Assembly: GCF_900446255.1 (NCBI RefSeq)
Contig: NZ_UIGI01000001.1
Coordinates: 2,754,763-2,818,762, forward strand
From: Buttiauxella agrestis
Lineage (GTDB): Bacteria > Pseudomonadota > Gammaproteobacteria > Enterobacterales > Enterobacteriaceae
Length of the DNA stretch: 64,000 nucleotides
Reading direction: 5' to 3'
This document shows positions 1 through 64,000 of the stretch, in pieces. Position 1 is the first letter of the stretch, and each line of letters opens with the position of its first letter. Made by a program: the position numbers and the translations under genes. A model generated the notes under the pieces. The model did not search any database. It saw nothing but the letters and a program-made list of their open reading frames with translations, and was not told the DNA's origin.

Positions 1-816
1 TTAGATGCCGTCACGCTGATGACCACCGGCAGCAACTTCCTCAACGAGCACATAATTGAAAAAGCCCGTGTGCATTACGCCATCACTAATACCGGTGGGA
101 TTTCGCCAAACGTGGTGCAGGCGCAAGCCGAAGTGCTGTATTTGATTCGCGCCCCGGAAATGGCGCAGGCACAGCATATTTTCGAGCGCATCAATAAAAT
201 TGCCGAAGGCGCTGCGCTGATGACGGAAACCACGGTGAATGTGCGCTTTGATAAAGCCTGTTCGAATTACCTGCCCAACCGCCAGCTTGAAAGCGTGATG
301 TATGAGGCGTTACAGGCGCTTGGCGTGCCGCAATGGAGCGAAGAAGAGCTCGCATTCGCTAAAAAAATCCGCGCCACGCTGACTGAAAACGACCTGCAAA
401 ATAGCTTAAATAATATTGCTAATACCTCCAATGAAGAGGGAAAAGTCTTTGCGCGTCGCCACCGTGAAACGTTGTTGATTGACGAAATCGCGCCGTATCA
501 GCCCAATGACAAAATCCTGCCCGGTTCAACGGATGTGGGTGATGTGAGCTGGAAAGTGCCGGTCGCACAATGTTTTAGCCCGTGCTTTACCGTTGGCACT
601 CCGCTGCACACCTGGCAGTTGGTGAGCCAGGGGCGCACTTCCATCGCACACAAAGGAATGTTGCACGCAGGCAAAGTCATGGCTGCGACTGCACTGCAAT
701 TATTTATCAGTCCACAGACGCTGGAAGCTTGCCAAAGTGAGTTGCACGCACAACTTGCCGAACGCCCGTACCAGTGCCCGATCCCAGCAGGTGTGACGCC
801 GTCACCTTTAAAATAA
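1..816 (+). CDS. abgB: p-aminobenzoyl-glutamate hydrolase subunit B (3' part only)
   Basis: The reading frame is open from base 1, so the gene begins before the window. About 271 C-terminal codons are present, against about 480 residues in E. coli AbgB. AbgB pairs with AbgA to cleave p-aminobenzoyl-glutamate, a folate breakdown product, to p-aminobenzoate and glutamate in the cytoplasm. The visible part is the M20-peptidase C-terminal half, with the segments TGGISPNVVQAQAEVLY, GSTDVGDVSW and GTPLHTWQ conserved in AbgB. The transporter gene abgT follows 41 bases later on the same strand, as in the E. coli abgABT operon. Identification is by remembered similarity to AbgB and by gene order. Confidence 0.93.
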   Translation, partial: LDAVTLMTTGSNFLNEHIIEKARVHYAITNTGGISPNVVQAQAEVLYLIRAPEMAQAQHIFERINKIAEGAALMTETTVNVRFDKACSNYLPNRQLESVMYEALQALGVPQWSEEELAFAKKIRATLTENDLQNSLNNIANTSNEEGKVFARRHRETLLIDEIAPYQPNDKILPGSTDVGDVSWKVPVAQCFSPCFTVGTPLHTWQLVSQGRTSIAHKGMLHAGKVMAATALQLFISPQTLEACQSELHAQLAERPYQCPIPAGVTPSPLK

Positions 817-857
817 TCTAATAAAAACACAACATCACAACAGATAGAGGCCCGCCC

Positions 858-2381
858 ATGAGTCTTTCATCCTTACCGACCCCTTCCGGCTCTGGCAAGC
901 TGTACGGACTGGTAGAAAAAATTGGCAATAAAGTGCCCCATCCTTTTTTGCTGTTCGTGTATTTGATTGTTGTTTTGTCCGTGAGCACCGCCGTGCTTTC
1001 TGCGTTTAACGTCAGCGTTCGTAACCCTGCGGACGGCAATCTGGTGCAGGTTAAAAACCTGTTGAGCGCCGAAGGGGTGCACTGGTTTTTGCCTAACGTG
1101 ATTAAAAACTTCAGTGGATTCGCACCATTAGGGGCCATTCTGGCCCTGGTTTTAGGTGCAGGTCTGGCCGAACGTGTGGGGTTGTTACCGAGTTTGATGG
1201 TGAAGATGGCCTCGCATGTTAGCGCGCGTTATGCCAGCTATATGGTGCTGTTTATCGCTTTCTTTAGCCATATTTCGTCTGACGCGGCGTTGGTTATCAT
1301 GCCGCCGATGGGCGCGTTGATCTTCCTGGCCGTGGGTCGCCATCCGGTAGCCGGTTTGCTGGCAGCGATTGCAGGGGTTGGCTGTGGTTTTACGGCGAAT
1401 TTACTGATTGTGACGACCGATGTGTTGCTTTCGGGGATCAGTACCGAAGCGGCGCACACCATCGACCCGCTGATGCACGTTAGCGTGATTGATAACTGGT
1501 ACTTTATGGCGACGTCTGTGATTGTGCTGTCGATTGTTGGCGGGCTGATTACCGATAAAATCGTCGAGCCGCGTCTGGGTACCTGGCAAGGCGAAAACAA
1601 AGAAAAGCTGCAACAACTTGATGATGTTCAGCGCTTTGGTTTGCGTGTTACCGGCATTGTGTCGCTGCTGTTTATTGCGGTTATCGCTTTGCTGCTGGTG
1701 CCAGAAAACGGCTTACTGCGTGACCCGGTAAAAGGCACGATTATTCCGTCGCCATTTATTAGCGGAATTGTGCCGCTGATTATTCTGTTCTTCTTCGTCA
1801 TCTCCCTGGCCTATGGCATCGCCACGAAGAAAATACGCAAGCAGGCCGATTTGCCGCAACTGATGATTGAACCGATGAAGGAAATGGCCGGTTTTATCGT
1901 GATGGTGTTCCCGTTGGCGCAATTTGTGGCGATGTTCAACTGGAGCAATATGGGCAAGTTTATGGCCGTCGGGCTAACCGATGTGCTGGAAGGTTCCGGG
2001 CTGAACGGTATCCCCGCGTTCCTCGGCCTGGCATTGCTTTCGTCATTCCTCTGTATGTTTATTGCCAGCGGCTCGGCCATCTGGTCGATTCTGGCACCGA
2101 TTTTTGTGCCGATGTTTATGCTGCTGGGTTTCCACCCCGCTTTCGCGCAAATTCTGTTCCGTGTGGCGGATTCTTCCGTGATCCCCCTGGCACCAGTGTC
2201 ACCGTTTATTCCATTATTCTTAGGCTTCCTGCAACGCTATAAACCTGAGGCTAAATTAGGGACCTATTACTCCTTAGTATTACCTTACCCCCTCATCTTT
2301 TTGGGTGTCTGGTTGCTGCTACTGGTGGCGTGGTATCTTGTTGGCTTGCCGATAGGGCCGGGAGTTTACCCGCATCTCTAA
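858..2381 (+). CDS. abgT: p-aminobenzoyl-glutamate transporter AbgT
   Basis: Inner-membrane importer of p-aminobenzoyl-glutamate, AbgT family. The product has 507 residues against about 508-510 in E. coli. It is very hydrophobic throughout, with many membrane segments, for example around residues 28-50 and 85-105, and a long terminal hydrophobic helix. The conserved stretch FFSHISSDAALVIMPPMGAL lies in the N-terminal half. The ATG at 858 is preceded by GAGG. The gene is the last of the abg operon, and ogt begins 16 bases after its stop, so some readthrough into ogt is possible. Confidence 0.95.
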   Translation: MSLSSLPTPSGSGKLYGLVEKIGNKVPHPFLLFVYLIVVLSVSTAVLSAFNVSVRNPADGNLVQVKNLLSAEGVHWFLPNVIKNFSGFAPLGAILALVLGAGLAERVGLLPSLMVKMASHVSARYASYMVLFIAFFSHISSDAALVIMPPMGALIFLAVGRHPVAGLLAAIAGVGCGFTANLLIVTTDVLLSGISTEAAHTIDPLMHVSVIDNWYFMATSVIVLSIVGGLITDKIVEPRLGTWQGENKEKLQQLDDVQRFGLRVTGIVSLLFIAVIALLLVPENGLLRDPVKGTIIPSPFISGIVPLIILFFFVISLAYGIATKKIRKQADLPQLMIEPMKEMAGFIVMVFPLAQFVAMFNWSNMGKFMAVGLTDVLEGSGLNGIPAFLGLALLSSFLCMFIASGSAIWSILAPIFVPMFMLLGFHPAFAQILFRVADSSVIPLAPVSPFIPLFLGFLQRYKPEAKLGTYYSLVLPYPLIFLGVWLLLLVAWYLVGLPIGPGVYPHL

Positions 2382-2397
2382 TTAACCGGAGCGAAGA

Positions 2398-2913
2398 ATG
2401 CTGACACTGCTGGAAGACAAGATCGTTACCCCATTAGGGCCGTTATGGATAATTTGCGACGAGCAGTTCCATTTGCGGGCGGTGGAATGGGAAGAACATA
2501 GCGACAGAATGGTGCAGTTGTTGGGTCTTCATTACGGTGCTGGCGGCTATCAGCGCGTGGCTTGCGCAAATCCTGACGGGTTAAGTGACAAGCTACGCGA
2601 TTATTTTGACGGTGATCTGGCCGTGATTGAAACGCTCCCTACCGCCACGGCGGGAACCCCCTTCCAGCGTGAAGTGTGGCAAACCTTGCGCTCTATCCCT
2701 TGCGGGCAGGTGATGCATTACGGGCAATTAGCAGACCAACTTGGCAGACCGGGTGCTGCACGTGCAGTCGGTGCCGCCAACGGTTCAAATCCGGTGAGCG
2801 TGGTGGTTCCCTGCCACCGCGTGATTGGGCGTAACGGCACGATGACCGGCTATGCGGGCGGCGTGGGACGTAAAGAATGGTTGTTGCGTCACGAAGGATA
2901 TTTGCTGCTGTAG
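2398..2913 (+). CDS. ogt: Methylated-DNA--protein-cysteine methyltransferase Ogt
   Basis: Suicide DNA-repair protein that moves the methyl group from O6-methylguanine (and O4-methylthymine) to its own cysteine. It has 171 residues, exactly the E. coli Ogt length. The active-site motif PCHRVIG is present with the acceptor Cys at residue 139. The downstream helix-turn-helix region contains [17 protein letters not shown]. Its start is 16 bases after abgT, preceded by CCGGAG. Order abgT-ogt-fnr-uspE is the same as in E. coli. Confidence 0.96.
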
Positions 2914-3078
2914 TTTCTTTATTGCAGAATTTTATTCTTAATTCTTCGTGGAATAATACGCATTAATATACAGTCCCAGTAATTTCAATAGGATAGCTCT
3001 ATAACCCTGGCGTTATTGTTTGTTTAATTCTGATTGGGCATTCATCATACTTACGTGCTCAAGAAAAAGATGTTAAAA

Positions 3079-3092
3079 TTGACCAATATCAA
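3079..3092 (+). promoter_or_regulatory. FNR-binding site upstream of fnr
   Basis: The bases TTGACCAATATCAA match the FNR consensus TTGAT-N4-ATCAA at nine of ten defined positions. The site lies 17 bases before the fnr start codon, as in E. coli, where FNR represses its own gene. Autoregulation here is inferred from that match and position. Confidence 0.85.
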
Positions 3093-3109
3093 TAACGCCG
3101 AGCATATCT

Positions 3110-3862
3110 ATGATCCCTGAAAAGCGAATTATTCGACGCATTCAGTCTGGCGGTTGTGCTATCCATTGCCAGGATTGCAGCATCAGCCAGTTATGCATCC
3201 CCTTCACGCTTAACGAGCATGAGCTTGATCAGCTTGATAATATTATTGAGCGTAAAAAGCCTATTCAGAAGGGGCAGACCCTGTTTAAAGCAGGTGATGA
3301 GCTGAAGTCGCTGTACGCTATTCGTTCAGGGACCATTAAAAGCTACACCATTACCGAGCAAGGTGATGAGCAAATTACCGGTTTCCATTTAGCGGGTGAT
3401 TTGGTGGGCTTTGATGCCATCGGCACCGGGATGCACCCAAGTTTCGCGCAAGCGCTCGAAACGTCGATGGTCTGCGAAATCCCATTCGAAACCCTTGATG
3501 ATTTGTCTGGTAAAATGCCCAATCTGCGCCAGCAGATGATGCGTTTGATGAGCGGCGAAATTAAGGGCGATCAGGATATGATTCTGCTGCTTTCCAAAAA
3601 GAATGCAGAAGAGCGCCTGGCCGCATTTATCTATAACCTTTCACGTCGCTTTGCCCAGCGCGGTTTCTCGCCTCGCGAGTTCCGTTTGACCATGACGCGT
3701 GGCGATATCGGTAACTATCTGGGTCTGACTGTGGAGACCATCAGCCGTCTGCTCGGTCGTTTCCAGAAAAGCGGTATGTTAGCGGTGAAGGGTAAGTACA
3801 TCACTATCGAGAATATTGATATTCTTTCTCAACTCGCGGGTCAATCGCGTAACGTTGCCTGA
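3110..3862 (+). CDS. fnr: Fumarate/nitrate reduction regulator FNR
   Basis: Oxygen-sensing CRP-family transcription factor that binds DNA as a dimer when its [4Fe-4S] cluster is intact. The length of 250 residues equals E. coli FNR. Cluster ligands Cys20, Cys23 and Cys29 are visible near the N-terminus, and the fourth, Cys122, is in the segment [10 protein letters not shown] cyclic-nucleotide-like beta-roll fills the first half and a helix-turn-helix lies near residues 197-225, including [15 protein letters not shown]. An FNR site precedes the gene. A likely target in this window is the ynfE reductase operon. uspE follows downstream. Confidence 0.98.
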
Positions 3863-3876
3863 TTTCTCTTTACCTA

Positions 3877-3915
3877 TGCCGGATCACTAAATTTTAGTCG
3901 TTTATTGATCCGGCA
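3877..3915 (+). other. Inverted repeat between fnr and uspE
   Basis: A perfect 10-base inverted repeat, TGCCGGATCA and TGATCCGGCA, flanks a 19-base loop just after the fnr stop codon. There is no run of T after it, so it is more likely an mRNA 3'-end or processing hairpin than a strong terminator. Confidence 0.5.
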
Positions 3916-3998
3916 ATGGCTTATCACCTGTTTCATTCATCACATATAGGTTAGTCTTAATAAACAGACTGTGGTTAAGCAGTTGTAAGGAGACCTGT

Positions 3999-4949
3999 AT
4001 GGCAAAGTATCAAAACATGCTAGTCGCGATAGATCCTAATCAGGACGATCAACCCGCCCTGCGGCGTGCTGTTTATTTGCATCAACGGATTGGTGGCAGG
4101 ATCAAAGCTTTTCTGCCCATCTATGATTTTTCCTACGAAATGACCACCCTTCTGTCGCCAGATGAACGCACCGCTATGCGCAAAGGTGTGATTAGCCAAC
4201 GTGCGGCCTGGATTAAAGAACAAGCCCAGTATTACATCGACTCGGGCGTACCGATTGAAATTAAAGTGGTTTGGCATAATCGTCCGTTCGAGGCGATTAT
4301 TCAGGAAGTGATCGGCAGCGATCATGACTTAGTGCTCAAAATGACGCACCAACATGACAAACTTGAAGCGGTTATTTTCACCCCAACCGACTGGCATCTG
4401 CTGCGTAAATGCCCATGCCCGGTGTGGATGGTTAATGAAAAACCGTGGCCTGAAGGCGGTCGAGCTATTGTTGCCGTTAACCTGGCAAGTGAAGAGCAGT
4501 ACCACAACGCTCTGAATGAAAAGCTGGTTAAAGAGACTATTCGCCTGGCCGACGATGTTAACCACACAGAAGTTCACCTGGTCGGTGCCTACCCTGTCAC
4601 CCCGATTAATATCGCCATCGAACTTCCTGATTTTGACCCAAGCGTTTATAACGATGCGATTCGCGGCCAGCACCTGGTTGCGATGAAAGCGTTACGTCAA
4701 AAATTTGGTATCGATGAAAAAATGACTCACGTTGAAAAAGGATTACCTGAAGAGGTTATTCCCGATCTCGCCGAGCATTTACAGGCCGGTATTGTGGTAC
4801 TTGGTACGGTGGGCCGTACTGGCCTATCCGCCGCGTTCCTCGGTAACACTGCCGAACAAGTTATCGACCATCTGCGTTGCGATTTGTTGGTCATCAAGCC
4901 TGATGAATATCAAACACCGGTAGAACTGGATGACGACGAAGACGATTGA
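3999..4949 (+). CDS. uspE: Universal stress protein E (tandem-type)
   Basis: Cytoplasmic universal stress protein with 316 residues, the same as E. coli UspE. It consists of two tandem Usp domains, about residues 1-145 and 150-305. The second carries the segment [20 protein letters not shown], related to the G-x2-G-x9-G-S/T nucleotide-binding motif of the family. The N-terminus [20 protein letters not shown] is typical. The start is supported by AAGGAG eight bases upstream. It follows fnr and ends in a strong terminator. The acidic tail with repeated Asp/Glu is also seen in E. coli UspE. Confidence 0.96.
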
Positions 4950-4970
4950 TTTGTCGTTCATGTAGTAAAG

Positions 4971-5003
4971 AAAAGCCCGTTCAAATTAATGAACGGGCTT
5001 TTT
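4971..5003 (+). terminator. Rho-independent terminator of uspE
   Basis: The inverted repeat AAAGCCCGTTCA / TGAACGGGCTTT has a short A/T loop and is followed by a run of T. It starts 21 bases after the uspE stop. Confidence 0.9.
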
Positions 5004-5179
5004 GTTTGGTGGAGTGCTGAACCTTATGCCAGATTTCCATGAGTGGCGGGAAATACTCCCGCCACTGTCCTCTGAAATTTTGTGCTTACGGCCTGATGCA
5101 GGCTAATGATGCCGCCACTTCCATGCCTCCTTTTCGATAGTGGAATTCACACAGTGAATCCCTCAACAGAAAAATAATC

Positions 5180-5266
5180 ATGAGAATTGTCAAACAGATA
5201 ACTATTACGCTGAACAACCTGTTCTTTGACGACATCTTCGCCTCCTGCGTTGCAAACACAAAATGA
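5180..5266 (+). CDS. Candidate 28-residue leader peptide, unknown
   Basis: A short frame from ATG 5180 to TGA 5264-5266 begins MRIVKQITITLNNLF and ends ASCVANTK. I recognise no family. It is proposed only because its last codons cover the first of three mutually complementary segments (GCCTC, GAGGC, GCCTC) that lead into a terminator-like hairpin, as in classical attenuator leaders. The ribosome-binding site is weak. No gene on the same strand follows before the 3' end of pntB. It lies in the 590-base gap 4950-5539, which otherwise holds only the uspE and pntB terminators and no recognisable gene. The E. coli neighbour of uspE, ynaJ, is absent. Confidence 0.3.
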   Translation: MRIVKQITITLNNLFFDDIFASCVANTK

Positions 5267-5334
5267 AGAGGCTACTATCATGGTGTCTAGCATGAGAGGG
5301 CCTCGGGTTGGTTTAACTAACTCGGGGCTTTTTT
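5240..5334 (+). promoter_or_regulatory. Attenuator-like competing hairpins with terminator
   Basis: Segment 1 is GCCTC at 5240-5244, segment 2 GAGGC at 5268-5272, and segment 3 GCCTC at 5300-5304. Segment 3 is also the 5' arm of a terminator (5300-5309 with 5319-5328, including two G-U pairs) followed by six T. Segment 2 can pair with either 1 or 3, which gives a terminator/antiterminator choice. The competing stems are only five base pairs, so the switch is tentative, but the final terminator is convincing. Confidence 0.45.
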
Positions 5335-5483
5335 CTGTCTGCTTTTCACCATTGGGATCGAAGCCTACAGCTTCAGCACCCGGCTATACTTTACTCTTCG
5401 CCCTGTCTCTCGCATACATTATTTTTCCATAGATTCAGTGGGTTAAATGTAATATTGCATTCACGTTATTGATGTTCAGACGT

Positions 5484-5510
5484 AAAAAAACCGCCCCGAG
5501 AAGCGGTTTT
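5484..5510 (-). terminator. Terminator of pntAB
   Basis: On the reverse strand, AAAACCGCTT, a short loop and the matching arm GGCGGTTTTTTT lie about 30 bases after the pntB stop codon. The stem is GC-rich and ends in a T-run. Confidence 0.85.
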
Positions 5511-5539
5511 GGAATACGGCTCGCAATCTTAGCGAACAA

Positions 5540-6931
<1,392 letters not shown>

Positions 6932-6938
6932 TTACCCC

Positions 6939-8987
<2,049 letters not shown>

Positions 8988-9932
8988 ATGAAGCTCAAGA
9001 ACACCCTTCTGGCGTCAGCACTGATTTCCCTGACTACGCTGTCCGCTCAGGCAGCAACGGAACTGACTCCTGATCAAGCTGCTGCTCTTAAACCATTTGA
9101 TCGCATTACCATCACTGGCCGTTTTAACTCGATTGGCGAAGCGGTAAATGCCGTGTCCAAACGTGCTGATAAAATTGGCGCAGCTTCTTTCTATGTTCAG
9201 GACACCAACGATACTGGCAGCAGCGGTAACTGGCGTGTGGTTGCAGATGTCTATCACGCTGATGCACCTAAGGCTGAAGAAAACACCAATCGCGTGATCA
9301 ACGGCGTGACTGAGCTACCGAAAGATCAAGCTTATGCTCTTGAGCCGTTCGATACCGTGACAGTCCAGGGTTTTTATCGCAGTCAACCTGATGTTAACGC
9401 AGCAATCACCCGCGCAGCTAAAGAGAAAGGTGCAGATTCGTTCTACATCGTGCGCCAGATTGACGCAAACTCAGGTGGCAACCAGCGTATTACGGCTTTC
9501 ATCTATAAAAAAGACGCCAAGAAACGTGTTCTGCAAAGCCCTGATGCGATCCCTGCGAACTCAGAGGCAGGTAAAGCTGCGCTGGCAGCCGGTGGCGCTG
9601 CGGCAGCCACAGTTGAAATCCCAGGCGTTGCAACAACCAGCACCCCAACTTCTGACGTTGGCCGTTTCTTTGAAACGCAAACCACGAAAGGTGGGCGTTA
9701 CACTGTAACGCTTCCTGATGGCACCAAAATCGAAGAAGTGAATAAAATCACCGCGGCGCAAATGGTTCCGTTCGATAGTGTGAAGTTCACTGGCCACTAC
9801 GGTAGCAGTACTGAAGTGTCTTACCAGGTGGCGAAACGTGCCGCTAAGAAAGGTGCCAAGTTCTACCACATCACCCGTCAATGGGAAGAGCGTGGCGGCA
9901 ACCTGACTGTCAGCGCTGATTTGTACAAATAA
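8988..9932 (+). CDS. ydgH: Periplasmic DUF1471-repeat protein YdgH
   Basis: Exported protein of 314 residues, the E. coli YdgH length. The start MKLKNTLLASALISLTT at 8988 opens a clear signal peptide cleaved after AQA, near residue 22. Three DUF1471 (YhcN/BhsA/McbA-like) repeats follow, visible as the recurring pattern of FD-x-I/V-T-x2-G-x-F/Y, then K-x-GA-x-F/S-FY. The molecular role is uncertain; single-domain relatives are small stress-induced periplasmic proteins. The frame is open from 8943, but that would put 15 residues before the signal peptide. Confidence 0.93.
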   Translation: MKLKNTLLASALISLTTLSAQAATELTPDQAAALKPFDRITITGRFNSIGEAVNAVSKRADKIGAASFYVQDTNDTGSSGNWRVVADVYHADAPKAEENTNRVINGVTELPKDQAYALEPFDTVTVQGFYRSQPDVNAAITRAAKEKGADSFYIVRQIDANSGGNQRITAFIYKKDAKKRVLQSPDAIPANSEAGKAALAAGGAAAATVEIPGVATTSTPTSDVGRFFETQTTKGGRYTVTLPDGTKIEEVNKITAAQMVPFDSVKFTGHYGSSTEVSYQVAKRAAKKGAKFYHITRQWEERGGNLTVSADLYK

Positions 9933-9950
9933 GTTTTCACATAATCCTAA

Positions 9951-9977
9951 AAAGGGTGGCATTGCCGCCCTTTTTTT
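9951..9977 (+). terminator. Terminator of ydgH
   Basis: AAAGGGTGGC, loop ATT, GCCGCCCTTT and a run of T start about 19 bases after the ydgH stop. Confidence 0.85.
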
Positions 9978-10122
9978 ATTCCGCCGAGCATTTTATGGCT
10001 CATGTCATTGCAAGCAGCTCTTACACTCCGTAAAATCCCGCGCCTTAGTGTTACCCACCATTTTTATGCACAAAAGCATAATAATTATTCTGGGTTTTTA
10101 ATTTGAATTTTACGGGACTGCT

Positions 10123-11505
10123 ATGGAAAAGAAGCTTGGCCTCGCTGCGTTAACGGCATTGGTATTGAGTTCCATGCTCGGCGCGGGTGTATTTAGCCTG
10201 CCGCAAAATATGGCGAGCGTGGCGAGTCCCGCAGCATTGTTGATTGGCTGGGCGATTACCGGTGCGGGCATTCTGTTATTGGCACTGGCAATGCTGGTGT
10301 TAACCCGTCTGCGTCCCGACCTTGACGGCGGCATTTTTACTTATGCACGCGAAGGTTTTGGTGAGCTTATCGGTTTCTTCTCGGCCTGGGGCTACTGGCT
10401 TTGTGCCGTTATCGCTAACGTTTCGTACCTGGTGATTGTTTTCTCTGCACTCAGTTTCTTCACTGATACGCCAGAACTGCGCCTGTTTGGCGACGGAAAT
10501 ACCTGGCAGTCGATTGTGGGTGCATCGGTATTGCTATGGATGGTGCACTTTTTGGTGCTTCGCGGCGTGCAAACCGCAGCCAGCATTAATCTGGTCGCCA
10601 CTCTCGCTAAGCTGCTACCTTTAGGTTTGTTTGTCGTCCTGGCCGCCATGGCTTTCAAACTTTCGACTTTTAGCCTCGATTTCAGCGGCATCGCGCTGGG
10701 TATTCCGGTTTGGGAGCAGGTCAAAAACACCATGCTGATTACCCTTTGGGTCTTCATCGGTGTGGAAGGTGCCGTGGTCGTTTCAGCTCGCGCCCGGAAT
10801 AAAAATGATGTCGGTCGCGCCACCCTTCTGGCGGTCATTGCCGCGTTAGGGGTTTACCTGCTGGTGACATTGCTTTCGTTGGGCGTGCTTGCCCGCCCTG
10901 AACTTGCCGGAATGCGCAATCCTTCCATGGCTGGGTTGATGGTCGAAATGATGGGGCCGTGGGGTGAGATAATTATCGCCGCCGGACTGATTGTCTCAGT
11001 ATGCGGGGCCTATCTGAGCTGGACGATTATGGCCGCCGAAGTGCCCTTTCTTGCCGCCACGCATAAAGCCTTCCCGAAAATTTTTGCGCGCCAAAATGAG
11101 AACAATGCGCCTTCGGCTTCTCTTTGGCTCACCAATATTAGTATCCAGATTTGCCTGGTGCTGATCTGGCTGACGGGTTCGGATTACAATACGCTGCTGA
11201 CGATTGCCTCAGAAATGATACTGGTGCCCTATTTCCTGGTCGGTGCATTTTTGCTGAAAGTTTCGACCCGCCCGTTGCATAAAGCGATTGGATTGGGTGC
11301 ATGTATTTATGGCTTATGGCTGCTTTATGCGTCAGGCCCAATGCATTTACTTCTTTCAGTGGTACTGTATGCGCCGGGTTTGTTAGTCTTCATGTATACT
11401 CGCAGTACGCATAAGCATGACATCAAACTGAATTTAAAGGAAAAATCAGTCATTTTCCTGATGCTGGTGGCAGCGTTCCCTGCAACGTGGATGTTGGTGA
11501 AATAA
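10123..11505 (+). CDS. ydgI: APC-family transporter, ArcD-like basic amino acid antiporter
   Basis: Inner-membrane transporter of 460 residues, equal to E. coli YdgI, which is annotated as a putative arginine:ornithine antiporter. The first membrane segment contains the APC-family glycine motif SSMLGAGVFSLP near residues 16-27, which forms part of the substrate site in family members. About 12-13 membrane helices can be counted. It starts behind a weak ribosome-binding site and is followed 19 bases later by folM. Substrate assignment is inference from the family. Confidence 0.9.
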   Translation: MEKKLGLAALTALVLSSMLGAGVFSLPQNMASVASPAALLIGWAITGAGILLLALAMLVLTRLRPDLDGGIFTYAREGFGELIGFFSAWGYWLCAVIANVSYLVIVFSALSFFTDTPELRLFGDGNTWQSIVGASVLLWMVHFLVLRGVQTAASINLVATLAKLLPLGLFVVLAAMAFKLSTFSLDFSGIALGIPVWEQVKNTMLITLWVFIGVEGAVVVSARARNKNDVGRATLLAVIAALGVYLLVTLLSLGVLARPELAGMRNPSMAGLMVEMMGPWGEIIIAAGLIVSVCGAYLSWTIMAAEVPFLAATHKAFPKIFARQNENNAPSASLWLTNISIQICLVLIWLTGSDYNTLLTIASEMILVPYFLVGAFLLKVSTRPLHKAIGLGACIYGLWLLYASGPMHLLLSVVLYAPGLLVFMYTRSTHKHDIKLNLKEKSVIFLMLVAAFPATWMLVK

Positions 11506-11524
11506 GTACATTAAGGAGTCGTCG

Positions 11525-12250
11525 ATGGAGATTAAAACATCAGCTCGTCCCATTCTGATTACCGGTGCAGGTAAACGGATTGGCCTCGCGTTAGCACGAC
11601 ACTTTTTAGCCCAGCAACAACCTGTGATTATCAGCTACCGCACGCGGTATCCGGCGGTCGCTGAACTGGAACAGGCTGGCGCAATTTGTTTGTTCGGTGA
11701 CTTTTCTACCAATGCCGGCATCACAAAATTTGCCGCTGAGGTAAAGCAACATTGCGACGGGCTGCGCGCCATTTTACATAATGCCAGCGCCTGGCTTGCG
11801 GAGTCACCCGACTTTTCCCCTGCGGAAACCCTGGCCGCCATGCTGCAAATTCACGTCAATGCGCCTTATTTGCTGAACCAATATCTCGAGCCGTTATTGC
11901 GCGGCCATGGCCGGGCGGGTTCCGACATTATTCATTTCACCGATTATGTCGTGGAACGTGGAAGCGATAAGCATATTGCTTATGCGGCCAGTAAAGCCGC
12001 GCTGGATAATATGACGCGCTCGTTTGCCCGTAAGCTGGCGCCCGAAGTAAAAGTGAATGCCATCGCGCCTGCGATGGTCATGTTTAATGAGCATGACGAT
12101 GCCGAATACCGCAAGGCAGCGTTGAATAAGTCGCTGATGAAAATCGCGCCGGGCGAGCAGGAAATCATCGGGCTGGTAGAATACCTGTTGAATAGCGAGT
12201 ATGTGACTGGGCGAACGCACGCCGTAGATGGCGGTCGCCCATTGCGTTAA
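11525..12250 (+). CDS. folM: Dihydromonapterin reductase FolM
   Basis: Short-chain dehydrogenase of 241 residues (E. coli FolM 240) that reduces dihydromonapterin to tetrahydromonapterin with NADPH and has weak dihydrofolate reductase activity. The N-terminal dinucleotide motif ITGAGKRIGLALA is near residues 12-24. The catalytic Tyr-x3-Lys is in AYAASKAALDNM, and the conserved C-terminal region ends in VDGGRPLR. AAGGAG precedes the start. In E. coli ydgC lies between folM and rstA; here rstA follows directly. Confidence 0.96.
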   Translation: MEIKTSARPILITGAGKRIGLALARHFLAQQQPVIISYRTRYPAVAELEQAGAICLFGDFSTNAGITKFAAEVKQHCDGLRAILHNASAWLAESPDFSPAETLAAMLQIHVNAPYLLNQYLEPLLRGHGRAGSDIIHFTDYVVERGSDKHIAYAASKAALDNMTRSFARKLAPEVKVNAIAPAMVMFNEHDDAEYRKAALNKSLMKIAPGEQEIIGLVEYLLNSEYVTGRTHAVDGGRPLR

Positions 12251-12253
12251 ATC

Positions 12254-12287
12254 TGTTTACCCATGATTTATGGTGTAAAAACATTTA
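12254..12287 (+). promoter_or_regulatory. PhoP-box-like promoter of rstA
   Basis: TGTTTA-CCCAT-GATTTA at 12254-12270 resembles the PhoP direct repeat (G/T)GTTTA-N5-(G/T)GTTTA with one imperfect half. Eleven bases after it, CATTTA at 12282-12287 could be the -10 element, the spacing usual at PhoP-dependent promoters. E. coli rstAB is known to be PhoP-activated. The site begins four bases after the folM stop. Confidence 0.5.
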
Positions 12288-12325
12288 GCAGTGTATGTTT
12301 CCCTTTTGATCTGAAGTGCCGGGCT

Positions 12326-13054
12326 ATGAATAAAATCGTATACGTAGAAGACGATCCAGAAGTAGGAGCGTTGATTGCCGCTTATCTCGGCAAACATGAC
12401 ATTGATGTAATTGTTGAAAGCCGTGGCGACCGCGCCGAGGAGACGATTCAACAACAACGCCCTGACCTTGTGTTGCTGGATGTCATGTTACCCGGCAAAG
12501 ATGGCATGACGTTGTGCCGCGATCTGCGTCCGCAATGGGATGGCCCGATTGTTCTTCTCACCTCTTTGGACAGCGATATGAACCATATTTTGTCGCTGGA
12601 GATGGGGGCTAACGATTATATTCTTAAAACCACTCCGCCTGCTGTTTTGCTGGCGCGTTTACGTCTGCATTTGCGCCAGCGCGTTTCGGCGCAACATACC
12701 GTTGAAAGCAATCCCAGCGCACTCAAACCCCACAAAGCCATGCGCTTTGGGACGCTATGTATCGATCCGGTGAACCGCCAGGTCACGCTCGGTGCTGAAA
12801 ACATTACCCTTTCCACTGCGGATTTTGATTTGTTGTGGGAATTAGCCACTCATGCGGGGCAAATTATGGACCGCGACGCGTTACTTAAAAACCTGCGTGG
12901 CGTGACATACGATGGTCTGGATCGCAGCGTCGATGTCGCCATTTCGCGCCTGAGAAAAAAACTCTACGACAGCGCCACCGAACCCTTCCGTATCAAAACT
13001 GTGCGTAATAAAGGTTATCTTTTCGCACCTCACGCCTGGGAAAGTGAAGCCTGA
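12326..13054 (+). CDS. rstA: Response regulator RstA
   Basis: OmpR/PhoB-type response regulator, 242 residues. The receiver domain has the acidic pair Asp9/Asp10 and the phosphoacceptor Asp52 in LVLLDVMLPG. A winged-helix DNA-binding domain fills roughly residues 135-238, with SVDVAISRLRKKL as recognition region. The start MNKIVYVEDD at 12326 is chosen by alignment with E. coli RstA over an upstream in-frame ATG at 12263, which lies inside the PhoP-box-like sequence. The stop TGA shares its last base with the rstB start, so the pair is translationally coupled. asr in this window is a likely target. Confidence 0.96.
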   Translation: MNKIVYVEDDPEVGALIAAYLGKHDIDVIVESRGDRAEETIQQQRPDLVLLDVMLPGKDGMTLCRDLRPQWDGPIVLLTSLDSDMNHILSLEMGANDYILKTTPPAVLLARLRLHLRQRVSAQHTVESNPSALKPHKAMRFGTLCIDPVNRQVTLGAENITLSTADFDLLWELATHAGQIMDRDALLKNLRGVTYDGLDRSVDVAISRLRKKLYDSATEPFRIKTVRNKGYLFAPHAWESEA

Positions 13055-14370
13055 TGAAAAAGCTGTTTATTCAGTTTTATCTTCTGCTGTTCGTCTGTTT
13101 CCTGGTAATGACCATGCTGGTTGGCCTGGTCTATAAATTTACTGCCGAACGCGCGGGTCGCCAGTCACTCGATGATTTAATGAAAAGCTCGCTGTATTTG
13201 ATGCGCAGCGAATTACGAGAGATCCCGCCACGGGACTGGAACCGCACGATTAAAGATCTCGATCTGAATTTGTCCTTTAAGCTTAATATTGAACCGATTG
13301 ATAAATTCAAACTCGACGAAATGACCATGCACCATCTGCGTGCCGGGGAAATCGTCGCCCTCGACGATGAATACACCTTTATTCAGCGCATTCCTCGCAG
13401 CCATTATGTTCTGGCGGTCGGGCCGATACCGTATTTGTTCTTCCTGCACCAAATGCGGTTGCTGGATGTTGCGCTGATGGCGTTTATTGCGTTTTCTCTC
13501 GCCTTCCCGGTGTTTATCTGGATGCGTCCGCACTGGAAAGACATGCTTAAACTGGAAACCGCCGCGCAAAGATTAGGTACAGGCCATCTTGATGAACGCA
13601 TTCATTTCGACAGTGCTTCAAGTTTTGAACGTTTAGGCGTCGCGTTTAACCAGATGGCTGACAGCATCAACGCGCAAATCGCCAGTAAGAAGCTGCTGAT
13701 TGACGGTATTGCCCACGAGCTTCGTACACCGCTGGTGCGTTTGCGTTACCGCCTTGAGATGAGCGACAACCTGACCGAAGCCGAATTGCTGGCGCTCAAT
13801 CGCGACATTGGTCAGCTGGAAGCATTAATTGAAGAGTTACTTACGTACGCCCGACTGGATCGTCCGCAAACCGAGCTACAACTGGCGCACGTGAATGTTC
13901 CGCGTTGGCTTGATGAACACATCGCCGATGTCAGAATTATTCATCCGCATCTCGATATTCAGCTTGATACGCCCGCCTCTGGCAATTTTGGCCTGATTGA
14001 TCTGCGCCTGATGGAACGCGTCACCGATAACCTGATCAATAACGCCCTGCGCTATAGCAAAGAACGGCTTCGCGTGAGCTTGTGGCTGGATGCTGATACC
14101 GCGATTTTGCAGGTGGAAGATGACGGACCCGGCATTCCAGCTGAGGAACGGGAACGGGTATTTGAGCCGTTTGTGCGTCTGGACCCAAGTCGAGATCGTG
14201 CCACGGGTGGCTGTGGGCTGGGCCTGGCGATCGTTCATTCTGTCGCGACCGCGATGGAAGGCTCCGTGGTCGTCGATAGCGGTTCGCTGGGGGGCGCTCG
14301 CTTCCGCTTTAGCTGGCCGATAAAAACTGAATCCCCCTTGCCACTGGCATCCATCACACCTCGCCGCTAG
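13054..14370 (+). CDS. rstB: Sensor histidine kinase RstB
   Basis: Inner-membrane histidine kinase partner of RstA, 438 residues against 433 in E. coli. A membrane helix at about residues 7-29 and another at about 135-155 enclose a short periplasmic sensor domain. A HAMP segment and the dimerisation/phosphorylation box GIAHELRTPLVRLRYRL follow, with His221 as phosphoacceptor. The ATP-binding domain shows the N box around NLINNALRYSKER, then DDGPGIP and GCGLGLAIV. A hairpin at 14383-14411 follows the stop. Confidence 0.96.
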   Translation: MKKLFIQFYLLLFVCFLVMTMLVGLVYKFTAERAGRQSLDDLMKSSLYLMRSELREIPPRDWNRTIKDLDLNLSFKLNIEPIDKFKLDEMTMHHLRAGEIVALDDEYTFIQRIPRSHYVLAVGPIPYLFFLHQMRLLDVALMAFIAFSLAFPVFIWMRPHWKDMLKLETAAQRLGTGHLDERIHFDSASSFERLGVAFNQMADSINAQIASKKLLIDGIAHELRTPLVRLRYRLEMSDNLTEAELLALNRDIGQLEALIEELLTYARLDRPQTELQLAHVNVPRWLDEHIADVRIIHPHLDIQLDTPASGNFGLIDLRLMERVTDNLINNALRYSKERLRVSLWLDADTAILQVEDDGPGIPAEERERVFEPFVRLDPSRDRATGGCGLGLAIVHSVATAMEGSVVVDSGSLGGARFRFSWPIKTESPLPLASITPRR

Positions 14371-14382
14371 AAATCACATTTT

Positions 14383-14411
14383 CACCTGCCCGACCAAAAA
14401 CGGTGCAGGTG
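14383..14411 (+). other. Hairpin after rstB
   Basis: CACCTGC and GCAGGTG form a stem with an inner ACC/GGT extension. No T-run follows, so termination is uncertain. It separates rstB from the Ter site and tus. Confidence 0.4.
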
Positions 14412-14439
14412 GTCAGGCTCTTCTCCCTGTGTTATAAAT

Positions 14440-14462
14440 TATTAGTATGTTGTAACTAATGG
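14440..14462 (+). other. Replication terminus Ter site (TerB-like)
   Basis: The 23 bases align with E. coli TerB with about 19 identities, and the core GTATGTTGTAACTA is perfect, including the G at Ter position 6 (base 14445). It overlaps the tus promoter/leader just as TerB does, so Tus bound here should both block forks and repress its own gene. By analogy with the E. coli complex, the blocking face is the left end, so forks moving toward higher coordinates would be arrested. Confidence 0.92.
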
Positions 14463-14470
14463 AGGGTGAA

Positions 14471-15400
14471 ATGGCAAAGTATGATTTGATTGATCGATTG
14501 AACGGTACTTTTCGTGAGCTTGAGCGCGACCTGCACCAGTTGCAGGAACAGCTTGATCGTTATCGTTTATTGGTTGGCCGTGTCTTTCAGTTACCTGCTG
14601 TAGATAAAGGTAAAGAGCACGATTCGGTGACTAAAATCGAGGTGACGCAACTGCTCGGTAAAGCGGCGCACCAGGCGACTCTCACCCATTTCACTCGTTT
14701 GTTCATTCAGCAACAGTCGGAGAAAACCAGCAGCAAAGCAGCGACTCGCCTGCCGGGAGCTCTTTGTTATCAGGTAGATGAAACCGAACGCAATCAGACT
14801 CAGAGGCTAGTTGGGCGGATTAATCAATTAAAACAAGAGCTGGAAAACATTATCAGCGTGGAGTCAGGTTTGCCCAGTGTGCAACGCTTTGAATGGGTTC
14901 ACCGCCAGCTTCCAGGACTGATTACGCTCAACGCTTATCGCACGATTACGTTACTCGACAACCCTGACACGCTGAATTTTGGCTGGGCGAATAAACAAAT
15001 CATCAAGAATTACACCCGCCGCGAAGTTATCGACATCCTGGAAAAGAGCCTGAAGGCGAATCGTTCGGTGCCGCCCTACACCCGCGAACAATGGGCTGAG
15101 CAAATCACGCGCGAGCTAAATTCAATCACCCGCCTTTCGGATAACGTGCGCCTGAAGATTAAGCGCCCGGTAAAAGTACAGCCCGTCGCCCGCGCCTGGT
15201 ATCAGGAGCGCAAAAAGCAGGTGCAGCACGCATGCCCATCGCCTTTAATCGTGTTGTGTAACCGGGATAATGGCGAAGTGCCACCAGAGATGGGGGAATT
15301 ATTGAATTACGATGCGGATAATATTCGCCATCGTTATAAGCCGGATGCACAGCCGCTACAACTGGTGATCCCGCGTCTGCATTTGTATTGCGAGGCATAA
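14471..15400 (+). CDS. tus: DNA replication terminus site-binding protein Tus
   Basis: Monomeric DNA-binding protein that binds Ter sites and stops replication forks in one direction. It is 309 residues, the E. coli length. [20 protein letters not shown] is clearly the Tus N-terminus, and conserved stretches include [20 protein letters not shown] and [14 protein letters not shown]. The start at 14471 is preceded by GGAGG at 14461-14465. An in-frame ATG at 14459 inside the Ter site is rejected because it lacks a ribosome-binding site and is not conserved. fumC converges from downstream, 18 bases away. Confidence 0.97.
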
Positions 15401-15418
15401 ACGCAGACGCGGTAAAGT

Positions 15419-16816
15419 TTACTGCTTCATACTGCCGACCATTTCTTCCGGGCGTACCCACGCATCAAACTCATCCTCGGTGAGATAACCGAGTTTGAGT
15501 GCCGAGGCCTTCAACGTCAGCCCCTCTTTGTGGGCTTTCTTGGCAATTTCTGCGGCTTTATCGTAACCAATATGCGTATTAAGTGCCGTCACCAGCATCA
15601 GCGACTCATTGAGCAATTGTGTGATGCGATCGCGGTTCGGCTCGATACCCACCGCACAATGCTCATTGAAGCTTTCCATTCCGTCAGCCAGTAAACGCAC
15701 CGATTGCAGGAAGTTATGAATCACCATCGGGCGATAGACGTTAAGCTCAAAATTGCCCGATGCGCCGCCCATATTGACCGCCACATCGTTGCCCATCACC
15801 TGGCAGCACAGCATGGTCATGGCTTCGCACTGCGTCGGATTAACCTTACCTGGCATAATCGAACTCCCCGGCTCGTTCTCAGGAATGGCAATTTCGCCAA
15901 TCCCGCAGCGTGGCCCGGAAGATAGCCAACGCACATCATTGGCAATTTTCATCAGTGATGCAGCCAGCCCTTTTAATGCACCGTGAGAGTGAACCAGGGC
16001 ATCACACGTAGCCAGCGCTTCAAATTTATTGGGGGCCGTCACAAACGGCTGGCCAGTAATTTCCGCCAACTCTTTTGCTACACGTACAGCGTATTCCGGG
16101 TGCGTATTCAGCCCTGTCCCCACCGCCGTGCCACCTAAGGCGAGTTCGGCAACATGCGGCAGGCTGTGTTCAACATGTTTTAGGCTGTGTTCAAGCATCG
16201 CGACCCAGCCTGAAATCTCCTGCCCGAGAGTTAACGGCGTGGCATCTTGCAAGTGGGTGCGGCCAATTTTTACGATGTCTTTGAAAGCCTCTGCTTTACC
16301 CTGCAACGTCTCTTTCAGCACGTTTAATTGCGGGATCAGTTGTTCACGCACCGCAATCAGCGCCGCAACGTGCATCGCCGTTGGAAAGACGTCGTTCGAA
16401 CTTTGGCTCTTGTTCACGTCGTCATTCGGGTGGACTTTACGTTCCATGCCGCGCACCCCGCCGAGGATTTCACTCGCCCGGTTTGCCAGCACTTCGTTCA
16501 TGTTCATATTGCTCTGGGTACCGGAACCGGTCTGCCAGATTGCCAGCGGGAATTCATCCGGATGTTTACCGGCCAGCACTTCGTCTGCCGCATCGATAAT
16601 CGCCTTGCCGCGATCGGAAACCAGCAATCCCAGATCCATGTTCACCTTCGCCGCAGCGCGTTTGGTGAGCGCCAGCGCGTGAATCAGCGCGGTGGGCATT
16701 TTCTCCGTGGAAATGCGGAAGTGCTCAAGGGAGCGCTGAGTTTGCGCGCCCCACAGTTTATCTGCCGGGACGTCAATTGGGCCCATTGAGTCTTTTTCAC
16801 TACGAACGGCTACCAT
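15419..16816 (-). CDS. fumC: Class II fumarate hydratase FumC
   Basis: Oxygen-stable, iron-free fumarase that interconverts fumarate and malate in the TCA cycle, 465 residues against 467 in E. coli. Signature [11 protein letters not shown] and the conserved stretches [16 protein letters not shown] and [15 protein letters not shown] form the active site of the superfamily. The start [16 protein letters not shown] at 16816 is preceded by AAGGAGA; an upstream in-frame ATG at 16846 would add ten unconserved residues. fumA lies 76 bases upstream with a terminator between. Confidence 0.97.
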
Positions 16817-16856
16817 TTCATTCTCCTTAGATTTGAGCATCCCCAAAGAATTTGGG

Positions 16857-16884
16857 GTAAAAAAAACCGCCCTTATGGGCGGCT
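16857..16884 (-). terminator. Terminator between fumA and fumC
   Basis: On the reverse strand, AGCCGCCC, loop ATAA, GGGCGGTTTTTTTT starts a few bases after the fumA stop. Stem and T-run are strong, so most fumA transcripts should end before fumC. Confidence 0.88.
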
Positions 16885-16892
16885 TGAGTGTC

Positions 16893-18539
16893 TTACTTCA
16901 CGCATCGCGTACATTGGGAGGCGTGTATTTTCTGGAAGAAGTCGTTGCCCTTGTCATCGACCAGAATAAAAGCTGGGAAATCTTCGACTTCGATTTTCCA
17001 GATGGCTTCCATTCCCAACTCCGCGTATTCGACACAATCCAGGCTCTTGATGCTTTGTTGCGCCAGCACAGCCGCCGGGCCGCCGATACTGCCAAGATAG
17101 AACCCGCCGTGTTTATGACAGGCGTCGGTCACTTGCTGGCTACGGTTGCCTTTTGCCAGCATCACCATGCTTCCGCCGTGGGACTGGAGTAAATCCACGT
17201 AGGAATCCATACGTCCGGCGGTGGTCGGCCCTAAAGAACCTGATGCATAACCGTCTGGCGTTTTAGCCGGGCCTGCGTAATAAACCGGGTGATCTTTAAT
17301 GTATTGCGGCAAACCTTCGCCGTTGTCGATACGCTCTTTGAGTTTAGCGTGGGCAATATCACGCGCCACAATAATTGTCCCGCTCAGGGAAAGACGAGTG
17401 GAAACCGGGTATTGCGACAACTGTTTGAGGATCTCACTCATCGGACGGTTGAGATCGACTTTTATCGCCTCACCCTCGCCCGCCTGGCGTAATTCCTGCG
17501 GAATAAATTTGCCAGGATTGTGCTCAAGTTTCTCGATCCAGATCCCGTCGCGGTTGATCTTGGCTTTGATGTTTCGGTCCGCAGAGCACGATACGCCCAT
17601 GCCTATCGGGCAAGACGCGCCGTGGCGTGGCAGGCGCACAACACGGATATCGTGAGCAAAATATTTACCGCCAAACTGCGCGCCCAGACCGAGGTTTTGC
17701 GCTTCTTTCAGCAACTCTTCTTCCAGCGGAACGTCACGGAACGCCTGGCCATGCTCGTTACCTTCTGTTGGCAGGCCGTCGTAATATTTAGTCGACGCGA
17801 GTTTCACGGTTTTTAGCGTTGCTTCGGCAGAAGTTCCACCAATCACAAACGCCACATGATACGGCGGGCAGGCAGCCGTACCGAGGCTGCGCATTTTCTC
17901 CACCAGGTATTCTTTCAGACGGCCCGGACTCAACAGCGCCTTCGTTTCCTGGTAGAGGTAAGTTTTGTTCGCTGAACCGCCACCTTTGGCGATACAGAGG
18001 AATTTGTATTCAGCGCCATCTACGCTGTAGAGGTCGATTTGCGCAGGCAAGTTAGTGCCTGTATTCACCTCTTTGTACATATCCAGCGCCGCGTTTTGCG
18101 AGTAGCGCAGGTTATCTTCAATAAAGGTGTTGTAAACGCCACGGGACAACGCTTCCTCATCACCACCGCCGGTCCAGACGCGTTGGCCTTTTTTACCCAT
18201 GATGATGGCTGTGCCGGTATCCTGGCAGGTTGGCAAAATGCCCTTTGCAGCAATTTCGGAGTTACGCAGAAACTGGAGCGCGACATACTTATCGTTTTCG
18301 CTGGCTTCGGGATCATTGAGGATATCGGCCACCTGCTGCTGATGCGCCGGGCGCAACATAAACGAGGCATCGTGGAAGGCGTGTTGAGTGAGTAACGTGA
18401 GGGCTTTAGGGTCAACTTTCAGGACTTCCTGCCCTTCAAACTCTGATACGGAAACATAATCGCTGCTGAGCAGGTAGTATTCGGTTTCGTCTTTTTTTAA
18501 CGGGAACGGTTCTTGATAATGAAAGTCTTTATTCGGCAT
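16893..18539 (-). CDS. fumA: Class I (4Fe-4S) fumarate hydratase FumA
   Basis: Iron-sulfur fumarase, aerobic-type TCA enzyme, 548 residues as in E. coli FumA. Cluster cysteines are expected in [11 protein letters not shown], in the [16 protein letters not shown] region and around TAACPPYH. The segment [10 protein letters not shown] is typical. The sequence is closer to the E. coli FumA/FumB type than to other class I enzymes, and the fumC neighbour favours FumA. The upstream region contains GTTAATTATTATC near 18559, which resembles an ArcA-type site; ArcA repression of fumA is known in E. coli. Confidence 0.95.
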
Positions 18540-18757
18540 TGTTCTCTCACTTACTACGTTAATTATTATCTTTTATACCCTTTAGATTCCAAGCCTGAGC
18601 CAACCCCGCTGTGGCTTGAAAGATAACGGGCCTAACATGCTACACAATTTTTTAACAAAAACTGAGACTAAACCGACTTTTTAATCCCCTGGTTACTTCA
18701 CTGCGGATAATTGGTTTAATAGCAGTAACTTTGTTTAGATTACTATAGGGCTTACTG

Positions 18758-19930
18758 ATGCAAAAACTCATTAACTCAGTGCAAAACTATGCCTGGGGAA
18801 GTAAAACTGCGTTAACAGAACTTTATGGTGTGGAAAATCCTGAAAATCTGCCAATGGCAGAACTATGGATGGGTGCACATCCAAAAAGCAGCTCAAAAAT
18901 TCTTAATAACGGCCAGGTTCAATCGCTACGTGATGTGATTGACGCTGATAAGCCGACACTTTTAGGCAAGGCCGTTGCAGAGCGTTTTGGTGAGTTACCT
19001 TTTCTCTTCAAAGTGCTGTGTGCCGATCAACCGCTTTCCATTCAGGTTCATCCTAACAAAAAGGCATCTGAATTAGGCTTTGCCAAAGAAAATGCTGCGG
19101 GCATTCCACTGGATGCCGCCGAGCGCAATTATAAAGATCCAAACCACAAGCCAGAGCTGGTGTTTGCGTTAACGCCCTTCCTCGCCATGAACGCCTTCCG
19201 CGAGTTCTCCGATATCGTTTCTCTGTTACAGCCAGTTTCCGGCGCGCATCCGGCAATTGCTCATTTCTTGCAAGAGCCGAATGCTGAATGCCTGTCGCAA
19301 CTTTTCGCCAGCCTGCTGAATATGAAAGGTGAAGAGAAATCGCTCGCACTCGGCGTGTTGAAAGCCGCGCTGAATAATCAGCAAGGCGAACCGTGGGAAA
19401 CCATTCGCGTCATTTCCGAGTTCTACCCGGATGACAGCGGTTTATTCTCGCCTTTGTTGCTCAATGTGGTGAAATTACAACCAGGCGAAGCGATGTTCCT
19501 GTTCGCTGAAACCCCACATGCCTATCTCAAAGGCGTCGCTCTCGAAGTCATGGCGAATTCCGATAACGTACTTCGTGCAGGGTTAACGCCAAAATATATC
19601 GATATTCCGGAGCTGGTCGCCAACGTTAAATTCGAGCCAAAGCCAGCCGCAGAATTACTGACTCAACCTGAGAAGCACGCGGGCGAACTCGACTTCCCTA
19701 TTCCGGTTGATGACTTTGCTTTCTCTTTACACGACCTGAGTACGCAGCAGGCAAGCCTTGCGCAGCCGAGCGCCGCCATTGTGTTCTGTACTGAAGGTGA
19801 AGCGGTGTTGAGCAAAGACGGGCAGCAACTGGTGCTTAAACCAGGCGAGTCGGCCTTTATTTCTGCGCAGGAATCTCCGGTTTCAATCAGTGGTGTGGGC
19901 CGCGTTGCGCGGGTTTATTCCAAAATCTGA
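18758..19930 (+). CDS. manA: Mannose-6-phosphate isomerase (type I)
   Basis: Zinc enzyme interconverting mannose-6-phosphate and fructose-6-phosphate, 390 residues (E. coli ManA 391). Zinc ligands are visible in LSIQVHPNKKASE (Gln and His), in the KPELVFAL region (Glu) and in AETPHAYLKG (His). The N-terminus MQKLINSVQNYAWGSKTALT is typical. It is divergent from fumA across a 218-base promoter region. Transcription may continue into ydgA. Confidence 0.96.
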   Translation: MQKLINSVQNYAWGSKTALTELYGVENPENLPMAELWMGAHPKSSSKILNNGQVQSLRDVIDADKPTLLGKAVAERFGELPFLFKVLCADQPLSIQVHPNKKASELGFAKENAAGIPLDAAERNYKDPNHKPELVFALTPFLAMNAFREFSDIVSLLQPVSGAHPAIAHFLQEPNAECLSQLFASLLNMKGEEKSLALGVLKAALNNQQGEPWETIRVISEFYPDDSGLFSPLLLNVVKLQPGEAMFLFAETPHAYLKGVALEVMANSDNVLRAGLTPKYIDIPELVANVKFEPKPAAELLTQPEKHAGELDFPIPVDDFAFSLHDLSTQQASLAQPSAAIVFCTEGEAVLSKDGQQLVLKPGESAFISAQESPVSISGVGRVARVYSKI

Positions 19931-20043
19931 GTTATAAGCAACTTACTGATCTTTTGAAGCAAGATTGCTAAGCTCTAGGATGAGTTTCTTAAATGCCTCT
20001 ACCCAAGCATCTATACGATGCCGCGTAAAAGGTATTTCTTTCG

Positions 20044-20066
20044 CCTGCCGGAGGACTCCCGGCAGG
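20044..20066 (+). promoter_or_regulatory. Hairpin in ydgA leader
   Basis: CCTGCCGG, a seven-base loop and CCGGCAGG form a perfect 8-bp stem. The 3' arm contains AGG, the best Shine-Dalgarno-like match upstream of ydgA. There is no T-run, so this is not a standard terminator. Confidence 0.5.
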
Positions 20067-20091
20067 TGCACTTAATATGGACTACGACAGA

Positions 20092-21642
20092 ATGAAAAAA
20101 TCACTGGTTGCTGTAGGTGTTATTGTGGCTCTGGGTGTGGTGTGGACGGGCACAGCCTGGTACACCGGTAAGCAGCTCGAAGGCCGCATGGCTGAAATGG
20201 TAAGTAACGCTAACGCCGAATTGAACAAAGCCTCGCCGGAAGCTGGTTTGACGCTGAGCTACCAGGATTATCATCGTGGACTGTTCCATAGTTCCATGCA
20301 GTTGGTCGTTAAACCGACCGCCGGGCAGACGAGCGCCATTCTGAAACCTGATCAAAGTATCGTCTTCAACGAAACAATCGATCACGGTCCATTCCCGTTC
20401 GCTCAACTGAAAAAATTCAATCTGATTCCTTCGATGGCATCAGTTCACACCACGCTTGTGAATAACCCAACCACTAAGCCTTTGTTTGATATTGCTAAAG
20501 GTCAGTCCTTTATTGATGCGCAAACGCGTATTGGCTACAACGGCGACACCTCTTCCGATATCGATTTGCTGCCATTGAATTACGAAAAAGGCGAAGAGAA
20601 AGTGGCGTTCAGCGGCGGTCAGTTCAAGGCCGATGTTGATGGTCAGGGTGACAAAATTGCCGTCAGCGGTGAAGCGCAAAGCGGGCTGGTGAATACTGTT
20701 AATGAATACGGTCAGCACGTGCAGATGACGTTCAACGGCATCAAAACCGACGGTGAAAGCTCGCGCAGCGAATTTGTCGAACGCATCGGCAGCCAAAAAG
20801 CCTCTATCGAGAAGCTCGCGGTGACTGTTGAAGGCAAAGAAATGGCGGTGTTCGAAGGTTTGAATATCAATGCTAAATCTGAGCTTCAGGAAGATAAAAA
20901 ACATCTTTCAGGGCAAATTGATTACACCCTGAACTCGCTGAAAGTACAGAATAAAGATATTGGTAGCGGCAAGTTAACGATCAAAATCGGCAATCTCGAC
21001 GGTGCCGCGGTGCATGAGTTCAGCCAGAAATATAACGCTGAATCGCAAAAACTACTGGCCGATCCGAATCTTGCGCAGAATCCAGAAGCTTATCAGCAGC
21101 GTATTGTGGAGCTGTTTGCTGCAAACTTGCCGATGTTGCTAAAAGGTGACCCGGTCATTACCGTTGCGCCGTTGAGCTGGAAAAATGCGAAAGGCGAAAG
21201 CAGCTTTAATCTTTCCCTGTTCCTGAAAGATCCCGCGCTGGCAACTGGCGAGCCAACCACTCCAGAACAGCAGCTTGATCGCGTCGTAAAATCACTCGAC
21301 AGCAAACTGGTTATTCCAGTGGATATGGCAACTGAATTGATGACTCAGGTCGCGCAGCTTGAAGGCTACCAGCCGGCTGAAGCCGCAAAACTTGCCGATC
21401 AGCAAATCAAAGGCCTGGCAGCGATGGGACAAATGTTCCGCGTGACCACCATGGAAGACAACAAAGTCGTTTCCAGCCTGCAATACTCAAACGGCCAGGT
21501 CACACTCAACGGCCAAAAAATGCCTCTGGATCAGCTGTTAGGTATGTTTGGTATGGCGGCCCCTGGCGAACCAGAAGCGGCTCCAGTACCTGAACTGGAA
21601 ACACCGGTCGTTCCGGCAGTGCCAGCAGTTCCTCAGCAGTAA
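20092..21642 (+). CDS. ydgA: DUF945 family envelope protein YdgA
   Basis: Protein of about 516 residues (E. coli YdgA 502) with an N-terminal hydrophobic anchor, MKKSLVAVGVIVALGVVWTG, and a long soluble periplasmic region of DUF945 type. Function is not established. Conserved stretches are NLIPSMASVHTTLVNN and YSNGQVTLNGQKM. The tail has a Pro/Val/Glu-rich low-complexity end that is longer than in E. coli. The start at 20092 matches E. coli YdgA; an in-frame ATG at 20077 is better placed behind AGGTG, so the true start could be five codons earlier. Confidence 0.9.
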   Translation: MKKSLVAVGVIVALGVVWTGTAWYTGKQLEGRMAEMVSNANAELNKASPEAGLTLSYQDYHRGLFHSSMQLVVKPTAGQTSAILKPDQSIVFNETIDHGPFPFAQLKKFNLIPSMASVHTTLVNNPTTKPLFDIAKGQSFIDAQTRIGYNGDTSSDIDLLPLNYEKGEEKVAFSGGQFKADVDGQGDKIAVSGEAQSGLVNTVNEYGQHVQMTFNGIKTDGESSRSEFVERIGSQKASIEKLAVTVEGKEMAVFEGLNINAKSELQEDKKHLSGQIDYTLNSLKVQNKDIGSGKLTIKIGNLDGAAVHEFSQKYNAESQKLLADPNLAQNPEAYQQRIVELFAANLPMLLKGDPVITVAPLSWKNAKGESSFNLSLFLKDPALATGEPTTPEQQLDRVVKSLDSKLVIPVDMATELMTQVAQLEGYQPAEAAKLADQQIKGLAAMGQMFRVTTMEDNKVVSSLQYSNGQVTLNGQKMPLDQLLGMFGMAAPGEPEAAPVPELETPVVPAVPAVPQQ

Positions 21643-21969
21643 TTATTTGTTTTGCCCGCTGTCTAAAGCCTCCCACGGAGGCTTTTTCGTTTATCGCATC
21701 CTTCGATTCACATTCTGGCACTGGCGGTAACGCGCTTTTGTTTCCGTTGATGGGTGCTTTTTTGAAAATCTGTTTAAACGCAATCCCCCCCTCAGTAGCA
21801 CAAACATAAATTATTTGTATCCTTAAGTGGCGAAATGTAACTCTTTGGTTATATTTAAAAAACGAAAATGCTTAGCAGTGATTCTTATCACTTGAGCGAC
21901 CAAATAATTTCGAGATGTGATTACTCGAAGAAGCTGAGTAGTTAGAAGGTTTTAACATGAGGGATACAA
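21643..21969. other. ydgA terminator and alkylsulfatase promoter region
   Basis: This 327-base gap starts with the ydgA terminator and continues AT-rich to the alkylsulfatase start. It presumably holds that promoter; I cannot point to a clear operator. In E. coli the uid genes lie after ydgA, and nothing of them is visible. Confidence 0.5.
21665..21687 (+). terminator. Terminator of ydgA
   Basis: AAAGCCTCC, loop CAC, GGAGGCTTTTT lies 23 bases after the ydgA stop. Confidence 0.88.
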
Positions 21970-23949
21970 ATGAGACTTACGTTGATCGTCAAAAGTCTTG
22001 CACTGGCGGGGTTACTTTCCTCCACTGCACTGACACCTTTGTTCGCGCAGGAAGCACCCAAAGGTGCCACAGCGTCAACAAAGCAAGCTAACGATGCACT
22101 TTATAACCAGCTTCCTTTCTCCGATAACACCGATTTCACGAATGCCCACAAAGGCTTTATCGCCGCTTTACCTCAGGAGGTGATTAAAGGCGAGCAGGGA
22201 AATGTTATCTGGAACCCGCAACAGTATGCATTTATCAAAGAAGGGGAAAAATCCCCTGACACCGTAAACCCGAGCCTTTGGCGACAGTCTCAGTTGATCA
22301 ACATTAGCGGTCTGTTTGAAGTGACTGAGGGCGTTTACCAGATCCGTAACCTCGATTTATCCAACATGACTATCATAGAGGGTAAAGAAGGGATTACCGT
22401 CGTTGACCCGCTGGTTTCAGCAGAAACAGCAAAAGTCGGCATGGATTTGTACTTCAAAAATCGCGGCAATAAACCTGTCGTCGCCATCATTTATACCCAT
22501 AGCCACGTTGACCACTATGGCGGCGTGCGTGGTGTGGTTGATGAAGCGGATGTGAAATCCGGGAAGGTAAAAGTTTATGCGCCAGCAGGCTTCATGGAAG
22601 CAGCGGTCGCGGAAAACATTATGGCGGGCAATGTCATGAGCCGCCGTGCCAGCTATATGTATGGCAACCTCCTGAAACCTGAAGCCACCGGCCAGGTCGG
22701 CGCGGGTCTGGGCACCACCACCTCAGCGGGTACCGTGACGCTGATTGCCCCAACGAACATCATCGAGAAAGATGGCCAGAAGGAAGTCATTGATGGTCTG
22801 ACTTATGACTTCATGCTGGCACCGGGTTCAGAAGCCCCGTCTGAAATGCTGTGGTATATCGAAGAGAAGAAACTCATCGAAGCCGCAGAGGATGTGACTC
22901 ACACTCTGCACAATACTTACTCCCTGCGCGGCGCGAAAATTCGTGAACCGCTGCCATGGTCGAAATACATCAACGAAGCCATTGTGCGTTGGGGTGACAA
23001 AGCCGAAATCATTATGGCTCAGCACCACTGGCCGACCTGGGGTAACGAAAACGTGGTTGGCCTGCTGAAAAGCCAGCGTGACCTGTATCGTTATATCAAC
23101 GACCAGACCCTGCGCATGGCCAACGAAGGCCTGACACGCGATGAAATTGCTGCCAACTTCAAACTGCCAGACAGCCTGGCGAAAACCTGGGCTAACCGCG
23201 GCTATTACGGCTCCATCAGCCATGACGTGAAAGCGACCTATGTGCTGTATCTCGGCTGGTACGATGGCAACCCGGCAACGCTTGATGAATTACCGCCGGA
23301 AGAAGCGGCTAAGAAATTTGTTGAATACATGGGCGGTGCCGATGCGATTCTTCAGAAAGCGAAAACCGACTTTGACCAGGGTAACTACCGTTGGGTTGCT
23401 CAGGTGGTAAGTAAGGTGGTGTTTGCCGATCCAAATAACCAGAATGCGCGTAACCTGGAAGCGGACGCACTGGAGCAACTGGGTTATCAGGCTGAGTCCG
23501 GCCCATGGCGTAACTTCTACCTGACCGGTGCTCAGGAGCTGCGCAATGGTGTGGTTAAAGGCCCGACGCCGAATACTGCAAGCCCGGATACCGTTCGTGC
23601 GATGACGCCTGAAATGTTCTTCGATTTCCTGGCGGTACATATCAACGGTGAAAAAGCCGGCAATGCCAAAGCGGTATTTAATATCGATCTCGGCAGCGAC
23701 GGCGGCAAGTACAAGCTGGAGCTGGAAAACGGCGTGCTAAACCACACGCCTAATGCAGAAGCGAAAGATGCGGATGCCACGATTGCTCTGAACCGTGACA
23801 CGCTGAATAAAATCATCCTGAAAGAAGAAACCCTGAAGCAGGCTGAAGATAAAGGCGAGGTTAAGGTCACAGGGAATGGTGCGAAGCTCGATGAGATGTT
23901 GGGCTATATGGACAAGTTTGAGTTCTGGTTCAATATCGTTACACCATAA
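21970..23949 (+). CDS. Secreted linear primary alkylsulfatase (SdsA1/YjcS type)
   Basis: Metallo-beta-lactamase-fold sulfatase that would cleave alkyl sulfates such as dodecyl sulfate to alcohol and sulfate in the periplasm. It has 659 residues, close to E. coli YjcS (661) and Pseudomonas SdsA1. A signal peptide covers about residues 1-26, ending LFAQ/A. The binuclear zinc motif THSHVDHYGG gives His177, His179, Asp181 and His182. The C-terminal about 120 residues resemble the SCP2-like domain of these enzymes. In E. coli yjcS is far away; here the gene sits between ydgA and malI. A perfect bidirectional terminator follows. Confidence 0.9.
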   Translation: MRLTLIVKSLALAGLLSSTALTPLFAQEAPKGATASTKQANDALYNQLPFSDNTDFTNAHKGFIAALPQEVIKGEQGNVIWNPQQYAFIKEGEKSPDTVNPSLWRQSQLINISGLFEVTEGVYQIRNLDLSNMTIIEGKEGITVVDPLVSAETAKVGMDLYFKNRGNKPVVAIIYTHSHVDHYGGVRGVVDEADVKSGKVKVYAPAGFMEAAVAENIMAGNVMSRRASYMYGNLLKPEATGQVGAGLGTTTSAGTVTLIAPTNIIEKDGQKEVIDGLTYDFMLAPGSEAPSEMLWYIEEKKLIEAAEDVTHTLHNTYSLRGAKIREPLPWSKYINEAIVRWGDKAEIIMAQHHWPTWGNENVVGLLKSQRDLYRYINDQTLRMANEGLTRDEIAANFKLPDSLAKTWANRGYYGSISHDVKATYVLYLGWYDGNPATLDELPPEEAAKKFVEYMGGADAILQKAKTDFDQGNYRWVAQVVSKVVFADPNNQNARNLEADALEQLGYQAESGPWRNFYLTGAQELRNGVVKGPTPNTASPDTVRAMTPEMFFDFLAVHINGEKAGNAKAVFNIDLGSDGGKYKLELENGVLNHTPNAEAKDADATIALNRDTLNKIILKEETLKQAEDKGEVKVTGNGAKLDEMLGYMDKFEFWFNIVTP

Positions 23950-23952
23950 ATG

Positions 23953-23984
23953 AACACCCTGCGGCAGCGATGCCGCAGGGTGTT
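23953..23984. terminator. Bidirectional terminator between alkylsulfatase and malI
   Basis: A perfect 14-bp stem (AACACCCTGCGGCA and its complement) with loop GCGA lies between two convergent genes. T-rich bases flank it on one side. Confidence 0.88.
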
Positions 23985-24002
23985 TACATCAGGGATATTA
24001 AT

Positions 24003-25037
24003 TTAGTTTTTACGTATCACCAATCTCGCCGGCATAATCTGACTACGAGCTTCTTCGTTATCGTTTTGCACTCGTTTGACAATCCGCTGCCCGGCACTGC
24101 GCCCGATTTCTCGAGCCGGTGTTGACACCCAGGTTAAGGGCAAATCATCCAGTTCGTCGTCCATCACTTCCGCGAAAGCGGCCAGCGCCACGTGCCTGTC
24201 GTAGTAACTGTCGATACTTCCCTCGCCGCTTTGCCGCCCCGCTCGCAGTAAACCAAACCATGCGCCCATTGCCACAATGCTGTTATGGCAAAGCACGGCG
24301 GTAATGGTCGGGTTATGCTGCAACAACGTGGTAATGGCGTCTGCTGCCTTTTTCTGGCTCGGTTCGCATTCAATAATCCACTCGCTGTGGAATGGCAAAC
24401 CGTATTGCAGCAGTGTGGCGCAGTAACCGCCGACGCGTTCGGCGCGAGTTAATGACGAACCGTCGCCACCCAGCCACGCAATCCGCTGGTGCCCGCGTTT
24501 GATTAAATGCTCCGTCACCAGCTGTGCGGCCTGCATGTTATCAGGCCTGATGATATCGGCTTCGTCGAGATAACTGGCGCGGGAGGCAAACACCAGCGGC
24601 AGGTTTTTTTGTTCGGCAATGGCGCGCATATCTGCACCCTGTCCTGCCGCGCCTGCCACAATAATCCCGTCCACGCCCTGCGCCACCAGCATGTCAAAGC
24701 AACGCTGCATATGCTGCCCTTGCGCACCGCTTTGCGTCAGAAACAACAGTTTGCCCTGCTTCTCCAGTTCATCCGTCAGGCCCGCAGTCAGTTCCGCATA
24801 GAAAGGGTTACAAAGATCGCGCACGATCAAACCAATCACACCGCTTTGACCGCCACGCAATGAAACGGCTTGCCGGTTACGCACAAATCCTAATTTTTCG
24901 ATGGCTTCATTCACGCGTATCCCGGTCGCCGGAGAAATGCGACCTTTGCCGCTAAGCACCAGTGAAACTGTCGTGACAGAAACCCCTGCGGCTTCAGCGA
25001 CTTCGTGAATGGTTATTTTCTTTTCTTGAATCGTCAT
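24003..25037 (-). CDS. malI: Maltose regulon repressor MalI
   Basis: LacI-family repressor of malX-malY and of itself, 344 residues (E. coli 342). The N-terminal helix-turn-helix reads KITIHEVAEAAGVSVTTVSLVLSGKG, and a periplasmic-binding-protein-like effector domain follows. It is divergent from malX; two copies of the MalI operator lie between them. Neighbouring genes and N-terminal sequence support MalI over other LacI-family members. Confidence 0.93.
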   Translation of the reverse strand: MTIQEKKITIHEVAEAAGVSVTTVSLVLSGKGRISPATGIRVNEAIEKLGFVRNRQAVSLRGGQSGVIGLIVRDLCNPFYAELTAGLTDELEKQGKLLFLTQSGAQGQHMQRCFDMLVAQGVDGIIVAGAAGQGADMRAIAEQKNLPLVFASRASYLDEADIIRPDNMQAAQLVTEHLIKRGHQRIAWLGGDGSSLTRAERVGGYCATLLQYGLPFHSEWIIECEPSQKKAADAITTLLQHNPTITAVLCHNSIVAMGAWFGLLRAGRQSGEGSIDSYYDRHVALAAFAEVMDDELDDLPLTWVSTPAREIGRSAGQRIVKRVQNDNEEARSQIMPARLVIRKN

Positions 25038-25071
25038 TAGTCAGACGAATCCTCCATGAAGCAAATTGGGT

Positions 25072-25087
25072 GATAAAACGTTTAACC
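25072..25087. promoter_or_regulatory. MalI operator, copy near malI
   Basis: GATAAAACGTTTAACC matches the MalI palindrome GATAAAACGTTTTATC at 13 of 16 bases; one half is degenerate. It lies 35 bases upstream of the malI start. Confidence 0.8.
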
Positions 25088-25125
25088 CGTATGAGCATAT
25101 TAGGCACTGTACTGCGCTTTGGATC

Positions 25126-25141
25126 TGTGAACTAACACGCA
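25126..25141. promoter_or_regulatory. Possible CRP site between malI and malX
   Basis: TGTGAACTAACACGCA has a perfect TGTGA half and a weak second half. It lies between the two MalI operators. CRP activation of the malX and malI promoters is known in E. coli. Confidence 0.45.
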
Positions 25142-25150
25142 ATAAAGCTT

Positions 25151-25166
25151 GGTAAAACGTTTTATC
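25151..25166. promoter_or_regulatory. MalI operator, copy near malX
   Basis: GGTAAAACGTTTTATC matches the MalI palindrome at 15 of 16 bases and lies 55 bases before the malX start. Confidence 0.88.
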
Positions 25167-25221
25167 ATCCGTCTCGTTTTGTACCACTACTCATTTATTA
25201 ACCAGGGTTAAAGGAGTCGTT

Positions 25222-26814
25222 ATGGCGGCTAATACACCACAAAAAATTACGCTTTGGGAGTTTTTTCAAAACCTTGGCAAAACGTTTATGTTGCCAGTGG
25301 CATTGTTGTCATTCTGCGGCATCATGCTCGGTATCGGCAGTTCACTAAGTAGTCACGATGTTGTTACATTACTTCCGACATTAGGTAATCCCGTTTTACA
25401 ACTGATTTTCACCTGGATGGGCAAAGTCGGTTCGTTTGCATTTAGTTTCCTGCCAATCATGTTTTGTATCGCCATCCCACTTGGCCTTGCACGTGAAAAC
25501 AAAGGTGTTGCAGCGTTTGCCGGTTTTGTCGGTTACGCGGTAATGAACCTGGCGGTGAACTTCTGGCTAACCGCCAAAGGCATTCTGCCTACCACTGACG
25601 CAGCAATCCTGAAAGCGAACAACATTCAAAATATCCTGGGTATTCAGTCTATTGATACCGGTATTTTGGGTGCGGTCATTGTCGGGATCATCGTTTTCCT
25701 GCTTCACGAACGTTTCCACAATGTACGCCTGCCAGATGCTTTAGCCTTCTTCGGCGGTACGCGCTTTGTGCCAATCATTACTACCGTCGTTATGGGGCTG
25801 GTAGGTCTGGTTATCCCGTTGATTTGGCCTGTTTTTGCAGCCGGGATCAACGCACTGGGCAATATGATCAACAGCGCAGGCATGTTTGGACCGATGATCT
25901 TCGGGACGGGCGAGCGTTTATTACTGCCATTTGGCTTGCACCACATCCTTGTTGCGCTGATTCGCTTTACGGATGCTGGCGGCACGATGGATGTTTGTGG
26001 TCACAGCGTCAGCGGCGCATTGACCATCTTCCAGGCGCAGTTGAGTTGCCCGAGTGTTCATGGGTTCTCCGAAAGTGCGACCCGCTTCCTTTCTCAGGGT
26101 AAAATGCCTGCCTTCCTCGGGGGTTTGCCTGGTGCTGCACTGGCGATGTATCACTGTGCTCGCCCGGAAAACCGTCATAAAATTAAAGGCCTGCTGATTT
26201 CTGGTGTGATCGCTTGTGTGATTGGCGGCACCACTGAACCGCTTGAGTTCCTGTTCTTGTTCGTGGCTCCGGTTCTGTATGTTATCCACGCGTTATTGAC
26301 CGGCCTTGGCTTTACCATCATGGCTGTTCTTGGCGTGACAATCGGCAATACCGATGGCAACGTTATCGACTTTGTGGTGTTTGGTATCCTGCACGGTCTG
26401 GCAACGAAATGGTATCTGGTGCCAGTGGTTGCAGCTATCTGGTTTGCGGCGTACTACGCCATCTTCCGCTTCGCCATTACTCGCTTCAATATCAAAACGC
26501 CAGGCCGCGATATTGATACCACCACCAGCGCTGAAAAAGCCATCGCCGGTCAGGTCGGTAAATCTGGCTACAATGTCCCAGCGATGTTGGCTGCCCTCGG
26601 CGGCGCGGATAATATTGTCTCACTCGACAACTGCATCACTCGTCTGCGTATGTCGGTGAAAGATATGGCTTTGGTGGACAGTGCTGCATTGAAAAATCTG
26701 CGCGCAATTGGTGTCGTGCAACTCAACCAGCATAATCTGCAAGTGGTGATTGGGCCGCAGGTCCAGTCGGTGAAAGATGAAATGGCGCATCTGATGCAAA
26801 CAGCTCAGGCGTAA
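25222..26814 (+). CDS. malX: PTS enzyme IICB, maltose/glucose-type MalX
   Basis: Phosphotransferase-system permease of 530 residues, the E. coli MalX length, reported to carry glucose and maltose. The IIC membrane domain fills about residues 1-425 and contains the glucose-family motifs GTRFVPII and IGGTTEPLEFLFLF. A linker leads to the IIB domain, where the phosphorylated cysteine is Cys471 in LDNCITRLRMS. No IIA domain is encoded, so Crr would supply it. AAGGAG precedes the ATG. malY follows. Confidence 0.96.
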   Translation: MAANTPQKITLWEFFQNLGKTFMLPVALLSFCGIMLGIGSSLSSHDVVTLLPTLGNPVLQLIFTWMGKVGSFAFSFLPIMFCIAIPLGLARENKGVAAFAGFVGYAVMNLAVNFWLTAKGILPTTDAAILKANNIQNILGIQSIDTGILGAVIVGIIVFLLHERFHNVRLPDALAFFGGTRFVPIITTVVMGLVGLVIPLIWPVFAAGINALGNMINSAGMFGPMIFGTGERLLLPFGLHHILVALIRFTDAGGTMDVCGHSVSGALTIFQAQLSCPSVHGFSESATRFLSQGKMPAFLGGLPGAALAMYHCARPENRHKIKGLLISGVIACVIGGTTEPLEFLFLFVAPVLYVIHALLTGLGFTIMAVLGVTIGNTDGNVIDFVVFGILHGLATKWYLVPVVAAIWFAAYYAIFRFAITRFNIKTPGRDIDTTTSAEKAIAGQVGKSGYNVPAMLAALGGADNIVSLDNCITRLRMSVKDMALVDSAALKNLRAIGVVQLNQHNLQVVIGPQVQSVKDEMAHLMQTAQA

Positions 26815-26822
26815 ATCACAAT

Positions 26823-26844
26823 GGGCGCTGCGGCGCCCTTTGTT
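26823..26844 (+). other. Intercistronic hairpin malX-malY
   Basis: GGGCGC, loop TGCG, GCGCCC followed by TTTGTT. It is a weak terminator-like structure that could lower malY expression relative to malX. Confidence 0.5.
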
Positions 26845-26870
26845 GCAAGATGATATTGTTGCGAGGTGAT

Positions 26871-28043
26871 ATGTTCGATTTCTCCACCCCCGTTGACCGT
26901 CACGGAACCTGGTGTACCCAGTGGGATTATGTCGCAGACCGTTTCGGTGCCGCCGATCTCCTGCCCTTCACTATCTCCGATATGGATTTCCCTACCGCTC
27001 CGGTCATTCTCGACGCTCTGCAAAAACGGTTGTCTCACGGCGTCTTAGGCTATAGCCGCTGGAAGAATGAAGAGTTCCTCGGGGCGATTGCGCACTGGTA
27101 CAGCGTCCGTTTTAACAGCGTCATTGATAAAGAATCGGTGGTGTACGGCCCGTCAGTGATTTATATGGTTTCACAGTTGATTCGCCAGTGGTCAGAACCA
27201 GGCGACGCCGTGCTTATCCACACTCCGGCCTACGACGCATTTTATAAAGCCATCGAGGGTAACAAGCGCCAGGTGTTTAGCGCGCCGCTGCATAAAACCG
27301 AAAGCGGCTGGATGTGCGACATGGCAGCGCTTGAAGCACAACTGGCAAAGCCTGAATGCAAAATCATGCTGCTGTGCAGCCCACAAAACCCAACCGGTAA
27401 AGTCTGGACGCGCGCGGAACTCGATACCATGGCAACGCTTTGCGAACGCCACGATGTGCGCGTCATTAGCGATGAAATCCATATGGATATGGTGTGGGAA
27501 GGCCACCGTCATACCCCGTGGAATGAAGTCGGGAAAGGCCAGTGGGCTCTGTTCACTTCGGGTTCCAAAAGCTTCAACATTCCGGCGTTAACGGGGGCAT
27601 ATGGCCTGATTAATGACGCCGATGAACGTCAAAAATACCTGAGTGTGCTGAAAGGCCAGGACGGTCTATCCTCACCCGCCATTCTTGCGGTGATTGCCCA
27701 TATTGCGGCTTATCAGGAAGGCGCGGCATGGCTGGATGAACTGCGGACTTACCTGCAAAGTAATCTGCGTTTTGTGGCCGATGCGCTCAACAGTGAGTTT
27801 GCGCAACTGAACTGGCAACCGCCAGAGTCAACGTATCTGGCGTGGATTGATTTACGCCCGCTGGGTATTGATGACAATGCGCTGCAAACGGCGTTAATTG
27901 AGCAACAAAAAGTCGCCATCATGCCGGGATATACCTACGGCGAGGAAGGGAAAGGCTTCGTGCGCCTGAATGCCGGTTGCCCGCGAGTGAAGCTTGAAGA
28001 GGGCGTGAAACGCCTGATTGCGGCGATTAAGTCACTGCAATAG
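26871..28043 (+). CDS. malY: Cystathionine beta-lyase / maltose regulon modulator MalY
   Basis: PLP-dependent enzyme of 390 residues, the E. coli length. It has C-S lyase activity, and in E. coli it also binds MalT and lowers maltose-gene expression. The PLP lysine is in LFTSGSKSFNIPALTGAYG. Other class I aminotransferase-fold landmarks are CSPQNPTGKVW and ISDEIHMDMVW. The start MFDFSTPVDRHGTWCTQWDY at 26871 is preceded by GCGAGGTG and matches E. coli; a longer frame opens at 26850. It is in an operon with malX. Confidence 0.95.
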   Translation: MFDFSTPVDRHGTWCTQWDYVADRFGAADLLPFTISDMDFPTAPVILDALQKRLSHGVLGYSRWKNEEFLGAIAHWYSVRFNSVIDKESVVYGPSVIYMVSQLIRQWSEPGDAVLIHTPAYDAFYKAIEGNKRQVFSAPLHKTESGWMCDMAALEAQLAKPECKIMLLCSPQNPTGKVWTRAELDTMATLCERHDVRVISDEIHMDMVWEGHRHTPWNEVGKGQWALFTSGSKSFNIPALTGAYGLINDADERQKYLSVLKGQDGLSSPAILAVIAHIAAYQEGAAWLDELRTYLQSNLRFVADALNSEFAQLNWQPPESTYLAWIDLRPLGIDDNALQTALIEQQKVAIMPGYTYGEEGKGFVRLNAGCPRVKLEEGVKRLIAAIKSLQ

Positions 28044-28084
28044 CATTACTTAGAAAATAAGGGGAGGAAACTCCCCTGGCTCTG

Positions 28085-28161
28085 CGTAGGTCGGATAAGC
28101 GATAGCGCCATCCGACAACACTGGCGAAAATGGTGGATGATGCTATCGCTTATCCCTCCTA
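28085..28161. repeat. REP/BIME element, two inverted REP units
   Basis: CGTAGGTCGGATAAGCGATA and, in inverse orientation, a unit ending TATCGCTTATCCCTCCTAC are REP (palindromic unit) sequences of the enterobacterial type. The pair is located 42 bases after malY. Related units lie at 38301, 42040 and 58866. Confidence 0.85.
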
Positions 28162-28592
28162 CAAAACCCGTTTATCACCTTTGTCAGCAATCAGCTAGGA
28201 GGCCACTTCCCTTTTAACGTGCGCAACATAGCTTTTTGGACGCATTTGTTTTTATAATTCCACACACCTACTTTTAATACAGTAACTTACCGTAGCGGAC
28301 CGCACTCATACGCCACATGCTGCTTAAAGTCACCCCGAGTCATGCCTACCTTGCCGCACGTCGCTTGGCACAAAAATGTCACACCATTGCCACCACGCAA
28401 TTAAATCTGTAGTGGGCAAGAAAACTAACCACGACATTAGCCGTAATATCTGACAGTTAACTTTGCTCCAGGCGTAAATTATCCCCACAGGCAAGCTGCG
28501 GTAAGTTTTTGATCACATAGCAAAATGGTACTATTGCTGGTTCGTAATGTAGGTTTTACGATGCCAGTCCGCACACGAAGGAGAAATCAGTA
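28162..28592. other. Gene-poor start of accessory patch
   Basis: No full gene is visible. A 31-codon frame at 28317-28412 (starting MLLKVTPSHAYLAARRLAQ) is unrecognised and could be a remnant. Near the end lies an Arc-operator-like sequence in front of the decayed Arc-family gene. In E. coli malY and add are close neighbours, so this stretch and what follows to about 30150 is extra DNA. Confidence 0.45.
28517..28534 (+). promoter_or_regulatory. Arc-operator-like promoter element
   Basis: ATAG-N8-TACTAT has the same outline as the phage P22 Arc operator, where TACTAT also serves as the -10 element. It lies 59 bases before the start of the decayed Arc-family gene. Autoregulation is inferred from resemblance only. 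Confidence 0.35.
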
Positions 28593-28842
28593 ATGCCATA
28601 TAAAGAGTAAGAATCTCAGTTCCATTTGCGATTACCTTACGAAGTACACGCAAAGAGCAACGATGTATAACCGCTCACTAAACGCCGAAATTCTGGCGAC
28701 TAATGAAGACTCACTGGCAAGACCTTCTCCTGTGCTTGGGTATAGCGATGACGCAGAGCGCCTAGTAGATGTATAATCCGAGTCTGTGAAGAAAATGATT
28801 TTTAAAGCACCTACAGAAATTTATAGCAAGGATAAGAAATGA
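28593..28842 (+). pseudogene. Decayed Arc-family DNA-binding protein
   Basis: A strong AAGGAG ribosome-binding site precedes ATG 28593. The frame reads MPYKE, stop (28608-28610), then ESQFHLRLPYEVHAKSN, which is the beta-strand start of Arc/Mnt ribbon-helix-helix repressors. After a frameshift with likely loss of bases, the +1 frame at about 28663 reads NRSLNAEILATNEDSLARP, the helix part of the same fold. A second stop at 28774-28776 is followed in frame by SESVKKMIFKAPTEIYSKDK and a final stop overlapping the next gene's ATG. Three lesions make it non-functional. Intact relatives are phage repressors, so the patch probably comes from a prophage. Confidence 0.72.
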
Positions 28843-29174
28843 AAGCTCTTGTTGCTCTAGTTTTAATTTTCTCATCAGCATTTGTGCATGCAACTATGCG
28901 AGAAATGCAAACTGGAAACGATATGCTTTACAATATTAATCAAGCAAAGAAAGGCGATAGTTTTACTTCTATGTATATATCTGGATACATGAGAGGTATT
29001 TCTGATTACGCTCTGATTATTGGGGGTATATGCCCTCCTGATGGAGTTGATATGGACCAATACATCGACATAGTTGCCGATTATTTGAACAAAAATCCAA
29101 TTAACCGTAACGAGCCATCTTCTATATTGGCGGCTGTAGCTATGGGAAAAGCTTTCCCATGTAAGAAAAAATAA
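28839..29174 (+). CDS. Rap1a/Tai-like immunity family protein (secreted)
   Basis: Protein of 111 residues with a signal peptide of about 18 residues (MKALVALVLIFSSAFVHA). The mature part has the pattern typical of the Rap1a/Tai family: G-x-I-x-D-Y near residue 54, then ICPPDGVDMDQYIDIVADYL and a C-terminal AFPC with two conserved Cys. Rap1a and Tai proteins are periplasmic immunity proteins against amidase effectors of type VI secretion; small members also occur in phages. No effector or secretion gene is present in the window. The ATG overlaps the stop of the decayed repressor frame (ATGA) and follows AAGGA. Base composition is more AT-rich than its neighbours. Confidence 0.68.
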   Translation: MKALVALVLIFSSAFVHATMREMQTGNDMLYNINQAKKGDSFTSMYISGYMRGISDYALIIGGICPPDGVDMDQYIDIVADYLNKNPINRNEPSSILAAVAMGKAFPCKKK

Positions 29175-29216
29175 CAGGTCACTGACCTGGCATCGCATTT
29201 GCCTATTGGGGATATA

Positions 29217-29450
29217 ATGAAGAAGATTTTACTAATTTCCGCCGCCATATTTGCTTTGGCTGCATGCACTACTACGACTGAGATAAATCGTGGCGAAGGT
29301 AAGAAACAATTCTTGATTGCTTGTGGAGCATCGACTCCCTGGAGCACCTGCTACGACAAGGCCAATGAGGTTTGTCCGTCTGGTTATAACGATGTCTCTA
29401 AATCTGGTGGCTTTAACCGCAAAGAATTAACAGTAGAATGCATGAAATAA
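29217..29450 (+). CDS. Small lipoprotein of unknown function
   Basis: A 77-residue protein beginning MKKILLISAAIFALAACTTT, a lipoprotein signal peptide with lipobox LAAC and predicted lipidated Cys at about residue 17. The mature part contains four more Cys and the segment CYDKANEVCPSGYNDVS, a pattern seen in small proteobacterial lipoproteins. The start at 29217 is chosen over 29199 because only it begins the signal peptide directly; GGGGAT precedes it. It is 42 bases after the Rap1a-like gene, so they may be one operon. Function is unknown. Confidence 0.65.
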   Translation: MKKILLISAAIFALAACTTTTEINRGEGKKQFLIACGASTPWSTCYDKANEVCPSGYNDVSKSGGFNRKELTVECMK

Positions 29451-29478
29451 CTTCAATTTTAAAATGCAGGTGATAGGC

Positions 29479-29886
29479 ATGAAGAAGATTTTAATCGTTG
29501 CAACTTTCTACCTTCCGGTGGCAGTTTCAGCAGCATCTATTGCTGAGTATCAAAACAAATGCGAGCAGCAGTTTAATAAGTTCCCCGAGATGGTTTCATG
29601 CCTGACCAGTAACATCAAATCAGATAGCTTCTATGCAACAGATCCGGACGCGAAGCTGTATGCTGCTCAGGCAAATAGCCTGGCTGGAAAGGTGAAGCGA
29701 AAATCCATGTACGAAGAAGATGCAGTGCTTGAGCTGCAACAGGACTACACGGACATGAATAATCGCTATCAGGCGAAACAGAGCGCAGAGCCAAAGGACA
29801 ATTCATTTATCTCAATCATTAAAGACAGATTGCATAATGGAAATGCTCCGCGCCAAAATCAAACCACGATTATAAATACTCAATAG
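29479..29886 (+). CDS. Small exported protein of unknown function
   Basis: A 135-residue protein starting MKKILIVATFYLPVAVSA, a signal peptide probably cleaved near residue 18. The mature part has two Cys (NKCEQQF and VSCLTSN), suggesting one disulfide, a charged helical middle, and a Gln/Asn-rich end. AGGTGATAGG precedes the ATG at 29479, which is preferred over 29464. I recognise no family. It is third in a row of small exported proteins in the accessory patch. Confidence 0.6.
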   Translation: MKKILIVATFYLPVAVSAASIAEYQNKCEQQFNKFPEMVSCLTSNIKSDSFYATDPDAKLYAAQANSLAGKVKRKSMYEEDAVLELQQDYTDMNNRYQAKQSAEPKDNSFISIIKDRLHNGNAPRQNQTTIINTQ

Positions 29887-29906
29887 CCGTCCATGGCTTC
29901 ATGTAT

Positions 29907-30134
29907 TCATTGCTGAGATGCTTGGTTAGATATTAGTGGCCTCACCATTGTTGAAACCTGATTTAGCGCCTTTTCGTATGCTGGCTTGCTTTCATATACC
30001 CGCATCGTGAGTCAGTAGGCATACTTGGCACCCAACCACTTACCGGAACACTCAAAGAAAATTGACTCTATTTTTTCAACTAATGGAACAGAAATGTCCC
30101 ATGCAGCAGACGTGCTGAAAATATCAGGAAGTTA
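29907..30134 (-). pseudogene. Possible coding remnant, reverse strand
   Basis: On the reverse strand one frame runs open from about 30134 to a TGA at 30012-30014, reading in part DISVPLVEKIESIFFECSGK. It continues in the same frame as MRVYESKPAYEKALNQVSTM to TCA 29907-29909. The composition looks protein-like and the two halves are in frame, separated by one stop codon. I recognise no family. It may be a decayed gene of the same insertion. Confidence 0.3.
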
Positions 30135-30157
30135 ACTTATTGTTGCATAGGTTGAAT

Positions 30158-30205
30158 ATGATGTTTTTACATCATGAGTGCGTAGCATTTATAATCTAAC
30201 GCACT
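30158..30205 (+). promoter_or_regulatory. Promoter of add with two inverted repeats
   Basis: TTACAT (30167-30172), a 17-base spacer and a perfect TATAAT (30190-30195) form a strong promoter. The -35 overlaps the inverted repeat ATGATGT-TTTT-ACATCAT (30158-30175). The -10 lies in the loop of a second repeat, AGTGCGT ... ACGCACT (30177-30205). The regulator is not identified. Confidence 0.6.
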
Positions 30206-30228
30206 TTAATCAAAAAAAGAGTGCGACC

Positions 30229-31230
30229 ATGATTGATACCACCCTGCCGCTAACTGATTTGCACCGCCACCTTGATGGCAATATTCGTGCACAAACCATT
30301 CTCGATTTCGGACGCCAGTTTAATTTGCCGCTGCCGGCGGATTCCCTTGAAGCCCTTCGTCCTCACGTACAAGTCGTGGAGACTGCGCCTGACCTGGTGA
30401 GTTTCCTGCAAAAACTGGACTGGGGCGTGAAAGTCCTGGCCGATCTTGATGCCTGTCGCCGTGTGGCGTGGGAAAATATTGAAGATGCCGCGCGTAACGG
30501 CTTGCATTATGTTGAACTGCGTTTTTCACCGGGCTACATGGCGATGACGCATAACCTGCCGGTTGCGGGTGTGGTGGAAGCCGTTATTGAAGGCGTGCAC
30601 CAGGGCTGCCGCGATTTTGGTGTTGAGGCCCGTTTGATTGGCATTATGAGCCGTACTTTCGGTGAAGCTGCATGCCTTGCTGAACTCGAAGCGCTGTTGG
30701 CGCATCGCGATAGCATTACTGCTCTTGACCTGGCGGGTGATGAGTTAGGTTTCCCAGGAAGCCTGTTCCTGAACCATTTCAACCGCGCGCGTGACGCAGG
30801 CTGGCATATCACCGTTCATGCGGGTGAAGCCGCAGGCCCGGAAAGTATCTGGCAGGCGATTCGTGAACTGGGTGCCGAGCGTATCGGTCACGGTGTGAAA
30901 GCCATCGAAGATCCCGCATTAATGGATTTCCTGGCCGAACACGGTATTGGTATTGAGTCTTGCCTGACGTCGAATATCCAGACCAGCACCATCGCGTCGT
31001 TGGATAAGCATCCGTTAGTCACCTTCCTCGAGAAAGGCGTACTGGCGACGATTAATACCGATGATCCTGCGGTTCAGGGCATCGATATTATTCATGAATA
31101 CACGGTTGCCGCACCGCAGGCGGGATTGAGTGCGGCGCAGATTCGCACCGCACAAGAGAATGGTTTGAAAATTGCTTTCTTGTCCGATGCAGAAAAGCAG
31201 GCGCTGATCGCTAAAGTTCGCGCGGCTTAA
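30229..31230 (+). CDS. add: Adenosine deaminase
   Basis: Zinc-dependent purine salvage enzyme deaminating adenosine and deoxyadenosine to inosine forms, 333 residues as in E. coli. Metal ligands His12 and His14 are in [10 protein letters not shown], a third His in [10 protein letters not shown], and the Asp in NTDDPAVQG. The start [11 protein letters not shown] at 30229 matches E. coli; a frame open from 30178 would begin inside the promoter. A hairpin terminator follows that overlaps the end of the convergent transporter gene. Confidence 0.97.
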
Positions 31231-31239
31231 ACCTGTTAA

Positions 31240-31276
31240 AGCTTGGGTCAGGAAACTGACTCAAGCTCTCTTTTTT
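31240..31276 (+). terminator. Terminator of add
   Basis: AGCTTGGGTCAG, loop GAAA, CTGACTCAAGCT and, after TCTC, a run of T. It overlaps the last codons of the convergent gene. Confidence 0.82.
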
Positions 31277-32246
31277 CCTTCGCCGTTTTTTTCGCGTAGC
31301 GTTGTGCAAGCACCGCACAAACCATCAATTGCACCTGGTGGAAGATCATCAGCGGCAGCACCATCATCCCCACGGCACTCGCCGGGAACAGCACGTTTGC
31401 CATGGGCACGCCATTGGCCAGGCTTTTCTTCGAGCCACAAAACACAATGGTAATTTCGTCTGCCGTGTTGAACCCCATCAAGCGTGCTACCCAGGTGTTG
31501 ATCACCAGCACAATCGCCAGCAACACGATGGAACAACCGAGCACGCCGAGCAGCGCGGTGCCATTTACCTGCTGCCAGATGCCTTCCACCACCGCTTCGC
31601 TAAATGCCACATACACCACCAGCAAAATGGATGAGCGGTCTGTCAGGCTTATCAATTTCTTATGTTTATCGACCCAGCGGCCAATCAACGGGCGCGACAA
31701 ATGCCCCACCACAAACGGCACCATCAATTGTAGGACGATTTTCCCAATCGCATGCAGCGTGTCAGTGCTTCCTTCCTGAGTATTCATCAGCGCGCCGACT
31801 AAAACGGGCGACAGGAAAATCCCCAGAATGCTTGAAGCCGATGCGCTACACACCGCCGCCGCAACGTTGCCGCCCGCGACTGAAGTAAATGCAATGGCCG
31901 ACTGCACCGTGGCAGGTAGCGCACAAAGATAGAGGAAGCCCATATACAGCGGCTGATTAAGAATGGCGGGCGAGAGAAAACCCATCGCCAGGCCTAATAA
32001 TGGAAACAGCGCGAAGGTGCTGAGAAACACGACAAGATGTAATTTCCAGTGCCCCATTCCCGCCACAACGGCGTCGCGCGAAAGTTTGGCTCCGTGCATG
32101 AAAAACAGCAGCGCAATCGCGGCGGTTGTCAGATATTCGAACACCGTTTTGATGGTCCCTTCGCAGGGGAAGAGTGAAGCCACCACGACCACACCAATCA
32201 TAATCAGCAAAAACGGGTCAATTTTCAGACGCTGCAACAAATTCAT
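31248..32246 (-). CDS. SBF-like transporter of the bile acid:sodium symporter superfamily (YfeH-like)
   Basis: Integral membrane protein of 332 residues with about ten helices. It strongly resembles E. coli YfeH: shared stretches include TTAAIALLFFMHGAKLSR, SAIAFTSVAGGNVAAAV and GSKKSLANGVPMANVLFP. Substrate is unknown; the family resembles bile acid symporters but is not shown to carry bile acids. E. coli has yfeH elsewhere, so this is either a paralogue or a relocated copy. It ends convergent to add and starts 34 bases after ynfC ends, same strand. Confidence 0.85.
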   Translation of the reverse strand: MNLLQRLKIDPFLLIMIGVVVVASLFPCEGTIKTVFEYLTTAAIALLFFMHGAKLSRDAVVAGMGHWKLHLVVFLSTFALFPLLGLAMGFLSPAILNQPLYMGFLYLCALPATVQSAIAFTSVAGGNVAAAVCSASASSILGIFLSPVLVGALMNTQEGSTDTLHAIGKIVLQLMVPFVVGHLSRPLIGRWVDKHKKLISLTDRSSILLVVYVAFSEAVVEGIWQQVNGTALLGVLGCSIVLLAIVLVINTWVARLMGFNTADEITIVFCGSKKSLANGVPMANVLFPASAVGMMVLPLMIFHQVQLMVCAVLAQRYAKKTAKEKRELESVS

Positions 32247-32279
32247 CCGGCTTCCTTAAAGCAAGTTTTACCCAGAGTA

Positions 32280-32990
32280 TTAATAGTAATTGATACTGTT
32301 TTTGATGGTGTAACTTTCAACCTTTGGCGGTTCGACACTTTCGTCGGTAATGCGCAACACACATTCCAGCGGGTTGAAATGGCCATCGTAATCGCAGGTT
32401 TGCTTAACCACCGCAATCGCTTTGCCGTTGAGTGTACTTTCGGAGGTGTAATCGAGTTTTTTCTTATCGTCATTACCGGCTTTCGCGGTGATGGCGAGAG
32501 TGTCGGTTTTTGCCGTGGTCGTTTTACCTAAAGGATAGCCCTGCGCATCATATTGATAAGTAATGGCGGTGCCTTCGCCATGAGCCGCGACCACAAAGCC
32601 GTTATCGTCCGTCACATACGTTACGGCAGCGCCGGGTAATTCAGCCAGTTGGCATTTTCCTTGCAGCTTGACTCGCCTTTCCCGACTCACAGAATCAAGA
32701 TAATAATTAGCGTCGAGCACCAGCGTGGCTCCGGTATTATTTTCCAGATCGTGAAATTCGAGTTCGTTGAAACACCCTTCCTCTGACACCAAACCCACCA
32801 CGCGTTTAATCACTTCGCCCTTTTCATTGATGAGCGTTTGGCTGAAATCTTTAACCGGCCCGCGCAACGGATCGAAATCAAATTCATTGGAGAAACTCGC
32901 CATTTCAGGCGTGTAGGAAAGGGTACTGTTCTGATTGTCGCACCCGGCAATAGACCCCGCCAGGGCACAGAGGATAATGATTTTCTTCAC
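32280..32990 (-). CDS. ynfC: Lipoprotein YnfC (UPF0257)
   Basis: Envelope lipoprotein of unknown function, 236 residues, the E. coli YnfC length. The N-terminus with GTG start at 32990, KKIIILCALAGSIAGC, is a lipoprotein signal peptide with Cys as lipidation site. Conserved stretches include LSYTPEMASFSNEFDFDPLRG and the C-terminal YTIKNSINYY. AGGA seven bases upstream supports the GTG start; the longer frame from ATG 33026 would place 12 residues before the signal. It is divergent from ynfD, as in E. coli. Confidence 0.92.
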   Translation of the reverse strand: MKKIIILCALAGSIAGCDNQNSTLSYTPEMASFSNEFDFDPLRGPVKDFSQTLINEKGEVIKRVVGLVSEEGCFNELEFHDLENNTGATLVLDANYYLDSVSRERRVKLQGKCQLAELPGAAVTYVTDDNGFVVAAHGEGTAITYQYDAQGYPLGKTTTAKTDTLAITAKAGNDDKKKLDYTSESTLNGKAIAVVKQTCDYDGHFNPLECVLRITDESVEPPKVESYTIKNSINYY

Positions 32991-33099
32991 GTAAATCCTG
33001 TCATCGACTTGATAGGTAACAATCATGATATAAGCAAATACAGCGATTTACACTAAAGCGACTATTCTTTAATAGCACTCTCAACATAAGGAAGAGATC

Positions 33100-33402
33100 A
33101 TGAAACACTCGATTTGGCTGGGTGTATGTCTGTTAATCGCGACCACTCCAGTGTTAGCCGCGCAGACATCATGCGATAAAGTTAAGGCCGACATTCAGCA
33201 AAAGATTATTAATAACGGTGTCCCTGAGTCGGGATTTAGTTTGACGATTGTCCCTAACGACCAGGCCGACCAACCCGATGCGCAGGTCGTTGGGCATTGC
33301 GCGAATGATACGCAGAAAATCTTATATACGCGTACCAGCAGTGGGAACAATCCGGCAAGTGGCAGCACCACTCAGGATGGAACACAAACCGAGCCGCAGT
33401 AA
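33100..33402 (+). CDS. ynfD: DUF1161 periplasmic protein YnfD
   Basis: Small exported protein, 100 residues, with signal peptide of about 21 residues ending VLAAQ. The mature protein has two Cys and the conserved segment ADIQQKIINNGVPESGFSL followed by HCANDTQKILYTR, typical of DUF1161. The C-terminal tail is Ser/Thr/Gln-rich. Function is unknown. AAGGAAGAG precedes the start. The order ynfC, ynfD, ynfE matches E. coli. Confidence 0.88.
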   Translation: MKHSIWLGVCLLIATTPVLAAQTSCDKVKADIQQKIINNGVPESGFSLTIVPNDQADQPDAQVVGHCANDTQKILYTRTSSGNNPASGSTTQDGTQTEPQ

Positions 33403-33412
33403 CCTCTTAAAC

Positions 33413-33437
33413 CGGGGCATCACCGCCCCGTTCTTTT
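33413..33437 (+). terminator. Terminator of ynfD
   Basis: CGGGGC, short loop, GCCCCG followed by TTCTTTT lies 10 bases after the ynfD stop. Confidence 0.75.
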
Positions 33438-33483
33438 CCCCGCACCATACAAGTCAACTTTCATTCAAAACTCCGCACTAACT

Positions 33484-33497
33484 TTGACCCGTGTTAA
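33484..33497 (+). promoter_or_regulatory. Degenerate FNR-like site upstream of ynfE
   Basis: TTGACCCGTGTTAA matches TTGAT-N4-ATCAA at seven of ten positions. If centred at -41.5, transcription would start near 33532 with TAAAAC (33519-33524) as -10. E. coli ynfE is FNR-activated; the match alone is weak. Confidence 0.4.
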
Positions 33498-33504
33498 CAA
33501 ACGC

Positions 33505-33520
33505 TACTCCTAAATGAGTA
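33505..33520 (+). promoter_or_regulatory. NarL/NarP 7-2-7 site upstream of ynfE
   Basis: TACTCCT-AA-ATGAGTA is a perfect fit to the NarL/NarP inverted heptamer consensus TACYYMT-N2-AKRRGTA. It lies just after the FNR-like site, where bound NarL would cover the proposed -35/-10 interval, consistent with nitrate repression of ynfE reported in E. coli. Confidence 0.7.
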
Positions 33521-33639
33521 AAACTCATTCCTGACGAAAATATTCGCCTGATAAGCAATTTTTCGCGCCGCTGTCATTACACCTAAAACTACAAAAACAA
33601 TGACATCCCGACCTGAGATAAAATGTCATGGAGTGAGCT

Positions 33640-36081
33640 ATGTCGAACCAAAGTTGCCCTGATGGAATTACCCGTCGAAGCCTGGTGAAAACCAGCGCCA
33701 TTGGTGGGCTTGCCCTTGCGGTTAGTGGTATATCCCTGCCCTTTGGCTTGCGGGCCGCAGCCACGGCTGTTGGCGCCGCGGTAAACCAAAATACTGAAGA
33801 TAAAGTGGTCTGGGGCGCATGTTCTGTGAACTGCGGAAGTCGCTGCGCCCTGCGTTTGCACGTCAGCGATAATGAAGTCACCTGGGTTGAAACCGATAAC
33901 ACCGGGCATGACGTGTATGGCGATCATCAGGTACGCGCTTGTCTGCGTGGACGCTCGATTCGTCGCCGTATCAATCACCCGGAACGCCTGAACTACCCGA
34001 TGAAGCGCGTAGGTAAACGCGGCGAAGGGAAGTTCGAACGCATCTCCTGGGATGAAGCGCTGGACACCATCACCAAAAGCCTGAAAGGCACGGTGGAAAA
34101 GTACGGCAACGAAGCGGTTTATATCAACTACACCTCAGGTGTCGTCGGCGGAAACATTACCCGCTCTTCGCCTTACGCCTCACTGGTTGCCCGCCTGATG
34201 AACAGCTACGGCGGATTTCTCAGCCATTACGGTACTTACAGTACCGCACAAATTGCTTGCGCGATGCCTTACACCTATGGCGGTAACGACGGCAACAGCA
34301 CGTCTGATATTGAAAACAGCAAACTGGTGGTGTTGTTCGGTAATAATCCTGCCGAAACGCGCATGAGCGGCGGCGGCATTACCTGGTATCTTGAGCAGGC
34401 TCGCGAGCGCTCCAACGCACGCATGATCGTTATCGATCCGCGCTACACAGACACCGCAGCCGGGCGCGAAGATGAATGGCTGCCGATTCGTCCGGGTACG
34501 GATGCCGCCCTGGTTGCCGGTATTGCTCACGTTTTGATTCGCGAAAACCTCGTCGACCAACCTTTCCTCGATAAATACTGCGTGGGTTACGATGAGAAAA
34601 CCCTGCCGGAAGACGCGCCCGCCAACTCGCATTACAAAGCCTATATTCTCGGTCAGGGCGACGACGGCGTAGAAAAATCCCCGCAATGGGCGTCGGCGAT
34701 TACCGGTATTCCGGTAGATAAAATCATCAAACTGGCCCGTGAAATTGGCAGTACCAAACCGGCGTATATCGCGCAGGGTTGGGGGCCGCAACGTCAGGCC
34801 AACGGCGAATTAACCTCACGAGCCATCGCTATGCTGCCGATTCTGACCGGCAACGTGGGTATCAATGGCGGTAACAGCGGCGCACGCGAGTCCACCTACA
34901 CCATCACCATTGAACGCATGCCGGTGTTGACGAACCCGGTGAAAACGCAGATTTCCTGCTTTAGCTGGACTGATGCCATCGCTCGCGGGCCAGAAATGAC
35001 CGCCAAACGTGACGGTGTGCGTGGCAAAGATAAGCTCGATGTGCCCATCAAATTCATCTGGAACTACGCCGGTAACACCATTACTAACCAGCATTCCGAC
35101 ATCAATAAAACCCACGATATTCTGCAAGATGACAGCCAATGCGAAATGATTGTGGTCATCGAAAACTTTATGACTTCATCGGCGAAATATGCCGACATCC
35201 TGCTGCCCGATTTAATGACTGTCGAACAACAAGACATTATCCCGAACGATTACGCCGGGAATATGGGCTATCTGATCTTCATCCAACCGGCGACGGAACC
35301 GAAGTTTGAACGCAAGCCGATTTACTGGATTACAAGCGAAGTCGCCCGTCGCCTCGGGCCGGATATCTACCAGAAGTTTACCGAGGGGCGCACCCAGGAA
35401 GAGTGGCTGAAATATCTCTACGCGAAGATGCTGGCAACTGACCCTGCACTGCCGTCGTATGAAGAACTGCGCGCAATGGGAATATATAAGCGTAAAGATC
35501 CGAACGGGCATTTCGTCGCTTATAAAGATTTCCGCACAGATCCAGATGCTAATCCGTTAAAAACGCCGTCCGGTAAAATCGAAATCTACTCCAGCCAGCT
35601 TGCGAAAATCGCCGCCAGTTGGGAGTTGGAAAAAGACGAAACCATCAGTCCACTGCCCATTTACGCCTCCACTTTTGACGGCTGGGACGCCCCTGAACGC
35701 AGCACTTACCCGCTGCAACTTTTCGGCTTCCACTATAAAGCCCGCACCCATTCAAGCTACGGCAACATTGATGTCCTCAAAGCCGCATGTCGCCAGGAAG
35801 TGTGGATTAACCCGATTGATGCACAGGCTCGCGGTATTGCCAGTGGCGATATGGTGCGCGTGTTTAACAGTCGGGGTGAGTTGCGGATCCCGGCGAAAGT
35901 CACGCCTCGCATCATGCCGGGAGTGACCGCCATGGGCCAGGGCGCCTGGCACGAAGCCAATATGACCGGCGACCGCATTGACCACGGTTCGTGCATTAAT
36001 ACGCTGACCTCGCAGCGCCCTTCACCGCTGGCGAAAGGCAATCCACAACATACCAATCTCGTTGATATCCAGAAGGCGTAA
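33640..36081 (+). CDS. ynfE: DMSO reductase-family molybdopterin subunit YnfE (selenate/DMSO reductase)
   Basis: Catalytic bis-MGD subunit of a periplasm-facing anaerobic reductase, 813 residues (E. coli YnfE 808). A Tat signal with ITRRSLVKTSAIGG is at residues 11-24. The first Fe-S site is CSVNCGSRC near residue 60 plus the later Cys of ACLRGRS. Long stretches such as GNNPAETRMSGGGITW and AKYADILLPDLMTVEQQD identify the DmsA family, closer to YnfE than to YnfF. YnfE/F with G and H form a selenate reductase in E. coli. Only one such A subunit is present here. ynfG follows after 10 bases. Confidence 0.93.
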   Translation: MSNQSCPDGITRRSLVKTSAIGGLALAVSGISLPFGLRAAATAVGAAVNQNTEDKVVWGACSVNCGSRCALRLHVSDNEVTWVETDNTGHDVYGDHQVRACLRGRSIRRRINHPERLNYPMKRVGKRGEGKFERISWDEALDTITKSLKGTVEKYGNEAVYINYTSGVVGGNITRSSPYASLVARLMNSYGGFLSHYGTYSTAQIACAMPYTYGGNDGNSTSDIENSKLVVLFGNNPAETRMSGGGITWYLEQARERSNARMIVIDPRYTDTAAGREDEWLPIRPGTDAALVAGIAHVLIRENLVDQPFLDKYCVGYDEKTLPEDAPANSHYKAYILGQGDDGVEKSPQWASAITGIPVDKIIKLAREIGSTKPAYIAQGWGPQRQANGELTSRAIAMLPILTGNVGINGGNSGARESTYTITIERMPVLTNPVKTQISCFSWTDAIARGPEMTAKRDGVRGKDKLDVPIKFIWNYAGNTITNQHSDINKTHDILQDDSQCEMIVVIENFMTSSAKYADILLPDLMTVEQQDIIPNDYAGNMGYLIFIQPATEPKFERKPIYWITSEVARRLGPDIYQKFTEGRTQEEWLKYLYAKMLATDPALPSYEELRAMGIYKRKDPNGHFVAYKDFRTDPDANPLKTPSGKIEIYSSQLAKIAASWELEKDETISPLPIYASTFDGWDAPERSTYPLQLFGFHYKARTHSSYGNIDVLKAACRQEVWINPIDAQARGIASGDMVRVFNSRGELRIPAKVTPRIMPGVTAMGQGAWHEANMTGDRIDHGSCINTLTSQRPSPLAKGNPQHTNLVDIQKA

Positions 36082-36091
36082 GGAATAGCGA

Positions 36092-36709
36092 ATGACAACC
36101 CAATACGGATTTTACATAGATTCCAGCCGCTGCACCGGATGTAAAACTTGCGAGCTGGCTTGCAAGGATTACAAAAACTTAGGCCCGGATGTCAGTTTCC
36201 GCCGCATTTATGAATATGCGGGCGGCGACTGGCAGCAAGACAATGGTGTCTGGCAGCAAAACGTGTTTGCTTATTACCTGTCGATCGCCTGCAACCACTG
36301 CGAAGACCCGGCGTGTACCAAGGTTTGTCCGAGCGGCGCGATGCACAAGCGTGAAGATGGTTTTGTGGTGGTGAATGAAGAAGTTTGCATTGGCTGCCGC
36401 TACTGCCACATGGCCTGCCCGTACGGTGCGCCGCAATACAATGCGGAGAAAGGCCATATGACCAAATGCGATGGCTGCTATTCACGCATCGCGGAAGGCA
36501 AGAAACCTGTTTGCGTCGAATCCTGCCCGCTTCGTGCTCTGGATATGGCTCCGATTGCTGAACTGCGTCAAAAATATGGCAACCAGGCGGCAATCGCGCC
36601 ACTGCCTTCTGCACATTTCACCAAACCCAATATTGTTATTAAACCCAACGCCAACAGCCGCCCTTGTGGGGATAAAACCGGTTATCTGGCCAATCCTCTG
36701 GAGGTCTAA
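36092..36709 (+). CDS. ynfG: Iron-sulfur electron-transfer subunit YnfG (DmsB type)
   Basis: Carries four [4Fe-4S] clusters passing electrons from the membrane anchor to YnfE; 205 residues as in E. coli. Four Cys groups are visible: CTGCKTCELAC (residues 11-21), CNHCEDPACTKVC, CIGCRYCHMACP and the KCDGCYSR ... CVESCP set. Only its own start at 36092 with AAGGAATAG is supported. ynfH begins one base after its stop. Confidence 0.96.
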   Translation: MTTQYGFYIDSSRCTGCKTCELACKDYKNLGPDVSFRRIYEYAGGDWQQDNGVWQQNVFAYYLSIACNHCEDPACTKVCPSGAMHKREDGFVVVNEEVCIGCRYCHMACPYGAPQYNAEKGHMTKCDGCYSRIAEGKKPVCVESCPLRALDMAPIAELRQKYGNQAAIAPLPSAHFTKPNIVIKPNANSRPCGDKTGYLANPLEV

Positions 36710-36710
36710 G

Positions 36711-37568
36711 ATGGGAAGCGGATGGCATGAATGGCCGTTAGTGTTATTTACCGTACTGGGCCAGTGCGTGGTGGGAGCCGTCATTGTGATGGGGCTGGCG
36801 TGGAACTCGGCGAGTAATAATAGCGAGTTACAGCAAAAAATGGTTCGCTCCATGTTCTTTATCTGGGTGCTGATGGGCATTGCGTTTCTGGCATCGGTCA
36901 TGCACCTCGGTTCTCCGCTACGGGCGTTTAATTCGCTCAATCGCGTTGGACAGTCGGCTCTGAGCAATGAAATTGCCAGCGGTTCCGTGTTCTTCGCGGT
37001 GGGCGGTTTCTGGTGGCTGATAGCCGTACTGAAGAAAATGCCGCTGGCGATTGGCCGGATATGGCTTGCCGCAACGATGGTTTTGGGGCTGGTTTTTGTC
37101 TGGGCGATGACTCGCGTTTACCAGATTGACACCGTTCCGACCTGGCACAATAGCTATACCACGCTGAGTTTCTTTACCACCGTGGTGCTGGGTGGCCCGC
37201 TGCTTGGGACTTTGCTGTTACGCGCCGTCGATTATTCCTTCCACCCCATAAAACTCGCTGCGCTGAGCGTGCTGGCGTTATTTGTGGCGGTGGCGATTAT
37301 CGTCCTGCAAGGCAGTGAACTCTCGGCGATTCAAAGTTCCGTTCAGCATGCCAGCGCCCTGGTTCCTGATTACGCCTCGCTTCAGGTCTGGCGCATCGCA
37401 CTGTTAGCGCTCGGTTTAGGCTGCTGGATTTGCCCGCTTTTACGCCGTGTTCAGCCTAAAACTCCTGGCTTGTTGATAGGGTTTATCCTCATCGTTGTCG
37501 GTGAATGTATTGGTCGCGGGATTTTTTATGGCCTGCATATGACCGTCGGCATGGCGGTGGCTGGTTAA
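36711..37568 (+). CDS. ynfH: Membrane anchor subunit YnfH (DmsC type)
   Basis: Quinol-oxidising membrane anchor of the YnfE-YnfG reductase, 285 residues (E. coli 284), with eight predicted membrane helices. The start MGSGWHEWPLVLFTVLGQ at 36711 follows a CTGGAGG ribosome-binding site and matches E. coli. The frame is open much further upstream (36471), but that part overlaps ynfG in another frame. The family of menaquinol-binding DmsC anchors fits the ISP motif-rich neighbour genes. Confidence 0.95.
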   Translation: MGSGWHEWPLVLFTVLGQCVVGAVIVMGLAWNSASNNSELQQKMVRSMFFIWVLMGIAFLASVMHLGSPLRAFNSLNRVGQSALSNEIASGSVFFAVGGFWWLIAVLKKMPLAIGRIWLAATMVLGLVFVWAMTRVYQIDTVPTWHNSYTTLSFFTTVVLGGPLLGTLLLRAVDYSFHPIKLAALSVLALFVAVAIIVLQGSELSAIQSSVQHASALVPDYASLQVWRIALLALGLGCWICPLLRRVQPKTPGLLIGFILIVVGECIGRGIFYGLHMTVGMAVAG

Positions 37569-37580
37569 TTGGTACAAAAT

Positions 37581-37598
37581 GCGCGGGAAAACCCGCGC
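37581..37598 (+). other. Hairpin between ynfH and dmsD
   Basis: GCGCGGG, loop AAAA, CCCGCGC is a perfect 7-bp stem with no T-run. It likely protects the ynfEGH mRNA or tunes dmsD expression. Confidence 0.5.
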
Positions 37599-37615
37599 AA
37601 TTAAGGAAGAAAAGA

Positions 37616-38254
37616 ATGTCTAAAAGTACGTCGGCAACAACACAACGCCTGGCGACCATCGCCCTGACAGGCAGAGTCCTGGGTGCGCTTTATTATCAAG
37701 AACCAAAAAGCCGGGACGTCGCCTCGCTATACGCCTCACTGGCTGACCCGAAATGGGCCGAGCAATGGCCAGTGCAGCACGATGAACTGGCAGCGATTGC
37801 ACAACGCATGACCGACGGGTTGGATTATTCGAAAGAATCACTTAGCGAAGCCTGGCAACGCCTGTTTATTGGCCCTTACGCATTGCCTGCCTCCCCGTGG
37901 GGTTCGGTTTATCTCGATAAAGAAAGTGTCTTGTTTGGCGATTCAATGCTGGAACTGCGCCGCTGGATGCGCAAAAACGATATTTCCAATGAGCAAGAGA
38001 GCAATGAACCGGAAGATCACATTGGTTTGTTATTGATGCTGGCGGCCTGGCTTGCTGAAGAAGGCTTGCAGCAGAAAGTCGATGAACTGCTGGCGTGGCA
38101 CATTCTGCCGTGGAGCGGGCGTTTTCTGGAGCTGTTTATCGCCCATGCCGAACACCCGTTTTATCAGGCATTAGGTGAGCTAACCCAAATCACCCTTGCT
38201 GACTGGCGCACAGACCTGCTGATTCCGGTCGCAACCAAAGAACTACACGCCTAA
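37616..38254 (+). CDS. dmsD: Tat proofreading chaperone DmsD (YnfI)
   Basis: Redox-enzyme maturation chaperone that binds the twin-arginine signal of DmsA/YnfE-type subunits before export. It has 212 residues (E. coli 204). Family landmarks are LFIGPYALPASPWGSVYLD and the helical C-terminus with LPWSGRFLELFIAHAEHPFY. The start at 37616 is preceded by TTAAGGAAG; the longer frame overlaps ynfH. It is the last gene of the reductase operon, acting on YnfE. Confidence 0.94.
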   Translation: MSKSTSATTQRLATIALTGRVLGALYYQEPKSRDVASLYASLADPKWAEQWPVQHDELAAIAQRMTDGLDYSKESLSEAWQRLFIGPYALPASPWGSVYLDKESVLFGDSMLELRRWMRKNDISNEQESNEPEDHIGLLLMLAAWLAEEGLQQKVDELLAWHILPWSGRFLELFIAHAEHPFYQALGELTQITLADWRTDLLIPVATKELHA

Positions 38255-38587
38255 GAATCTGAGAAGCGGTGGATGTCATCCACCCTCTAAAATCATCTCT
38301 CGTAGGTCGGATTAGCGTAGCGACATCCGACACTTACCAAAACAATCAAAGTTACACCGTAACTTCTATCAATCCATTTTAAGACAATTCTTTACCTTCC
38401 TCCTCAAGCGAGGCGGCACAAGGCCAAACCTGTTATTCCCCCAGAAATCATAAGCCTGCTAAATTCCACATAAACTGGAATCATTCCCGTCACGTTGCTA
38501 TAGGTCAAAACACCCTGCCGACACAAGGCATAACAACAGGCGACCCGCGCGGTGGCTATAACACGTGCAACAGGGAGACACACTGCA
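38255..38587. other. Gap with REP unit and osmoprotectant operon promoter
   Basis: This 333-base gap holds one REP unit and an AT-rich stretch that should contain the promoter of the following ABC-transporter operon. No gene is seen. Confidence 0.55.
38301..38335. repeat. Single REP unit
   Basis: CGTAGGTCGGATTAGCGTAG followed by CGACATCCGACACTT is a REP palindrome like those at 28085 and 58866. Confidence 0.75.
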
Positions 38588-39304
38588 ATGCAAAATTCAT
38601 CACTCGTTAAACGCGCCTTCGCAGGTGCATTGGCACTGATCGTCGTGCTCGGGCTGCTCGTCTGGGGAATTGGCCCGGAGACGATCAAAGCCCGTCAGGT
38701 CGATTTGCTCTATCTTGGGCAACAGCACCTGATTTTAGTGTTTAGCTCGATGGCGCTGGCGCTGTTAGTCGGTGTCCCGAGCGGCATTCTGCTCAGTCGC
38801 CCTGCCGCCCGCCGCTGGGCCGAATACGTGATGCAAATATTTAACGTCGGTAATACGCTGCCCCCGCTAGCCGTGCTGGCGCTGGCGATGGTGTTCATCG
38901 GAATTGGTGACAAACCGGCGATCATCGCGCTGTTCCTCGCCTCACTTCTGCCAATTGTTCGTAATACCTATTCGGGTTTATGCGGCGTTCCGGCTTCGCT
39001 CATTGAAGCCGCCAACGGTATCGGCATGACGAAATGGCAGCGTCTGCGCCAGGTCGAGTTACCCAACGCCTGGCCTGTCATTCTGTCGGGGATCCGTATT
39101 GCGACGGCAATTAATGTGGGCACCGCGCCACTGGCATTTTTGATTGGTGCCAGCAGTTACGGCGAACTGATTTTCCCGGGGATATATCTTAACGATTTCC
39201 CGACCCTGATATTAGGTGCCGCCGCCACAGCCCTGTTTGCCCTGATTCTTGATATTGCACTTGCGGGCTTAGGTCGTGTTTTAAGTCCCCACACAGCGAA
39301 ATAA
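38588..39304 (+). CDS. osmY: OsmU-type osmoprotectant ABC transporter, permease 1
   Basis: Membrane permease of 238 residues, BPD-transporter type. It shows an N-terminal membrane helix and the EAA-like loop [20 protein letters not shown], which contacts the ATPase. Gene order (dmsD, permease, binding protein, permease, ATPase, clcB) equals the Salmonella STM1494-1491 OsmU system for glycine betaine and choline-O-sulfate. The symbol follows that Salmonella naming and is not the unrelated E. coli osmY. The frame starts upstream at 38552, but ATG 38588 is closer to a GGGAGA element and begins the membrane protein. Confidence 0.82.
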
Positions 39305-39326
39305 CAACAATAAAAAGGAGCAAATA

Positions 39327-40229
39327 ATGACATCCATTAAACCCCTGATTGCGGGACTGGCCGCAACGCTACTCCTGGCTGGCACAGCCAAAGCAGAGCC
39401 GATTGTGCTGGCGACGAAAAGCTTTACCGAGCAGCATATTTTGTCGGCAATGACCACGCAGTACCTGCGTAAAAAAGGCTTCCAGGTGACTCCGCAAACC
39501 AACATCGCCACGGTGATTTCGCGTAACGCGATGATTAACAAACAGGTCGATATGACCTGGGAATACACCGGCACCTCGCTGATTATTTTTAACCACATCA
39601 ACAAACGTATGAGTCCGCAGGAATCCTACGACACGGTTAAAAAGCTTGATGCGAAACTGGGACTGGTGTGGCTAAAACCGGCAGATATGAACAACACCTA
39701 CGCTTTTGCGATGCAGCGTAAACGCGCTGAAGAAGAGAACATTAACACCATGTCGGAGCTGGTAGCCAAAGTAGAACAGGTTCGCAAAACTGACCCGAAT
39801 AACAACTGGATGCTCGGCCTTGACCTGGAATTCGCCGGGCGTAGCGACGGTATGAAACCGTTACAGCAAGCTTATAGCATGCCGCTCGATCGCCCGCAGA
39901 TTCGCCAGATGGACCCAGGTCTTGTGTATAACGCGGTGCGCGATGGCTTCGTTGACGCGGGTCTGATTTACACCACCGATGGCCGCGTAAAAGGCTTCGA
40001 TTTGAAAGTGTTGAAAGATGATAAAGGTTTCTTCCCAAGTTACGCCGTCACGCCTGTGGTGCGCAAAGAGACGCTGGCAGCCAATCCTGGTCTTGAAGAT
40101 GCCCTGGACACCCTCTCCGGCCTGCTCAACAACGACGTGATCTCCACCCTGAATGCCAAAGTGGATATCGACCATGAAACCCCACAAAAAGTGGCGCAAG
40201 AGTTCCTGCAACAGAAAGGTTTGCTCTAA
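39327..40229 (+). CDS. osmX: OsmU-type substrate-binding protein
   Basis: Periplasmic binding protein of the OpuAC/ProX-like family, 300 residues. The signal peptide [23 protein letters not shown] precedes a mature start at about residue 24. The mature N-terminus [18 protein letters not shown] is the typical start of quaternary-amine binders, and [11 protein letters not shown] follows. It is second of four genes; AAAGGAGC lies in front of the ATG. Confidence 0.87.
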
Positions 40230-40238
40230 GGAGGCATC

Positions 40239-40886
40239 ATGGAAACGTTGAATTATATGATGGATAACGCAGGGTATCTGGGCAGTTTAACGCTGCAACA
40301 CCTGTGGTTAGTGCTTTTAGCTGTCGGACTGGCGATTGTGATTGGCGTGCCGCTGGGCATTTTAATCGTGCGCCACAAATGGCTCGCCACACCCGTGTTG
40401 GGTATTGCGACTATTGTGCTGACCATCCCTTCTATCGCCCTGTTCGGGCTGATGATCCCGCTGTTTTCCATGGTTGGGCAAGGGATTGGCGTGTTGCCTG
40501 CGATCACGGCCGTTTTCCTCTATTCATTGCTGCCGATTGTCCGTAACACGCACACCGCCCTCGACAGTCTGCCGCCAGGTTTGCGTGAAGCCGGACGCGG
40601 TATCGGCATGACGTTCTGGCAACGCCTGCGCTGGGTCGAAATCCCAATGGCTCTGCCGGTGATTTTTGGCGGTATCCGAACCGCCGTGGTCATGAACATT
40701 GGCGTAATGGCCATCGCTGCCGTTATCGGCGCAGGCGGTTTGGGTTTGTTACTGCTTAACGGCATCGGAAGTAGCGACATTCGCATGTTGATTGCTGGTG
40801 CCGTCATGATTTGTGTTTTGGCTATTGTGCTTGATTGGTTATTGCACCGTTTACAGCTGGTGCTGACTCCTAAGGGGATTCGATAA
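40239..40886 (+). CDS. osmW: OsmU-type osmoprotectant ABC transporter, permease 2
   Basis: Permease of 215 residues with about five membrane helices and the ATPase-contact loop EAGRGIGMTFWQRLRWVEIP. It is homologous to the first permease of the operon, so the transporter is likely a heterodimer. AAGGAGG precedes the ATG. The stop codon shares its last base with the ATPase start. Confidence 0.86.
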   Translation: METLNYMMDNAGYLGSLTLQHLWLVLLAVGLAIVIGVPLGILIVRHKWLATPVLGIATIVLTIPSIALFGLMIPLFSMVGQGIGVLPAITAVFLYSLLPIVRNTHTALDSLPPGLREAGRGIGMTFWQRLRWVEIPMALPVIFGGIRTAVVMNIGVMAIAAVIGAGGLGLLLLNGIGSSDIRMLIAGAVMICVLAIVLDWLLHRLQLVLTPKGIR

Positions 40887-42031
40887 TGATTAAACTAGAA
40901 AACCTCACGAAACAGTTTGTTCAGAAGAACGGTCAGACTTTTAACGCTGTGGATAATGTCAGCCTGAATGTGCCGGAAGGCGAAATGTGCGTGCTGCTCG
41001 GCCCATCCGGCTGCGGCAAAACCACCACGCTGAAAATGATCAACCGCCTGATTGCCCCGACCGGCGGCAATATTCTGATTAACGGTAAAAATACCAACGA
41101 GCTGGATACCGTGACGCTGCGCCGCAATATTGGCTATGTAATTCAGCAAATCGGCCTGTTCCCGAACATGACGATTGAAGAGAACATTACCGTGGTGCCG
41201 CGCATGTTGGGTTGGGATAAAGCCCGATGTAAAGAGCGTGCCAGCGAATTAATGAGCATGGTGGCGCTCGACCCGAGCAAGTTCCTGAACCGTTATCCAC
41301 GTGAAATGTCAGGCGGCCAGCAACAGCGTATCGGCGTGATTCGGGCACTTGCGGCTGATCCTCCGGTGCTGCTGATGGATGAGCCTTTTGGCGCCGTCGA
41401 CCCGATCAACCGCGAAACGATTCAGAATGAATTTCTGGAAATGCAGCGCCAGTTGAAGAAAACCGTCATGCTGGTCAGCCACGATATCGACGAAGCGCTG
41501 AAATTAGGCGACCGTATTGCCGTGTTCCGCCAGGGCAAAATCGTGCAGTGCGCCAGCCCCGATGAGCTGCTTGCTAAACCGGCCAATGAATTTGTTGGCT
41601 CGTTTGTCGGCCAGGACCGCACGTTAAAACGCCTGCTGCTGGTTCAGGCCGGGGATGTGACGGACCAACAGCCGACTATTACCGCTCGCGAATCCACGCC
41701 GCTGCCGGAAGCGTTCGCCACCATGGATGACAACGATATGCGTTCGATTACCGTGGTGGACAGCGAAGGCAAACCGTTAGGTTTCGTGAAACGCCGGGAA
41801 GCGCGTGGCGCAACCGGAGCATGTGCCGATATCCTGCACCCGTTCCGCATTACCGGATGCGCCGAAGATAACCTGCGTATCGTGCTTTCGAAACTCTATG
41901 AGCACAACATGGTGTGGATGCCCATTACTGACGAAGATGGCCGTTACAGTGGCGAGATTTCGCAGGATTATATTGCCGATTATCTCAGTTCAGGCCGAAC
42001 GCGTCGGGCGTTAAATATTTATCAGCCATAA
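40886..42031 (+). CDS. osmV: OsmU-type ABC transporter ATPase with CBS domain
   Basis: ATP-binding protein of 381 residues. Walker A GPSGCGKTT is near residues 38-46, signature MSGGQQQR and Walker B VLLMDEP follow. The C-terminal third has CBS-type sequence (LPEAFATMDDNDMRSITVVD and KLYEHNMVWMPITDEDG), the region that senses ionic strength in OpuA-like transporters. It is translationally coupled to the permease. A REP unit follows. Confidence 0.88.
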   Translation: MIKLENLTKQFVQKNGQTFNAVDNVSLNVPEGEMCVLLGPSGCGKTTTLKMINRLIAPTGGNILINGKNTNELDTVTLRRNIGYVIQQIGLFPNMTIEENITVVPRMLGWDKARCKERASELMSMVALDPSKFLNRYPREMSGGQQQRIGVIRALAADPPVLLMDEPFGAVDPINRETIQNEFLEMQRQLKKTVMLVSHDIDEALKLGDRIAVFRQGKIVQCASPDELLAKPANEFVGSFVGQDRTLKRLLLVQAGDVTDQQPTITARESTPLPEAFATMDDNDMRSITVVDSEGKPLGFVKRREARGATGACADILHPFRITGCAEDNLRIVLSKLYEHNMVWMPITDEDGRYSGEISQDYIADYLSSGRTRRALNIYQP

Positions 42032-42039
42032 TTCATCGT

Positions 42040-42089
42040 TGTCGGATGGTGTAAATGGTGGATGACGCTTGCGCTTATCCGCCCTACAA
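42040..42089. repeat. REP element after osmV
   Basis: TTGTCGGATGG and, inverted, GATGACGCTTGCGCTTATCC with GCCCTACAA are REP-type sequences just after the operon end and just before clcB. Confidence 0.7.
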
Positions 42090-42133
42090 TGCTTGCTATG
42101 CACCGCTTACACCACTTCCCCGACATGAAAGGC

Positions 42134-43393
42134 ATGTTACGACGGCTTATTTTTGCCGTCTGGATTGGCATCGCCTCAGCGGTGGTGGTCTGGCTTTTCC
42201 GCCAGTCGATGTATCTCCTTGAAGGCCTGTTTTTGGGCGACCACAGTGGAAGCCTGGTCGCCGCTGCCGCGGCGTTACCCTCATGGCGACGTTTACTGAC
42301 ACCGGCACTCGGCGGTTTACTGGCTGGGACATTACTCTGGAGTTGGCAACGCGCCACACGTCAGCGTCCCTGCGCCCCCACCGATTATATGGAGGCCATT
42401 GAAACGGGCGACGGTCGGTTAGATGTTTCCGCAAGCCTGGTCAAATCGGCGGCGTCGCTGATTGTGGTGGCCAGCGGAAGCGCCATTGGCCGTGAAGGTG
42501 CAATGGTGCTGCTGGCAACCGTTTTTGCTTCGGTATTCGCCCAGCGATGTTCAAACAAAGATGAATGGAAATTATGGGTGGCCTGCGGTGCCGCCGCCGG
42601 GATGGCAAGCGCCTATCACGCGCCGCTGGCGGGCAGTTTGTTTATCGCAGAGATTCTGTTTGGCACCTTGATGCTCGCCTCACTCGGCCCGGTGGTTATT
42701 GCCGCCGTCAGCGCTTTGCTGGTTACTCATTTATTGAATGACCAACAAGCGCTGTTATATGTGGTCCGCACGTTAAACGCTCCGCAGCCCATCCAATATT
42801 TGCTGATGGCGACATTCGGTTTAATAGCCGGGATTGCTGGGCCACTGTTCCTGTGGTTGATGTCGAAAAGTAGTCAATTTTTCCAGCGTTTGCACTTAAC
42901 GCCGCCATTACAACTGGCGCTGGGCGGATTGCTGGTCGGGCTGCTTTCATTGATCACGCCGCTGGTTTGGGGAAATGGCTACAGCGTAGTGCAGTCGTTT
43001 CTTTCGCAGCCTCCGGCATTGCTCTTCGTTGCCGGGATTCTGGTTTACAAACTGGCTGCGGTGCTGGCAAGTAGCGGTTCGGGTGCGCCAGGCGGCGTAT
43101 TTACCCCGACGCTATTCGTCGGTGCTGCACTGGGAATGGTCGTGGGTCAATGGTTTGGGATCTGGACGTGGAGCGGTGACAACGTGGCGATATTGCTGGC
43201 TTTAACCGGTATGGCAACCCTTCTGGCGGCTACTACTCATGCCCCGATTATGTCAACGCTGATGGTGTGTGAAATGACCGGGGAGTTTTCATTGCTCCCC
43301 GGATTACTGCTGGCATGCGTGATTGCTTCAGCACTTTCGCGCTGGTTACGCCCGCAAACGGTCTACCATCAAAGCGCCGCTAAGGCGGGATAA
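42134..43393 (+). CDS. clcB: Chloride channel/antiporter-family protein ClcB
   Basis: ClC-family membrane protein, about 419 residues from this start (E. coli 418). Selectivity motifs are [11 protein letters not shown], and [13 protein letters not shown] near the C-terminus, then [11 protein letters not shown]. Its role in acid resistance is known for E. coli ClcA/ClcB. The start is uncertain: the frame opens at 42062, within a REP unit, with further ATGs at 42098 and 42125. ATG 42134 ([14 protein letters not shown]) fits the E. coli N-terminus, but no start has a good ribosome-binding site. The 3' end overlaps bioD2 by 48 bases, tail to tail. Confidence 0.88.
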
Positions 43394-44041
43394 ATCGATG
43401 TAGTGCGCCAGTTCGCGCTGCTCTGCACGTGGCAAGTAAGGCAACTCACCCACCAGCGGCGCTGGCAATTTTTTGCTTAAGACGTCGATGATTTCGGCGT
43501 AATGTGCCAGACCCGGATTGATACGGTTAGCGACCCAGCCCATCAACGGCAGGCCGTCATTGGCGATGGCCTGCGCCGTCAGTAAAGCGTGGTTAATACA
43601 GCCTTCCTGAATGCCCACCACCATCAACACCGGTAATTGCTCCTGAACCACCCATTCAGATAATGGGCGTAAATCATTCATCAGGCTACGCCAGCCGCCC
43701 GTACCTTCGACCACAACGTGATCCGCTTGCGCAGTTAAGCGTTGTAGCCCATCAGACAGCAGCGAATAGTTAATCTGACAATTGTGGCTAACGCTGCTCT
43801 CTTCTTCGCTCAGCGCGATAGGATTGATGGCTTCGTAAGGCACGTCGACAGTGGAAACACTTTGCAGGACTAACGCATCTTTATTGCGAAGTCCCTCTGG
43901 CGTCTCTTTACTGCCTTTGGCTACCGGCTTAAAGCCGACGACGCTTTTGCCGCTGGCTGCAAGAGCCTGCAACAAAGCGCGAGAAACCACAGTCTTCCCG
44001 ACTGCGGTATCGGTACCCGTTATAAAGAAACGCGTAAGCAT
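43346..44041 (-). CDS. bioD2: Dethiobiotin synthetase paralogue BioD2 (YnfK)
   Basis: ATP-dependent carboxylase-type enzyme homologous to dethiobiotin synthetase; 231 residues, as E. coli YnfK. The P-loop [19 protein letters not shown] is at the N-terminus, and the segments [13 protein letters not shown] and [13 protein letters not shown] are conserved. In E. coli it is a second copy beside bioD of the bio operon; activity is less certain. Its last 48 bases overlap clcB on the other strand. Confidence 0.93.
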
Positions 44042-44164
44042 GACGAACTCCCGAGGTAATGCTCAAAGTGATTAAAAATTGAATAATTCAGGAGTGAAAG
44101 TCTAAAAGAATAGTGATTTGACCAGTTTGAGATAGCGCAATTTTTAGTGGATAAGCCTTCGACA

Positions 44165-45382
44165 TTAGCCTTGCAGCAGACGAATTAATAACGAACCGTT
44201 ATACATTGCGTCTTTTACCAGCGCTGCCCCCGCCATGGTTCCACGGTGATTGTACTGTGTGCTTTCGACGTAAGTATGTTCGCTATAGGCGGGCAACGCC
44301 TGCTGGCGAATACAGTCTGTAATAGCCGGATGCAGAATATCCGCGGCCCGGTTAAACGGCGAACCAATCAGGATTTTTTGTGGATGGAACAAATTGACCA
44401 TGATCGCCAGAATTCGGCCGACGTTGGTTCCGATACCCAGAATGATATCTTTCGCTAATAAGTCGCCGTTTAAAGCGGCATCGCACAGTGACTCAACCGT
44501 TAGCGGCTGTTTATGCAGCATAGAACCCATAGACTGACTCATACGAAGCTGCGCCAGCTCCAGCACGCTGTCGACACTGGCGATAGTTTCCAGGCAACCA
44601 TGGTTGCCGCAATAACAGCGCTTTCCGTAAGGGTCAACCTGCGTATGTCCGATTTCGACCAGGCTGCTGCTCCCGGCATGAAGCAAACGCCCGTCGGTAA
44701 TCACACCTGCGCCGACGTTATCATCAATCACCACCTGAATGACGTCTCGCGCCCCTTTTGAGGCACCAAACAGCCCTTCTGCCATCGTCCATGCGCTGAT
44801 GTCGTGTTGGATATAAACCGGCACCCCGGTGTAATTTTCCAGAATCTCGCCCAGCGGCATATCGCAAACTTCGTAGAACGGCATACGGTGCACAATGCCG
44901 CGCTTGGTATCAATAATCCCAGGCATGGTGATGGCAATGGCGGTGAGGCGTTCGAGTTTATGTTGATGGCGGATAAAGAATTGATCGATTTGCGCGATGA
45001 TGCGCTCGACCAGCGGTTGTGTGTCTTCCACCGCCAGCACGACGGTGTCTTCGACAATCAACTTGCTGCTTAAATCATGCAGGCCGAGTGAGATTTCCCC
45101 GCGACTAATACGCACAGATAAATAGTGCCATGCTTCCGTTTCCAGCATCAGCCCCACAGCAGGACGCCCCCGGCTACCCGGGTCCTGAATTTCCGTCTCT
45201 TGCACCAGGTGGGCTTCAATCATCTCACGAACAATTTTCGTGATGCTGGCTGGAGCCAGTTGCGCCAGGCGAGAAAGATCGATGCGCGACACCGGCCCAT
45301 GGGTATCAATCAAGCGATAAACTACGCCAGCGTTAGTTTGCTTGATCTGATCAATATGGCCCGGTTGGCTATCAGCAACCAC
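44165..45382 (-). CDS. mlc: Global sugar-metabolism repressor Mlc
   Basis: ROK-family repressor of ptsG, manXYZ, malT and pts genes, removed from DNA by membrane-bound dephosphorylated EIICB-Glc; 405 residues (E. coli 406). N-terminal winged helix includes RIDLSRLAQLAPASITKIVREM. The zinc site is CYCGNHGCLE in the ROK domain, where the ROK signature starts. Order bioD2-mlc-ynfL is as in E. coli. Confidence 0.97.
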   Translation of the reverse strand: MVADSQPGHIDQIKQTNAGVVYRLIDTHGPVSRIDLSRLAQLAPASITKIVREMIEAHLVQETEIQDPGSRGRPAVGLMLETEAWHYLSVRISRGEISLGLHDLSSKLIVEDTVVLAVEDTQPLVERIIAQIDQFFIRHQHKLERLTAIAITMPGIIDTKRGIVHRMPFYEVCDMPLGEILENYTGVPVYIQHDISAWTMAEGLFGASKGARDVIQVVIDDNVGAGVITDGRLLHAGSSSLVEIGHTQVDPYGKRCYCGNHGCLETIASVDSVLELAQLRMSQSMGSMLHKQPLTVESLCDAALNGDLLAKDIILGIGTNVGRILAIMVNLFHPQKILIGSPFNRAADILHPAITDCIRQQALPAYSEHTYVESTQYNHRGTMAGAALVKDAMYNGSLLIRLLQG

Positions 45383-45499
45383 TTGCGACTCCCTTTATTT
45401 TCGCGCTGCGAAATAAACTTTGGGCTATGGTGAAACACTTCAAGTGAAGGAGTCAAATATTTACCCAGGGTTGTGATTTACCGCACATATTCCGCCGAT

Positions 45500-46408
45500 T
45501 TACGGCTCTTTTAACGCCGTAATTGACTCAGTTAACAAGGCGGAGATCCGAAGTGCGGCGGCAGAAAGCTCGCGATGTTTCGGCCAGACCAGCCACATTT
45601 CCGATTGCGCTTCGGCCTCCTTCAACGGCAGCCATACTACTTCGGATAAACGCACCCGTTTAAATGACGCCGGAAGTATCGAAACGCCCAATCCTGCGGA
45701 CACCAGGCCAATAATCGTCATCGCCTCGCCCACTTCCTGGGTGATGTAGGGCGAAATCCCATGGCGTTGCAGCAGACCGAGAATATCGTCATACAGGCCC
45801 GTTCCCACATGCGGGTCAAAAAAGACAAACGGCTCCTGCGCCAGTTGTTGCAGGGAAATGGCTGAACACGCCGCCAGAGGATGATCACGATGTACCATCG
45901 CCATCAGCGGTTCACGCAATACCACACTCCAGGCGAGCGTGTCCGGAAGGCGCGTGTTGCGCATCAAACCCAGCTCCAGCTCACCGTCATTTAATGGCGC
46001 GATTTGCTCACGAGTATTTATTTCCCTCATCTGGAGATGAATATCCGGGTAAGTACGACGAAAAGTCGACAGGCTATCGGACACCGTCTTAATAAAAGGT
46101 GCCGATGAAGTGAAACCGATACGCAGTTCCCCCGTTTCGCCCTGATGCAATCTCGCGGCGCGCCCTGCTGCTGCATCCACCTGGTTTAAAATCTGCCGCG
46201 AATCGAGCAAAAACTGACTGCCCGCCGCCGTCAGGCTAACGCTACGGTTGGTGCGCGCCAGTAAACGCGCGCCGATTTGCTGTTCAAGGATTTGAATTTG
46301 CTGGCTAAGAGGAGGCTGGGAGATACGCAAGCGTGCGGCAGCACGGCCAAAATGTAGCTCTTCAGCAACGGCAATAAAGTAGCGCAGATGACGCAGTTCG
46401 ATATTCAT
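45500..46408 (-). CDS. ynfL: LysR-family regulator YnfL
   Basis: LysR-type transcription factor, 302 residues (E. coli 297). The winged helix-turn-helix RYFIAVAEELHFGRAAARLRI and SQPPLSQQIQILEQQIG fill residues 10-50; a periplasmic-binding-protein-like effector domain follows. Divergent ynfM 99 bases away is the probable target. The inducer is unknown. Confidence 0.92.
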   Translation of the reverse strand: MNIELRHLRYFIAVAEELHFGRAAARLRISQPPLSQQIQILEQQIGARLLARTNRSVSLTAAGSQFLLDSRQILNQVDAAAGRAARLHQGETGELRIGFTSSAPFIKTVSDSLSTFRRTYPDIHLQMREINTREQIAPLNDGELELGLMRNTRLPDTLAWSVVLREPLMAMVHRDHPLAACSAISLQQLAQEPFVFFDPHVGTGLYDDILGLLQRHGISPYITQEVGEAMTIIGLVSAGLGVSILPASFKRVRLSEVVWLPLKEAEAQSEMWLVWPKHRELSAAALRISALLTESITALKEP

Positions 46409-46507
46409 ACTTTAAACATATCAATTGAGATTATTAATATATTAGACAGAACATTCATGTTTTTCTACTCTGAGAATGAGACCACACCTGCACAATAAGG
46501 ACCCATT

Positions 46508-47758
46508 TTGAGTCGTACAACCGTCGTCAACACCGCCCCGGCACAGGACGTTGACGAAAGAGTTTTGCCCCAGCCGACAAGCTTTATCAAACGTGGTTCA
46601 CCTCAGTTTATGCGCGTCACACTGGCGCTATTTTCTGCCGGACTCGCCACCTTCGCTCTGCTTTATTGCGTCCAACCCATTTTGCCGGTTTTATCGCATG
46701 AATTTGGTGTATCCCCTGCCAGCAGCAGTATTTCGTTATCCGTTTCTACCGCGATGTTAGCCATCGGCCTGCTGTTTACCGGGCCACTTTCCGATGCAAT
46801 AGGTCGTAAACCCGTGATGGTAACAGCGCTTTTGCTGGCATCAATTTGCACGCTCCTTTCGACCATGATGACCAGCTGGCACGGCATTTTAATCATGCGG
46901 GCGCTGATTGGGTTGTCGCTCAGCGGTGTGGCGGCAGTCGGCATGACCTATCTGAGCGAAGAGATTCACCCAAGCGTGGTGGCCTTTTCGATGGGGTTGT
47001 ATATCAGTGGGAACTCCATCGGCGGCATGAGCGGACGCTTGCTGAGCGGTGTGATTACCGATTTCTTTAACTGGCGCATTGCCGTCGCCGCGATTGGCTG
47101 TTTCGCACTCGCCTCCGCGTTAATGTTCTGGAAGATTTTGCCCGCCTCAAAGCATTTCCGCCCTTCTTCTTTGCGGCCAAAAACACTGTTTATCAACTTC
47201 CGCCTGCACTGGCGTGACAAGGGTTTGCCGCTGCTGTTTGCCCAAGGTTTTCTGCTGATGGGGGCGTTCGTGACGCTGTTTAATTACATCGGTTATCGAC
47301 TGATGCAAGGGCCATGGTATTTAAGCCAGGCGGTGGTGGGATTGCTATCGGTGGCTTATTTAACCGGCACCTGGAGTTCCCCAAAAGCGGGCGCGATGAC
47401 GGCTAAATTGGGTCGCGGTCCGGTGATGATTTTCTCCACCGCCATCATGCTGACTGGCCTGTTGCTAACGGTGTTTTCCCCCCTGCCGGTTATTTTTACG
47501 GGAATGCTGCTCTTTTCAGCAGGATTCTTCGCTGCGCACTCGGTCGCCAGCGGCTGGATTGGCCCACGGGCTAAACGCGCAAAAGGCCAGGCTTCTTCCC
47601 TGTATTTATTCAGTTATTACCTGGGTTCAAGCCTTGCCGGGACACTCGGCGGCGTGTTCTGGCACCAGTTTGGTTGGGCAGGTGTGGCGAGTTTTATCGG
47701 CTCGCTGTTGGTCTTGTCATTACTGGTGGGGGCGCGTTTGCATCATCGCGCACAATAA
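46508..47758 (+). CDS. ynfM: Major facilitator transporter YnfM
   Basis: MFS drug-efflux-type transporter of 416 residues (E. coli YnfM 417), twelve predicted helices, with the MFS loop motif GPLSDAIGRKPVM between helices 2 and 3. The start is TTG at 46508, preceded by AAGGACC; the encoded N-terminus SRTTVVNTAPA resembles E. coli YnfM, so TTG is probably real. It is divergent from ynfL. Substrate is unknown; arabinose export has been suggested in E. coli. Confidence 0.93.
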   Translation: MSRTTVVNTAPAQDVDERVLPQPTSFIKRGSPQFMRVTLALFSAGLATFALLYCVQPILPVLSHEFGVSPASSSISLSVSTAMLAIGLLFTGPLSDAIGRKPVMVTALLLASICTLLSTMMTSWHGILIMRALIGLSLSGVAAVGMTYLSEEIHPSVVAFSMGLYISGNSIGGMSGRLLSGVITDFFNWRIAVAAIGCFALASALMFWKILPASKHFRPSSLRPKTLFINFRLHWRDKGLPLLFAQGFLLMGAFVTLFNYIGYRLMQGPWYLSQAVVGLLSVAYLTGTWSSPKAGAMTAKLGRGPVMIFSTAIMLTGLLLTVFSPLPVIFTGMLLFSAGFFAAHSVASGWIGPRAKRAKGQASSLYLFSYYLGSSLAGTLGGVFWHQFGWAGVASFIGSLLVLSLLVGARLHHRAQ

Positions 47759-47832
47759 GCGGCTGACAGCCTCGTTTTAGTGGATGCTTTTTGCTATTTT
47801 CACAGGCGAAAATCATCTCTTCTCGAGGCCAT

Positions 47833-49317
47833 ATGGAAAAGCAAAATTACAACCACCTCACCCGCACCTTCCAGCGTCTTTCAAGATTTGAGCATCTTTC
47901 AGCCATCGCTGGCTGGGATATGTTCACCAACATGCCTCCCAATGGTAGTGCCGCGCGAGGCGAGGCTTTGGCTGAACTCAGCGTTTTGCGCCACCAGATC
48001 CTGACGGATAAAAAAATTGCCACGCTGTTGCAGGCGGCCGTTCAAGAAAACCTGAATGATGTTGAGCGTGCTAACTTGCGTGAAATGACGCGCCAGTACC
48101 AGGAGGCCATTTTACTGCCTGCATCCCTGGTGGAAGAGAAATCACTGGTCGGCACACGCTGTGAACATGGCTGGCGTACCCAACGCCCGGCCAACGACTG
48201 GCAGGGTTTTTCGACCAATCTGAAAGAAGTGGTACGCGTCAGCCGCGAAGAAGCAAAACTGCGTGCCGATGCGAAAGGGAAATCCTGCTACGACGCGTTG
48301 TTAGATATCTACGAACCCGGCATGACCAGCGCTAAACTCGATGTGTTGTTCGGAGATTTACGCACCTGGCTACCCGAGCTGCTGCAAAAAGTGGTTGATA
48401 AACAAGCGAAAGAAACAGTTGTTACGCCGACTGGCCCGTTTGCCACCCAGGACCAACGCGAGCTGGGTCTGGAAACCATGAAGCTGTTGGGTTTTGATTT
48501 TAACGGCGGCCGGCTCGATGTCAGTGCGCATCCCTTCTGCGGCGGCGTGCCACAAGATGTGCGTATCACCACGCGCTATGATGAATCTGACCTGGTTAGC
48601 GCCCTGTTTGGCGTAATCCACGAAACGGGTCACGCGCGTTACGAACAAAACTTGCCGCGGGAATGGCTCGGCCAACCCGTCGCACTGGCGCGTTCCACGG
48701 CTATCCACGAATCACAAAGTCTGTTCTTCGAAATGCAGTTGGGCCGCAGTAAAGAGTTCCTGAAACTGTTGCTGCCGATGGTCACTACTCGCTTTGGCAA
48801 ACAACCTGCGTTTGAAGCCGCTAACTTTATTGCCGTTAATCAACGCGTTGAACGTGGATTTATTCGCGTCGATGCCGATGAAGTCAGCTATCCGGCTCAT
48901 GTCGTTTTACGATATGAAATCGAACGTGCGCTGATTGATGGCGATATCGAAGTGGAAGATATCCCGGCATTGTGGGATGAGAAAATGCAGCATTGGCTGG
49001 GGCTTTCGACCAAAGATAACTTCCGCAACGGCTGTATGCAGGATATTCACTGGACGGACGGCGCGTTTGGCTATTTCCCGTCGTACACGCTGGGTGCGAT
49101 GTATGCCGCGCAATTGTTCAATTCCGCAAAACTGGCCCTCCCGCAGCTTGAAAGCGATATCGCAGAAGGTAACTTCACCGCGCTGTTCGACTGGTTACGC
49201 CAGAATATCTGGCAGCACGGCAGCCGATTCACCACTTCAGAGTTGATTACCAATGCAACCGGCGAAGATCTTAACCCGTTGTATTTCCGTAAACATTTAG
49301 AAGCGCGTTACCTTTAG
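47833..49317 (+). CDS. M32-family metallocarboxypeptidase (carboxypeptidase Taq type)
   Basis: Cytoplasmic metal-dependent carboxypeptidase, 494 residues, within the usual M32 range. Metal site HETGH is at residues 263-267 with the third ligand Glu in STAIHESQS. Other family stretches are WDMFTNMPPNGSAARGEALA at the N-terminus and CMQDIHWTDGAFGYFPSYTLGAM. The start MEKQNYNHLTRTFQRLS at 47833 is chosen with GAGG upstream; an ATG at 47791 opens the frame earlier but without conservation. K-12 E. coli has no gene here. Confidence 0.92.
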   Translation: MEKQNYNHLTRTFQRLSRFEHLSAIAGWDMFTNMPPNGSAARGEALAELSVLRHQILTDKKIATLLQAAVQENLNDVERANLREMTRQYQEAILLPASLVEEKSLVGTRCEHGWRTQRPANDWQGFSTNLKEVVRVSREEAKLRADAKGKSCYDALLDIYEPGMTSAKLDVLFGDLRTWLPELLQKVVDKQAKETVVTPTGPFATQDQRELGLETMKLLGFDFNGGRLDVSAHPFCGGVPQDVRITTRYDESDLVSALFGVIHETGHARYEQNLPREWLGQPVALARSTAIHESQSLFFEMQLGRSKEFLKLLLPMVTTRFGKQPAFEAANFIAVNQRVERGFIRVDADEVSYPAHVVLRYEIERALIDGDIEVEDIPALWDEKMQHWLGLSTKDNFRNGCMQDIHWTDGAFGYFPSYTLGAMYAAQLFNSAKLALPQLESDIAEGNFTALFDWLRQNIWQHGSRFTTSELITNATGEDLNPLYFRKHLEARYL

Positions 49318-49334
49318 TGTTCCCCGCCTTTCCG

Positions 49335-49399
49335 CGCCCCAAATAATTTGGATTGTAGAAAGGCGGCAAGCGCATCAACCATTCAAAGTATGACGGGCG
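49335..49399 (+). repeat. Internally deleted ERIC element
   Basis: The left end (CCAAATAATTTGGATTGTAG, GGCGGCAAG) and right end (AAAGTATGACGGG) of the ERIC consensus are joined with the middle missing, so about 65 bases remain of about 125. It ends five bases before the RstA box. Confidence 0.7.
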
Positions 49400-49404
49400 C
49401 AGTG

Positions 49405-49418
49405 TACAAACCGTTACA
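49405..49418 (+). promoter_or_regulatory. RstA box upstream of asr
   Basis: TACAAACCGTTACA fits the RstA box TACATNTNGTTACA at 10 of 12 defined positions. It lies about 50 bases upstream of a TATAGT -10-like element. asr is an established RstA target in E. coli, and rstAB is at 12326-14370. Confidence 0.72.
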
Positions 49419-49501
49419 CGCCGATACCAATCACTCACTGAAGCCTTTGATCCACAAGTCTATAGTTCATCTCAACGGCCCCGCAGTGGGGTTCAAACAT
49501 T

Positions 49502-49626
49502 GACCCAAAGTAATTCGAGTTGCAGGAAGGCGGCAAGTGATCGAGTCCCGATGAGCTTACTCTGGTAAGTGATTCGGGTGAGTAAATGAAGCCAACACAC
49601 CAGCAACTTGAAGAACGAAGGGCATA
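49502..49626 (+). repeat. ERIC element (full length)
   Basis: About 125 bases with the ERIC core: GAGCTTAC, then GGTAAGTGATTCGGGTGAG, the diagnostic region of enterobacterial repetitive intergenic consensus sequences. The left end AAGTAATTCGAGTTGCAGGA and right end GCAACTTGAAG are also present. It lies between the putative asr promoter and the asr start codon, so it should be transcribed. Confidence 0.85.
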
Positions 49627-49647
49627 AACAAATTCGAGGATGTCGAG

Positions 49648-50049
49648 ATGAATAAAGTATTAGCTCTGGTGGTTGCCGCTGCAATGGGTCTGTCTTCTGC
49701 TGCTTTCGCTGCTGAAACTACAGCCGCTCCGGCTCCTGCAGCAACTTCTTCTGCTGCTCATGCTCCAGCTGCAAAAACCACTCACCACAAAAAACACAAA
49801 AAAGCTGCTACCGAGCAAAAAGCTCAGGCCGCTAAAAAACACAAAAAAGAAGTGAAGAAAACTGAAGCAGCTAAACCTGCACAAACCGAGCAGAAAGCTC
49901 AAGCGGCTAAAAAGCACCACAAAAAAGCAACGACCAAAACTGAAGCAACAAAACCAGCTGCTCAGAAAGCGCAAGCTGCTAAAAAACACCACAAAAAACC
50001 AGTAGCTAAAACTGAAGCAGCCAAACCTGCAACTCAGCCAGCTGCATAA
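49648..50049 (+). CDS. asr: Acid shock protein Asr
   Basis: Periplasmic acid-induced basic protein, 133 residues against 102 in E. coli. The signal peptide [21 protein letters not shown] is cleaved before AETT. The mature part is Lys/Ala/His-rich with three tandem repeats of about 24 residues built on [12 protein letters not shown] and TEAAKPA, one or more than in E. coli, which explains the length. GAGGATGTCGAG precedes the start. A strong hairpin terminator follows. Confidence 0.94.
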
Positions 50050-50076
50050 GGTTATCGGGGTTAACCCGTAGGCTAA

Positions 50077-50103
50077 AAACACCCGGTTCGCCGGGTGTTT
50101 ACT
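50077..50103 (+). terminator. Terminator of asr
   Basis: AAACACCCGG, loop TTCG, CCGGGTGTTT is a perfect 10-bp stem, followed by a short T-tract interrupted by AC. Confidence 0.75.
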
Positions 50104-50115
50104 TCCGGAGTCTGG

Positions 50116-50199
50116 ATGATGTTGCGACGCTATAGTTTTGAAATCATCCTCACGCTGCTCATTCTTTGCGGCATTATTACGCTAAGCTTCTGGCTTTAA
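50116..50199 (+). CDS. ydgU: Small membrane protein YdgU
   Basis: A 27-residue peptide: MMLRRYSFEI, a hydrophobic helix ILTLLILCGIITLSFWL, and stop. E. coli has the 27-residue small protein YdgU in the same position after asr, with a similar basic start and one membrane helix. CCGGAG lies five bases before ATG 50116; a second ATG follows at once. Function is unknown. Confidence 0.75.
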   Translation: MMLRRYSFEIILTLLILCGIITLSFWL

Positions 50200-50297
50200 T
50201 GACTTTTCACTCCCACTTTTTGTGCGACCCGTCTATAGTTAGACCATTCATCTCGTTTCTATAAAAATCAAAATTAATCGCCCCATCAGAGAGTGAT

Positions 50298-51104
50298 ATG
50301 CGCAAAAAAGTTGTGATGTTGTTAGGAGTGCTGTGTTTTTTACCCGCCCTTTCCCATGCCGATGACGATAGCGCGGCCGACGTCAAAACGCTTTTTTTTG
50401 GTAAGGATGACCGTACACACGTTAATGACCCTGCAACACCGCCCTGGGATGCCATTGGTCAGCTCGAAACGGCCAGCGGTAATTTGTGTACCGCGACTTT
50501 AATTTCCCCTCATCTGGCGCTGACTGCCGGACACTGTTTGCTGCAACCGCCTCGCGGCAAGCCTGATAAAGCCATTGCATTGCGTTTTGTCTCTAATAAA
50601 GGCAAATGGCGTTATGAAATTCATGATATTGAAGGCAGAGTTGAATCGACCCTTGGCCGTCGCCTGAAACCGGATGGGGAGGGTTGGATTGTGCCGTCGG
50701 GTGCCGCACCTCATGATTTTGGCCTGATTATTTTGCATAACCCGCCTTCAGGAATTACCCCGTTGCCACTGTTTGAAGGGGATCGCGACGCACTCACTGA
50801 AGCGCTTAAAAGTCAGAGCCGCAAAGTCACGCAGTCAGGTTATCCGGAAGATCATCTTGACGACCTGTATACCCACAGCGATTGCCTGGTTACAGGTTGG
50901 GCGCAAAAAACCGTGCTTTCGCATCAGTGCGATACATTGCCGGGAGATAGCGGTTCGCCATTGATGTTAAAAACAGAAAGTGGCTGGAAGTTGATTGCGG
51001 TACAAAGCTCCGCACCTGCCGCCAAAGACCGTTACCGTGCCGATAACCGGGCGATTTCAGTGACAGGTTTTCGTGACCAGCTACAAGTTTTAGCCAATCA
51101 GTAA
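50298..51104 (+). CDS. ydgD: Trypsin-like serine protease YdgD
   Basis: Exported chymotrypsin-fold protease, 268 residues (E. coli 273). The signal peptide is [21 protein letters not shown]. The catalytic triad is visible: His79 in LTAGHC, Asp140 in PHDFGLI and Ser218 in GDSGSP. Cys pairs near His79 and the C-terminal Cys may form disulfides. Substrate unknown. A start with GAGAG upstream is used. Terminator shared with convergent mdtI. Confidence 0.93.
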
Positions 51105-51108
51105 TTCC

Positions 51109-51138
51109 ACCGCCCGGCCAATATGCCGGGCGGTTTTG
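51109..51138. terminator. Bidirectional terminator ydgD / mdtI
   Basis: ACCGCCCGGC, loop CAATAT, GCCGGGCGGT followed by TTTGCTTTT lies between the two convergent genes. Confidence 0.88.
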
Positions 51139-51141
51139 CTT

Positions 51142-51471
51142 TTATGCCAGTTTGATGAGCACCATTCCCACCAGCAATAAAACCAGCCCAATCCATCCCT
51201 TACGATTTAGCCGTTGGCCGAACAAAATCCAACCCGCTGCCACGGTAGCCATGATGCCGAAACCGCCCCACAGGGCGTAAGCCACCGAAAGTTCGATACC
51301 TTTTACCGCCTGCGCCAGCGCGCTAAAAGCGGCCAGCACCGCACACAGCGACAACACACCGTAGCCAAAACGACGGAAACCATCAGAGTGCTTTAAGAGG
51401 ATGTTAGCGACAATTTCCAACACGATTGCCAGCAGTAACCACAACGCGTGAATCCATTCAAACGACGGCAT
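51142..51471 (-). CDS. mdtI: Spermidine exporter subunit MdtI
   Basis: Small multidrug resistance-family membrane protein, 109 residues as in E. coli, with four helices. It works with MdtJ as a heterodimer exporting spermidine. Conserved Glu in the first helix, [17 protein letters not shown], and the [17 protein letters not shown] end are typical. Its start overlaps the mdtJ end by 14 bases, so translation is coupled. Confidence 0.95.
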
Positions 51472-51832
51472 GTTCCCTCTCCTTCGCAGGTTTTGGGGTG
51501 CGTGGTTTTTTGGTGCTGGTGCCTGATTTAATCAGTGCAATCCCGACCACCAGCGTCGTCAATCCCATTATTTTAAGCGGTGAGATTGACTCATCAAACA
51601 ATAAGACGCTGAACAGGGTGATGAATAAAATGCCGATCCCTTCCCACATCGCGTAAGCCACGCCAAGTGCGATTTTTTTAACCGAAAATGAAAGTAAAAT
51701 ATAAGACAGCGCGATCATTAACAGCATGAAAATATAACCGAGATTATCATCGCTGACGCTCGACCATTTCATGGATAATGTGCCGGTAATTTCAGCAGCG
51801 ATAGCAAGCGCTAATAAAATCCAATAGATCAT
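51458..51832 (-). CDS. mdtJ: Spermidine exporter subunit MdtJ
   Basis: SMR-family membrane protein, 124 residues (E. coli 121), four helices. The first helix carries the conserved Glu in [17 protein letters not shown]. The tail is Lys/Thr-rich. It precedes mdtI in one operon. A hairpin over the ribosome-binding site and a candidate leader ORF lie upstream. Confidence 0.95.
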
Positions 51833-51835
51833 GAT

Positions 51836-51853
51836 TTCTCTCCTGACAGAGAA
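51836..51853 (-). promoter_or_regulatory. Hairpin covering mdtJ ribosome-binding site
   Basis: On the reverse strand, TTCTCT-GTCAGG-AGAGAA forms a 6-bp stem in which AGGAGAG, the mdtJ Shine-Dalgarno, lies in loop and arm. The start codon is three bases further on. Confidence 0.5.
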
Positions 51854-51961
51854 AATAGCCTAACCACAGCTTGCAAATGTGCTTAATAAAGCCTGCAAGC
51901 CAAATAAAATAAGTGTGATTTTTATCCCGAAATTATTCGAGATACTGCCAGGCAAAGGGAT

Positions 51962-52066
51962 CTATAGCGCGTTGCGCCAGTGTTGTTCACCGGATAGGGA
52001 GAAAGCAGAAGAGAAAGATGGGGCTTGATGGGTCAGTAACGTTCTGAACAGCTTGTTCGTAAGCAT
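51962..52066 (-). CDS. mdtU: Candidate leader ORF mdtU upstream of mdtJI
   Basis: A 34-residue frame, MLTNKLFRTLLTHQAPSFSS and on to EQHWRNAL, ends 129 bases before mdtJ. A leader ORF called mdtU, which makes mdtJI spermidine-responsive, has been reported in E. coli to my memory; position and size would fit. The frame extends upstream with other ATGs (52075, 52144). The ribosome-binding site is weak. Identification rests on position, not on a sequence match. Confidence 0.45.
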   Translation of the reverse strand: MLTNKLFRTLLTHQAPSFSSAFSLSGEQHWRNAL

Positions 52067-52298
52067 AATGTCCATAATTTTCACAACATATCCGCGGTGT
52101 TGCTTCTCATCAGTTGCGGATAGTAAATTGTCCTCAGTAGTCAAACACCCTGAATTTGTACCATATTTCAGGATGTGCCGCTTTCCCTTTTCAATTCTTT
52201 ACGCTCAGGATCAGGGAAAATAAGTGTATACCCCTTCTTTTCTCGCCCGTATTATAAGCTCCATTAAGGAACATTCTATTCAGACGGGATCATCAATA

Positions 52299-53333
52299 AT
52301 GGCAAAACCCATTATTACACTCAGCGGTTTAAAAGCCGTCATTATGTTCGGGATGATTGTCATCATTCTGGTGGGCATAAAAATAGCCGCAGAGATTATC
52401 GTGCCATTTATTCTGGCGCTGTTTATTGCCATTATCCTCAATCCGATGATTCGCCGTCTGGAGCGTGTCCGTGTGCCGCGCGTGATGGCGATTGTGCTCG
52501 TCATTTCAGTGATCGTTTGTTTTGTGGTGCTTTTACTCGCCTATCTTGGCACCACGCTGAATGAACTCACGCGCACTCTGCCGCAATATCGCTCGTCGTT
52601 AATTTCTCCGCTGCAAACGCTGGAACCCTGGTTACAACGTGCAGGGATTTCCGTTTCGGTCGATGAACTGGTGAAATACATCGATCCGAATGCCGCGATG
52701 ACGCTCGTCACCAGCCTGATTACCCAGCTTTCTAACGCCATGACATCCATATTTTTGCTGCTGCTCACCGTGGTGTTTATGCTGACCGAAGTGCCGCAGT
52801 TGCCGATAAAACTTCAGCAATTGATGTCGCGCCCGGCGGAAGGTATGGGAGCGATTCAACGTGCGCTGGATAGCGTCAGTCGCTATCTGGTGCTAAAAAC
52901 CGCCATCAGTCTGGTCACCGGTTTGGTGGTGTGGATCATGCTCGCGATGCTCGATGTGCGTTTTGCCTTTGTCTGGGCGCTGCTCGCCTTCTCGCTTAAT
53001 TACATTCCCAATATCGGTTCCGTTCTGGCCGCAATCCCGCCTGTCGCGCAGGTTCTGGTATTCAGTGGGTTATATGAAGCGTTGCTGGTGGTGGCGGGTT
53101 ATCTGGCGATAAACCTGGTATTCGGCAATATCATTGAGCCACGTATGATGGGACGCGGGTTGGGTTTATCAACACTGGTGGTGTTTTTGTCGTTGATATT
53201 TTGGGGCTGGCTGCTGGGACCTGTGGGCATGTTGCTTTCGGTTCCGCTGACTATCGCGGTGAAAATTGCACTGGAGCAAAACGAAGGTGGCAAAAGCATT
53301 GCGGTGCTGCTCAGTGATGTGACCAAAAACTAA
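52299..53333 (+). CDS. tqsA: AI-2 exporter TqsA (YdgG)
   Basis: AI-2E/PerM-family inner-membrane protein of 344 residues, the E. coli length, implicated in export of the quorum signal autoinducer-2. About seven or eight membrane helices; conserved [18 protein letters not shown] and [16 protein letters not shown]. The start [17 protein letters not shown] at 52299 equals E. coli; a frame from 52224 adds 25 unconserved residues. A hairpin (GGAGCCG ... CGGCTCC, 53340-53369) follows the stop. Confidence 0.94.
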
Positions 53334-53378
53334 GAATGCGGAGCCGTTCGCTTTATTGAGAGCGGCTCCAACATGAGA

Positions 53379-53609
53379 TTAGAGGCTGTAACCCGGTTTT
53401 TTGGCGAGAGTGTCTAGCTGTGGAGCAATCTCTTTATCGTAGACCTCTTCCTTCCAGCGATCTTTCTCGATTGGCGTTAACGCCACGGAAAGCGATTCAT
53501 CCGTTGAACTGAAATGCTTCTTAAGCACGTCACAAATATCGTTAGCCAGTGCGTGTTTTTGCTCGTCAGTCAGTTCACGTGGAAAGTGTTTTACAGTGAT
53601 ATGCGGCAC
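53379..53609 (-). CDS. pptA: 4-oxalocrotonate tautomerase-family protein PptA
   Basis: Small tautomerase of 76 residues (E. coli PptA 77). The start is GTG at 53609 with AGGAG eight bases upstream, giving Met-Pro-His-Ile; after Met removal, Pro1 is the catalytic base of the family. Conserved FPRELTDEQK and C-terminal KKPGYSL support the call. The frame continues upstream to 53663 but would hide Pro1. It follows nat by 41 bases, possibly one operon, close together also in E. coli. Confidence 0.88.
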   Translation of the reverse strand: MPHITVKHFPRELTDEQKHALANDICDVLKKHFSSTDESLSVALTPIEKDRWKEEVYDKEIAPQLDTLAKKPGYSL

Positions 53610-53650
53610 AATAATTCTCCTGGTTAATCTATTTTCATTTACGGTAAACG

Positions 53651-54454
53651 TTAAAACCGACACGCGGCCGCAAACTCTTCGCGGCTGAAACCGTGGCGTT
53701 TATCGTCAACGCGCAGCCCGAATTTGTCCATCAGCAATTGATATAATTCATCAGCCTGTTCAATGATTCGCGGTTCGCCTTCGTTAAATTGCCAGTCGAT
53801 TTGTGTCAACATCGTTCCATCGACATTTTTCAAACACAGCATTAAATGATGACGAAAATGGGACGCAGGCCAGGTCGATACATAGTGATTGCCGGCCTCG
53901 TGATCCGAGGGATACTGGAAACTCAAATCGAAACGGTACAGCGGCTGCCATTCGTCTTTATGTTGGATACTGAGTAAATAATCGTTTTCGACAAGAGTTA
54001 AGCGATATACGCCGTGCGGAGTGGTTTGGGCGATGTCCGCTTCGAGGCGCACTGGAGCCGTTAAAGATTTGCCACCAAACCCAACATCGGCAATAAAACG
54101 CTGCTGGTTTATCGTCACTAGCAACAGGCGATGGGTGCGCGACGGCATTTCTGGGGGCAGAGACATCAGCACTCGCGCCCCTAAATCCTCGACTTCAAAG
54201 CCGATGTCTTCAAGGGCTGCACGCAATAAACCATTTTGCTCGAAGCAATAACCGCCACGGCCCGCCACCACTAGTTTATTGAATATGTCATCAATCCCCA
54301 GGTTAATTTTGCGCCCGAGCAGGACATCTAAATTTTCAAACGCAATCGTGGAAATATGAAGTAAATGAATACGTTGCAGCGTTTCTAAATCAGGCGTTGC
54401 GACGCCATCGAAACCAATGCGTGTAAAATAGGCCTGTCGGTCAAAAGTCATCAT
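53651..54454 (-). CDS. nhoA: Arylamine N-acetyltransferase (NhoA type)
   Basis: Acetyl-CoA:arylamine N-acetyltransferase / N-hydroxyarylamine O-acetyltransferase, 267 residues (E. coli 281). Catalytic triad Cys70 in RGGYCFEQN, His108 in SRTHRLLL and Asp123 in IADVGFGG; numbering from the second Met (54451) equals E. coli Cys69/His107/Asp122. AAGG stands seven bases before ATG 54454. The C-terminus is shorter than E. coli. Divergent lacI lies 107 bases away. Confidence 0.92.
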   Translation of the reverse strand: MMTFDRQAYFTRIGFDGVATPDLETLQRIHLLHISTIAFENLDVLLGRKINLGIDDIFNKLVVAGRGGYCFEQNGLLRAALEDIGFEVEDLGARVLMSLPPEMPSRTHRLLLVTINQQRFIADVGFGGKSLTAPVRLEADIAQTTPHGVYRLTLVENDYLLSIQHKDEWQPLYRFDLSFQYPSDHEAGNHYVSTWPASHFRHHLMLCLKNVDGTMLTQIDWQFNEGEPRIIEQADELYQLLMDKFGLRVDDKRHGFSREEFAAACRF

Positions 54455-54561
54455 CTCAATACCTTGAAAGCGAATGTCTTCACTATAATGCGTTTTTTGG
54501 GCGGCAAATGATCGATAATGCCTTCCCTACACCGGAACATCAGCGCCAGAAGGAAGCCGCC

Positions 54562-55644
54562 ATGAAAACTAAATCGATGACACTTTACGATGTGGCGAAA
54601 CACGCAAACGTCTCTTATCAGACCGTGTCGCGAGTCATTAATCAGGCGGAACATGTATCGGAAAAAACACGGCGTAAAGTAGAAACCGCCATGCAGGAAC
54701 TCAATTACGTTCCTAATCGCGTCGCGCAGCAACTGGCCGGGAAACTGAGCCATACCCTCGGGCTGGTCACCAGTAATTTGTCTTTGCATGCCCCTTCGCA
54801 AATTGCCGCGGCGATTAAATCTCAGGCCAGCAAACTTCACTTTAACGTGGTGATGTCGATGATTGAGCAGCCCGATTTAAATGCCTGTAAAAGTGCGGTG
54901 AACGGTTTGCTTTCCCAGCGAGTCGATGGACTGATCGTTAACATCCCGCTGGAAGATGAGCAGGCAAAAGCTATCCGCGCGATGTGCGGCACTGTTCCGG
55001 TGTTGTTCGTGGATGTTTCCCCTGAACTGGCAACCCACAGTATTACGTTTGATGCCGTCACGGGTGCGCATTTGGCGGTGGAACATCTCGTTGTGCAGGG
55101 TCACAAGCAGGTCGCCTTACTTTGCGGCCCGCAGGATTCGGTATCCGCTCGTCTGCGTCAGCAAGGCTGGCAACAGGCGCTGGCGAAACATCACCTGAAC
55201 GCGGTGGCACAGCTGCAAGGCGACTGGAGTTCGTTGTCCGGTTATCTGCAAACACTGGCGCTAATCAGTCTCAATACTCCATTCACCGCCCTGCTGGTCG
55301 CCAACGACCAAATGGCGTTGGGTGCGTTGCGTGCGCTCAATGAGTCGGGTTTGTCCGTCCCGAAGCACGTTTCGGTCGTCGGTTATGATGATACCGAAGA
55401 CAGCGCCTGTTTTATCCCGCCGCTCACCACCATCAAGCAGGACTTTAAAGCGCTGGGCTCTGCCAGTGTCGACCGACTGATTGCCCTGATTCACAACGGC
55501 GACCTTCCCTTGCAGGCGACAGTGCTGCCGGTGACGCTTATCAAACGCAAGACCACCGCTGCTCCCCACTCGGAAACCGAGTCACCGCAAGCGTTAGCCG
55601 ACGCGTTGACGGCTCTTGCCCGCCAGGTTGCACGCCTGAAATGA
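54562..55644 (+). CDS. lacI: Lactose operon repressor LacI
   Basis: LacI repressor of 360 residues, full-length E. coli-like. The headpiece reads MTLYDVAKHANVSYQTVSRVINQ, near identical to E. coli LacI, followed by hinge helix NRVAQQLAGK. Effector-domain stretches HAPSQIAAAIKSQA, VANDQMALGA and VVGYDDTEDSACFIPPLTTIKQD are strongly conserved. A tetramerisation-type C-terminal helix (ALADALTALARQVARLK) is present. AAGGAAG precedes ATG 54562; the longer frame from 54508 lies in the nhoA-lacI spacer. lacZ follows. Confidence 0.96.
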   Translation: MKTKSMTLYDVAKHANVSYQTVSRVINQAEHVSEKTRRKVETAMQELNYVPNRVAQQLAGKLSHTLGLVTSNLSLHAPSQIAAAIKSQASKLHFNVVMSMIEQPDLNACKSAVNGLLSQRVDGLIVNIPLEDEQAKAIRAMCGTVPVLFVDVSPELATHSITFDAVTGAHLAVEHLVVQGHKQVALLCGPQDSVSARLRQQGWQQALAKHHLNAVAQLQGDWSSLSGYLQTLALISLNTPFTALLVANDQMALGALRALNESGLSVPKHVSVVGYDDTEDSACFIPPLTTIKQDFKALGSASVDRLIALIHNGDLPLQATVLPVTLIKRKTTAAPHSETESPQALADALTALARQVARLK

Positions 55645-55647
55645 TTT

Positions 55648-55663
55648 TGTGAATCGACTCACC
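55648..55663 (+). promoter_or_regulatory. CRP site of the lac promoter
   Basis: TGTGAATCGACTCACC matches the CRP consensus TGTGA-N6-TCACA at nine of ten positions. Its centre is 61.5 bases upstream of base 55717, where the start site would be by alignment with E. coli lac. It begins four bases after the lacI stop. Confidence 0.82.
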
Positions 55664-55680
55664 TGACCGTGTTTTGCTGC

Positions 55681-58851
<3,171 letters not shown>

Positions 58852-58865
58852 GTCAGAATACGCTT

Positions 58866-58942
58866 TCGTAGGCCGGATGAGCGCAGCGTCATCCGGCATT
58901 TACGTCTGATTGTCGGATGACGCTACCGCTTACCCGACCTAC
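58866..58942. repeat. BIME: two inverted REP units after lacZ
   Basis: CGTAGGCCGGATGAGCGCAG with CGTCATCCGGCA, and inverted GTCGGATGACGCTACCGCTT with ACCCGACCTACAA, form a BIME pair. Confidence 0.88.
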
Positions 58943-59125
58943 AAAACCTGCAAAATAGTGTGTGTTTCCGCACCGCCCTCTCTATTTGAAAAAAGGCATT
59001 AGCGTCCTTAACCATTTATGGATAGGATCTAGCGCCCGTTTTGCCATGACGCTGCCGTTATAAGGCTGAAGTTAAAAAATGTCAGGTTACAAAACGGGAT
59101 TCTTTTGACAAGGATAAAGGGAAAC

Positions 59126-60595
59126 ATGAACACAACATCGACCACAGAAGCAGAAAAACACGCAGCCAAACGACGTTGGCTAAATTCACACGATTCCGGT
59201 TATCACAAAGCGATGGGCAACCGCCAGGTGCAGATGATTGCCATTGGCGGCGCAATTGGCACCGGCCTGTTCTTAGGCGCAGGCGCTCGTTTGCAAATGG
59301 CTGGCCCGGCGTTAGCGCTGGTCTATCTGGTTTGCGGGATCTTTTCTTTCTTTATTCTACGTGCGCTGGGCGAACTGGTGCTCCATCGCCCTTCCAGCGG
59401 CAGTTTCGTTTCTTATGCCCGTGAGTTCCTCGGCGAGAAAGCCTCTTACGTTGCAGGCTGGATGTACTTCGTAAACTGGGCGATGACCGGCATCGTCGAT
59501 ATCACCGCCGTCGCACTGTATATGCATTACTGGGGCGCGTTCGGAGATATTCCGCAGTGGGTGTTTGCGCTCTGCGCCCTGGGGATCGTCGGCACGATGA
59601 ATATGATCGGCGTGAAGTGGTTCGCAGAAATGGAATTTTGGTTCGCGCTGATCAAAGTCCTCGCCATTGTCGCGTTCCTGGTCGTCGGGACGGTTTTCCT
59701 CGGCAGCGGCAAAATGCTTGATGGCAACGCGACCGGCTTCCATTTAATCACCGATAACGGCGGTTTCTTCCCCCACGGCCTGTTGCCTGCTTTAGTTCTG
59801 GTGCAGGGCGTGGTGTTTGCCTTTGCCTCGATTGAACTGGTCGGCACGGCGGCTGGCGAGTGTAAAGATCCGCAGACCATGGTGCCGAAAGCGATTAACA
59901 GCGTTATCTGGCGCATCGGCCTGTTTTACGTCGGCTCCGTCGTTTTGCTGGTGTTGTTGCTGCCGTGGAATGCCTATCAAGCCGGGCAAAGCCCGTTTGT
60001 GACATTTTTCTCAAAACTCGGCGTGCCTTACATCGGTGACATCATGAATATGGTGGTGCTGAGCGCGGCGCTTTCGAGCCTCAACTCGGGCCTCTATTCC
60101 ACCGGGCGTATTCTGCGTTCCATGTCGATGGGCGGCTCGGCACCCAAATTCATGTCAAAGATGAGTAAGCAACAAGTGCCGTATGCCGGGATTCTGGTGA
60201 CGCTTGGCGTTTATGTGATTGGCGTGGTGCTGAACTATCTTGTGCCTTCGCAAGTGTTTGAGATTGTCCTGAACGTGGCCTCGCTGGGAATTATCACTTC
60301 CTGGGCGTTTATCGTGATTTGCCAGATGCGTCTGCGCAAAGCGATTAAAGAAGGGAAAGCAGCGGATGTCAGTTTTAAAATGCCGGGAGCACCGTTCACC
60401 TCGTGGTTGACGCTGTTGTTCCTGTTCAGCGTGCTGGCGTTAATGGCGTTCGATTATCCGAATGGAACCTATACCATTGCGTCCATTCCACTGATTGGGG
60501 TGTTGCTGGTGCTGGGTTGGTTTGGTGCGCGTAAACGCGTACACGAGTTGGCGCATAATCCTGATGCGCATCCAGACGATATTCCAAACGTTTAG
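59126..60595 (+). CDS. ansP: L-asparagine permease AnsP
   Basis: APC-family importer of asparagine, 489 residues (E. coli 499) with twelve helices. The N-terminal region HKAMGNRQVQMIAIGGAIGT is the AAT-family substrate motif, and the sequence VDITAVALYMHYWGAFG is nearly as in E. coli AnsP. The start MNTTSTTEAEKHAAKRRWL at 59126 follows AAAGGG; the frame is open to 59105. The C-terminal tail is shorter than E. coli. In E. coli ansP lies near yncE-yncD; here a sigma-factor operon lies between ansP and yncD. Confidence 0.93.
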   Translation: MNTTSTTEAEKHAAKRRWLNSHDSGYHKAMGNRQVQMIAIGGAIGTGLFLGAGARLQMAGPALALVYLVCGIFSFFILRALGELVLHRPSSGSFVSYAREFLGEKASYVAGWMYFVNWAMTGIVDITAVALYMHYWGAFGDIPQWVFALCALGIVGTMNMIGVKWFAEMEFWFALIKVLAIVAFLVVGTVFLGSGKMLDGNATGFHLITDNGGFFPHGLLPALVLVQGVVFAFASIELVGTAAGECKDPQTMVPKAINSVIWRIGLFYVGSVVLLVLLLPWNAYQAGQSPFVTFFSKLGVPYIGDIMNMVVLSAALSSLNSGLYSTGRILRSMSMGGSAPKFMSKMSKQQVPYAGILVTLGVYVIGVVLNYLVPSQVFEIVLNVASLGIITSWAFIVICQMRLRKAIKEGKAADVSFKMPGAPFTSWLTLLFLFSVLALMAFDYPNGTYTIASIPLIGVLLVLGWFGARKRVHELAHNPDAHPDDIPNV

Positions 60596-60611
60596 TCCGG
60601 TTTAAACATAC

Positions 60612-60638
60612 AGGGCAGAATGAGTATTCTGCCCTTTT
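60612..60638. terminator. Terminator between ansP and anti-sigma gene
   Basis: AGGGCAGAAT, loop GAGT, ATTCTGCCCT plus TTT. It lies between two convergent genes. Confidence 0.87.
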
Positions 60639-60645
60639 GCAGTGT

Positions 60646-61299
60646 TTATAACGTCCCACTAAACACAACTGGCCCGGTCGGCTGCCCGGTTGGAGACCCC
60701 CCCTGCGGTTCGAGACTCATTGCAATCGTCATCCCTGCCACAAGCTTTACATTTCCTGCCGCTAACTGCGTCGTCTGCTGCGTATTCACTAAGCCCAATG
60801 AAATCGGTTTTTCCCCTTGCGGGATGGCCCACAGCTGCAAGCTGCTATTGGCGGCAATTTCACGCGTTTGTACCGGAACCAGCTTCAGCGTTTGGCGATT
60901 GCTGTCGGTGCTGATAATCCACTGCCCTTTCGCCGCATCGCTACTGTTTAATACCACCAGCGGTGCAAGTTCCGGAGTAGGACGGGTGAAATGTGGGACC
61001 AGCACAATTGCGGCAAGCCCTGCGGCCAGCGCCCATCCTAAATAGTTCCAGTTCCACCCTGCTATGCGCTTTGTTGGCGGCAAGCTGAGTTGTATTTTCT
61101 TCCACACGCGTTCCGGCGGCGTTCGCGCCACAACGTTGTTATCGAGTGCGGCTAGCATCGTTTGCCAGCGACCTAAAATGGCGACTAAATCGGGTTCGTT
61201 GGCCAGTCGCCGCTCAAAACGCAGACGCGCACCGCCACGCAATGTGCCCAGGGCATACTGTGCAGCCAGCGCGCTATCGATATCTTGTCTGCTTTTCAT
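60646..61299 (-). CDS. Anti-sigma factor, RskA family
   Basis: Membrane-bound anti-sigma factor, 217 residues. N-terminal cytoplasmic anti-sigma domain (about 1-85) includes LAAQYALGTLRGGARLRFERR, the typical RskA/ChrR-like start. One membrane helix LGWALAAGLAAIVLVP lies at about residues 88-103. The C-terminal about 110 residues are the RskA domain, periplasmic, with a SLEPQGGSPTGQPTGPVVF end that is diagnostic. It overlaps the sigma gene by four bases (ATGA) and is translationally coupled. It probably holds the sigma factor inactive until cleaved or a signal arrives. Confidence 0.87.
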   Translation of the reverse strand: MKSRQDIDSALAAQYALGTLRGGARLRFERRLANEPDLVAILGRWQTMLAALDNNVVARTPPERVWKKIQLSLPPTKRIAGWNWNYLGWALAAGLAAIVLVPHFTRPTPELAPLVVLNSSDAAKGQWIISTDSNRQTLKLVPVQTREIAANSSLQLWAIPQGEKPISLGLVNTQQTTQLAAGNVKLVAGMTIAMSLEPQGGSPTGQPTGPVVFSGTL

Positions 61300-61850
61300 A
61301 ATCCCACACAGTCCTTCAGATGGCCGAGCGCACGGCGAACCCAGCTTTTAATGGTGCCGAGCGGTTGATGCATCCATGTCGCAATTTCGCTATGCGACAT
61401 CCCCTGGTAGTAAGCCAGAACCACACTTTGGCGCTGCTCCGGGGGGAGATGCGCCAGGCAGCGAGTGAGTTGCTCGACTTCGTCGTCGCCATGATGAGTT
61501 TCTGCGCTTTCGTTACCCGACATCGGTGTGAACTCGGTGAGTTCTTCTTCGAGTTCGCTGGCGCGTGCTGTACCGCTTCGCAGCCAGTCAATGCAACGGT
61601 TGCGGACAATATGCGTCATCCATGTCATCGGGGAGCTCGCCGTCGGGTCGTAAGAAGCGGCACGGTTCCACACCGAGAGAAAGCTGTCATGAAGCACTTC
61701 TTCCGCCCAGGCCGAACGGCGCAACATTCGCAAAGCGACGGGAAAAAGGTGCGGGGAAGTCTGGCGATAGAGTTGTTCAAAAGCGCGACGGTCGCCCTCG
61801 GCAACCGCCCTTACCAGCATAACCTGATGCTGCACCTGCTTATTATCCAT
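61296..61850 (-). CDS. ECF sigma factor, SigK-like
   Basis: Extracytoplasmic-function sigma factor of 184 residues. Region 2 has FEQLYRQTSPHLFPVALRML and EEVLHDSFLSVWNRA; region 4 has LPPEQRQSVVLAYYQGMSHS and PLGTIKSWVRRAL, a helix-turn-helix that reads -35 elements. Closest resemblance is to the SigK-type ECF group paired with RskA anti-sigma factors. The start MDNKQVQHQVMLV at 61850 is chosen for its CAGGA element; upstream in-frame ATGs at 61856 and 61886 exist. It is between a fasciclin gene (54 bases upstream) and the anti-sigma gene. Confidence 0.87.
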   Translation of the reverse strand: MDNKQVQHQVMLVRAVAEGDRRAFEQLYRQTSPHLFPVALRMLRRSAWAEEVLHDSFLSVWNRAASYDPTASSPMTWMTHIVRNRCIDWLRSGTARASELEEELTEFTPMSGNESAETHHGDDEVEQLTRCLAHLPPEQRQSVVLAYYQGMSHSEIATWMHQPLGTIKSWVRRALGHLKDCVGL

Positions 61851-61904
61851 ATCCATCCTGATTGGGGTGTGGGCGAATTCACCCACACCGAGTATAGACA
61901 GGAT

Positions 61905-62465
61905 TTATTTCGGCATCAGAACCGTATCAATCACATCAATCACCCCGTTTTTCTGATTCACATCATAAGTGCTGATATTGGCAATATTGCCTTTGCCGTC
62001 TTTAAGCTGAATGTTGTGCGGGCCATTGCTCATAATCCACAGCGGCTGGCCGTTGACGGTTTTCAGTTCTGCATGACCGCCGCCATCTTTGATTTTTTTC
62101 TCAAGCTGCTTCATGTCGTATTTACCTGCCACCACGTGGTAAGTCAGGATGCTGGTCAGCGTGGCTTTATTCTCCGGTTTTACCAGATTTTCAACGGTGC
62201 CTGCCGGCAGTTTTGCAAAGGCGGCGTTAGTTGGCGCAAACACGGTAAATGGCCCTGGACCTTGCAAGGTATCCACCAGCCCTGCCGCTTTTACCGCCGC
62301 AACCAGCGTGGTGTGATCCTTAGAATTCAGCGCATTTTCTACAATATTTTTAGAAGGATACATCGCAGCGCCGCCTACCATAACGGAGTCTGACATCATG
62401 GCAGCCATGGAGGTTGCACTGAACAGTAACGATGTAGTAACAGCAGCAGTAATCAATTTGTTCAT
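61905..62465 (-). CDS. Secreted fasciclin (FAS1) domain protein
   Basis: Exported protein of 186 residues with signal peptide MNKLITAAVTTSLLFSATSMA. One FAS1 domain follows: the H1 motif TVFAPTNAAFAKLP, the YH motif in LTYHVVAGKYD and the H2 end NGVIDVIDTVLMPK. FAS1 domains mediate adhesion or surface interactions. AGGAA precedes the start. It is the first gene of an operon with the SigK-like sigma and RskA-like anti-sigma. A candidate ECF promoter lies upstream. Confidence 0.9.
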   Translation of the reverse strand: MNKLITAAVTTSLLFSATSMAAMMSDSVMVGGAAMYPSKNIVENALNSKDHTTLVAAVKAAGLVDTLQGPGPFTVFAPTNAAFAKLPAGTVENLVKPENKATLTSILTYHVVAGKYDMKQLEKKIKDGGGHAELKTVNGQPLWIMSNGPHNIQLKDGKGNIANISTYDVNQKNGVIDVIDTVLMPK

Positions 62466-62513
62466 GGTTAATTCCTCATTGCGTCAGGAGCGCGTTATTG
62501 GCTCACACTCTGA

Positions 62514-62541
62514 TATACGAATGAGGAAACGAACTGGATGC
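62514..62541 (-). promoter_or_regulatory. Candidate ECF (SigK-type) promoter of the fasciclin operon
   Basis: On the reverse strand, GCATCC (62541-62536), a 16-base spacer and CGTATA (62519-62514) resemble ECF promoters; mycobacterial SigK promoters are reported as CCATCC and CCGAAT. It lies 49 bases before the fasciclin start. The call rests on visual resemblance only. Confidence 0.4.
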
Positions 62542-62717
62542 AGAAAAAGTGAAATATTTTTCAGATTCGTTCTTTTTCTTCTTCACGCTAAAAATTTGCA
62601 TTAACGTTATGTGCCGTTAACACTTTTCAAACATTCATCACAAGTATTAACATACCCACCTGAATGTTCCAGATGGTTCGTCCGGAACGTAAATGTCTCC
62701 ACCAGTGAAAATGTCTG

Positions 62718-64000
62718 ATGAAAATTGTGCACCATGGAAAGATTTCCCTACCGCTGATTTTAGCTCCGGCCCTCTCTACCTTTGCGCTTCCCGTGCTCGC
62801 GGTAGAAGACACGATGGTCGTCAGCGCCACGCCAGGCCCGATTTCCGAGCTGGACACGCCCGCGGCGGTGAGTGTGGTCAATGGCGACGATATGCGCCAG
62901 GCGGCCCCACGCGTGAATCTTTCAGAAAGCCTCGGCAGCGTGCCGGGTCTGCAAGTTCAGAATCGCCAGAATTACGCGCAGGATTTACAGCTTTCGGTTC
63001 GTGGGTTCGGTTCGCGTTCCACTTACGGTGTGCGCGGGATACGGATGTATGTTGACGGTATTCCTGCCACCATGCCTGACGGGCAAGGGCAAACCTCGAA
63101 TATCGACATTAACAGCGTTGAAAGCATTGAAGTGCTGCGCGGGCCATTTTCAGCGCTCTACGGCAACGCATCTGGTGGCGTCATTAATGTCACGACAACC
63201 ACCGGCACGCAGCCGCCGACGCTCGAAGCCAGCACGTATTACGGGAGTTTTGGAAGCTGGCGCAATAGCGTTAAAGCGACAGGCGCTACCGGCGACGGCA
63301 CCCAGGCGGGCGATGTTGACTACGCTATCTCAGCATCACGCTTTACCACTCACGGTTATCGCGACCACAGCAGCGCACAAAAAAATCTCGGCAATGCCAA
63401 ACTGGGCGTGCGGCTTAACGAGGCGAGTAAAATAACGCTTCTGCTCAATAGCGTAGATATTGATGCCAACGATCCGGGCGGTTTAACCGAGCAGGAATGG
63501 CATGACAATCCGACGCAAGCCCCTCGCGCTGAACAATACAATACACGCAAGAGCACTAAACAGACTCAAGCCGGGCTGCGTTATGACCGCCAGCTAAGTG
63601 CCAATGACGATCTGAGCGTGATGATGTATGCCGGTGTGCGAGAAACCACGCAATACCAGTCAATTCCCGTGGCTCCGCAGTTGAACCCTACTCATCCAGG
63701 CGGCGTGATAGCGTTGTCCCGGCATTACCAGGGGATTGATTCGCGCTGGACGCATCGTGGAAATCTGCTCGCGGTTCCGGTGACATTTACCACCGGGCTT
63801 GATTACGAAACCATGTCGGAAAAGCGCAAAGGCTATCAAAACTTTGTCGTCGAAAATGGCACAACGGTTTTGGGTGAGAAAGGCGACCTGCGACGCGATG
63901 AGCGCAACCTGATGTGGAATGTCGATCCTTATTTGCAAACCGCATGGCAATTCACCGATAAGCTGAGTCTTGATGCGGGTGTGCGGTTTAGTTCGGTCTA
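62718..64000 (+). CDS. yncD: TonB-dependent receptor YncD/PqqU (5' part)
   Basis: Outer-membrane receptor, reported in E. coli to import pyrroloquinoline quinone. The start ATG 62718 opens MKIVHHGKISLPLILAPALS, a signal peptide ending near residue 28. A TonB box follows in EDTMVVSATP, then the plug with LSVRGFGSRSTYGVRGIRMY and VEVLRGPFSALYGNASGG-like sequence (here IEVLRGPF), then beta-barrel strands. About 427 codons are present without stop to the window edge, of about 700 expected. Sequence is very close to E. coli YncD. It is divergent from the fasciclin operon across 252 bases. Confidence 0.94.
   Translation, partial: MKIVHHGKISLPLILAPALSTFALPVLAVEDTMVVSATPGPISELDTPAAVSVVNGDDMRQAAPRVNLSESLGSVPGLQVQNRQNYAQDLQLSVRGFGSRSTYGVRGIRMYVDGIPATMPDGQGQTSNIDINSVESIEVLRGPFSALYGNASGGVINVTTTTGTQPPTLEASTYYGSFGSWRNSVKATGATGDGTQAGDVDYAISASRFTTHGYRDHSSAQKNLGNAKLGVRLNEASKITLLLNSVDIDANDPGGLTEQEWHDNPTQAPRAEQYNTRKSTKQTQAGLRYDRQLSANDDLSVMMYAGVRETTQYQSIPVAPQLNPTHPGGVIALSRHYQGIDSRWTHRGNLLAVPVTFTTGLDYETMSEKRKGYQNFVVENGTTVLGEKGDLRRDERNLMWNVDPYLQTAWQFTDKLSLDAGVRFSSV

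Follow-up and report, generated by a model that had tools for sequence, protein, structure and literature searches.

To our knowledge, the role of FAS1 (fasciclin) proteins of the MPT70/MPT83 type is unsettled, and the described systems closest to the locus treated here couple such a protein with an ECF sigma factor, SigK, and its membrane-bound anti-sigma factor, RskA. Related pairs, RpoE-ChrR of R. sphaeroides and PSPTO_1043/1042, presumably form group ECF11. Veyrier et al. (2020) tested the mpt83-sigK-rskA cassette of Yersinia enterocolitica by means of a reporter driven by mpt83p, both in Y. enterocolitica itself and in E. coli, which has neither SigK nor RskA (PMC7509140). On its own, SigK has weak activity at the mpt83 promoter; this activity is silenced by RskA, whether complete or cut to its first 85 residues, and truncated RskA 1-179 results in full activation. 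The signal that opens the SigK-RskA pair is still being sought (PMC7509140). In M. tuberculosis, where the pair goes with the FAS1 proteins MPT70 and MPT83, SigK controls eleven genes, MPT83 has a lipid anchor, and the oxidation state of two SigK cysteines affects SigK-RskA binding (PMC7509140). As for classification, M. tuberculosis SigK is assigned to ECF18 and Yersinia SigK to ECF19 in PMC7509140, M. tuberculosis SigK/RskA is placed in AS19-1 in PMC7406223, and the group numbering differs between the two sources.

The RpoE-ChrR type has several points of contact with these systems. PSPTO_1043, an RpoE/ChrR-like sigma factor, recognizes the consensus TGATCC-N16-CGTA (PMC5507510), photooxidative stress is listed as inducing the fasciclin RSP_1409 in R. 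sphaeroides, and RpoE-ChrR of R. capsulatus stands nearer to SigK-RskA of M. tuberculosis than to its counterpart in R. sphaeroides (PMC7074977); the last two observations are possible leads to the signal. In a paper on P. syringae B728a, the gene Psyr_0892 is named ecf11 and ECF18 refers to an RpoT-like sigma factor, with no fasciclin there, and a paper on Bradyrhizobium ECF factors contains none of six terms looked for.

The unit considered here lies in a window of 64,000 nucleotides from Buttiauxella agrestis (contig NZ_UIGI01000001.1, positions 2,754,763 to 2,818,762), and coordinates below refer to this window. On its reverse strand, the ORF list and Pfam delimit three genes at 60646-62465: a FAS1 gene of the mpt83 type (61905..62465; 186 aa; Fasciclin PF02469, 1.7e-33), a sigK-like ECF sigma gene (61296..61853; 185 aa from ATG; Sigma70_r2 and r4_2) and an rskA-like anti-sigma gene (60646..61299; 217 aa). 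The sigma stop and the rskA start overlap as ATGA. A longer sigma reading from a GTG at 61886 was judged less likely because that start falls inside a hairpin. By Pfam, the unit is flanked by a permease gene for amino acids and a gene for a TonB-dependent receptor, presumably ansP and yncD as named in an earlier note on this DNA, and a consensus scan places a terminator-like stem (60612..60635, reverse strand) between rskA and the convergent ansP. The earlier note had described a FAS1 protein, an ECF sigma factor and a membrane anti-sigma factor on the reverse strand with ATGA coupling, all of which the coordinates, Pfam and the overlap confirm; its interval omits the candidate promoter P1 discussed below. 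As to its statement that E. coli K-12 has no such unit at ansP-yncD, a blastn search ('distant', E 1e-5) of 20,395 records from E. coli found no similar DNA. The three genes are not a chance set of ORFs, since all 22 RskA homologues in 198 family genomes keep the gene order.

The unit has the same three genes, in the same order and with the same protein types, as the Y. enterocolitica cassette, and in both a SigK site precedes FAS1 (PMC7509140). Compared with two Yersinia copies in the comparison set (L129 and L131), identity is 87% for FAS1, 57% for SigK and 49-51% for RskA; the Y. alsatica and Y. frederiksenii copies are L002 and L003 in that set. Unlike the Yersinia cassette, the window unit sits between ansP and yncD. 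The window very probably carries an enterobacterial mpt83-sigK-rskA cassette, that is, a dedicated switch whose own FAS1 gene is its main and perhaps its only target. Given that Veyrier et al. tested the Yersinia cassette in 2020, in an experiment akin to the expression test that the earlier note put forward, the central idea of that note was already published: the unit exists as described, yet most of it was known before, and novelty of the sigma-switch idea is not supported. RskA inhibition and SigK dependence have been shown for Y. enterocolitica only, and the Buttiauxella copy presumably works like this orthologue.

The sigma factor resembles SigK by several measures. In a PDB sequence search, the top hit is SigK of M. 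tuberculosis (4nqw, 2e-23) and the second is SigE of R. sphaeroides (2q1z, 2.3e-21), which marks the sigma factor of the RpoE-ChrR pair as another relative. Among NCBIfam models, SigK ranks second of 87 (1.7e-43) but, at 148.5 bits, falls short of the curated cut-off (226); the PRK12537 model comes out marginally ahead (151.6 bits, cut-off 261). The window protein has C132 and C182, corresponding to Cys133 and Cys183 of M. tuberculosis SigK, and both redox cysteines are conserved in 23/23 family sigmas (for either position, 55/84 in the whole set). A quick tree was built from 81 sigmas, L001-L003 being left out as copies of family genomes. It unites 28 of the 29 Enterobacterales rows in a single group (support 85) and leaves the row of G192 outside; SigK of M. 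tuberculosis is placed with the RskA-linked sigmas of Proteobacteria at a weak support of 81, a placement that is tentative because of the long branches, and the RskA-linked sigmas of Bacteroidota stand apart.

The anti-sigma protein consists of an N-terminal domain, a single hydrophobic segment predicted to span the membrane (approximately residues 86-105, 60985..61044, reverse strand; Kyte-Doolittle maximum 1.72 at residue 87) and a C-terminal RskA_C domain (PF10099, 1.2e-17, above cut-off), which is its only Pfam match. RskA_C, the lone transmembrane segment and a gene adjoining sigK are the features expected of RskA, and its helices look similar, as judged by eye only, to the motifs that PMC7406223 shows for AS19-1. 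ChrR is a zinc-binding anti-sigma factor, whereas the window protein has neither a cysteine nor an HxxxCxxC motif. The FAS1 protein begins with a hydrophobic, Sec-type, signal-like segment (hydropathy). It contains no cysteine and is therefore not a lipoprotein, unlike M. tuberculosis MPT83 with its lipid anchor (PMC7509140). It is 96% identical to FAS1 of B. brennerae and 69-96% identical to the 22 family copies, compared with 42-82% for SigK and 29-75% for RskA, a gradient suggesting that the FAS1 output is kept while the membrane partner drifts.

Ahead of the FAS1 gene lies P1 (62514..62541, reverse strand), a predicted ECF promoter consisting of GCATCC (-35), a 16-nt spacer and CGTATA (-10). 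We take P1 to be of the SigK type. The motif GCATCC[AG]-N-CGTAT begins 73-84 nt upstream of the FAS1 start in 23/23 cassettes, each of which thus has a SigK-type promoter at this place, and the spacer between ATCC and CGTA in the P1 core is 16 or 17 nt in 31/31, counts to which several close kin contribute, so that they are not independent. Together with the co-occurrence of FAS1 and RskA described below, this conserved promoter supports the proposal of the earlier note that FAS1 is the output of the sigma switch. The PDB search, the NCBIfam rank, the cysteine pair and the tree likewise back its naming of the sigma factor as SigK-like, and its suggestion of a SigK/RskA-FAS1 module shared with a Gram-negative bacterium stands in substance, on promoter, co-occurrence and sigma type, and falls as a novelty (PMC7509140). 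The three genes, their order and co-occurrence, P1 and the redox cysteines are established at the level of sequence.

A further observation concerns the FAS1 leader (62463-62519, reverse strand), where an inverted repeat of the GAGC...GCTC type lies near the expected transcript start. Its arms differ yet match each other in several relatives, and covariation is weak, with 65.5% of cells paired compared with 61.8% in shuffled and at most 51.7% in slid versions.

At rest, RskA in the inner membrane would bind SigK. An envelope or redox signal would alter or cut the outer domain of RskA, and the freed SigK would drive P1, leading to synthesis of the secreted FAS1 protein. A second, internal promoter may keep sigK-rskA supplied apart from FAS1, and a hairpin in the FAS1-sigK gap may limit read-through or protect the end of the FAS1 mRNA. 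The CTATACT box (61891..61897, reverse strand) is the candidate -10 of the internal promoter P2 for sigK-rskA. Behind the stop codon of FAS1, 30 of 31 cassettes carry TATA[AC]T (the stretch scanned was longer for L134), where shuffles lead one to expect 1.03; the exact CTATACT is present in 28, and the box is lacking in the outlying cassette L013, which is not from an enterobacterium. Directly 3' of the box is a strong hairpin (61866..61889, reverse strand), the 45-nt stretch folding at -22.9 kcal/mol (z -3.5). Across cassettes, the gap hairpin has z below -2 in 20/30 (mean -2.4) and starts within a few bases of the box in most, while five short gaps (L004, L005, L130, L132 and L182) have no notable hairpin; RNAalifold on a naive gap alignment gave no consensus fold and no pairs, and an Rfam search gave only matches far below the gathering scores. 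We considered whether the window has an intrinsic terminator in this gap and rejected the idea, as the hairpin lacks a T-run and is absent from the output of the terminator scan. In the Yersinia copies L129 and L131, the gap has an outer stem followed by a T-run and looks like a terminator containing the CTATACT box, and in L134 about 90 nt are inserted between the FAS1 stop and the box relative to L133, the box being retained.

The strongest competing explanation differs from the favoured one only in this second promoter. According to it, P1 alone transcribes FAS1-sigK-rskA in an autoregulatory loop and the box is an RNA or protein-binding element, an account that we consider a serious contender while leaning somewhat against it. 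In its favour, the genes are close and co-directional; no -35, including TTGACA-like hexamers at spacers of 12-23, rises above background upstream of the box, and scanning the region for the sigma-70 consensus yielded no promoter. RpoS promoters are described as having C at -13, a weak -35 and an AT-rich discriminator (PMC7527412); the missing -35 and a C at -13 in 29/30 cassettes fit this description, and the G-rich stretch that follows the box does not. (L013 was left out of both alignments and of the -35 and -13 counts.) Against an element other than a promoter, the hexamer and its C at -13 persist while the surroundings and the distance to the FAS1 stop vary between cassettes, and the single variant of the hexamer, TATAAT, is the -10 consensus. 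These properties suggest that the CTATACT box is a candidate internal promoter for sigK-rskA. The abstract, introduction, section 8 and discussion of PMC7509140 make no mention of such a box in the Yersinia cassette. Titles and abstract openings on fasciclin and SigK/RskA-type ECF systems, drawn mainly from openly available papers, contain neither the box nor comparable counts of FAS1-RskA co-occurrence.

A second alternative holds that FAS1 answers to another ECF sigma factor, for example of the RpoE-ChrR type, and that the adjoining sigK-rskA serves other genes. It draws on the PSPTO_1043 consensus, nearly identical to P1 (PMC5507510), and on the induction of RSP_1409 in R. sphaeroides (PMC7074977). 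The anti-sigma protein of the window, an RskA_C protein devoid of cysteines, stands against it, as does the response of Yersinia mpt83p to SigK in E. coli, a host with no SigK or RskA of its own (PMC7509140). The survey of 198 Enterobacteriaceae-family genomes, with RskA and FAS1 each taken at E up to 1e-10, weighs in the same direction: RskA is present in 22 genomes and FAS1 in the identical 22, in the order FAS1-sigK-rskA in each, and no family genome with only one of the two was found. On this evidence, control of FAS1 by another ECF sigma factor is improbable.

The favoured reading, in which SigK and RskA serve the adjoining FAS1 gene, was also followed genome-wide. With the strict motif in 33 genomes, the FAS1 promoter was matched in 19 of the 22 unit carriers, the three missed having C before CGTAT. 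Matches other than FAS1 were about equally frequent in the two sets of genomes: 32 in the 22 that carry the unit and 13 in the 11 that lack it. Thirty strict matches were inspected, comprising 10 FAS1 promoters, 14 sites in long ORFs and 6 others (3 before an ORF); these 6 never recur across genus codes, and no second recurrent target promoter was seen among the strict matches examined, on an exact-motif scan that would miss weaker sites. A looser motif in B. brennerae gave 18 sites: 15 lie inside ORFs of at least 200 aa, 2 have no ORF after them, and the last is the FAS1 promoter. These results fit a regulon of one promoter, and the regulon may well consist essentially of P1, compared with the eleven genes under M. 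tuberculosis SigK (PMC7509140).

Beyond the family, among 299 Pseudomonadota (Pfam), 57 have both Fasciclin and RskA_C, 21 RskA_C only, 29 Fasciclin only and 192 neither (Fisher p 2e-22, kinship uncorrected), and the two genes lie within 3 kb in at least 27 of the 57. Among the best 80 of 578 confirmed FAS1 relatives, 25 loci carry both a sigma and an RskA-like gene and 55 do not. For 30 genomes with a lone FAS1 locus, RskA_C was found elsewhere in 30/30, each time adjoining a SigK-like gene; these 30 were hand-picked from the 55 and are mostly named isolates, many of them Bacteroidota, and the yardsticks for RskA_C presence, 78/299 Pseudomonadota and 2/14 control genomes, do not cover Bacteroidota. 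In Hafnia alvei (L007, 4001-4555), there is a FAS1 gene with neither P1 nor an adjoining sigma gene. The idea that Hafnia FAS1 had lost its switch was dropped, and this gene is regarded as an extra FAS1 copy because Hafnia carries a complete cassette with P1 and box elsewhere (L195 and L237).

Within the same 80 loci, ATCC[AG]-N14-16-CGTA precedes FAS1 in 8/9 Enterobacterales loci (0 in shuffles and other controls for this group), in 7/17 other loci where a sigma gene and an RskA gene are both present, and in 28/54 other loci without the linked pair; controls (opposite strand, downstream, reversed, wrong spacing) gave 0-2 and shuffles at most 0.1. The core ATCC-N16-CGTA is shared with an RpoE/ChrR-type sigma factor (PMC5507510), so a match in another phylum is not enough to point to SigK, and the use of this core as a SigK mark outside Enterobacterales is weakened. 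There, the P1-type motif appears to mark control of the SigK or of the RpoE/ChrR type. What counts against the reading of the window as a dedicated SigK-RskA cassette is this shared core, together with the sub-threshold SigK score, the tree support of 81, the Pseudomonadota with Fasciclin lacking RskA_C (29/299) or the reverse (21/299), and a close relative without the unit, G001. More tentatively, and with our estimate falling a little short of even, SigK-RskA of Enterobacterales could be a one-promoter system for one secreted FAS1 protein, with P1 and the CTATACT promoter (possibly RpoS-dependent) uncoupled and the hairpin between them, the second promoter fixing the basal amount of the switch, and with FAS1 remaining tied to SigK-RskA beyond Enterobacterales even where the genes are apart.

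G001 is the nearest comparison genome (34% of sampled words shared; AnsP 99% and receptor 98.8% identical). In it, receptor and ansP adjoin each other at a clean empty site: the flanks are 95.3% and 97.2% identical, and 28 nt replace window positions 60639..62570 between ansP and yncD (blastn). No shared repeat of 7 nt or longer was found within 40 nt of the segment borders, and the sole direct repeat in the segment, of 17 nt, is away from its ends. In five other genomes (G021, G167, G190, G194 and G073), FAS1 adjoins the same TonB-receptor gene (80-93% identical). For this reason, the simpler reading is that G001 lost the unit, rather than that the unit was gained several times, and a gain would be the less likely course. 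The notion of a recent mobile passenger whose three genes have no functional tie, to which the patchy presence (22/198), the empty site and the occurrence of the unit on both large Pantoea plasmids inspected might lend colour, is the least probable of all, in view of the fixed order in 22/22 genomes with none carrying one part only, P1 in 23/23 cassettes, the five genomes with the same receptor and the lack of border repeats. Under the reading as a dedicated cassette, a minimal enterobacterial unit, a close relative without it and apparently one target offer a simple setting in which to seek the signal and the role of FAS1. On the far side of ansP, and directly preceding it, is a beta-galactosidase-type gene (Pfam GH2 and Bgal_small_N; 55711-58851, forward strand), and the neighbourhood of this gene and ansP is repeated in L123, L124 and L151.
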